Shown here: positions 1 to 42,291 of the stretch, one piece after another
How the letters are laid out: the number at the start of each line of letters is the position of its first letter
How positions within the stretch are numbered: the first letter of the stretch is position 1
NCBI GenBank assembly: GCA_027345185.1
Contig: DAHWIK010000009.1
Span: forward strand, 1 to 42,291
Source of the DNA: Microcaldota archaeon
GTDB taxonomy: Archaea > Micrarchaeota > Micrarchaeia > Micrarchaeales > CABMGC01
DNA: 42,291 nucleotides
Direction of reading: 5' to 3'
Translations under genes and position numbers: made by a program
The notes under the pieces: model-generated
What the model saw: the letters and a program-made list of their open reading frames with translations, nothing else
Told to the model about the DNA's origin: nothing
Databases searched by the model: none

Positions 1-31
1 CTTTGTACTTCGTACGGAGAGTGTCAACATC

Positions 32-71
32 CTCTTCCAACATGCCTGGTCGCATGTTTTTGTTGGAAGAG
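32..71. repeat. Large imperfect inverted repeat / hairpin (ctcttccaac...gttggaagag with inner acatgc/gcatgt)
   Basis: 10-bp perfect outer stem and 6-bp inner stem, with a short T bulge on the 3' side, read directly from the sequence. Confidence 0.7.
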
Positions 72-219
72 AAGGATTATCAGGATTTGTGGCACTTTTA
101 TAATACTGGAAGTTGTATTACTTTATGGGATTGCTATAATAACCGATTTTAAGCATTATTCGTGCAAAGCCCAGTCTCGGTTCTGTCAACAAGGTTGGCA
201 CTTGAATATTCCTACTGTA

Positions 220-1446
220 TTATTTCTTTGCGTGCTTCAGGCAGAAACTGTTCACTCTGTTTATCGCATACTCGAGTGTTTCCTCTGGAGGCAGAGCCGC
301 AATCCTGAAATTGCTTGGGGCTCCGAATGAATATCCCCCAGTCATCTGCACACCAGTCTCCATGAGTGCTGAGACTACAAAATCCCTGGAGCTCTTGAAG
401 TTAAAGCTTTTCATGTCCAGTTTTGGAAGTATATAAAACGCGCCGCTGGGCCTTGTCACGGTTATGTACGGATTCTCCCTTAGGAGATCTACAGCGAAGT
501 TTACCCTCTTCTCTATTGCATTTGTCATGCTCCTTATCGCCTTCATGTGCTCCTTCGTGTTGTTCATTGCCTCAGCAACTGCATATTCGCTTGGAGTATT
601 GAGTGAAAGCCGGACCAGAGCGTATTGCGAAAATTTCTTCTTTAGGCCTTCTGAAATCCTGTCGTTTTCTGGTATTATCATAAACCCTATCCTGAAGCCT
701 GTAGAATCAAGGTTCTTTGAGCTGCCATTAAATATCATATGCGGAACTCCCTTGGACACCTCTCCTATGCTCGTGAACTTCTTCCCGTTGTAGACTATCT
801 CATCGTATATCTCGTCGCTTATTAGCAGTATTCCATTGTCATTTGCCAAGTTTACGAGCTCCTTTAGGGCCTTCCTTTCGACGACCTTGCCTGTCGGATT
901 ATGCGGGTTGGTGGTTATAATGTACTTTACAGTCTTCCTGTTCCCATTCATCATTCTCAGCTTTCTTGAAAGGCCGTCAAAGTCCGTATCCCAATCGTTC
1001 TTCATGACCATATTCCCTATTAGTGGCGATCCCCCTTCTATCATGAGGCGCGGTATGTACTGCGGATAATATGGTGCAAAAATGACTGCGCGGTCTCCAC
1101 TGTTAATGAGCGCACTGTTGGTGAAAAGGAGCGCCTCGCTCACTCCTGCAGTGGTTATTATGTCTTCCTCGCGCAACTTCATCTTGTACAGCCTACTGTA
1201 CCTGCCAATTACTGCATCAACAAGCTCAGAGACGCCTTGGGATTTTGTGTAATAGGTGGCACCGCTTCTTAGGGCCTTCACGTAGGCATCGATTATGTAT
1301 TTTGGCGTGGGAAAGAAGCGTGGAGGATCACCCCTGTTAAGCCTTACTATCTTTCTGCCTTTTTTGCTCAGCTTGTCGGCAAGCGGATCAAGCTCTAGTA
1401 TAAGGTTTTGGGCATGCACGCTCTTTTTGGAGAATATGCTGGACAT
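220..1446 (-). CDS. PLP-dependent class I/II aminotransferase (aspartate/alanine aminotransferase-like)
   Basis: Fold-type I motifs: TTNPHNPTGKV, SDEIYDEIVY, GSSKNLDSTGFRIGF (PLP lysine region). Internal ATG at 1446 (MSSIFSKKS) preferred over the ORF start at 1503. Confidence 0.9.
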   Translation of the reverse strand: MSSIFSKKSVHAQNLILELDPLADKLSKKGRKIVRLNRGDPPRFFPTPKYIIDAYVKALRSGATYYTKSQGVSELVDAVIGRYSRLYKMKLREEDIITTAGVSEALLFTNSALINSGDRAVIFAPYYPQYIPRLMIEGGSPLIGNMVMKNDWDTDFDGLSRKLRMMNGNRKTVKYIITTNPHNPTGKVVERKALKELVNLANDNGILLISDEIYDEIVYNGKKFTSIGEVSKGVPHMIFNGSSKNLDSTGFRIGFMIIPENDRISEGLKKKFSQYALVRLSLNTPSEYAVAEAMNNTKEHMKAIRSMTNAIEKRVNFAVDLLRENPYITVTRPSGAFYILPKLDMKSFNFKSSRDFVVSALMETGVQMTGGYSFGAPSNFRIAALPPEETLEYAINRVNSFCLKHAKK

Positions 1447-1849
1447 AATATCATTTCCGCCAACTGCTATCAGTTGGACTAAAAGGACTAGTGCATTATG
1501 CATTTAAAAACATAGCAAACAGATTCGCTTTCTGTCTATGCACAAGCAGCGACCGACTTGATGATGGCATGGCTCTGAAGTCGCTCAGGCACAGTACCGG
1601 TTGCAAGAGCGGCACTGTTTTAGCTAGGATTTGAAAGCAGGGTAAATGATATCGAAAAAGCAGAAAGACAGTAGACATAGAAGTTGCATTTCTTTCAAAA
1701 CAGCGGCGGTGGGCCTAAGTCGCACCAGGATCAGTGCATTTGCACTGTAAAAAGCATAAATACCTGTCGGTTCCATTGCCTAATATGGCAGTGCGATTGC
1801 CATGGATTCGGCATGTCCTTGCGCAGGCATATTTTAGTAATGGAGCGAT

Positions 1850-2962
1850 ATGTATATGGTTTTTGCGAACAAACCAGTATTAGTATTCTGGGAGACGACG
1901 CGCGCGTGCCCGCTGAATTGCGTGCACTGCAGGGCCGATGCAATAGAGAATCCGCTCCCTGGAGAGCTTACCACAGAAGAAGGCAAATCATTCATAGACC
2001 AGGTGGCGACGTTCGGAAAGCCGGCACCGTTGATAATATTCACTGGGGGAGATCCGCTTAAGCGAAAGGACCTTTACGAGCTCTTGGCATATGCACGTTC
2101 GATGGAGATAAACTTTGCAGTAAGCCCTGCAGTATCCGAGTCGCTTACGCAGCATGTTCTTGAGAGACTGAAGCTGAGCGGAGTTTCATCTATTTCGGTA
2201 AGCCTGGACGGTGCCGAAAAATCTACACACGACAGTATAAGGAAATTGGGCGGAACATATGATAGAACCATAGAAATCATACGCAAGGCAACTGCTATGG
2301 GGCTGCCGATACAGGTAAATTCTGTAGTGATGGAGCAGAATATTTCAGAGCTGCCTGCCATGTTCAAGCTCCTTTCAGATCTCGGCATAAGGACATGGGA
2401 GGTCTTTTTCCTTATCAAGACTGGCAGAGGATCTGAAGTCAGGGACATATCGGCTAGGGATAGCGAGAGCGTGTGCAATTTCCTTTATGATGTATCTAAA
2501 CGCAACATGGTTGTGAGGACCGTGGAGGCGCCATTCATAAGGAGGGTAGCAAAGCAGCGGATGGCTGATGATGGATACTGGAGGGATGCCACCTACTTGA
2601 AAATGCGGTCGGAGCTGGCATCACTGGACGATGGCCAGCGCCATGCATCCACCATAAGGCCAGTTGGCACACTTGACGGAGATGGGATAGTGTTTGTGGC
2701 GCATGACGGGACCATATCACCGGGTGGCCTCTTGCCGATCTCTGTAGGCAATGTAAAGAAGGATAGCTTGGTGGAAGTCTACAAGAATAATGATATCTTT
2801 GCAAAGATAAGAGGCAGAGAAATCGATGGCCCGTGCGGAGAGTGCACATTCAGGCAGGAGTGCGGAGGGAGCCGAGCAAGATCGTATGCGTATTATGAAA
2901 ACCCGTTGGTCACCGATCCTGCATGCTTCCATGCGCAGGAGATGCTTGCGGCAAAACAGTGA
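1850..2962 (+). CDS. Radical SAM/SPASM protein, AhbD/NirJ-like (putative haem-pathway enzyme)
   Basis: CPLNCVHC radical SAM Cx3Cx2C motif, FTGGDPL, C-terminal CGECTFRQECGGSRARSYAY SPASM-like cysteines; directly upstream of hemB. Confidence 0.8.
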   Translation: MYMVFANKPVLVFWETTRACPLNCVHCRADAIENPLPGELTTEEGKSFIDQVATFGKPAPLIIFTGGDPLKRKDLYELLAYARSMEINFAVSPAVSESLTQHVLERLKLSGVSSISVSLDGAEKSTHDSIRKLGGTYDRTIEIIRKATAMGLPIQVNSVVMEQNISELPAMFKLLSDLGIRTWEVFFLIKTGRGSEVRDISARDSESVCNFLYDVSKRNMVVRTVEAPFIRRVAKQRMADDGYWRDATYLKMRSELASLDDGQRHASTIRPVGTLDGDGIVFVAHDGTISPGGLLPISVGNVKKDSLVEVYKNNDIFAKIRGREIDGPCGECTFRQECGGSRARSYAYYENPLVTDPACFHAQEMLAAKQ

Positions 2963-2966
2963 TACT

Positions 2967-3941
2967 ATGTCAAAGTTCCCGATTACTAGGATGCGGAGAC
3001 TCAGGTCAAGAGCCGAGATGAGGAATCTCTTCGCTGAGACAAGAATAGACCAATCACGACTGATACTGCCTCTGTTCGTGCAGGATGGGATAAAGTCTAT
3101 GTTGCCAATACCATCAATGCCAAGACAATACAGATATGCGGTACGTGAATTGCCAGGGTTGGCTTCGGAGATAGAAGAAGCTGGAATAGGCGCTGTAATG
3201 CTATTTGGCATACCTTCGCACAAGGATCGGCTGGGCAGCGGCGCATACGCAAATGATGGAATAATACAGAGGGCAATTGGCAAGATAAAAGATAGCTCAT
3301 CACTAGTTGTGATTTCCGATCTGTGTATGTGCGAGTATACTGATTCTGGCCATTGCGGCATAATCAGGAACGGTGACGTGCACAATGACCTGACGCTAGA
3401 AGCTTACAGGAAGATAGCTGTTTCCCAGGCAGAGGCAGGAGCAGACATGATAGCACCCAGCGGCATGATGGATGGCCAAGTTGCCGCAATAAGGGATTCA
3501 CTTGACAAGAGCGGCTACGCAAATACTCCAATAATGGCGTATTCTGCGAAGATGTCATCATCATTCTACGGCCCTTTCAGGTTGGCTGCGGACAGTACGC
3601 CTAGGAGCGGGAACAGGAAGTCGTACCAGATGGACTATGCAAACTCAAATGAAGCAATAAGGGAGATTGCAATGGATGTGGAAGAAGGTGCCGATGTGGT
3701 CATGGTGAAGCCTGCATTGACGAATCTGGACATAATCAGCAGGGCAAGGGCTAGGTTCGATCTGCCGCTTGCAGCATACAACGTAAGTGGCGAGTATTCA
3801 GCAATCAATGCAGCCGCAGAGCGTGGTTGGATAGACTACCAAAAAGCGGCAACGGAGGTACTGACTTCTGTGTTCAGGGCCGGTGCTGATATGGTCATAA
3901 CCTACCATGCGCTTGAGTTTGTCAAGTGGAGGAATGAGTAG
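2967..3941 (+). CDS. hemB: Delta-aminolevulinic acid dehydratase (porphobilinogen synthase)
   Basis: RMRRLRS start, LILPLFVQDG, Zn-type SDLCMCEYTDSGHCGII, MIAPSGMMDGQVAAIR, AYSAKMSSSFYGPFR, KSYQMDYAN, VMVKPAL. ATG at 2967 chosen over ORF start 2826, which lies inside the preceding gene. Confidence 0.96.
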   Translation: MSKFPITRMRRLRSRAEMRNLFAETRIDQSRLILPLFVQDGIKSMLPIPSMPRQYRYAVRELPGLASEIEEAGIGAVMLFGIPSHKDRLGSGAYANDGIIQRAIGKIKDSSSLVVISDLCMCEYTDSGHCGIIRNGDVHNDLTLEAYRKIAVSQAEAGADMIAPSGMMDGQVAAIRDSLDKSGYANTPIMAYSAKMSSSFYGPFRLAADSTPRSGNRKSYQMDYANSNEAIREIAMDVEEGADVVMVKPALTNLDIISRARARFDLPLAAYNVSGEYSAINAAAERGWIDYQKAATEVLTSVFRAGADMVITYHALEFVKWRNE

Positions 3942-4021
3942 AAGCACCTACTAGGCGAAACCGTTCCTTTTAGATATGTCATACAGGCATCCTATAAGCA
4001 TGCTGGAGTCGTCCAGTGGTT

Positions 4022-5020
4022 TCATTTGTCCATGCTCCTGACTCTTTCTATCACAATGTCGGACAGGGCGTCAACAAGCTTTTTAGAATAGTTAAGCGGC
4101 CTCATGCGCGTGATTCCTATGCCAAAGCGCTTCGCCGCTTTATCACACATTAGCCCGAGCCCGTATAGCGTTTCGAAGTTGTCAGCCACATATCCAAGGG
4201 GCACCAGCAGGACATGTTCGTATCCGTTCGATTTGCACCTTGATATGCACTGTGTCACCTCCTGCACTGGAGCAGAATGGCCACCAGTATAATATGCGCA
4301 TGTCCAATTGCGTATCCTGAGCTTTACCGCCAGATTTCTGGCGAGTGACTCGAAGTTTTTAATGTAAGGGTCTCCGCCGTCGATGAACACCTTTGGCATG
4401 CTGTGAGTGGCAAACACTACCATCGTCCTCCTTTTTCTAAGAGGCGCGTATGCCTTGGATATGCTTTCCCTCCACGCGCTGAGGAATTTGCTGTTCTTGT
4501 CCCATGATTTTACTACGGAAGCAGACTTGATTCCTGAATCCCTAATCGCTGAAGCAAACATTTCCTCATACTCATCGCTGTAGATGCTTGAGTATGTTGG
4601 AAACATTACTATGCCTATCACATGCATTCTATGCGTGCCTTCAATGCTTGAAAGCGCCTCTTTTATCGATGGGTGAAGCCTCTTCATTGCGACTACGACC
4701 TTTGCATCTAGCCCCCTTGACCAGAGCCTTGAACGCAAGCCGGCTGCCTGCTTGAGCGTTATGGAAAGCAGCGGAGATCGCCCGCCTATCTGCCTGTACT
4801 TTTCAGCAAGGGACTCCATCTGTTCGCGGGTGGGATTGCGCATCGCCCTGACCACCATGGCTGCATTGCTCGGATCCTTAAGCACGCCAACGACCAGCGC
4901 CCTGGTCACCTTATGCTCCTTTCTTATGCTGTTTACGTATTCGGCAATCTCGTCTTGGTTCTGCGGACTACCTACGCTCATCAATACCACTGCAATTCTG
5001 CTGCGCTTATTTCCCTGCAT
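4022..5020 (-). CDS. hemH: Ferrochelatase (HemH/CpfC family)
   Basis: MSVGSPQNQDEI, GGRSPLLSITLKQA, FATHSMPKVFIDGGDPY, VPLGYVADNFETLYGL. Confidence 0.92.
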   Translation of the reverse strand: MQGNKRSRIAVVLMSVGSPQNQDEIAEYVNSIRKEHKVTRALVVGVLKDPSNAAMVVRAMRNPTREQMESLAEKYRQIGGRSPLLSITLKQAAGLRSRLWSRGLDAKVVVAMKRLHPSIKEALSSIEGTHRMHVIGIVMFPTYSSIYSDEYEEMFASAIRDSGIKSASVVKSWDKNSKFLSAWRESISKAYAPLRKRRTMVVFATHSMPKVFIDGGDPYIKNFESLARNLAVKLRIRNWTCAYYTGGHSAPVQEVTQCISRCKSNGYEHVLLVPLGYVADNFETLYGLGLMCDKAAKRFGIGITRMRPLNYSKKLVDALSDIVIERVRSMDK

Positions 5021-5172
5021 ACGGCGATCGCCTGCAAGGTTTTTATATAGTGCACGGTGTTATAAAACCATAATGGGAAGACTAATCCACTTTAGAGGCA
5101 AGATGAACGCGGATGCTGTATAAAACCTGGTAATAAATATGCAAAGATATTTAGGTGTTGGTTTCCATCCAT

Positions 5173-6618
5173 ATGTGCAGTGAATTGATGTCTTCATCTA
5201 AGCATTCTGAAACCGAATCGCTGGTTTCTGACTTGAAAAAATTCATTGACTTCATGTACATAGATGAGGTGCCTTCCTACGGCAATTCATTCTTTTACTC
5301 ACTTGGATTTCTACTCCTCACCTGTTTCGTAGTGCTGGTGATCACCGGTATAATAATGGTGGTGTTCGGACCTTTTTGGGGAGACATTACTACGCTTGGA
5401 GTATTTACAAAGAGTGTACATTTCTGGGCCGCAGAAGCCTTCTTCACGCTGCTTATACTGCACCTGTTCGTTGTGTTCTCCACATCTGCTTTCAAGTCTA
5501 ACAAGATAGCGTGGATAATAGGCTCTCTGATGCTGCTGCTCGTAATGCTTGAAGCGGCGTTCGGGCTGGGCTTGACAGGAGACTTCGTAGCTCAGTGGAA
5601 TTCGCTATCAGGAGCCGACCTTTGGAACGGACTTGGGCTTGGATATTGGATAAATCCGCTGAATTACGGCGCACTGTATGGCTGGCATATTGCAGGGATA
5701 CCGCTAGTCCTGGTGGGACTCATACTCATGCATTACCTGCTGGTAAAGACGAAGGGCATAGCCAAGCCTTACAGGAATGACATACCTTATACAATGGTCA
5801 AAGCCAATCATGGGAAGATGTACCAGCGTGCAGCTGTAGTAGTTGTGATAATATTGGCATTCGCGCTGTTCGCAAGAGTGCCATACGTGCCCCCGCTTAC
5901 GATACAGAATGTTGCATTGACTAACTCTAGCATTCTTGCGGCAACATTGGTGCAGGAGCTGAATCACTCTTCAGGTACTGCAACCTATCTTGACACAATA
6001 GACCCGTATACGTTCAATACGAGTTCAGTGTTTGTAACTGGGCCGTATGCCAAGTATCTCAGCATAAGTGGCGGCGCAGATGAATACAGAGTGTTCAGCA
6101 ACCAGAGCCCTTCAGTGCAAGCTCAGGACATAAATTCCTCGTACAATTACTTTGCTAATAAGGGGGCCATAAACCTATCTGAAAATAACCCTAATCCACT
6201 GATTCCTCTGATTAGCTCCCTGGTCGTAATGGCCAGAAGCGGCACATACGGAGCCGTACTTATCACAGAACAGGCAAGCCCTTTTGACCAGACTTATCCA
6301 CTCAGGTTGCTTAGCGACACTGGACTGATGAACAAACAGGCTACAATAGATAACCTTCAAATTGGACAGTGGGGCATGGTGAGGGTGGATACCGGAATAT
6401 GGCCACCCGGCGAATGGTGGGTTGGCCCATACAACGTACTGGAGATGATGTTTCCAAACAGTACGGATCTGCAGGATGGTGCAATATCGCTGTTGGTTTT
6501 CGTGCTTCTCATAGCATTCCCGTTCATACCTTATATAAATAAGATACCTGACAAGCTGGGTCTTTACAAGATTTTCTGGAACCGGTTTACCAATCCTGAA
6601 ATGAGGAAGAAAAGATAG
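5173..6618 (+). CDS. Cytochrome b/b6 family protein with large extracytoplasmic insertion
   Basis: Paired haem histidines HFWAAEAFFTLLILH and HIAGIPLVLVGLILMH; several TM helices; loop with many NxS/T sites before the last TM. Start uncertain (GTG 5155, ATG 5173 or ATG 5188). Confidence 0.85.
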   Translation: MCSELMSSSKHSETESLVSDLKKFIDFMYIDEVPSYGNSFFYSLGFLLLTCFVVLVITGIIMVVFGPFWGDITTLGVFTKSVHFWAAEAFFTLLILHLFVVFSTSAFKSNKIAWIIGSLMLLLVMLEAAFGLGLTGDFVAQWNSLSGADLWNGLGLGYWINPLNYGALYGWHIAGIPLVLVGLILMHYLLVKTKGIAKPYRNDIPYTMVKANHGKMYQRAAVVVVIILAFALFARVPYVPPLTIQNVALTNSSILAATLVQELNHSSGTATYLDTIDPYTFNTSSVFVTGPYAKYLSISGGADEYRVFSNQSPSVQAQDINSSYNYFANKGAINLSENNPNPLIPLISSLVVMARSGTYGAVLITEQASPFDQTYPLRLLSDTGLMNKQATIDNLQIGQWGMVRVDTGIWPPGEWWVGPYNVLEMMFPNSTDLQDGAISLLVFVLLIAFPFIPYINKIPDKLGLYKIFWNRFTNPEMRKKR

Positions 6619-6688
6619 TCCCAGCCAGATTCGAACTGGCGTACGCGGGTCCAAAGCCCGCGGTCCTTGGCCGCTAGACGATGGGACT
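6616..6688 (-). tRNA. tRNA-Gln (anticodon UUG)
   Basis: Reverse complement AGTCCCA...TGGGACT acceptor; anticodon loop CTTTGGA; T-loop TTCGAAT. Confidence 0.95.
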
Positions 6689-6762
6689 ACCAAGTATAAT
6701 TATTAAAAGCTTCTATAAATAATGTGGCATACTTGCCTATCCCAATTCTATAGATTGGTTTG

Positions 6763-8370
6763 CTATTCCTCCCTGAATTCTTGTCGCATTTTCATCTGCC
6801 TGCGCTTTTTGTTGTAGGTTATTGCAAAGTTATGTGTTGCGTCCCTAATTCTCCTTATCAAAAGCATCATCTTGCTGTTATTGTCAAATCTCCTTGGCAT
6901 CTTCTCATCTGGCATATATATCTCCTCAAATTTCTTGGCAAGTCCGATTACGGGAAGAGTCAGGCCCAGCGAGTCAAGAGAGCTCTTTGCCGATTTGAGC
7001 TGCTCTGCGCCTCCGTCTATCAATATCAAATCAGGCATTTTTGCTTTCTCTTCAAGGAGTCGCTTGTATCGTCTATATACGACTTCACGCATGCTTGCAA
7101 AGTCGTCGGCTCTCTTCACTGTTCTCATCTTGAATTTCCTATAGCCGCTCTTGTCGGGTTTTGCATCTACGAATCTGACCATGCCTGAGACTATGTGCTC
7201 ATTTCCTATGTTCGATATGTCAAATGATTCTATCACAAGAGGCAGGCTTGGTAGATTGAGGGCTTCTTGGAGATCTGTAAGTGCGCTGTCATGCTCCATG
7301 TTCACTTCTATGTTCTTAGTTGCGAGGTCAACAAGTGCACGCTTTTCTCCCTTAACTGGGACAATAAGGCTTACAGGCGCGGCTCTTGACTTTGCAAAGA
7401 ATTCCTCTAGAGCCACCTTTTCAGCTTCGTCTGCCCAGCACTGGTGGCTAAGTATTATCTCGCGCGGTATGGGGTTAGAGGAGTAGAATGCCCTTAGAAA
7501 TTCCCTCTCGAAGCTTTCTTGATGCTCAATCTCAAAGTCCTTCTTGCCTAGAAGCACCCCACGCCTTACTCCCATCTGCACAACCATTACGCGCTCGCCT
7601 ATCTTTTTGAATGCTATTATGTCCTGGTCGAAATCTCTTTCATGGTCGACTATCTGCTTTGCGCTAAGAAGGTTGATGCTGCTTAGCTGGTTCCTAAATT
7701 CAAGTGCTCTTTCATATCTTCCCTCTCTGGATGCCAAAGCCATCTGCTCTGTAAGCATATTTACTGTCTGCTCACTTCCTCCCTTAAGAAAGATTCTTGC
7801 ATTCTCTACTTGCGTCTGATATTCCTCTTGATTTACCTTTCCGATGCATGGTGCTGTACAGGTTCCTATGTGGTAATTAAGGCACGCCCTGTTAGGAAGC
7901 GTCTTGCACGTCCTTATCTTGAAGACGCTGACTATTAGTCTTTGGAGTTCTCTCCTTTTCATTGCATCAGTGTACGGGCCAAAAGATTCGAGTTTCGGGC
8001 TGGTCTTTCTAGATGTAAGGATTCTTGGAAAATTATCCTTTGTAAAAGCTATATATGCAAATGTTTTTGCATCCTTTAGGCTGATATTGTATTTTGGCGA
8101 GTGCTGCTTGATCAGTTTGTTCTCTAATAGAAGAGCCTCAACTTCGCTCCTTACCACTATCCAATCTATCTTCCTTATCTTTGATACAAGCATCCTTGTC
8201 TTTATCGCAAGCCCATCTGAATTTGAGAAGTAGTTTCCAATCCTGTTGCGTAGATTCTTTGCCTTTCCACAATAGAGAATTACATTGTTATCATCATGAA
8301 AGAGATAGACTCCGGGATTAGTAGGCACCTGTAGAGCGTGAAAATCTTCGGGTTTCTTTATTTCCATCAT
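6763..8370 (-). CDS. uvrC: Excinuclease ABC subunit C, lacking C-terminal HhH region
   Basis: GIY-YIG (PGVYLFHDDNNVILYCGKAKNLRNRIGNYF), Cys motif, UVR segment, RNase H-like ESFDISN...LILIDGGAEQL...IRDATHNFAITYNKKRR, then stop. Confidence 0.95.
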   Translation of the reverse strand: MMEIKKPEDFHALQVPTNPGVYLFHDDNNVILYCGKAKNLRNRIGNYFSNSDGLAIKTRMLVSKIRKIDWIVVRSEVEALLLENKLIKQHSPKYNISLKDAKTFAYIAFTKDNFPRILTSRKTSPKLESFGPYTDAMKRRELQRLIVSVFKIRTCKTLPNRACLNYHIGTCTAPCIGKVNQEEYQTQVENARIFLKGGSEQTVNMLTEQMALASREGRYERALEFRNQLSSINLLSAKQIVDHERDFDQDIIAFKKIGERVMVVQMGVRRGVLLGKKDFEIEHQESFEREFLRAFYSSNPIPREIILSHQCWADEAEKVALEEFFAKSRAAPVSLIVPVKGEKRALVDLATKNIEVNMEHDSALTDLQEALNLPSLPLVIESFDISNIGNEHIVSGMVRFVDAKPDKSGYRKFKMRTVKRADDFASMREVVYRRYKRLLEEKAKMPDLILIDGGAEQLKSAKSSLDSLGLTLPVIGLAKKFEEIYMPDEKMPRRFDNNSKMMLLIRRIRDATHNFAITYNKKRRQMKMRQEFREE

Positions 8371-8382
8371 GATTTTTGTACC

Positions 8383-11235
8383 TCAATGTACCTCAAGAAC
8401 TGATCTTAGAAACTGACCCGTATACGACTCCTTTAATTTGGCTATTTCTTCCGGCGTGCCCATTCCAACTATCCTGCCTCCTGACATTCCTCCCTCTGGA
8501 CCAAGGTCCACTAGGTAATCGCAGCTTTTTACGACATCGAGGTTATGTTCTATTACAAATACGCTGTTTCCCTTTGCAACAAGTTCGTTCAAGACTCCTA
8601 TGAGCTTTTTCGTATCTTCAAAGTGAAGTCCTGTAGTCGGTTCATCCAACATGTAAACTACATGCCCCTTCTTGTACTTGCTTAATTCCTTTGAAATCTT
8701 GACCCTTTGGCTCTCTCCGCCAGATAGTGTTGTTGCACTCTGACCGAGCTTTACATATCCAAGTCCAACCTCAACAAGGGTCTTGATCTTTCTTGCAATG
8801 GGAGGTATGTTATTGAAGAAGACATACGCCTCCTCGATCTCCATGTTGAGCACCTCAGAAATATTTTTGCCCTTGTAAAGTATTCCAAGTGTCTCCTTGT
8901 TGTACCTCTTGCCATGGCACTCGCTGCATTCTACATATACATCAGGAAGGAAATTCATCTCTATCTTTAGCACTCCGTCCCCTTCGCAGGTTTCACACCT
9001 TCCGCCCTTTACGTTAAATGAGAATCTTCCCTCCTTGAATCCTCTGATCTGCGCATCTCTTGTTGAGGCGAAGAGTTTTCTTATTTCGTCGAATACTTTT
9101 GTGTACGTCGCTGGATTGCTTCTCGGGGTCTTGCCTATTGGGTCCTGGCCTATGACTATCACGTTCTCTACCATTTTTGGAACGAAGAAATAAGTGTGCT
9201 CTCCTATGTGGTCCGTCTGTTCACCAAACTTCTTCTTGAGAAGTGGCATTACCGTCTGGTTCATGAGAGTGCTTTTGCCTGAGCCTGAGACCCCAGTTAT
9301 GCCGCACAGGACCCCAAGTGGCAACTTGAGGGTTATATCCTTTAGATTATTCTCTTTTGCATCCCTTATCTCCATGTATTCTATCGGCTTCCTTCTACTT
9401 TTGGGTATTTCTATTTTAAGATCGCCTGAGAGGTATCTACCCGTAAGGCTTTTCTTGTTTGACATTACCTCCTTTGGCGTTCCCTGAGCAGTTATATGCC
9501 CCCCATGAACTCCTGCGCCAGGACCCATATCAAAAATATAATCGGCAGCAAGTATTGTGTCAAGGTCGTGCTCGACCACTATCAAGGTATTTCCTATGTC
9601 TCGAAGCCCCTGCAGAGTCTGTATAAGCTTTTCATTGTCCCTTTGATGAAGACCGATGCTTGGCTCATCAAGGATATAAAGCACCCCCATAAGGTTGCTT
9701 CCTATCTGTGTTGCAAGCCTAATCCTCTGTGCTTCGCCTCCAGATATTGTTTTTGAACTTCTTGATAGAGATAGGTATCCAAGGCCGACATTCTTGAGGA
9801 ATCCTAGTCTCTCGTTTATCTCCTTAAGCACCTGCATTGCAATAGCAAGCTCCTTTTCGGGAAGCTTAGATGCAAGCTTACCGAAGAACTCGACAGACTG
9901 GTCTATGCTAAGGTCTGTGGCATCTATTATGCTCTTTCCCTCTATCTTGACTGCGAGTACGACTGGCTGGAGCTTCTTGCCCATGCAGGTCTTGCAGAGT
10001 TCCCCCTTCATGAACTTTTCTATCTCCTCCTTTCTCCATTCGCTCTTTGTTTCCCTATAAAGCCTCATTGTCTGCGGTATTACCCCCTCGAAGCCACCCT
10101 CCGTGTGATTGTGCCATCTGCCCTTGGCTGGCTCGGGCCTTTTATCTCCATAAAGCAGCACATCAAGTTGCTCCTTTGTCAGTTTCTTTATTGGAGTCCA
10201 TACGTCAAATCCATACCTCTTGCCTGCGATTGCTATCTGCTGCGCTCTCCATGCAAGATCGAACTTTCCATATATCTCAATTGCACCGTCCATTACTGAC
10301 TTGGATCGGTCGGGTATCAAAAGATCAACAGATATCTCCGTTATTTCACCGAGGCCGTGGCATGCGGGACATGCCCCGAACGGGCTGTTGAAGGAGAACA
10401 TCCTCGGTTCAAGACCTTCGAATACTATTTCGGGGTGGTTAGGACAGGCACCGAAGGTACTATATGAAGTCTCGTCAGCAAATCTGTTGATTTCCTTCTT
10501 GTCCTTTACTTGCTTGTTGCTTATCACTATCATCTTTCCCTTTCCTACAAGCAGTGCCTGCTCAACTGACTCTGAGATTCTTGACCTCTCTTCATCATCT
10601 ATCTTTACCGTGTCTATTACAGCCTCTATCCAATGCTTTTCGTACCTTGCAAGCTTCGCCTCCTGCTTCACGGTATCGGAAGAATAAATCTTCTGGTCGA
10701 TTCTAATTTTGGAGAACCCCTGTTTTCTTAGATCTTCTATTACCTGCTCGTGCGTTCCCTTCTGCCCCCTTAGTATTGGCGCGAGGAAGATTAGTGTCTG
10801 GCCCTTTGAGGCCAGCACAAGGCTTGTTATGTTCTCGGTGCTTTGAGGCCTTATCGAGCTGTTGCATTTCGGGCAGTGATGCGTTCCTATCCTTGAATAA
10901 AGAAGCCTTAGGTAATCATAAATCTCAGTAACTGTTCCCACAGTGGACCTTGGATTCTTGTTGGTTGTCTTTTGCTCTATGCTTATTGCCGGCGAAAGTC
11001 CATCTATGCTATCAACATCGGGCTTGTCCATAAGTCCAATGAACTGCCTTGCATATGATGAGAGGCTTTCCACGTACCTTCTCTGGCCCTCGGCGTAGAT
11101 CGTATCGAATGCAAGTGTGGATTTTCCAGATCCTGAAAGGCCCGTAATGACTACAAGCTTGTTCCTTGGAATTTCAACATCGATATTCTTGAGGTTGTGC
11201 TCCCTTGCTCCCTTTACAAGAATGTTATCTCTCAT
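8383..11235 (-). CDS. uvrA: Excinuclease ABC subunit A
   Basis: Two ABC ATPase modules ([28 protein letters not shown]), Zn-finger CxxC pairs, two LSGGE signatures. Confidence 0.98.
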
Positions 11236-13166
11236 TTTCCCTGCCTCGCCGCTTGTTTTTTCATATCCTCTATTCGATTGCGCATTTCTATTGCCTTTTC
11301 AAACTCAAGGTTTTCGGCAAAGCTCTTCATCTGTGCATCCATTTTTACCAATTCCTTTTGTATGTCTGATTTTCCAAGATGCTTAATTCCAGTCATGTTC
11401 GCCTTCTTCTCGTCTATCTTCTTGACAATCGTCCTTGGAGTTATGTTGTATCTCTTATTGTACTCCATCTGTGCTGCCCTTCTTTGCTCTGTTATGTAGA
11501 TTGCCTTCCTCATCGAGTCTGTCATCACGTCAGCAAAAAGCACCACACGACCATTGACATTCCTTGCAGCCCTGCCTATTATCTGTATCAGGCTTCTTGC
11601 ATCTCTTAGGAACCCTTCCTTGTCCGCATCGAGTATGAATATTGTGCCGACCTCTGGTATGTCGAGCCCTTCACGCAGAAGGTTTATTCCAACAAGTATG
11701 TCAAATTCCTTTGCGCGCAGCTGGCGTATTAACTCTATTCTCTCAAGGCTCTCTATCTCGCTGTGAAGGTACCTGACCTTGAAGCTTTCCTTTGCAAGAT
11801 AGTCGGTAAGATCTTCCGCTGCTCGCTTTGTGAGTGTTGTTATTAGCACGCGATTATTCATAGCTATTGTTGCCTGGGACTGTTCCATCAAATACTTCAT
11901 CTGCCCTTCCATCTTTCTGACTTCAACCACAGGGTCAAGCAGTCCAGTAGGCCTGGTTATCAGATCTATCTTCCTGCCGCTCTTGCCAAGTTCGTATTGT
12001 GCAGGAGTTGCCGATACAAAAAGGGTCGTGCCCATCTTTGACTCAAATTCCTCAAACTTTAGAGGCCTGTTGTCAAATGCGCTGGGAAGCCGGAATCCGA
12101 AATCAACCAGGTTCTTCTTGCGCATGAAATCCCCATTGTACATTGCCCTTGACTGCGGTATTGTTTGGTGGCTCTCGTCTATTATCATGAGGAAGTCCTT
12201 TGGGAAATAATCTATGAGCACATGCGGCGGCTGGCCCGTAGCCCTCCCATCAAAATGCCTGCTGTAGTTCTCTATCCCGCTAGTATATCCCATCTCCGCT
12301 ATCATCTCCAAGTCGTATTTCACTCTTTTCTCAAGCCTCTGCCCCTCGAGCGCCCCAAGCTTTGGCAGCTGCTCTTCAAGCTCTTTCTTTATAGACTCTA
12401 TTGCTGCCTTCTGCTTTTCAGGCGGGATAACGAACTGCCTTGCAGGATAGATAACTATGTCGTTTATCTTCACTACCATATCTCCAGTAACTGGGTCCAT
12501 TTCCTTTATGCTTTCTATTTTATCTCCGTTTAGCTCTATTCTGATTATGTTGTTCTCATATGCGGGGATGACATCTATTGTGTCGCCGCGAACCCTAAAT
12601 TTTCCAGGTTCAAGGTTCTGGTCGTTGCGCTGATACTGTATTCCAACAAGGGAACTAAGCAGTCCACGCCTTGAAATATTTGCATTTTTACTTAGGTGCA
12701 CAGACATTCTCATGAAGTCGTCGGGATTTCCAATTCCATATATGCAGCTGATGCTTGCAACCACTATAGTATCCTTCCTGCTTACAAGACTTGATACGGC
12801 ATGTAGCCTCATCTTTTCTATCTGCTCATTGACCGAAGAGTCCTTCTCTATATAGGTATCGGTGGTTGGAATGTAGGATTCGGGCTGGTAGTAATCGTAA
12901 TAGGAGACAAAGTACTCGACCCTGTTGTCAGGAAAGAATTCGCTTAGCTCTGTATAAAGCTGGGCAGCTAGGGTTTTGTTGTGGGCTATTATCAGGGTTG
13001 GTTTTTGGAGCTTCTGTATCACATTTGCCATAATGAAGGTCTTTCCGCTCCCAGTTATGCCTAAAAGGGTCTCTTTTTGGAATTGTGAAAAGCCAGATAC
13101 AATTTCATCTATTGCCTGCGCCTGCCCTGGTGAAGGCTTGTAAGGAGATTTAATTATGAATTTCAT
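11232..13166 (-). CDS. uvrB: Excinuclease ABC subunit B
   Basis: [14 protein letters not shown], beta-hairpin [30 protein letters not shown]-terminal UVR motif; 4-nt overlap with uvrA. Confidence 0.98.
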
Positions 13167-13439
13167 TAGACATCATCGTTTTTTTTCTATCTGGCTTTTA
13201 AAGTTTTTATAACCCCATGTCATGCGCCCATAGCGCCCATTACTACAACCGCAGCCATGTCCTTGGCTAATATGTGCAGGAACTTGTACTTTGACTAAGG
13301 CCTCCACTGATCAATACATTTAGGCTCTTTAGGCTATGCTGCTGCCGATGGGTTCCTTCAAGTAGGTTATCATGGAAATCGCTACAAAACAATTATATAA
13401 ATATTTATGCGCTGTTAAGTCATAAAACTGGTCAATTGT

Positions 13440-13730
13440 ATGGCAAACAAAAAATCTTCAAAGGGAAAATCGTCTAATAAGCTGGCGTTATTCAATAGGA
13501 CACAGGAGATATATAAGCTTTTAGAGAAGGGAATTATCGAGAGTGAGGCGCTGCTCAGCACTGCTGCTGACAGGCCTGAGGATGACGCCCATGTCCTTGA
13601 CCTGCTTGAAAGCACAGGCTCTTCAGCAGCTACGTCACACAGAAATCATGCTAAGAAATCCTCTGGGAGATTTATATCCACAAAGGATTCATCAAGAAGA
13701 GCCAAGCCTACCAAGAAGCGCAGCAAATAA
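13440..13730 (+). CDS. Hypothetical small basic protein (96 aa)
   Basis: Open frame preceded by AT-rich promoter (caattatataaatattt); K/S-rich termini. Confidence 0.6.
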   Translation: MANKKSSKGKSSNKLALFNRTQEIYKLLEKGIIESEALLSTAADRPEDDAHVLDLLESTGSSAATSHRNHAKKSSGRFISTKDSSRRAKPTKKRSK

Positions 13731-13746
13731 AGGAAGATGGGATAAG

Positions 13747-14940
13747 TCAATCGTCCTTTGATCCTTTCCCTATTGAGAGCCTTACCCCACCCTGGCCCCT
13801 TGTTATTATTATGTCGAGGTTCTCGCTTCCGAACATCTTCCTGAGCTCTTCGTAGGTATATGAGCCTATCGATGTCTTGTCCTTGCCCCTGAGTATTTCG
13901 CTCCTCTTCTCCCTAAGGTAGTCCTTCTCTATCGTGGTGTATGAAAGGTCAAGCTTTGGAGCCTCTGCGCCGTAGATATCGTCTATTCCGAGCTCTATTG
14001 GCTTGTAGCCCTCGCTCTGGTATATGAATGGCAGGACTGCTGCAAACTCGATCTTTATGTCAGGTATGAGTCTATCGAGCTTGTTCTGGTTCCCGCCTAT
14101 CACGAAGTCGTCGCCATTAAGGAATCCCACAAACACGTCAGATCCTCTCTCCTTGACCTTGTCCTGAAGCAGCTGGGAGACCAGACGCAGTATCGTTATT
14201 CCTGAATCAGTTCCGAACCTTCCTGCAAACTCTGCAAGACCCTCTACACGTATGCGACCCAGCTCGTAGTTACTGTCGTTGTTCTTCACGGCCTTCTCTA
14301 CTGCGTCGGATATCTTGTTCTCGTTTGGAAGATCAACAAGTGGATCGAACTTCTTCCCCTTCTTCTTTAGGAATATCGTGACAAGGCTCCTCAACTCCAC
14401 CGGGTCGAAAGGCTTCTTTATGTAGTAATCGGCACCGTATTTTATCCCCTTGAACCTGTTTGAAGTGGCATCCATTGCGCTTACTATTATAACTATGGTG
14501 TCGCTCAGGCTCGGGCTCTTCTTTATTGTCTGGCATATCTCAAGTCCGTCTAGTCCAGGAAGCATAAGATCCAGTATCACGAGGTCTGGTTTCTCGTACT
14601 TTATCTTCTGGAGTGCTTCCTTGCCGTCGTAGATCTGGGTTATGTCGAATCCCTTCCCAACGCTAAGCGACATAAGCTTGTTTATGTTCTTGTCGTCTTC
14701 TACTATGATTATCCTCCTGAGGACGTTCTCGCTCTGCAGGACGTAGTAGGTAAGTATCCCTCCACTGCTCCTTGAGGCTATAGTGTTTGCATCTTCTAGC
14801 TCCTTGAGGCTCTTTCTAAGTACATCCTCTTCTACATTCAGGGAAGAGGCGAAGCTCTTCAGCTCGCTGTAGGTGACTTCCTGCCTGTCGTTTATCATTG
14901 ACACTATGTCCGGCTTTATGTCTGAACTGAGAGAATCCAT
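13747..14940 (-). CDS. Response regulator: N-terminal winged-helix-like segment, REC receiver, degenerate GGDEF-like C-terminal domain
   Basis: REC: IIIVEDDKNINKL...DLVILDLMLPGLDGLEI...IIVSAMD...YYIKKPFDP. C-terminal DLPNENKISDAVEK...NGDDFVIGG resembles a degenerate GGDEF domain. Confidence 0.85.
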   Translation of the reverse strand: MDSLSSDIKPDIVSMINDRQEVTYSELKSFASSLNVEEDVLRKSLKELEDANTIASRSSGGILTYYVLQSENVLRRIIIVEDDKNINKLMSLSVGKGFDITQIYDGKEALQKIKYEKPDLVILDLMLPGLDGLEICQTIKKSPSLSDTIVIIVSAMDATSNRFKGIKYGADYYIKKPFDPVELRSLVTIFLKKKGKKFDPLVDLPNENKISDAVEKAVKNNDSNYELGRIRVEGLAEFAGRFGTDSGITILRLVSQLLQDKVKERGSDVFVGFLNGDDFVIGGNQNKLDRLIPDIKIEFAAVLPFIYQSEGYKPIELGIDDIYGAEAPKLDLSYTTIEKDYLREKRSEILRGKDKTSIGSYTYEELRKMFGSENLDIIITRGQGGVRLSIGKGSKDD

Positions 14941-15184
14941 TTGATCGCCAATACCTAATACCCAACAAAGGAATAAATAAGTTCTTTTCTGCTTCTGATA
15001 GTCGTTATTTGAATGCCTTTAGCACACCTGCGTTTCGCTTTGACAGCCAACAACCCCACTGCAAGCCGTGGACATATCGTGTAATAAGCAACGCACTGCA
15101 TTCCTTGATAGGTGCATCCCACAGCAAGCGGCGCTGGCTTCCTTGCCAGGATTAGGTGAATCCGGCTTCGGAGGCCTATGCACA

Positions 15185-15197
15185 AAATATAAAAGCT
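15185..15197 (+). promoter_or_regulatory. Possible archaeal TATA box upstream of the 15237 gene
   Basis: AT-rich aaaatataaaagc about 45 nt upstream of the ATG. Confidence 0.4.
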
Positions 15198-15236
15198 GTT
15201 ACCCACTCAATTATGCTATAGGTTTGGCTGGTTGGA

Positions 15237-16202
15237 ATGAAATTGGGATTTGGTACTGGAGCTGCAATCGCAATAGCCATAGTCATCATAATTGCAGCTC
15301 TTCTTATGCTTGTGGGTGGAGTGCCTACAATTTCCACAGCCACAACGGAATCACTTTCAAGGAACGCGACCTACAACTTCTACCTGCCAAGTGACAAAAA
15401 CGTGTCTTCAATCCTTGCACAATCAACATCGATTTCAAATGCAACAATATACCTGAGCAGGAGGCCTCTTCTTTTCAATATAACAGTTTTGCATCTTTCA
15501 CCAGGTCAGTCTGCAAATGTGAGCCTGACTGGGTCTCCGACAGCGGACCTGAACGTTCTGCTGGTGTCATCTACATCCCAAGCGGCCACTTTGACCCTGA
15601 CATACATACCTACTGGCTTCGGCGTCAGGGTAAGTCCTGGGGTCATGATGGTAGGTGCAATAGGGAAGGTTGGACCTCCTTCGCCTACAACCACTGTTTC
15701 CGGGACAACGACTGTTTCTTCAGGGTCAGTCACAACGTTGAAGAGCACTACTACAGTTGCCGCCACAACCACAGTTGCACCTGCTGTTAATGAGACAGCA
15801 CAGGCGATAATGAGCCTGAATGGAACGCAGACTGGAGCGCTAATACACGGATTCAGCAATATACTTATCAAACAGAATTCTGAATGCACCACCACTGCCT
15901 ATGATACTGAATTGGGAAAGGTGCCTTCAGGCCAGCAGACGCTGCAGAACGTGAGTTATTATGTGCCTAAGGAGATAACAAGCAGTGGAGTGAATGACGG
16001 AGGCGGGAACTACAGCATCACGTATACCGAAGTTATAGCGGCCGGAAACCATCAGTTTGCCTTGATAAAATACAACCTATCCGGAGACTTCATAATAACT
16101 TCAACATTCAGCGGTGACTTTGGGAATAATTACAATGCAGTATTGGAAAACTACACGGTGCTTAACAAAACTTCAGATCCGTGCGCCATATTCGGAGTAT
16201 GA
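15237..16202 (+). CDS. Membrane-anchored extracytoplasmic protein with Thr/Ser-rich linker
   Basis: N-terminal TM (AIAIAIVIIIAALLMLVGG), many N-x-S/T sequons, TTTVSGTTTVSSGSVTTLKSTTTVAATTT linker. Confidence 0.75.
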   Translation: MKLGFGTGAAIAIAIVIIIAALLMLVGGVPTISTATTESLSRNATYNFYLPSDKNVSSILAQSTSISNATIYLSRRPLLFNITVLHLSPGQSANVSLTGSPTADLNVLLVSSTSQAATLTLTYIPTGFGVRVSPGVMMVGAIGKVGPPSPTTTVSGTTTVSSGSVTTLKSTTTVAATTTVAPAVNETAQAIMSLNGTQTGALIHGFSNILIKQNSECTTTAYDTELGKVPSGQQTLQNVSYYVPKEITSSGVNDGGGNYSITYTEVIAAGNHQFALIKYNLSGDFIITSTFSGDFGNNYNAVLENYTVLNKTSDPCAIFGV

Positions 16203-16226
16203 CTTATTAGGATCTGTAGCAATTGA

Positions 16227-16655
16227 GTGGAAACTATGGCTACAAAAGTAGCTCCAGATAATAATGGATTTCTTGAAAGGAAAAGGGCAAGGCGTAAGGA
16301 ATTTCGGCAATATGAAAATGTATTGAAGACATGCAGTAGGGAGGCACACTTAAAATACAGAGAAAGCAGGTTGGATTATGTTACTGCATTTAAGAAAGTT
16401 GCAAGGGATATCAAAGCACACGATTTTTATAGTGCGGCATTGCATGCTGCTGAGGCCAAAGCGTATGCAACAGACGCTGAGGACTATGCCGGTGACATAA
16501 TACTTTTATCCATTCATAGGCGGACCCTGCCGCAGATCAGAACCTTCATAGAGACCTATGCATTCGGGATACCATCTTACCTAAGGGTAAAGTTAATCAA
16601 CGAAATATCAGACTGGATAGATTGGGAGATCAAGGATGGGCAGTGGAAATCCTAG
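16227..16655 (+). CDS. Hypothetical protein (likely start ATG 16236)
   Basis: Coding-like, charged and helical 142-aa ORF; 4-nt convergent overlap with the downstream kinase gene. Confidence 0.6.
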   Translation: METMATKVAPDNNGFLERKRARRKEFRQYENVLKTCSREAHLKYRESRLDYVTAFKKVARDIKAHDFYSAALHAAEAKAYATDAEDYAGDIILLSIHRRTLPQIRTFIETYAFGIPSYLRVKLINEISDWIDWEIKDGQWKS

Positions 16656-18916
16656 GGTGCCTGATGCTCGGCCTTGTTGTACTTCAGCGTCTTCTTGGGT
16701 ATCTTTGCCTTTATCGGCAGCGTGAACCTAAAGGTCGTTCCCTTTCCAAGATCTGAGTCGATCACGCGGACCTGCCCGTGATGGAGGTGGACTATCTCGC
16801 TGACTATTGACAGGCCAAGACCAGTCCCAGAGCCCTCCTGCTTCACCAGTCCCCTCTTCAGCTGATAGAACTTCTTGAATATCTTAGGTACGTCCGATTT
16901 GCTTATGCCTATGCCTGTATCCGAAACATCTATGCTTACGCTTCCCTTCTTCCTAGTTACCCTTATGCTTATGCCTCCTTTCTCCGTGAACTTTATTGCG
17001 TTTCCTATCAGGTTTGAGAACACCTGTATTACCCTGTTTGGGTCTGCGGTGATTTCCGGCACATCGTAATCCACCACCCATAAGAACTCCAACCCCTTGT
17101 TAGTGCATGATTCTGCAAGAGACTTTATGCTTGGGTTGTCCTTTATCTGATTGAAGTTGACAGGCTGAAGATCAAGCTTGACTATTCCTGACTGTAGCTT
17201 TGCCACATCTAGTATCTGCTTGACAAGCTGCAGGAACCTTTCGGATTCTTCGTATATTATACCTATGTAGTCCTTCTGCTCGTTTGATAGTGTATCAGAC
17301 CCATCAGTGAGAAGGAGCTTCGAAAATCCCATTATGTTTGTTATGGGCGTCTTCAGATCGTGGGATATGTTATATATGAATTGGGACTTTAGGTCGCTCT
17401 CTGCCTTCAGCTTCTTGGCGTCGTCCTCTGCCCGCTCCTTTGCGTCCTCCATCTCCTCCATCCTCTTCTTTGTGAGGAGCTCTCTGTTCATTATCAGGAA
17501 TTTTGACGTGTTCCCATTATGGTCTAGAAGCGCCTTTACGGTCTGGACGCAGGGTATCTCTGTTCTGTCCTTCAGTTCCAGCAGGTTAACATATACGTCT
17601 TTTATGTATCCGTTGTTTCTCGCTACGGAAAAGGAAGTTGACATTTTTGCCTGGCTTTCATCGTCGGCGCAGAGCGAGTATATCTGCGTTCCAACGAGGC
17701 TGTTGATCATGTTGAAAAGTATCTCTGCAGCCCGGTTGTAAGACAGGATATAACCAGATGTGTCGGTCTCTATCATCGGATCGTTTGACAGCCCTATCAC
17801 GTCCTCTGTAACGTTCTCTGCGAACTTCGTGAGGCGTTCATAGTCTTTTGATATGATGCAGTAGAAATTGTCGCCGCTCCTGTAAGCCATCAGGTTTGCG
17901 TATAGCTCAACCTCGTTGCCGAAATTCAGCTTTATCTGGCCCGAATACTTGTTATTTGCTAGTTTTTGCAATATGTCAGCCATTGTATTTGGCACGGTGA
18001 CAAAATCAGGGAACTTTCTTCCGACTATCATGTCACCCAGTATCCCGAATATCGTATTTGAGGCGTTACTGACCCAGGATATCTGCAGGCTCTTGTCAAG
18101 GATCATGAATACGTCGTCGTTGCTCCTGTCAAGCAATTTTGCCTTCTCCTCCGCAGCCTTAGTCTTTCCTATCTCGTTTATCATTAAATGCATCAGGCTG
18201 TCGTTTATCTTGCTTGGGGATATCTCGAATATGCTTCCCTGATACAGCTTACCTGAAGACTCGATTACATTGCCCTTGTTTAGCTTCTCCATTGAAATAG
18301 AATCCAGATCGAAGATGTCTGAAAGCTTTGTGCTTAGAAGCTCCTTCTGACTCCTGTTGAAGTAGTTCAGTGCCGATTTATTCGCCTTCACTATGCTTCC
18401 TTCCACACTGATGAGAAGCTGGGGCATCATGTTGTTGAAGGACGCATCAAAGTATTTTGCTATGTTAAAGCTCTTGTCGCGCTCGTATTTTGAGCCTGCC
18501 TCGCTGCTCATCACGCTAGATGCTACCGAAAGGAGGGCAATGTGATCCTGTGCAAACCCAGCTTCGTCCTTTGACAGAAGGGTTATTGTTCCGAAGGACT
18601 TGCCGTCCTTGGAGACTGGAAGGACTGCACAGCACTTGTACCCCTTGAGGCTGTACTGTATGAGTTCAGTGGCAGAATATCCGCTTAGCCCGTTCTCTAT
18701 GTACGGTTTGCCTGTGTTCAGGGCGGTCTCTTCAACTGGGCTGAAAGGCTGGTTCTGCGATAGGTCATTTATTATCACCTCGCTTATCTCCATCTTCTCC
18801 TTGCTATAGTTACCGAACTTTGAAAGCAGCTCCTTGTAGCTGGCCGACTCCTTGCTGAGCTGGAGTATGTCAAGAACTAGCCTATCTGCCGGAAGAGGAG
18901 GTCGCATCCTAATCAC
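16652..18916 (-). CDS. Soluble multi-domain sensor histidine kinase (GAF/PAS-like repeats, HisKA, HATPase)
   Basis: HisKA FIYNISHDLKTPITNIMGFSKLLL; N-box VFSNLIGNAIKFTEKGG; G-boxes DTGIGIS and GTGLGLSIV; no predicted TM segment. Confidence 0.93.
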   Translation of the reverse strand: MIRMRPPLPADRLVLDILQLSKESASYKELLSKFGNYSKEKMEISEVIINDLSQNQPFSPVEETALNTGKPYIENGLSGYSATELIQYSLKGYKCCAVLPVSKDGKSFGTITLLSKDEAGFAQDHIALLSVASSVMSSEAGSKYERDKSFNIAKYFDASFNNMMPQLLISVEGSIVKANKSALNYFNRSQKELLSTKLSDIFDLDSISMEKLNKGNVIESSGKLYQGSIFEISPSKINDSLMHLMINEIGKTKAAEEKAKLLDRSNDDVFMILDKSLQISWVSNASNTIFGILGDMIVGRKFPDFVTVPNTMADILQKLANNKYSGQIKLNFGNEVELYANLMAYRSGDNFYCIISKDYERLTKFAENVTEDVIGLSNDPMIETDTSGYILSYNRAAEILFNMINSLVGTQIYSLCADDESQAKMSTSFSVARNNGYIKDVYVNLLELKDRTEIPCVQTVKALLDHNGNTSKFLIMNRELLTKKRMEEMEDAKERAEDDAKKLKAESDLKSQFIYNISHDLKTPITNIMGFSKLLLTDGSDTLSNEQKDYIGIIYEESERFLQLVKQILDVAKLQSGIVKLDLQPVNFNQIKDNPSIKSLAESCTNKGLEFLWVVDYDVPEITADPNRVIQVFSNLIGNAIKFTEKGGISIRVTRKKGSVSIDVSDTGIGISKSDVPKIFKKFYQLKRGLVKQEGSGTGLGLSIVSEIVHLHHGQVRVIDSDLGKGTTFRFTLPIKAKIPKKTLKYNKAEHQAP

Positions 18917-18973
18917 ATATAATTAATCTGCAAACGCTATTAAATTTAGTGCAACGAATTATGTAGTGCTTAT

Positions 18974-19633
18974 ATGAAGGTAGAAAAGCTGTTTGATGGA
19001 GTTTTCACGGTCGATGGCAAGCTTGCCACCCTTAATCTTGTCAAGGGGGTTAGGGTGTATAATGAAGATCTAGTGGATGATGAAGAAAGGCAGTACAGGC
19101 TCTGGACCCCGTACAGGAGCAAGCTTGCTGCAGCGATAATGAAAGGACTCAAGAACCTTCAGATAAAGAAGGGATCGCATGTCCTCTACCTAGGGGCTGC
19201 TACCGGTACAACCGCCAGCCACGTCAGCGACATTGTATCCGAAAAGGGGTCGGTATACTGCATTGAGATATCTGAGAGGAGCATGAGGGACCTTCTGGAG
19301 ATATGCGAAAAGAGGCACAACATGCTTCCTATACTCCAGGATGCACGCAATATTGATTTTTACAAAGATGAAGTTGGAGTAACTGATGCGATATATCAGG
19401 ATGTTGCCGCAAGGGACCAGGACGTCATCCTGCTAAGGAACGCTGACCTACTTAAGAAGGAGGGATATGCGTACGTGGCAATAAAGTCGCAGAGCATAGA
19501 CGTATCGAAGAGCCCGATGCTGGTTTTTGATAGTTTCCTTAAGGCAGTGTCGTCAAAATTCGAAGTTGTGCAGAAGATAGATATAGAACCTTATGACAAG
19601 ATGCATCTTTTCGTTGTACTTAAGAAGAGATAG
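18974..19633 (+). CDS. flpA: Fibrillarin-like rRNA/tRNA 2'-O-methyltransferase
   Basis: VHVLYLGAATGTTASHVSDI-like SAM motif, YCIEISERSMRDLL, YQDVAARDQ, YVAIKSQSID. Confidence 0.95.
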   Translation: MKVEKLFDGVFTVDGKLATLNLVKGVRVYNEDLVDDEERQYRLWTPYRSKLAAAIMKGLKNLQIKKGSHVLYLGAATGTTASHVSDIVSEKGSVYCIEISERSMRDLLEICEKRHNMLPILQDARNIDFYKDEVGVTDAIYQDVAARDQDVILLRNADLLKKEGYAYVAIKSQSIDVSKSPMLVFDSFLKAVSSKFEVVQKIDIEPYDKMHLFVVLKKR

Positions 19634-19680
19634 CCCTGAATACAAAACAATTAAATTCTGGTTTGTTTCAATAACTAATC

Positions 19681-20523
19681 ATGAAACTTGCAGCTTATAT
19701 CAAAATGGAGGATTCAATATCCCTAACGGATCTGATATGCAGATGCTGCGGGAACAAGGTATATGCGCTCTCCAACGTCCAGGAGTCTATATGCAATTTC
19801 TGCGAAGCTTACGTATCTGTGCAGGACAAGGATGTAGTCCATGGGGACAGGGACATTGAGAACAACCTTGCACTGATGCAGGATAGCGCATTGACTGGAA
19901 AGTGGATTGACGGGATTGCTCCTGCAGACGCACTTGCTGCAACCAAGGACCCTCATTTCCTTTACGGTGCATCAAGCTTCTACAAGTTCTTCTCTGATTA
20001 CACTTACTATGGAGTTGACTATACTCTGGGCGGATTCATGTACAGCAATGCTGAAAAGAGAAGCGACGAACCACAAAAGAACAAGTATAATGCTGTTGCA
20101 CTCATGTCAAAATCAAAGGAGTTTCTTTTCAAGGCGTTGAAGATAATAAACGATACACAGAATCCGGACAATTCGCTGGTCTTCATAAGGTTCATGGCTA
20201 ACGTTAAGCTTAAGAGAGATGTCTATATGCAAAAGGCTCTGGATGAAATAAACGCGAAACAGGGGATTGAAATGCTAAAAACATATGCCAACATTATCCG
20301 CAATGTAAATTCAAAAGGCAGACTTGCACAAAAATATCTCGATGATGGACTTGCAAAGGGAATATCAAATTCATTTTACTACCTTGCAATACACGCAGCA
20401 AAGAGCAAAGACATCAATGGTGCAATAAATATGCTTGACTCGCTTGCAGTCAAGTCGAACATGCCGTCTGCACTTTATCTTAGCATTAGGATCAAGGATG
20501 TAAAATCAGCATCCGAAATTTGA
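19681..20523 (+). CDS. Uncharacterised protein with N-terminal zinc-ribbon-like motif and helical repeat region
   Basis: CRCCGNKVYALSNVQESICNFCEAY cysteine pairs, then alpha-helical TPR-like sequence. Confidence 0.65.
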   Translation: MKLAAYIKMEDSISLTDLICRCCGNKVYALSNVQESICNFCEAYVSVQDKDVVHGDRDIENNLALMQDSALTGKWIDGIAPADALAATKDPHFLYGASSFYKFFSDYTYYGVDYTLGGFMYSNAEKRSDEPQKNKYNAVALMSKSKEFLFKALKIINDTQNPDNSLVFIRFMANVKLKRDVYMQKALDEINAKQGIEMLKTYANIIRNVNSKGRLAQKYLDDGLAKGISNSFYYLAIHAAKSKDINGAINMLDSLAVKSNMPSALYLSIRIKDVKSASEI

Positions 20524-20530
20524 TGGTTTT

Positions 20531-22294
20531 ATGAAAAAGGGAACGGACTACGCGTTTCTTTCCAACTCCAGGACTGCCTTGCTTGAAAATGATGGAAACA
20601 TCATTTGGTTTCCATGCCCGCGGTTTGATTCAAAATCCATATTCTCAAACATACTTGACGAAGAAGTTGGCGGTTATTTTTCTATACGGCCAGAGGGAAA
20701 GTATTCTACTTCAGTCTCCTATATAGGCAACAGTTTGGTTGTGAGGAATGCCTTCTCTGCACGAACAGGAACGCTTGAAGTGACAGATTTCCTTGCTTTC
20801 GGACTGCCTTCGGTAATAAGGATTTTTGACTCGGACGTGCCATTCGTTGCCAGGATAAAACCCGCATTCGATTACGGCAGAGTATGCCCAGAGGTGGAGC
20901 GGATGGAAGACGGAATCCGCTTCAGGAACCCCGAATCCGCTGAAAGTTTTGATGTAGTCATAAAAGGCAACTTCAGGAATTGCGGCGATGGGGTGCTTAA
21001 GTTCAATCCTGGCAAGGGACACATGCTCACTCTCTATGCTAAAGATTTCAGATACGGTCTGTTCAGCCTGAATGGATATGTATATCCAGATCCTGAAGAG
21101 GCACTTAGGAGAACAATCAGATACTGGGAAACACAGATAAATTCTGCCAAAAAGACAAGATTGTTCGTTGACGAATATAAGCGCTCATTGTCTGTCATGC
21201 TTGGATTGATGTACAATTCTTCTGGTGCCATAATAGCAGCAGCGACGACTTCGTTGCCAACCATAATAGGGAACAGGAACAACTGGGACTACAAATATGT
21301 ATGGATACGGGATGCCTCTTACGCGGCAGAGGCTTTTGCTAAAGCTGGACTCCTTTATAAATCGCAGCGTGTGCTGAACTTTATGATAAGCACAATAGAC
21401 CTCTCGTCTAAAAGCTTTGACCACCCGCTGTTTGAGGTTGATGGAACGGCTCCGCTTGCAGAGGACGAGGCAGGCTGGCTCTCTGGACACAGGGGCTCTA
21501 AACCGGTGAGGATTGGAAATGCGGCATACACGCAGGTGCAGATGGACACAGAAGGCGAGTTTATGGATGCACTTTACACTTACTTCATGCTGTCAGGTGA
21601 CAGGGGATTCATCAAGGAGAATATGTGGGCGATAGATGCAATACTCTCATGGTGCAAGAGATCATGGACTAACAAGAGCATAAGTCTTTGGGAGGAGCGC
21701 GATGAACCGCAGCATTTTGTTCACACCAAGCTCATGAACTGGGTAGCGCTGGATAGAGCCAGCAAACTTAAACTTGCAATGGGTAACAATGAAGCTTCAA
21801 TCGATCTGAGAAAAAGGAGCGATGAGATAAAGGAGGATATAATGCTGAACGGCTTCTCGGAGAGGCTGAACTCTTTCGTGAAATATTATGGAAGTGAAAA
21901 CGTTGATGCGTCTTTGCTCTTGATGCCCCTTTATAATTTCATAGAAGTAAAGGATCGCATGTTCGCTGGCACTCTTGAACGCATATTGGAAAGGCTTTCT
22001 TTGCCTAGTGGCTTGATGCAGAGAACCGAAAATGATTATGAGAGCGACAGTTCCCACCCATTCACATTAATCAACGCGTGGCTAGCAAGAGTCTATATTC
22101 GGATGGGCAGAAAAGCAAAGGCTGTGGAGGCAATGAAAAATATGATAAGTTACTCTACACGACTGCGACTGTTCGGTGAGCGGGTGAATCCAAAAACACA
22201 CGAGACGCTTGGCAATTTCCCGCAGCTTTTTCCTCATGCAGGACTTGTTGCTGCGATATCTGAATACAATGACATAAAACTGACGCGTCTGTGA
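20531..22294 (+). CDS. Glycoside hydrolase family 15 (glucoamylase/trehalase-like)
   Basis: N-terminal DYAFLSNSRTALLENDGNIIWFPCPRFDSKSIF; NWDYKYVWIRDASYAAEAF catalytic-domain motif. Confidence 0.9.
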   Translation: MKKGTDYAFLSNSRTALLENDGNIIWFPCPRFDSKSIFSNILDEEVGGYFSIRPEGKYSTSVSYIGNSLVVRNAFSARTGTLEVTDFLAFGLPSVIRIFDSDVPFVARIKPAFDYGRVCPEVERMEDGIRFRNPESAESFDVVIKGNFRNCGDGVLKFNPGKGHMLTLYAKDFRYGLFSLNGYVYPDPEEALRRTIRYWETQINSAKKTRLFVDEYKRSLSVMLGLMYNSSGAIIAAATTSLPTIIGNRNNWDYKYVWIRDASYAAEAFAKAGLLYKSQRVLNFMISTIDLSSKSFDHPLFEVDGTAPLAEDEAGWLSGHRGSKPVRIGNAAYTQVQMDTEGEFMDALYTYFMLSGDRGFIKENMWAIDAILSWCKRSWTNKSISLWEERDEPQHFVHTKLMNWVALDRASKLKLAMGNNEASIDLRKRSDEIKEDIMLNGFSERLNSFVKYYGSENVDASLLLMPLYNFIEVKDRMFAGTLERILERLSLPSGLMQRTENDYESDSSHPFTLINAWLARVYIRMGRKAKAVEAMKNMISYSTRLRLFGERVNPKTHETLGNFPQLFPHAGLVAAISEYNDIKLTRL

Positions 22295-22396
22295 AACGAC
22301 TGCTTTGCTCCGCGTTTGATTACGGGCAAGATATACTCAAACCCCATGGTTGAGGTATTCTCATCGAGCGAATTGCCTTGATCTAACGTCCAATGC

Positions 22397-22803
22397 TTAC
22401 CTGCACTTTAGTTGGAGTGCAGTTTCATTTGTTTCACGTCGTTTTGCTGAGTCAATAATGATCTTTCGTGTTTGTTGATGTAATTCTAGACAGCAAAATT
22501 CAGTCACATTACTTACGCTTCCGGAGAAATGCTCAGGTCTCAAAAAATTTCCTTTTCTGTATCTCTTTCTGAAGTTTAGATGCAGCCTGGACATCTTGTA
22601 TGCGTATATTCCTTTCAGATATTGCAGTCATAATGAAACAGGCATCCAGAGAGGCAGAGATACGAACATGCGCACATGACCCGAATCAACAACAGGGCGT
22701 GCACGATAATACCATTCTCAAGAGCAATCTGTCCAAGAATTCCTTGCATCTCCTTTGCAATGTAAGGATTCCTTGTGCACCAAATCTGTACTTCGGGCAC
22801 CAT
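22397..22803 (-). pseudogene. Decayed IS200/IS605-type TnpA (Y1/HUH) transposase
   Basis: Minus-strand frames join to EVQIWCTRNPYIAKEMQGILGQIALENGIIVHALL / VDSGHVRMFVSLPLWMPVSL*LQYLKGIYAYKMSRLHLNFRKRYRKGNFLRPEHFSGSVSNVTE, matching the TnpA layout (WCTKYR..., DHVHLLVSLPP, LKGISxRKL, GNLWxPGYFVGSVGNVTE) with a frameshift, an in-frame TGA and loss of the second HUH histidine. Confidence 0.75.
22401..22422. repeat. Perfect inverted repeat ctgcact-n8-agtgcag, possible IS200 right-end hairpin
   Basis: 7-bp perfect stem with 8-nt loop at the 3' end of the tnpA remnant. Confidence 0.6.
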
Positions 22804-22892
22804 TAGAGGTGATGTTTATTCTCCCCCAACACTGTGGTTTATATTTATAGTCGTTTCACTATCCATGTTTTCAACTTCAGTGATAGTATTTG

Positions 22893-22911
22893 GCCGCATA
22901 AAAACTGCGGC
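22893..22911. repeat. Inverted repeat gccgca-n7-tgcggc, possible IS200 left-end hairpin
   Basis: 6-bp perfect stem about 90 bp upstream of the tnpA remnant. Confidence 0.45.
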
Positions 22912-23296
22912 GCGGCTACCACCGAAACAATTTCTGAAGAAAAAGCTATTTGTCTATCCGGCATTGTGAATCAATTCATATCCGACCTAAACGGCGGTCT
23001 GAAATAGGTTTCTTGACTATTATAGCAAAGTGTGTGTGAATATCTGCTGTTTTGGACTATAAAAAGCGTTTATAGCAAGACAGGATTATGATACTACACT
23101 TCTTACTCGACAATGTGTTGTATTACCTTCTAGGTTTGCTATATACGTCATCCGCTGCACATTTATTATCAAGCCGGCACATAAATTCAAATCAACATGC
23201 TGAAGATACTTAATTTATGGTCAAACTGTCTCAGGTTATTTTAATTATTTGTAGGCTAATAGATATAGTGACACTTTCAAGCCATATGGTGGAGCT

Positions 23297-23641
23297 ATGA
23301 ACATAGGAATAGATTTTGACAACACAATAACAGAAAACAGGAAATTCTTCAGGAAGATGACAAACAGCTTAAAGAATGATAATGATATTTACATAATCTC
23401 TTCGTGCGACAAGCAGAAGGAGTCAGTAATAGAGGAGGTATTCAGGATGAAGAAAAAGAAACTGAAACGGTGGGGTATAGCCTACAAAGACCTGCTACTC
23501 GCATTGGAGCCGATACCGAATAACAAGGCAAAGATATGCAGAGAATACCGCATAGGGGTCATGATAGACGACGATATAAGAAATCTTAAAAAGATACGCA
23601 AACATTACAAGAATACTGCATGCCTGCAGTATATAGTTTAA
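23297..23641 (+). CDS. HAD-superfamily-like protein (small nucleotidase/phosphatase-like)
   Basis: IGIDFDNTITENRKFF motif I; IGVMIDDDIRNLKKI resembles motif IV. Confidence 0.7.
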   Translation: MNIGIDFDNTITENRKFFRKMTNSLKNDNDIYIISSCDKQKESVIEEVFRMKKKKLKRWGIAYKDLLLALEPIPNNKAKICREYRIGVMIDDDIRNLKKIRKHYKNTACLQYIV

Positions 23642-23651
23642 GTGAATAAAA

Positions 23652-24977
23652 ATGGAAAAAATAAACTTGGGTATTGTGTCTCAGACTCCCGTAGTGAGGC
23701 TGTCTAAGAACCCTGGAAGGGATATAGTAAAGCTCTCGGAACTTGACAAACAGGATTATACTTACACTGTAGGAGGAGTTGCACCCATGATAAAATCGCA
23801 GCTTGTGGAGCTTATTGGAAGCGGATTCCTGAGAAAGGCAACCTGGTTTTCCCTCAACCCTAATGCGCCAAAGAACATAATTATATCAAAGGGGATAGAT
23901 GCGGTAAGTGTCCATCTGGAGCACGAAAGCAGCAAGGGCTATACTAAGTTCAAGGAGGACGTTTGGAACAATGTGCACAACCTCAGCACTAGCACATTTA
24001 CAATAAAGAGCTATCTTGGCTATTTCAAATACAATTCGGAACTTGCAAAGATCATGCTTCAGAATTACGAGGATATAAACCTTTTTGAAATACATGATTT
24101 CCAGCAGTTGCTACTTGGTGCAATGCTTGGGCCATCGTTCCCAACAATACTGAGATGGCACATACCATTCGTACCAGAGATACTGAACAAGAACATAAGG
24201 AAATTTGTGGTGAATGGACTTGAAGGCAACGACGCAGTAATAGTCAGCACGAAGAGGGACTTAGAAGGGCTCATAAGAGCAGGCTACAAAGGCAATGCTT
24301 ATCAAATATATCCGCACATAGACCCATCCGAATGGAAGAAGGTAGAGCGAAGCAGGATGGACGAATTTGCAAACAGGTTTGGCATAATGAACGGAGACTT
24401 CCTAGTATTGAATGTTGCAAGGATGGATGAGATAAAGTCCCAGGATGATCTAGTCAAGGCAGTGGCATTGCTAAAGAACCGCAAGATAAAGCTTATGCTG
24501 GTTGGCGGAGGCAGCTTCACGAGCAATAATCTTGGCTACCCGAAGAGCGAAATATGGCTGGGAAAGCTCAAGACGCTGGTAAAAAGACTTGGAATGGAAG
24601 ATAGAGTTATATTCGCCGGAAGCCTCAACCATTCTGATCTTGAGTGTGCATACACTAGGGCAGACCTTTTTGTATTACCTTCAAGGACCGAAGGCTTCGG
24701 GCTTGTGGTAGTAGAAAGTTGGCTTTATAACACCCCTGCAGTGGTAAGCGATGGAGCTGGAGTGTCTGAATTAGTAATGAACGGAATAAACGGATTCACC
24801 TTCAGGTCCGGAAATTTCAATGAGCTTGCCATAAGCATATTCAAAATATACAAAGATGACAAGATGCGCGTGGAAATGGGTGCTAGCGCACGCGGCATGG
24901 CAAGGGCCTGCTATGTATCGACCACTATAGGTATTATACAGAAGGCCTACGAAAGCGCGATAGAAAACTTCGCATGA
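23652..24977 (+). CDS. Glycosyltransferase, GT4-type (GT-B fold)
   Basis: NVARMDEIKSQDDLVKAV, ADLFVLPSRTEGFGLVVVESWLYNTPAVVSDGAGVSELV. Confidence 0.92.
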   Translation: MEKINLGIVSQTPVVRLSKNPGRDIVKLSELDKQDYTYTVGGVAPMIKSQLVELIGSGFLRKATWFSLNPNAPKNIIISKGIDAVSVHLEHESSKGYTKFKEDVWNNVHNLSTSTFTIKSYLGYFKYNSELAKIMLQNYEDINLFEIHDFQQLLLGAMLGPSFPTILRWHIPFVPEILNKNIRKFVVNGLEGNDAVIVSTKRDLEGLIRAGYKGNAYQIYPHIDPSEWKKVERSRMDEFANRFGIMNGDFLVLNVARMDEIKSQDDLVKAVALLKNRKIKLMLVGGGSFTSNNLGYPKSEIWLGKLKTLVKRLGMEDRVIFAGSLNHSDLECAYTRADLFVLPSRTEGFGLVVVESWLYNTPAVVSDGAGVSELVMNGINGFTFRSGNFNELAISIFKIYKDDKMRVEMGASARGMARACYVSTTIGIIQKAYESAIENFA

Positions 24978-24990
24978 TGATGGTACACGC

Positions 24991-26430
24991 CTAGCCTTTG
25001 ATTACAGCAACCGGCACGTTTCTTGAAACAGGCTTTGCTATCTTGCTCTCCTTCACTACCTTGACAACCTCGTCTATGTCCTTGTATGTCCATTCCGCCT
25101 CTTCGCTTACGAGCTTCTTAGTGCGTATCCTTATGGTTATGTTCTTCTTGCTTAGGGATTCAAAGGTCCTGTCTGCTGTTATCTCCCTTAGTGCCTGGTG
25201 CCTCGACATGATTCTTCCGGCCCCATGACATGAGCTTCCGAACGTCTCTGCCATTGCACCCTCATCGCCACGCAGCACATAGCTTGCTGTGCCCATGCTT
25301 CCAGGTATCAGCACAGGTTGGCCAACGCTCCGGTATATTTTTGGTATATCTTCGTGCCCCTTTGCGAATGCCCTTGTGGCTCCCTTCCTGTGCACATAGA
25401 CCTTTCTCCTCTTCCCATCGACCGTGTGCTCTTCGACCTTTGCTATGTTGTGGGATAGATCATAGAGTATGTCCATTCCGAGAGCATCAGAGCTCTTGGC
25501 GAAAGTATCTTCGAAACTTTTCCTTATGGAATTGGTTATTATCTGCCTGTTGGTGAATGCAAAATTCACTGCACACTTCATCGCACCGATATAGTCATCG
25601 GCTTCCTTGTCACCTATCCTTGCATAGCCGAGCTCCTGATCAACAAGCACTATCTTGTTTTTCTTCTGGTAATCTAACAGGCTTCTTAGATAATCGCTGC
25701 AGGTCTGGTGCCCGAAGCCCCTTGACCCAGTATGAACCATTATGACCATCTGGCCCTCGTAAAGCTCATAGGCCTTTGCGGTCTTCTCATCGAATATTTT
25801 TTCCACTTTTTGGATTTCAAGGAAGTGATTTCCTGCACCCAGTGTCCCCAATTCATTAAGACCCCTTGACTTCGCCTCCTTGCTCACCTTTGAGAAGTCG
25901 GCACCTGCCATTGCGCCGTTCTCCTCTATACGTCCAAGGTCCTCGGTGGTGCCATAACCCTTTCCTATTATGTATTTTACACCCTCTTCTGCGACTCTTT
26001 CAAGATCGTTTGGAGTAAGGCCAATCTGCAGTCTGCTTCCCACTCCACTTGGGATGTTCTTGAACAGGGCATCAGAGAGCGGATTGATGTTTTTCCTTAG
26101 CTCGTCCTCTGTGAGATTAGTCTTTATCAACCTGACTCCACAGTTGATATCGAAACCTATACATCCTGGGGAGACTATGCCATTATCAGCATCGAATGCC
26201 ATCACCCCACCTATTGGAAATCCGTACCCTTCATGTCCATCTGGCATGACTAAAACGTTTCCAACCAAGCCAGGAAGAGTCGCTGCATTTGAGGCCTGTT
26301 GAGTGGTGTGGTCCTTGCTCATCTTGTCGAGGAGAACCGTGTTTGTGTACAGGATTACATCAGTATTCATGCCCTGCATTGTCTCCTTTTTGATTGTGTA
26401 TTTGTTATCAGTAATCCTCTCAATTCTCAT
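24991..26430 (-). CDS. rtcB: tRNA-splicing ligase RtcB, no intein
   Basis: MPDGHEGYGFPIGGVMAFD, GCIGFDINCGVRL, LGTLGAGNHFLEIQ, HTGSRGFGHQ, VHRKGATRAF, GSMGTASYVL, SSCHGAGR. Confidence 0.97.
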   Translation of the reverse strand: MRIERITDNKYTIKKETMQGMNTDVILYTNTVLLDKMSKDHTTQQASNAATLPGLVGNVLVMPDGHEGYGFPIGGVMAFDADNGIVSPGCIGFDINCGVRLIKTNLTEDELRKNINPLSDALFKNIPSGVGSRLQIGLTPNDLERVAEEGVKYIIGKGYGTTEDLGRIEENGAMAGADFSKVSKEAKSRGLNELGTLGAGNHFLEIQKVEKIFDEKTAKAYELYEGQMVIMVHTGSRGFGHQTCSDYLRSLLDYQKKNKIVLVDQELGYARIGDKEADDYIGAMKCAVNFAFTNRQIITNSIRKSFEDTFAKSSDALGMDILYDLSHNIAKVEEHTVDGKRRKVYVHRKGATRAFAKGHEDIPKIYRSVGQPVLIPGSMGTASYVLRGDEGAMAETFGSSCHGAGRIMSRHQALREITADRTFESLSKKNITIRIRTKKLVSEEAEWTYKDIDEVVKVVKESKIAKPVSRNVPVAVIKG

Positions 26431-26544
26431 CAGTATCAGATAAAATTGGATAGTAAGTATTATATATGAGATAATTTACTATTAACAAGCCCAATATACT
26501 TGGTATGAAACTTTAAATATAAGAGGTTATAATTACTAGGTGAT

Positions 26545-26647
26545 GCAGGGATGGCGGAGCCTGGTCAAACGCGACAGACTCAAGATCTGTTGGCTTAGGC
26601 CTGCGGGAGTTCAATAGACTTCTGAACAAATCTCTCTCCCTGCACCA
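26545..26647 (+). tRNA. tRNA-Leu (anticodon CAA) with ~15-nt T-loop insertion and encoded CCA
   Basis: GCAGGGA/TCCCTGC acceptor, D-stem GCG/CGC, anticodon stem ACAGA/TCTGT with loop CTCAAGA, variable arm GGC/GCC, T-stem GGGAG/CTCTC enclosing 22 nt instead of 7. Confidence 0.88.
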
Positions 26648-26675
26648 TTGCACTTACAAACGCGAACGTGATAAT

Positions 26676-27449
26676 ATGTCTAAACTTTTGAAAAAGCAGG
26701 GCAGAAACAACAAGGCTCCAAAGAGAGCTGCAAGGAAGGCGGTGGCAAGAAGGCTAATCAAGAAGCCGGCCAAGAGGAACTCTGTCCCTGCAAAGGTCAA
26801 GCTTAAGGAGAAGGTTCTTTTCGAAATAGAACATTACCCGCAGACAGAGGAATTCACGAGCTCGGCTGCATGCGCAATGATGGTGCTCAGGCATGTAAAC
26901 ACTGACTTCAAGATGAAGAAGGAGGAGGAGTACAGCATATGGCAGGAAGCCGTTAATGGAAGCGTATGGCACGGATCGAAGTACGGCTTGGCATATTCAA
27001 TAGCAAAGAGGGGAGGAAAGGTAAAGATACTCAGCAACACAAAGGATGAGGGATATGACAGGAAGCTCGCAGTATACGAAAATGTCAATCTTGACACCCT
27101 TACAGCGTCATGGAATGAGATGAAGAAGAAATCTGAGGATGCAAAGGTAGAGGAGGAATTCACGAGCAACGTATCAGTTAATTTGGTGAAGAAGGCATTG
27201 TCAACAAACCATATACCCATAGTGCTTATAGACGCAAACGCGCTCAATCCGTACCTTGATTCTTCACCACACTGGATTGTCGTGAAGGGATATGACAAGG
27301 ATGCATTCTACATAAACGATCCATACTCAGACAGTACGATAACGTTAGACAACGATGCATTCAAGCAGGCATTGGGATACGACAATAACTTCCACATGGT
27401 TCTGACTGATACAAGGCACAAGGTTTTGCCCCAAAAGAAGAAGAGATAA
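26676..27449 (+). CDS. Peptidase C39-like (papain-like fold) protein with basic N-terminal extension
   Basis: TSSAACAMMVLRHV (Cys), PHWIVVKGYD (His), YINDPYSD (Asp); K/R-rich first ~45 residues. Confidence 0.7.
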   Translation: MSKLLKKQGRNNKAPKRAARKAVARRLIKKPAKRNSVPAKVKLKEKVLFEIEHYPQTEEFTSSAACAMMVLRHVNTDFKMKKEEEYSIWQEAVNGSVWHGSKYGLAYSIAKRGGKVKILSNTKDEGYDRKLAVYENVNLDTLTASWNEMKKKSEDAKVEEEFTSNVSVNLVKKALSTNHIPIVLIDANALNPYLDSSPHWIVVKGYDKDAFYINDPYSDSTITLDNDAFKQALGYDNNFHMVLTDTRHKVLPQKKKR

Positions 27450-27462
27450 TACCTTTTCTGGC

Positions 27463-28398
27463 CTATTGCGTTCGGCTTCTCTTCCTTCCAAACTCTTTGA
27501 CTAGGTCGTTTGCTATTTCAAGTCCTGCATGATGCAGTGCTTCGCGTGTCGATGCCCCAATATACGGAGTTACTATAAGATTTCCGTTGCGCCTGGAATA
27601 TTCGAGAAGCTCCTTTTCATGATCCGATACTGGCTCATGCATGAACACATCCATTGCAGCTCCTTGCAGCCTTCCGCCCCTCAAGGCAGATAGCATTGAT
27701 CTGTAATCTATTATCTCTGCCCGTGCAGTGTTGATCAGGAATGCCCCCTTCTTTATCAGGGAAATCTCCTTGCTGTTAAGCTCATTTGCACTGGTTCTGT
27801 TCAGTGATGCATGCACAGTTATAACATCCGATGACTTTAGCAGGTTGTTTAGGCTTACTCTCTTTGCAAGCTTTGAGCTCACATAGGGGTCATAATAAAT
27901 GACGTTCATTCCGAAGGCTTTCGCATACCTGCACACTGTGCTTCCTATCCTGCCGAGTCCGATTATACCCAGCGTCTTTCCATCGAGCTGAGTGCCTATG
28001 AACTTGTATCTCTCCCACTTTCCGCTGCTCAGGCTGCCATATGCCCAAGGCACATTCCGCATAAGTGAGAGCATTAGCGCCATTGTGTGCTGTGCGGTGG
28101 GAATGGTGTGCGCCCCGTGAAGGTTGAATACCTTTATGCCATGCTTGCTTGCATAGTCAAGGTCTATGTGATTTAATCCAGTCGTTGCAGAAGCTATTGC
28201 CTTTAACACGACAGCCCTTGACAGCACTGCCTTGTCAAGCTTAGCCTCTATCCTAACCACAAGTATGTCGAAATCCTTGATTCGACTGAGCAGCTCGGCT
28301 CTTGACATCCTTTTAGCTGTGACAGACCCAATGGTCTTTAGCTTCCTTATAGCGTAATCATCAAAGTATTCAGGCTCAAGAACCAATATCTTTAACAT
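27463..28398 (-). CDS. D-isomer-specific 2-hydroxyacid dehydrogenase (phosphoglycerate dehydrogenase-like)
   Basis: GKTLGIIGLGRIGSTVCRYAKAFGMNVIYYDP, FLINTARAEIIDYRSM, GAAMDVFMHEP. Confidence 0.92.
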   Translation of the reverse strand: MLKILVLEPEYFDDYAIRKLKTIGSVTAKRMSRAELLSRIKDFDILVVRIEAKLDKAVLSRAVVLKAIASATTGLNHIDLDYASKHGIKVFNLHGAHTIPTAQHTMALMLSLMRNVPWAYGSLSSGKWERYKFIGTQLDGKTLGIIGLGRIGSTVCRYAKAFGMNVIYYDPYVSSKLAKRVSLNNLLKSSDVITVHASLNRTSANELNSKEISLIKKGAFLINTARAEIIDYRSMLSALRGGRLQGAAMDVFMHEPVSDHEKELLEYSRRNGNLIVTPYIGASTREALHHAGLEIANDLVKEFGRKRSRTQ

Positions 28399-28404
28399 GG
28401 ACCA

Positions 28405-29784
28405 TCACGCTCCGGAAAGGCTCTGCTTTCTCGGATCTGTCCTTGATATTATCTCGGTTACTGAAGCCTTGTTGAAGCCCTTGAAGCCCTGGTCCCTCTC
28501 CAGATTCTCCATGTGGCTTCCTATTGCCCCATCAGAAAGGAACTTGTCATACTGCTCCTTTGTTATGTATTTTTCTGCAAGGAGCTTGTCAAGCCTGCTC
28601 TTATCAACCTTCCATATATCTCCCTGCGTGAAGGCCTGCTTCAGGAAGACGAAGTTTGAGAACGGAGCCATAACATTCACGCCGTAATTCTTCAAATCCG
28701 CAGTAAGCTTTTCAAATACGAACCTTGCCTCGAGATGATGCATTCCGGACTGGAGTATGCTCTCCCCGTGAAGACCTACCCAAAGACCAACGGTGCCAAG
28801 CTTGTCAGGCCTCTTCTTGAATCCCTCATGCGGAAAGTCAAAATCCGTCTCGTCAGCACCAAGGTCAACATCTGTGAAGACCACTATCTCGCATATCGGA
28901 TGCTCTAGTATCTGAGCGCCCCATCCTGCTCCGTCTCCAGCGTAGTACTTCTCCCTGCATTCGTATCCCATCTTCTCGAATAGACTTATCATGTGCTGGA
29001 AGTTGTCCCTTGATGACCTGTATGTGTGGTGGTCGTGGTTCCCCCAGCCAAGTCCAAGCTTGTCCTGCCTCTCCTTCTGCATCTGGCCTGCGCGGTTCCT
29101 TCTCTGCCAATATGCCCTTTCCGCCCTGAAGAATGCATCTGCAACCCTTGCGCTTTCCAGCCTCTTTGTTGCATCCTCAACCAATTTTTCAGTGTAGGCA
29201 ATGCCCTCCTTGTCTGTATCGAAATATCTCTGCCTGCAGTAGAACTTTGAAAGAACATCCAAGTAGACCTTGGAGTCTCCGGTGTTTCTCTCCTTGAATC
29301 CTTTGTATCCCCTTCTCTCTATGGCATTGAGTATGAAGTCCCCCTCCTTGTTTATCCTTGCGTAGCGTATGTGAGAAAATGGTTCGCCTTCCGGAGTTAT
29401 TCCGATAGAGAGCGCCTGCAGAAAGTCGTCTATGCATTCGGGCTTGAGCGTGACAATCATCTCCTTTTCGCTGCTCAGGAGAATGGGAAACAGGTATGAC
29501 CTTGGATGCCTGAATACGCGAAATCCATCAGGTTTGTCGATCTCTTTAATCTCAACAAGCCCGAGCTTCTTGAGCGTGACTTCGGTAACGCGGTTTTCAG
29601 GCACCGCCATGTGGTCTATCCAGTCAACGAAGCGCGTGGAGGTTTCGTCCATCATCCTCTTTGAGAGCCACTTTGCGAACTTGTTGTGGCTTATGAAGAA
29701 CTCGACATTCTCGTTTATGAACGACTCAAGCTCAGGATGGGTCTCCCAATCGAATTGGCCATTGCCTTCAGCTGCGGAAGCCAT
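28405..29784 (-). CDS. Uncharacterised 459-aa protein
   Basis: Long coding ORF with distinctive GWGNHDHHTYRSSRDNF, YYAGDGAGWGAQILEHP and LWVGLHGESILQSGMHHLEARF segments. Confidence 0.75.
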   Translation of the reverse strand: MASAAEGNGQFDWETHPELESFINENVEFFISHNKFAKWLSKRMMDETSTRFVDWIDHMAVPENRVTEVTLKKLGLVEIKEIDKPDGFRVFRHPRSYLFPILLSSEKEMIVTLKPECIDDFLQALSIGITPEGEPFSHIRYARINKEGDFILNAIERRGYKGFKERNTGDSKVYLDVLSKFYCRQRYFDTDKEGIAYTEKLVEDATKRLESARVADAFFRAERAYWQRRNRAGQMQKERQDKLGLGWGNHDHHTYRSSRDNFQHMISLFEKMGYECREKYYAGDGAGWGAQILEHPICEIVVFTDVDLGADETDFDFPHEGFKKRPDKLGTVGLWVGLHGESILQSGMHHLEARFVFEKLTADLKNYGVNVMAPFSNFVFLKQAFTQGDIWKVDKSRLDKLLAEKYITKEQYDKFLSDGAIGSHMENLERDQGFKGFNKASVTEIISRTDPRKQSLSGA

Positions 29785-29861
29785 GAATATGCCCTACATA
29801 GTATGGGCTAAAAAGTTAAAATAGCTATGATATAATCTTAATAATGAAATAAAGGGATTGC

Positions 29862-31187
29862 GTGGGTGACAAAAAGCTGTATGATGTCGTAATAGTGGGA
29901 GGGGGCGTCGTGGGTGCCGCCTTGCTCTACACGCTCAGCAATTATACAGACCTGAAAAGAATTGCGCTGGTTGAAAAGCAGGGGTCTATAGCTTCGCTCA
30001 ACTCTGACTGGACGAGCAATTCCCAGACCCTGCATTTTGGGGACGTTGAGACAAACTATACGGAGGAGAAGGCACTGAATACAAATGAGGCAGCAAAACT
30101 GATTCCTGGATATGAAAAGAGTGCAGGCCTGTCTGGAAGCGGTATGATAAAGAGGTGTCAGAAGCTTCTTCTCGCAGTTGGAGATGAAGAGATAGAATAT
30201 GCAGAGAGATGGTATAGGTCATTTGCAGGGAGGCTTTACAAGGGCTTAAAAAAGATAGGGATTGCCGAAGTAAAACGGATAGAACCGAACCTCATAAAGG
30301 GGAGGGACAGCTCTGAGAGGATAGCTGTGTACAAATCCGAAACAGGATACATGGTTGATTATGGAAGGCTTGCAAAATCGTTTGTAAAGAATTCAAAGTC
30401 CACAGGCAAGGAGATAGACATGCTTCTAAACACGAAGATATGTGCATTTGGTGAGGGTGGCGATGGATATGTCATCAAATCGGCAGACAGAGCCATACGC
30501 TGCAGGTCTGTCGTATTTGCAACCGGTGCATATGGCTTATATTTTGCAAAATCGATAGGTATTGCTGGGGATCTGTCAATAATAGCCACTGGCGGCGGTT
30601 TCTTCAAATCTAAAAAGGTATTGAATGGCAAGGTTTACAGGGTGCAGATGGGCAAGATGCCCTTTGTAGCGGTTCATGGCGATCCTGACATAAACGATCC
30701 GTCAGTAACAAGATTCGGACCCATCATATACCTGCCGTTGGGGATAGAAAAAGGTGAGTTTCAGCCGCTTGACTACGCAAAAATCTCAGGCGGTATTGGA
30801 TTGATACCTACATCAATAAAGGTACTGGACAAATATAACCTGTACGGTATCATATCTAGGCATTTATCATACAGCATTCCGTTGCTTGGCAAGAAATTGT
30901 TCCTAGATAATGAGGCTGTGAAGCTTGTTCCTTCGTTGAAATATTCGGATATTTCTCATGCAGAAGGATACGGTGGCATAAGCCCAAGAATAGTGAACAG
31001 GCGCAGCATGACATTGAATATAGGAGAAGAAAAGATACGAAAAGGGAATGCCATATTCAATATATCCCCTTCTCCTGGAGCCTCAAATTCACTTGCTATA
31101 GCTGAATCTGATGCAATATACCTGTCAAAAAGGTTGGGATTCAAATTTAATAGGGACAAGTTCAATAGGAATCTTAGGCCTAAATAA
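29862..31187 (+). CDS. FAD-dependent oxidoreductase, malate:quinone oxidoreductase-like
   Basis: Rossmann motif YDVVIVGGGVVGAALLYTL; TSNSQTLHFGDVETNYT and MIKRCQKLLLAVGDEE segments characteristic of Mqo. Confidence 0.85.
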   Translation: MGDKKLYDVVIVGGGVVGAALLYTLSNYTDLKRIALVEKQGSIASLNSDWTSNSQTLHFGDVETNYTEEKALNTNEAAKLIPGYEKSAGLSGSGMIKRCQKLLLAVGDEEIEYAERWYRSFAGRLYKGLKKIGIAEVKRIEPNLIKGRDSSERIAVYKSETGYMVDYGRLAKSFVKNSKSTGKEIDMLLNTKICAFGEGGDGYVIKSADRAIRCRSVVFATGAYGLYFAKSIGIAGDLSIIATGGGFFKSKKVLNGKVYRVQMGKMPFVAVHGDPDINDPSVTRFGPIIYLPLGIEKGEFQPLDYAKISGGIGLIPTSIKVLDKYNLYGIISRHLSYSIPLLGKKLFLDNEAVKLVPSLKYSDISHAEGYGGISPRIVNRRSMTLNIGEEKIRKGNAIFNISPSPGASNSLAIAESDAIYLSKRLGFKFNRDKFNRNLRPK

Positions 31188-31188
31188 T

Positions 31189-32091
31189 CTACAGTTCTTC
31201 TATCCATTTCACAACTTTTTTTACAAGCGTTTTCTCCTTTCCGTCGAATGAATGGTTTGCTCCGCTTATCAAAAGCGATGAGAACCTCCTCGACGATGTG
31301 CTTTTTTCAAGTAGAGCCAAATATTCATCAACCTTCTTCAAGGAATACTCCTCACGATCCCCGAATACGGCGAGTACCGGAGTTCGTATCGACCCAAACT
31401 CCTTTAAGTTACCATCATAGTTGAACAGCCGTGCTTCGACCCTTTTAAGGTTTAAAACTGAATCAAGCCGCTGCGCTGAAAATCCTGAGCCTCCGGGAGC
31501 TGGAAGATTTCCATTTCCTGATTTGACCATTCTTGCGCATGTGTCCCTGATTTTCCTATAATTTCCTCCAAGATTTATTCGGTTCAGATTGTAGTCATCT
31601 GCTGGGGCCACAAGTACTATTCCCTTTACTCTTCTGTCCCTGACCTTGTACTGATAATATGTTGCCTTCTGGCATCCAGTGCTGTGGCCGCACAGCACAA
31701 AGTCTCTGTATCCTATCTTTGAAAGGGCATCTATTGCTCCCTTTATGTCAAAAACAGATTCTTCGAAGCGCTCAAGGCTCGTACCGCCCATGATCCTCCT
31801 TCTCTTTCCATCCGTGTATTTCGAGAGTCCAGAAACAATGTCGTGGCCCCGTGTGTTGATTGAAAACAGGGCAAGACTCTTGGGAAGACTGTCAGCGAAT
31901 GATAGGGCCATGTGTGAAAATGCGCTGCCGTTCAGTCCATGTATGAAAACAATGCACCGACGCGGCCTCCTTGAGACTGAGGAAAGGAATCCGATTAGTC
32001 TTATCCCATCAGATGCGATGAATGGTATTATGCAACTGTTTCTTCCAAGTTTTATCTCATCCATAAATAGTATAACTTGAAGATGAAGCAT
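31189..32091 (-). CDS. Alpha/beta hydrolase
   Basis: VFIHGLNGSAFSHMAL, nucleophile elbow CGHSTGCQKA, VFGDREEYS, SGANHSFDG. Confidence 0.85.
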   Translation of the reverse strand: MLHLQVILFMDEIKLGRNSCIIPFIASDGIRLIGFLSSVSRRPRRCIVFIHGLNGSAFSHMALSFADSLPKSLALFSINTRGHDIVSGLSKYTDGKRRRIMGGTSLERFEESVFDIKGAIDALSKIGYRDFVLCGHSTGCQKATYYQYKVRDRRVKGIVLVAPADDYNLNRINLGGNYRKIRDTCARMVKSGNGNLPAPGGSGFSAQRLDSVLNLKRVEARLFNYDGNLKEFGSIRTPVLAVFGDREEYSLKKVDEYLALLEKSTSSRRFSSLLISGANHSFDGKEKTLVKKVVKWIEEL

Positions 32092-32125
32092 TAATAAATT
32101 TGGCAGGGTAAGTCATATTTGCTGC

Positions 32126-32200
32126 GGGCCTGTAACTCAGCTTGGCTAGAGTGGAAGGCTTTTAACCTTTAAGTCGAGGGTTCAAATCCCTCCAGGCCCG
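32126..32200 (+). tRNA. tRNA-Lys (anticodon UUU)
   Basis: GGGCCTG/CAGGCCC acceptor, anticodon loop CTTTTAA, T-arm GAGGG-TTCAAAT-CCCTC. Confidence 0.95.
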
Positions 32201-32278
32201 ATAATTTACATGACAAGGCTTATAAATTTCCGCATCCAGTCTACATCAGAGCACGCTTTCCGTGCGAATAATGGTCGT

Positions 32279-33493
32279 ATGTCTGATAATAGCAAGATCA
32301 TTGGGATCCTTGTCATAATAATATTCGCGGCGATAGCTCTGGCCTATACATATCTGTTCAACCACCAACCATATGCAATCATAAAAACAGGTCAGAGTGG
32401 AAACCTGACTTCAGGAGGAAATGGGGGCACAAAGGTGGTAGTCTATAATTCAGTCTCATCTAACGGCAATGAGCAGACCACAGTATCCTCAACCACCACT
32501 GCAGTCATCAACAAGCAGATTTACTCTGTCCCTATAGTCATAAGGAACCTACAAATCTCACCTACACCTGCCGGGCTGCAGGATATGATAGTGGTTCCGA
32601 GCTCTAATTACTCTTCTTATATTGACCCGAACTGGAATAACGTTGAATTCACTACTGCACCGGAGGGTGGAGGCAGCATGATAGAGGCCTGGGTGGAGAG
32701 CAATGCAACATCATCGTCAAGAGCAACGGTTGTGTGGGTGAAGCTCCCTATGATCATAGATGGGCATGATACAACAACGATATACATGGATTTTATGAAC
32801 TTCCCGGTGCTTTCACGTGATGGCCCTACCGGTGAGGCTCCTGAGCTCAGCACCGCGTATGCACAATACGATAATGGCGCATTGGTATTCAACTTTTACG
32901 ATAATTTCTCTGGAAGAGGACTCAACACAGACCTATGGTCAAACTCTTCTGCATTTTCATCCAACCCTGTAATTGTTAACGATGGTTTGACTATAGGACC
33001 ATCTACTTCAAAGCAGAACAATGGATACAGTGCTGTCATATCACTGCGGTCATTCGGTCAGGGAGTTGTGGAGTTCTACGGAACACTGCTTGACAATTCG
33101 ACACAGCCGCATTATCAGGATGTTGGTCTCATTCCCGCTTCCTCAAGCAATGCGTGCAACCTCATAGCCATAGGGTCGTTCTATGGCCCTGGATATGCTG
33201 GCCTGCAGACAATAGACAGCTACTGCTATGCCAAATATTCACAAGGACTAAGCTTCGGCAAACCAGAAATATACTCGATATTCGTGCCCAGCCTTAACCC
33301 CACAAATGCAACAGCTACAGTTGACTACGCAAATCCAGTAACATTGTCGTTTGCGTCTCTGTTACTGCCCCAGAACATAGGATTCGAGAACCAAGGCACA
33401 ATAGGAAACCTCGGCCCCATCTACTGGATAAGGCAACGGGATTATCCGCCGGGTGGGGTGCTTCCGGCGTTTAGTTTTGGCAAGCTGCAGTAA
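32279..33493 (+). CDS. Membrane-anchored extracytoplasmic protein with DUF2341-like region
   Basis: N-terminal TM IIGILVIIIFAAIALAYTYLF; AWVESNATSSSRATVVWVKLPMIIDGHDTTTIYMDF and NFYDNFSGRGLNTDLWS. Confidence 0.75.
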   Translation: MSDNSKIIGILVIIIFAAIALAYTYLFNHQPYAIIKTGQSGNLTSGGNGGTKVVVYNSVSSNGNEQTTVSSTTTAVINKQIYSVPIVIRNLQISPTPAGLQDMIVVPSSNYSSYIDPNWNNVEFTTAPEGGGSMIEAWVESNATSSSRATVVWVKLPMIIDGHDTTTIYMDFMNFPVLSRDGPTGEAPELSTAYAQYDNGALVFNFYDNFSGRGLNTDLWSNSSAFSSNPVIVNDGLTIGPSTSKQNNGYSAVISLRSFGQGVVEFYGTLLDNSTQPHYQDVGLIPASSSNACNLIAIGSFYGPGYAGLQTIDSYCYAKYSQGLSFGKPEIYSIFVPSLNPTNATATVDYANPVTLSFASLLLPQNIGFENQGTIGNLGPIYWIRQRDYPPGGVLPAFSFGKLQ

Positions 33494-33524
33494 ATGATCT
33501 GTTAATTCTTATAGGTTCTAAGGT

Positions 33525-35072
33525 ATGGAGAAAAAATCAAAAGAAGAGATGAGGAATAAGCACTGGACAGAGATACTTGTGGAGCGGCTGCTTGAGGGAA
33601 AGAAGACGCAGTATGTGATAACAGGTGGCATGACAACAAGCGGTCCGGCACATCTTGGGACAATATGCGAATTCCTTTATCCGTATACGCTACAGCAGAC
33701 TATTCTGGATCTGGGCAAGGTCGCAGATTTCTATTTTATCGGAGATATACTTGACGCGTTTGACGGCATTCCCTTAGAGATGCAGAAATACAGCGGAATC
33801 CTAGCCACGGAACTGGGAAAGCCCCTGGTATATGTTGTTGACCCACTAGGGTGCCATACCTCCTTTGGGGATCATTACCTTGATCAGGCAAAGAAGCTCA
33901 TGAAGTGGCTAGGCGCTGAGATCAATGTTCTTAAGGTAAATGAGCTGTACAATGAAGGCAGGTTTGACCCATATACAGTCGAGTACTTTAGGCAGGAGCC
34001 AAAGGTTAAGGAGATTGTCGCAGCAACATCGATGCGCAAGATAGAGGACCTGAAGGACTGGAGCCCTATCATGCCAATCTGCGAAAAATGCGGAAAGATA
34101 GCCACAACAAGAGTCACCTGGCATAACGATGCTGAGTATGAATACGTCTGCAATAGGGATGCCAAGTACACAAAAGGATGCGGATACTGCGGCAGGTCAA
34201 AGATATCCGACCACAAATACAAACTGCAGTGGAGACTGCATTGGCCTTCTTGGCAGGCAATGTTTAACTCAAGCATAGAAGGAAGCGGGATGGACCATAT
34301 GACAATGGGTGGCAGCGCGACTACCGCACCGGTAATACACAAGGAAATTCTCAATCGTGAACCCCCAGTTCTCTTCAAGTACGGGTTCATATTCATTAAT
34401 GGCCAGAAGCCCTCAAAGTCGAAGGGAATCGGTATGAGCGCCGCGGAGCTCAGCACGCTCATACCGCCAGAGATGCTCAAGTATTCGCTGATAGAGCCTG
34501 ACATACAGAAGGACAAGGACATAGACCTCACTGGAGATAGGCTGATAGCACTGTACAACGATCTTGAAAGGATAAGCACGGTCAATGAGCCCGGGAACAG
34601 GGCTGACGAGAAGAAGTTACTTGCGTTCAGAGTCGCAGTAAAGAGGCTGGGATGGAAGTCCTCATTCGTAGACACGCTTCTGAATTATCAGATATATCAT
34701 GATTGGGATAAAGTAGGAGAACTCCTTGGCGACCCTGAAGGCGTGAAATACCTTTCAGCTTACATAGAGAGATGGTTGGCCAAGGGATACGCACCGGACA
34801 GATACAATTTTTCGATAAAGGAGACCAAAATAGACACTAACAAGAACGCCGTAAGGAGGCTAATATCAGGCCTTAAGCCCAGTATGACAAACCTTGAAGT
34901 GCATAATCTGGTTTATGAAACTGCAAAGGCCGAAGGAATTGATGCTGACTCACTGTTCACCTCAATATACACAGCACTCATAGGCAAGGATAAGGGACCC
35001 AGAGTAGGCAAGTTTATTGTGGCCATAGGTATAGATAGGGTAAGGCAGATGCTTGAATTTGCAATAAGCTGA
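33525..35072 (+). CDS. lysS: Lysyl-tRNA synthetase, class I
   Basis: HIGH-like TSGPAHLGTICEF, zinc-cysteine cluster CEKCGK...CGYCGRSK, KMSKS-like KPSKSKGIGMS. Confidence 0.95.
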   Translation: MEKKSKEEMRNKHWTEILVERLLEGKKTQYVITGGMTTSGPAHLGTICEFLYPYTLQQTILDLGKVADFYFIGDILDAFDGIPLEMQKYSGILATELGKPLVYVVDPLGCHTSFGDHYLDQAKKLMKWLGAEINVLKVNELYNEGRFDPYTVEYFRQEPKVKEIVAATSMRKIEDLKDWSPIMPICEKCGKIATTRVTWHNDAEYEYVCNRDAKYTKGCGYCGRSKISDHKYKLQWRLHWPSWQAMFNSSIEGSGMDHMTMGGSATTAPVIHKEILNREPPVLFKYGFIFINGQKPSKSKGIGMSAAELSTLIPPEMLKYSLIEPDIQKDKDIDLTGDRLIALYNDLERISTVNEPGNRADEKKLLAFRVAVKRLGWKSSFVDTLLNYQIYHDWDKVGELLGDPEGVKYLSAYIERWLAKGYAPDRYNFSIKETKIDTNKNAVRRLISGLKPSMTNLEVHNLVYETAKAEGIDADSLFTSIYTALIGKDKGPRVGKFIVAIGIDRVRQMLEFAIS

Positions 35073-35435
35073 CAGCTAGATCTTTGACTTTGTGGCTTCA
35101 TGCAGGGCACATTTTTGTATCCCTTCTCGACCATCGTATTCTCATCGAGTTCATTGTGGGATTTCAACCTGACTATTCTGACAATATCTTCAACTTTCTC
35201 CACTATTTTAGCGTTTTTCTTGCCGCCGTGTATCCACTCGTATCGCCCATTATCATAATCTGCATTGCTTTGCTACTGTCCTTTTGTAACATTGCTCTAA
35301 GAATCAGAACTCCAAGCGCGGTAAGCCTTGGATGACTATGAAAAGGGAAAGCTAGTGTATGTCTGCTCTGCCGAACTAAAGGCTCTTGAAATAGAGCTTA
35401 ATGAGGAACAGTTACTTTGAATTCTGTTTAATTAA

Positions 35436-35507
35436 AGCCTCCGGCGAGGATTGAACTCGCGGCCTCGTCCTTACCAAGGACGCGCTCTACCACTGAGCTA
35501 CAGAGGC
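35436..35507 (-). tRNA. tRNA-Thr (anticodon GGU)
   Basis: Reverse complement GCCTCTG/CGGAGGC, anticodon arm CGTCC-TTGGTAA-GGACG, T-loop TTCAATC. Confidence 0.94.
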
Positions 35508-35565
35508 ACAATAGAGCTTTTCAGTAGAAATATATAAATTGCATCTCATAGTTAAAGGTCTGTTC

Positions 35566-36516
35566 ATGGAGATTGGAAAGCTTGGCGAAAGGAAGCTGAT
35601 AGAGAGGATACGTGCTGCGTATAGCTATGCTTGGCCTAACAGCGATTCTGCGTATGTGGATGTTGGGAAAAATAGACTCCTGATAACCAACGACTCGATA
35701 ACACAAAGTACGCACATACCAAGCGGTGCGAATCCCATGGATGTAGGATATTTCTTTGCGGCGATAAACCTTAGCGACATAGCTGCAATGGGAGGCTTGC
35801 CGCTGTATTTTATGTCATCCATGATACTTCCGCCAAAACTCGACTCAAAGTATCTTATTGGGCTGGAGCGCGGGATAAGGAAATGCCTTAATCGTTATAA
35901 TGTAAAAATGATTGGAGGTGACTTGAAGAAAGGCAGGGAGCTTGTGCTTACTGGAATAGCGATAGGCGAAGTAGACAAATCAAGGATGATGCAACGGCTG
36001 AATATGAAAGACAGCGAAGCCTTGTGTGTGACTGGAGAGCTAGGACGCAATGCTGCTGGATATTATGAGTGGAAAAGGGGCTCCAAAACTGGTGCAGCAA
36101 TGCTGCTTGATGTCGATCCGAAGATAAATGAGGGCAGGTTTTTATCTGATAATGGCATAAAAGCTGCAATGGATCTTTCGGATGGAGTATATTCTGCAAT
36201 ACATCAGCTCAGCTCTGCGACAGGGCTTGGATTTGAGATATTTTATGATTCGATACCGGTGTCTCAGGAGGCTTCTGCTGTTAATATGAAGCAGGGAATA
36301 GACATAGAGCAGCTGTGCCTGAACTTCGGAGGCGATTATCAGCTTATGTTTTCAGTTAAGGAGGCAGAGTTTGAGAGGCTAAGGAGAAAGGCTTTAGCAA
36401 GGAGAATAAGGATAACAAGGATTGGAAGGATAATCGGCAGCAAGAACGTGCTTATCAGGGATTCAAAAAGAATAAATATAAGAAAATACGGATATGAACA
36501 CTTCATAACGGATTGA
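35566..36516 (+). CDS. thiL: Thiamine-monophosphate kinase
   Basis: TNDSITQSTHI, NLSDIAAMGGLPLYF, MIGGDLKKG, MDLSDGVYSAI, NFGGDYQLMFSV. Confidence 0.9.
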   Translation: MEIGKLGERKLIERIRAAYSYAWPNSDSAYVDVGKNRLLITNDSITQSTHIPSGANPMDVGYFFAAINLSDIAAMGGLPLYFMSSMILPPKLDSKYLIGLERGIRKCLNRYNVKMIGGDLKKGRELVLTGIAIGEVDKSRMMQRLNMKDSEALCVTGELGRNAAGYYEWKRGSKTGAAMLLDVDPKINEGRFLSDNGIKAAMDLSDGVYSAIHQLSSATGLGFEIFYDSIPVSQEASAVNMKQGIDIEQLCLNFGGDYQLMFSVKEAEFERLRRKALARRIRITRIGRIIGSKNVLIRDSKRINIRKYGYEHFITD

Positions 36517-36546
36517 TTTTACATAATGACGTATCGCCAGCAATCG

Positions 36547-36560
36547 TTTATAAATTAGAA
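36547..36560 (+). promoter_or_regulatory. Possible TATA box for thiE
   Basis: ttataaattag about 25 nt before ATG 36577, consistent with leaderless initiation at MDRLKH. Confidence 0.5.
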
Positions 36561-36576
36561 AAATGTGACTTACTTA

Positions 36577-37251
36577 ATGGACAGATTAAAGCATACAAAA
36601 GGCGGCAGGGAGCACATACACGACCTAAGGGAGGTCATGAATTCGATAAAGGTGCTTCCAAAGGGCATATATGGAATAACGTCTAACACATTTGGTCAGA
36701 CACACCTGCAGAGCGCAAAGATATTCCTTGACGCAGGAATAAGGATAGTGCAATACAGGGAGAAGTCAGCCCCTACAGTAGAAGAAGCAAAGGAGCTGAA
36801 GAGGTTATGTGCACATTATGGAGCATTATTCATAGTAAATGATAGACTGGACATTGCAATAGCATCAGACGCTGATGGAGTGCACCTTGGTCAGGATGAC
36901 ACGCCAATAGCTGCAGCAAAAAAGCAGTTTGGAGGGATAATTGGGGTATCTGCGACGAGCCTTGGAGAAGCATTTATGGCGCAGGAGGGAGGTGCTGATT
37001 ATCTTGGGATTGGAGCTATGTTTTCTACAGACACAAAGAGCGATGCAAAACTTGTCTCGTTTGAGGAGTTCAGGAAGATAAGGGAGAAGGTATCCTTGCC
37101 AATATACGCTATTGGCGGGATAAAATATGAGAACATACAGATGATAAAGAGGCTTGGCGCAGACGGGATAGCTGTGATATCTTCAGTGCTCGCTGCGCCG
37201 GATCCGCATCTAGCAGCAGCATCGATGATAGAAAAATGGGTTAAATCTTAG
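36577..37251 (+). CDS. thiE: Thiamine-phosphate synthase
   Basis: GIYGITSN, VQYREKSA, LFIVNDRLDIAIASDADGVHLGQDD, IIGVSATS, YLGIGAMFSTDTKSDA, IYAIGGI. Confidence 0.93.
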   Translation: MDRLKHTKGGREHIHDLREVMNSIKVLPKGIYGITSNTFGQTHLQSAKIFLDAGIRIVQYREKSAPTVEEAKELKRLCAHYGALFIVNDRLDIAIASDADGVHLGQDDTPIAAAKKQFGGIIGVSATSLGEAFMAQEGGADYLGIGAMFSTDTKSDAKLVSFEEFRKIREKVSLPIYAIGGIKYENIQMIKRLGADGIAVISSVLAAPDPHLAAASMIEKWVKS

Positions 37252-37480
37252 ACTTTGCCCTTATTCTTTCGGATGAACTCCTTCTTAGCCAAATCAGGTC
37301 ATGTACGTGCTAAAGGACCTTAAGATAGAATGGGATGAATTCGAGCGGCACTTGTAGACCTGAACTAGTTTTATAAATCGTGGCAGGTCCAATATGGCCG
37401 GCTTTTCAAATCCCTTTGCCTATTTTGTTGTCTGATTTTCTGCGCGGACGCCCTGTGGCAGCTTTTACCACAAAGCAGCA

Positions 37481-38252
37481 TCACTTAGGCAAATTCCTTT
37501 GCAGTCTTTCAAGAGCTACCTTACTATCTGATATAATCACATCTGCACTGCGGATCCCTACGACCACCGGAGCAACACTGGCTGGCGAGCCGTAGCCGCC
37601 GAGGAGGAACCGACTACCAAGGTCCCGCGCGTCGTCGTCAGAGTTCACGTTGAGCGACAACGGCTGACTGCCAGACCAGACACGAACCTTTTGGTCAATT
37701 GATTCTTTTTCAGTTGCCTTTACAAGTTCGCCCTGTACATCAAATGCGTAAGTGCTATCTTCTTTTTGGATTCCTTACCCAGATAGCCAAAACCACTTCC
37801 CCTTGAATTTATCTATCAGTTCAGAGGAACGTAAAAGCGCCTCTTGATATGTAAGTGGTCGCAGACCGTTTTCTGCAAGAAGTTTAATTGATTGAGAATG
37901 GTTGCCTCCCTGTTCCAGTACTTGCAGAGGCTGCAGACTCCGGGGCATAGCGGCATGCGCAGTCAATGCACCATCATCATTTTTACTCCTTGAGCGTCCT
38001 TTGAGCAGGCTTGGCATTAGGAATCACGATATACGCTGGCCTGCCGAGATATATAAAACTGGCCTTTCCAGGCAGAATTTGAGGAAAATATGTGGATTTT
38101 GGCACGCTCCCTGAATCTGAGTAGGGTAAGTTTCTTTCCTTTGTCGCACCAGCTCGGCTTGCTATCCTGCCCAGTTCGGTTTTGCTAAACGAATCTGGCT
38201 GCTTTGGCTGGATATCTGCTGTGGCTTGCTCCGTAACCGAACTCTGCTTATG
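37481..38252 (-). pseudogene. Decayed gene of unknown family (frameshift near 37983-38017 and in-frame TAA at 37775-37777)
   Basis: Minus-strand frames join to ...ILPGKASFIYLGRPAYIVIPNAKPAQRTLKE* / KNDDGALTAHAAMPRSLQPLQVLEQGGNHSQSIKLLAENGLRPLTYQEALLRSSELIDKFKGKWFWLSG*GIQKEDSTYAFDVQGELVKATEKESIDQKVRVWSGSQPLSLNVNSDDDARDLGSRFLLGGYGSPASVAPVVVGI...; coding-like on both sides of the stop. Confidence 0.65.
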
Positions 38253-38270
38253 TCATCGGTTTGAAGAATT

Positions 38271-38375
38271 TGCAGGGGAAGGGATTTGAACCCTCGAAGG
38301 CGCTAAGCCACAGGATCTTAAGTCCTGCGCGTTTTTCTGTGGCTGAACTGCCAGACCAGACTCTGCCACCCCTGC
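38271..38375 (-). tRNA. tRNA-Leu (anticodon UAA) with ~19-nt D-loop insertion
   Basis: GCAGGGG/CCCCTGC acceptor, anticodon arm CAGGA-CTTAAGA-TCCTG, variable arm GGC/GCC, T-arm GAGGG-TTCAAAT-CCCTT; D-region about 19 nt longer than in tRNA-Leu(CAA). Confidence 0.85.
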
Positions 38376-38378
38376 ACG

Positions 38379-39116
38379 TTAAGCATACATAGATGGACCA
38401 GTAGCCTCGTCCTGGGCCTTGGTGTAGTGTTCTGGGGTCTCCTTCATTTTCTTGAGCATCTCACGCATCTTTGCCTCCACCACTTTGGCCTCTTCCTCCA
38501 AATCCTTGAGGTCTATGTCTATGTCTATCAACTTGTTTAACCCCATTATTGCTATCTCAGCGTACTTAGGATCCATCAGCTGCGGGTTTACTTCTACCAG
38601 TATGTTCATTGACTCGACCTTGAACTGGCTTGAATTTGTCATGAGCACAGCGCCTACTCCGGCGACAACACCCTCTGTTATTGTTTTGAGCCCGAGTTTT
38701 GAAGCCTTCTTTATGACATTTGGGTCCGGAGAGGTAATGTAAGCCACACCGGATGGCTTTGTGGACGGCATCCCGCTTATAGATATTGTCTTTGCTACTC
38801 CGTTCTTTCTTACGAATGCTAGCAGCTCCCTTGAGAGCTCAAACACCACGTTGGCAGGTATCACGAATTCAGACATAGCCACTACAAGCTTGTACTTGTC
38901 ATCCTTGTATATCCTAGCCGGAAACATGGGGACTCCGTAATGTATGGCTGCTATGGGTGGGAACTCATTGCTTTCGATGTATCCTATGTATTCCATCTTC
39001 AGCTTCTCTATCATGTAGCTTCCTGCCATTGGACCAACTAGGCCCACTCCGGGGAAGGCGTCTATCAGAGTATAATCCTTCAGATCATAATTCTTGAACA
39101 GTTTAATTTCAATCAT
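38379..39116 (-). CDS. PAC2 family protein (proteasome assembly chaperone-like)
   Basis: LIDAFPGVGLVGPMAGSYMIEKLKMEYIGYIESNEFPPIA, VVAGVGAVLM; acidic coiled C-terminus. Confidence 0.9.
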   Translation of the reverse strand: MIEIKLFKNYDLKDYTLIDAFPGVGLVGPMAGSYMIEKLKMEYIGYIESNEFPPIAAIHYGVPMFPARIYKDDKYKLVVAMSEFVIPANVVFELSRELLAFVRKNGVAKTISISGMPSTKPSGVAYITSPDPNVIKKASKLGLKTITEGVVAGVGAVLMTNSSQFKVESMNILVEVNPQLMDPKYAEIAIMGLNKLIDIDIDLKDLEEEAKVVEAKMREMLKKMKETPEHYTKAQDEATGPSMYA

Positions 39117-39249
39117 TCAATCACATTAGAATTGCTCTGCTTATGTATTTAAACCAGATGCCCTCCCTCGTCCAGCTTGCATGTATTTTAATGTCGGAGA
39201 CACGACGATGAATATAAAAATGTATATGTAGCAATATTATCGTGATTAA

Positions 39250-39492
39250 ATGGCTGAAAGAGTAGGACGAGAACGCGTCCAGAGAGAAGACGGCTATCTT
39301 TACTTCCTTGGTAAGGATGGACATGTCTGGAAGACACCAATGAAGAACAACCCAAGAGGAAGAAAGGCAAAGGTAACAGACGAAAGAGTGCAGAGGCAGG
39401 ATGGGTTTCTATACTTCATAGACAAGTCTGGATACGTCGCAAGGACAAAGATGAACAGGAGGGGCAGAATGTCAAGAAAGTCAAGGAAATAA
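39250..39492 (+). CDS. Small basic protein with two tandem ~28-aa repeats
   Basis: RVQREDGYLYFLGKDGHVWKTPMKNN and RVQRQDGFLYFIDKSGYVARTKMNRR. Confidence 0.85.
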   Translation: MAERVGRERVQREDGYLYFLGKDGHVWKTPMKNNPRGRKAKVTDERVQRQDGFLYFIDKSGYVARTKMNRRGRMSRKSRK

Positions 39493-39547
39493 TTCCTTGA
39501 CTTTTTTCTTTTTCTTTTTTTCTCTTTTTAATTTTATTTTTTTTTGT
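39493..39547 (+). terminator. Oligo-T intrinsic-type archaeal terminator
   Basis: Long T-rich run with several T5-T9 tracts immediately after the 39250-39492 stop codon. Confidence 0.75.
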
Positions 39548-39551
39548 TAGT

Positions 39552-40346
39552 TTAACCGTCATGAAGGCCTGGATATCTCCTTAACAGACCAATAAAGTCA
39601 TTTACCCTTCCGCTGAGACTGGATTGCTGTGACGCAAGATTCGCTACCAAGCCGTCCTTGTTGTGCTCCAAGAAGCCCTTTATTGTCCTTTTTGTGCGGA
39701 ATCCGTTTAGCGCGTATGACATGAATGCAAACTTTGCCCCGTCACGGTATTTTTCCTGCGAATCGCCGATATACTTACCCAGGCCGAGTGCTGTGTTAAG
39801 GAATCGTATCCTGTCGGACTCCTCGAGCTGCCTGAACTGCGAATATAGGGCAACGAAGTTTATCTCTGTCCTCAATCCACTGGTTATCTCTCCTATCCTT
39901 TTGGCTCCGTGATGGTGCCTCGCTACATATGACATGCTGAAGAACTCTGCTCCGCCTTCCGTGAAGGATTGCTCTGGGTGGCTTCGGTATTCATTAAGTA
40001 TCCCGTACCTGTCCTGATGAAAATGAAAAAACTCGTGTGCCAACACCCTGCGATTAGGCCAGTAGGCGTTTTTGATATATATGGTTCTATTGCTGTAGAA
40101 TGCAACACAGTCACCCTTGTAAAAGGGATCGTCATCATTTATTCTGATCTCAGGAAGGTCATGCAGTTCAATATGGAGACCCATTTTTGATGAATATCTC
40201 GCAACGCTGTAAAGGCTCTTTGCAATTTCTCTCTTCATAGTAATCTTTGCCTCATCACTTATCCATGGCGGATCAATGCTGATGATACCCTCTGCTAACT
40301 TGAGGAACTGCTTCTTGTGACTTGATTGCCTGATCATATGCAACAC
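39552..40346 (-). CDS. Putative zinc metallopeptidase-like protein (HExxH)
   Basis: LAHEFFHFHQD (HEFFH) with downstream EGGAEFF. Confidence 0.6.
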   Translation of the reverse strand: MLHMIRQSSHKKQFLKLAEGIISIDPPWISDEAKITMKREIAKSLYSVARYSSKMGLHIELHDLPEIRINDDDPFYKGDCVAFYSNRTIYIKNAYWPNRRVLAHEFFHFHQDRYGILNEYRSHPEQSFTEGGAEFFSMSYVARHHHGAKRIGEITSGLRTEINFVALYSQFRQLEESDRIRFLNTALGLGKYIGDSQEKYRDGAKFAFMSYALNGFRTKRTIKGFLEHNKDGLVANLASQQSSLSGRVNDFIGLLRRYPGLHDG

Positions 40347-40455
40347 TGAAGCTCTATGAATTCTTCATATTTATTGTTTTCCTTAGGTTTAACTGACTGT
40401 GATAATCTTTGCAGAAAAACCTTAAATATGGAAATCTGGATGAATATTTGATATA

Positions 40456-41376
40456 ATGTCGGGACCCAGAGTGTATTCGCTGCCTTTGCTGCACGGAGAC
40501 TCAGGAGAGTACATGAGAGTCAGGAGGAGCATAGAGACCGTAAGTAGGAGAGGAGAGATCGCAGTCGCATACGAATTCCCGAACAACGATGCCTCCAGAA
40601 GCTTCATGCGTGACGTGCTTGGCAGATCCGGCAGGACGCTAGGATCGGACATGGAGTCATTCATGGCGCAGATGCAGGTTAACGAAGACTATGCCGAGAA
40701 CGTGATGTCTAATATGTTTGAGCTCGACAGGGCAAAGCATCAGGGACTTGTCACAGCAATATATCCAATAGACATAGACCACACTACAGGAAAGCTGGTA
40801 GGGAGGAAGGAAGGCTTCATTCTTAAGGCTATAGCGGAAACACGCGCCATGGCAAAGCTTACAGATGCAATCATAGGCTTCAGTCTGTTTCCAGAAGTGG
40901 TCAGTCTTGTCAGGGAGGTTGCTTTGGCAAGGAAGGACGCCATAGACTTGAGGAATACGGAGATGAATGAGCAGGTCGGAATTATACTAGGCGCAGATGA
41001 TAGAAGCAGGTTGGTTCTCATGACAGGCGCATTGCACGTGCCAGGGCTCAAGAAGCTGCTTAGGGCTGACGGGACTGCAGTAGTGCAGCTTGAGGATCCG
41101 AAGAATGTTGCAGGAATATGGTGGCTTGCGCATACTGCGACACAGGAGGCGCTCAGGCTGAAGGGCAACAATGGAGAAAGCCTGAATAAGTATGCCCTTC
41201 TTCTCTCGATAATCACACTAAAGGCTGCAAAGGCTCCTGGAGACCTGACAGGCGAAGATATCCAGACGATAAATGGAGTCAGATCATCTGCAGAGGCAAG
41301 CCTCAGATACGAAGAGGCACAGAGATACTACAGGTGCGGATTCGATAACTCTATACCGATACTCGTAAGGAAATAG
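40456..41376 (+). CDS. Uncharacterised 306-aa protein
   Basis: Long coding ORF; LMTGALHVPGLKKLL motif; divergent promoter region upstream. Confidence 0.7.
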   Translation: MSGPRVYSLPLLHGDSGEYMRVRRSIETVSRRGEIAVAYEFPNNDASRSFMRDVLGRSGRTLGSDMESFMAQMQVNEDYAENVMSNMFELDRAKHQGLVTAIYPIDIDHTTGKLVGRKEGFILKAIAETRAMAKLTDAIIGFSLFPEVVSLVREVALARKDAIDLRNTEMNEQVGIILGADDRSRLVLMTGALHVPGLKKLLRADGTAVVQLEDPKNVAGIWWLAHTATQEALRLKGNNGESLNKYALLLSIITLKAAKAPGDLTGEDIQTINGVRSSAEASLRYEEAQRYYRCGFDNSIPILVRK

Positions 41377-41598
41377 GGCATATTTTTCGCAGTGGCGGTG
41401 AACATAATTAGCCATAGTTAAATGATTGACGGACCATACAACGTCCTTTAATAATGGTGTTCTAGAACCGTTAGCCATTGTTGGTAACTATGGCAAACAT
41501 GATGAAAGACCGCTCAAGAGAGTATGCATTGTTCGCTGCGAGGCGCTTCGTTCCGGTAGATAGCATATCGCTGGAAAGGGCAAATAATGAACCGCGTC

Positions 41599-41904
41599 CT
41601 AGAGCCGCCCGAGTCTCTTTAGATACTCTGTCCTCTTGCCGTCTTTATCCTTTGCTATGCGCCTGAGTCTCCGTGCAGCATCAAGGGCCTGATTTTTTAC
41701 CTCGGGGTTATATCTGCTTATAATTGCTAAATTTGTGAGGGTCTTCGCTGCGTCGCTGAAGTACTTCTTCCATAAATGCTCGCCCTCTTTTCCACCTTCG
41801 TGTGAGATCCTGAAGCCCTCCAGTATGCGGTAGTTGGCTAGGTCTATAAGTATTTTCTGCCTGTTTGTGAGATATTCTGCTTCTATTATCTTCTTGACAG
41901 CCAT
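41599..41904 (-). CDS. Uncharacterised 101-aa protein
   Basis: Coding-like charged helical ORF; start codon lies 3-4 nt from the end of an IS605-type element. Confidence 0.6.
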   Translation of the reverse strand: MAVKKIIEAEYLTNRQKILIDLANYRILEGFRISHEGGKEGEHLWKKYFSDAAKTLTNLAIISRYNPEVKNQALDAARRLRRIAKDKDGKRTEYLKRLGRL

Positions 41905-41917
41905 ATGGTGACATCCT

Positions 41918-41938
41918 CCAACGACTAAAGGCCGTTGG
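41918..41938. repeat. Terminal hairpin ccaacg...cgttgg of the IS605-type right end
   Basis: Inverted repeat overlapping the tnpB stop codon; a second hairpin (ccctgc-attt-gcaggg) at 41943-41958. Confidence 0.75.
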
Positions 41939-42291
41939 CTTCCCCTGCATTTGCAGGGTATGTTCTCAGTTCTTCGGGTCCGTTTGCATTCCCTGTTGAA
42001 ATGTATTGGCGATTCTCTCCCTGAGCGTGACTTTGGGAGTGTCCCTCCCTAGCCCTTTTGAGTATGTTTATTGATGCATTTATGTCCCTGTCCAACTGCA
42101 TGCCGCATCTGTTGCAGTCGTATTCCCTTATGGATAGCGGCATGTCCATTATGCTGCCGCAGTTGCTGCATTCCTTTGAGGTGTTTCTTGGATCTACCTT
42201 TATTACCTTCATACCAGCACTTTCAGCCTTGTATGAAAGCATTTGGATGAATCTGTTCCATGAAGCGTTCTGTATTGACTGTGCGAGATTG
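41925..42291 (-). CDS. tnpB: RNA-guided nuclease/transposase-associated TnpB, C-terminal part (incomplete at window edge)
   Basis: QSIQNASWNRFIQMLSYKAESAGMKVIKVDPRNTSKECSNCGSIMDMPLSIREYDCNRCGMQLDRDINASINILKRA: zinc ribbon and the third RuvC aspartate region. Confidence 0.93.
   Translation of the reverse strand, partial: NLAQSIQNASWNRFIQMLSYKAESAGMKVIKVDPRNTSKECSNCGSIMDMPLSIREYDCNRCGMQLDRDINASINILKRAREGHSQSHAQGENRQYISTGNANGPEELRTYPANAGEANGL

Follow-up and report, generated by a model that had tools for sequence, protein, structure and literature searches.

A short T-loop insert, very probably a relaxed archaeal intron, in the tRNA-Leu(CAA) gene of Micrarchaeales

The window, which is the whole stretch of 42,291 nt that was analysed, belongs to a genome assembly of 923 kb in 49 contigs that is 83% complete. 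It contains a class II tRNA-Leu(CAA) gene, flanked upstream by a gene for the tRNA-splicing ligase RtcB and downstream by a C39-peptidase-like gene (Table 1). The Rfam tRNA model matched positions 26545-26644 (43 bits, gathering threshold of 29) and placed the surplus letters in the T-loop. The acceptor stem is formed by 26545-26551 and 26637-26643, followed by A73 (26644) and the encoded CCA (26645-26647). The strands of the T-stem, GGGAG (26605-26609) and CTCTC (26632-26636), enclose TTCAATAGACTTCTGAACAAAT (26610-26631), and the excision of 15 nt (26615-26629) restored a T-loop of TTCAAAT. A box resembling CTTTAAATA was identified in 33 of the 55 tRNA-Leu(CAA) genes examined. The C39-peptidase-like gene lies 3' of tRNA-Leu(CAA) in every testable order-mate, ARMAN-2 included.

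Table 1. Features at the tRNA-Leu(CAA) locus, in window coordinates; the intron and its cut sites are predicted.
Feature	Position	Strand	Basis or remark
RtcB, tRNA-splicing ligase	24991..26430	-	Pfam PF01139, E 3.5e-163
Box A-like promoter element CTTTAAATA	26511..26519	+	Starts 34 nt upstream of the tRNA-Leu(CAA) gene
tRNA-Leu(CAA) gene, class II, encoded CCA	26545..26647	+	Rfam RF00005, 43 bits; ARAGORN only after removal of the insert
Anticodon CAA	26581..26583	+	Sequence; ARAGORN call on the spliced form
Outer (exon) helix h, 5' side GGGA, positions 49-52	26605..26608	+	Pairs with 26631-26634; minimum-energy fold; order-wide pairing
Central helix H, 5' side GUUC, positions 53-56	26609..26612	+	Pairs with 26624-26627; kept in 133/133 introns
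Predicted intron TAGACTTCTGAACAA of 15 nt, at junction 58/59	26615..26629	+	hBH cut rule; register from the comparison of 133 introns
Central helix H, intron side GAAC	26624..26627	+	Variants in the order only GAAC/GGAC/GAGC/GAAU/GGGC
3-nt bulge B, AAA	26628..26630	+	Predicted cut between 26629 and 26630
Outer helix h, 3' side UCUC, positions 60-63	26631..26634	+	Minimum-energy fold; order-wide comparison
C39-peptidase-like (DUF3335) gene	26676..27449	+	PF11814; directly downstream of tRNA-Leu(CAA)

ARAGORN made no call on the unspliced gene in the window and reported tRNA-Leu(CAA) when the 15 nt were taken out. Across the window's gene and 54 relatives, 0/55 genes were called unspliced versus 55/55 spliced, the removal of the insert leaving a standard mature tRNA in each. 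A tRNA-Leu(CAA) with a T-loop insertion had been described in an earlier, sequence-only reading of the window; its coordinates were all correct on re-reading, and the identification was supported by both programs. Four other tRNAs of the window's genome (L015, L019, L024 and L026 in G000) carry inserts near the anticodon, which are probably introns, and all four were missed by ARAGORN.

In archaeal tRNA splicing, the cut usually falls between nucleotides 2 and 3 of the bulge. The relaxed form of the splice motif, hBH or BHL (bulge-helix-loop), has been defined previously (PMC3978253, PMC6379350). The T-arm of the precursor reads, in order, GGGA, GUUC, AAUAGACUUCU, GAAC, AAA and UCUC, with a 4-bp central helix (GUUC/GAAC, kept in 133/133 introns of the order), an AAA bulge of 3 nt and a flanking exon helix (GGGA/UCUC). 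In the minimum-energy structure of the full gene, this hBH motif is present with one extra A-U pair on the helix. Relative to the mature T-stem, the UCUC strand is displaced by one step. The CUCUC run offers the 3' strand two pairing registers, shifted a step inward before splicing and normal afterwards. Folded alone, the T-arm favours another hairpin (z of -0.48, uninformative), and the whole precursor gives the hBH.

The strict motif (hBHBh') was rejected in favour of hBH, as the 5' bulge and the 5' flanking helix are absent; the 5' splice site lies instead in a terminal loop, of 11 nt here and 6-17 nt across the order. The sequence-only reading had been unable to draw a strict BHB; the relaxed motif, one of the options it had listed, can be drawn, with its 3-nt bulge and 4-bp helix. 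The GTTCA/TGAAC hairpin that it had drawn is real as a helix, but equals the central helix of the hBH plus one pair and is no alternative to it. Under the bulge rule, the intron would be exactly TAGACTTCTGAACAA and the mature loop TTCAAAT. Three cut registers had appeared equivalent in the window. In the comparison of 133 introns, A58 is followed by A or T, and A59 is preceded by A, C or T; this variation settles the junction as 58^59, with the intron at 26615-26629.

Of the 295 genomes in the class, 132 matched the interrupted-gene pattern, and every one of these belongs to the same order as the window. A second pattern, run on the whole order, added four genomes, so that the insert is present at the same site in 136/164 Micrarchaeales genomes, ARMAN-2 included; G028 was excluded, its match being an intronless sequence. 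The two extra matches of the pattern (G028 and G244) are GAGTTCGAGAGTTCAAATC, without the intron. The interrupted gene was also found in named Micrarchaeota records (one being the complete genome NZ_CP060530.1), as in Ca. Micrarchaeum sp. A_DKE, where the insert has 18 nt. Archaeal matches of the collection scan outside Micrarchaeota (L127, L184, L198 and L149) were not tRNA-like, and the order-wide pattern gave no intron-bearing T-arm fragments outside full genes. Two interrupted copies each were observed in G243 (C18:14363 and C32:1671), G288 and G223; those of G243 have differing introns and may reflect a strain mixture or a true duplicate.

Eight genomes of the order (five of genus g3, G036, G038 and G028) have a precisely intronless gene, with a loop of TTCAAAT or TTCGAAT. 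Both states occur within each of the genera g3, g18 and g26, and a fourth genus contains the intronless G036. For G013 and G038, the shared downstream gene shows orthology between the intronless loci and interrupted ones. Counted by genus, the distribution would most simply be read as about four separate changes, each a precise loss. A search for T-loop introns in other tRNAs, using a GG..CC stem pattern in 60 relatives, gave seven matches versus four in the reversed control; five of the seven had no ARAGORN tRNA, and L324 and L325 adjoin an ordinary tRNA. The long tRNAs of ARMAN-2 and G011 have introns at other sites.

The 133 tabulated introns (118 distinct) are 10-21 nt long, with a mode of 13; a 10-nt version is present in G044 and a 21-nt version in G003. 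The exon letters belonged to the search pattern, which in part imposes their constancy; the intron letters were left unconstrained. The strand facing GUUC was GAAC in 97, GGAC in 14, GAGC in 11, GAAU in 10 and GGGC in one, with no unpaired variant among the 133. These variants are spread over many genera, and all are G-U wobble changes that preserve pairing. The bulge was AAA in 126, ACA in five, UAA in one and AUA in one, and the outer helix had all four pairs in 131/133 and three of four in two. The positions of the intron loop are near-random (entropy near 1.8-2 bits). The intron helix was present in the minimum-energy fold of 32/55 whole genes, versus ~0.5% with shuffled introns, and was missing from that of the other 23. 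Judged from this comparison of introns, the motif is under selection.

An EndA-family (tRNA_int_endo) match over the cut-off was present in 38 of the 40 genomes searched, the exceptions being the window's genome and G015. The typical frame is ~390 aa and includes a second, degraded copy. All 30 endonucleases of relatives that were examined are of the three-unit ARMAN (epsilon-2) type and align with ARMAN-2 EndA, and all keep Y236, H251 and K282 together with the ASL residues Y160 and K161. Over 375 aa, the EndA of G031 shows 100% identity to the ARMAN-2 enzyme (PDB 4FZ2), and the same genome carries the T-loop intron, of 13 nt (L101). This identity, along with the named Micrarchaeota records that contain the gene, identifies the order as Candidatus Micrarchaeales. 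Cleavage of BHL/hBH motifs at a range of positions has been reported for the epsilon-2 EndA (PMC4033280, PMC6379350, PMC12397907), and its loop residues Y160 and K161 are reported to be required for this activity (PMC12397907). In the window's own assembly, EndA was found neither by Pfam nor with the protein of a congener. As the gene next to EndA in a congener is also missing from the assembly, an assembly gap is the likely explanation, and we infer that the endonuclease is present in this organism. The endonuclease type had been named by the sequence-only reading as a point to check; the answer, epsilon-2, comes from the 30 relatives, and the own assembly yielded no EndA.

The RtcB next door, to which the same reading had drawn attention, was confirmed by its Pfam match, and RtcB is upstream of tRNA-Leu(CAA) in 47 of the 56 testable loci. 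However, a different gene occupies this place in ARMAN-2; the proximity is only suggestive and is not needed for the intron case. The window's RtcB, of 479 aa, is apparently without an intein. Beside tRNA-Leu(CAA) in genus g3 (L348 in G112, L349 in G013), RtcB reads like an intein-containing version.

The insert might instead stay in the mature tRNA, where it would extend the T-arm as a hairpin. The T-arm alone does fold as a local hairpin, with GUUCA/UGAAC as its helix; however, retention would pair U54, U55 and C56, which are required for contact with the D-loop. A retained hairpin would also allow two-sided compensatory changes, and none was seen in the tabulated introns, while the exon letters TTCAA...AT form a normal T-loop, GUUC is invariant in all tabulated copies (in part imposed by the pattern), the intron length varies from 10 to 21 nt, and every intronless gene has a loop of exactly TTCAAAT or TTCGAAT. 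One-sided wobble changes beside a normal exon T-loop argue for a splice motif laid on an essential T-loop and not for a retained hairpin, which we consider very unlikely. Splicing by a route other than the endonuclease would accommodate the own genome, in which EndA was not detected, but EndA-family matches in 38/40 genomes and a motif that fits the known substrate rule make it hard to credit. Both options, a retained T-arm and another processing route, had been raised in the sequence-only reading, and both are disfavoured.

The same reading had also allowed for a pseudogene, with an intact tRNA-Leu(CAA) elsewhere, and for an assembly error at 26610-26631. At 83% completeness, the own genome taken alone leaves room for a missed copy. 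Nevertheless, its searches gave a single Leu(CAA), a second intact gene beside the interrupted one was found in no order-mate, and no genome among the 295 of the class had both the interrupted and the intronless form. All 51 genomes of the order that are at least 90% complete were accounted for (47 interrupted and four intronless), and the motif is under selection; a pseudogene is therefore exceedingly improbable. For an assembly or sequencing error at 26610-26631, no evidence was found, and related inserts occur at the same site in independent genomes (136/164 in the order) and in records that include the complete NZ_CP060530.1, which leaves such an error a negligible chance.

We are therefore highly confident that the insert, at position 58/59 of the sole tRNA-Leu(CAA) gene, is a genuine intron of the relaxed hBH type, of the kind processed by the archaeal splicing endonuclease. 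The T-arm of the precursor would refold so that 49-52 pair with 60-63 and 53-56 pair with the intron GAAC, which leaves AAA as a 3' bulge and places the 5' site in the terminal loop. The three-unit, ARMAN-type epsilon-2 endonuclease would then cut at AA^U and AA^A, and a ligase, for which the neighbouring RtcB is the simplest candidate, would join the exons. After ligation, the T-stem would slide one pair to reach its mature register, and the loop would read TTCAAAT.

The position of the intron also bears on the integration of mobile elements. Next to a gene for a tyrosine recombinase (PF00589), G028 has a tRNA-Leu gene whose 3' part, from the T-arm onward, is repeated. Among the matches listed, there were at least about 15 clear 3' tRNA-Leu fragments, in at least 13 genomes; by a hand tally of these matches, 11 full intronless tRNA-Leu genes had a fragment 1-8 kb downstream, out of ~129 full tRNA-Leu genes other than Leu(CAA). 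At several such loci (L353, L354 and L363), the tRNA is followed by recombinase-like frames. The T-loop lies within the repeated core, GAGTTCAAATCTCY..CCCTGCA, and so does the Leu(CAA) intron. At Leu(CAA) itself, no element entry was seen in any of the 58 loci with enough flank (~47 genomes, duplicates removed), the C39-like gene following directly; the intronless Leu(CAA) genes among the matches listed showed no evident insertion either. The contrast of 0/~47 for Leu(CAA) versus 11/~129 for other tRNA-Leu genes among the matches listed is weak, and the isoacceptors differ in sequence too. As separate observations, integrative elements of ~1-8 kb with a tyrosine recombinase occupy the UAG and CAG tRNA-Leu genes of Micrarchaeales (L347, L353-L363); their attachment core spans the T-arm, they are sometimes in tandem (three attachment fragments in G023), and the G028 element (L347, G028:C1:202500-213500) has an AbiEii-like gene aboard.

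Randau and Soll proposed that tRNA introns protect attachment sites (described in PMC3293823). An intron that splits the attachment stretch is consistent with, and not proof of, such a protective role. A speculative idea, which on balance we doubt, is that the T-loop intron owes its retention to the disruption of the attachment site (core GAGTTCAAATCTC..CCCTGCA) of a widespread family of tyrosine-recombinase elements that insert into other tRNA-Leu genes.

Relaxed non-canonical archaeal introns, including those of the T-loop, and an endonuclease of broad specificity are an established class. The closest known system is in the same order, in the tRNA introns and epsilon-2 EndA of ARMAN-2 (Ca. 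Micrarchaeum acidiphilum), on which Fujishima in 2011 and Hirata in 2012 reportedly published (cited in PMC4033280 and PMC6379350; see also PMC12397907). The cleavage assays consulted used tRNA-Ile(UAU) and tRNA-Cys(GCA). T-arm introns with strict or relaxed BHB motifs are also found in Crenarchaeota and Caldiarchaeum subterraneum (PMC3978253, PMC3293823), although there they occupy many sites in many tRNAs, whereas in Micrarchaeales one isoacceptor is interrupted at one site across the order. The permuted tRNAs of Thermofilum pendens, with a junction at 59/60, likewise combine a T-loop junction with a broad-specificity endonuclease (PMC3978253), but the Micrarchaeales Leu(CAA) gene is collinear with its intron. 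The intron may have been annotated before in ARMAN-2, itself a published case. The new elements are the conservation across the order, the exact motif with its junction, the selection on the motif, the intronless lineages and the overlap with the attachment core.

The Micrarchaeales thus offer a natural series of one tiny intron (10-21 nt) at one site, in ~136 species and with about four intronless lineages, from which the minimal substrate of the epsilon-2 endonuclease could be read in the sequence. As the standard finder ARAGORN drops the gene (0/55), tRNA-Leu(CAA) may be reported as missing in Micrarchaeales. At this locus, the proposed role of tRNA introns in shielding attachment sites against mobile elements can also be tested.
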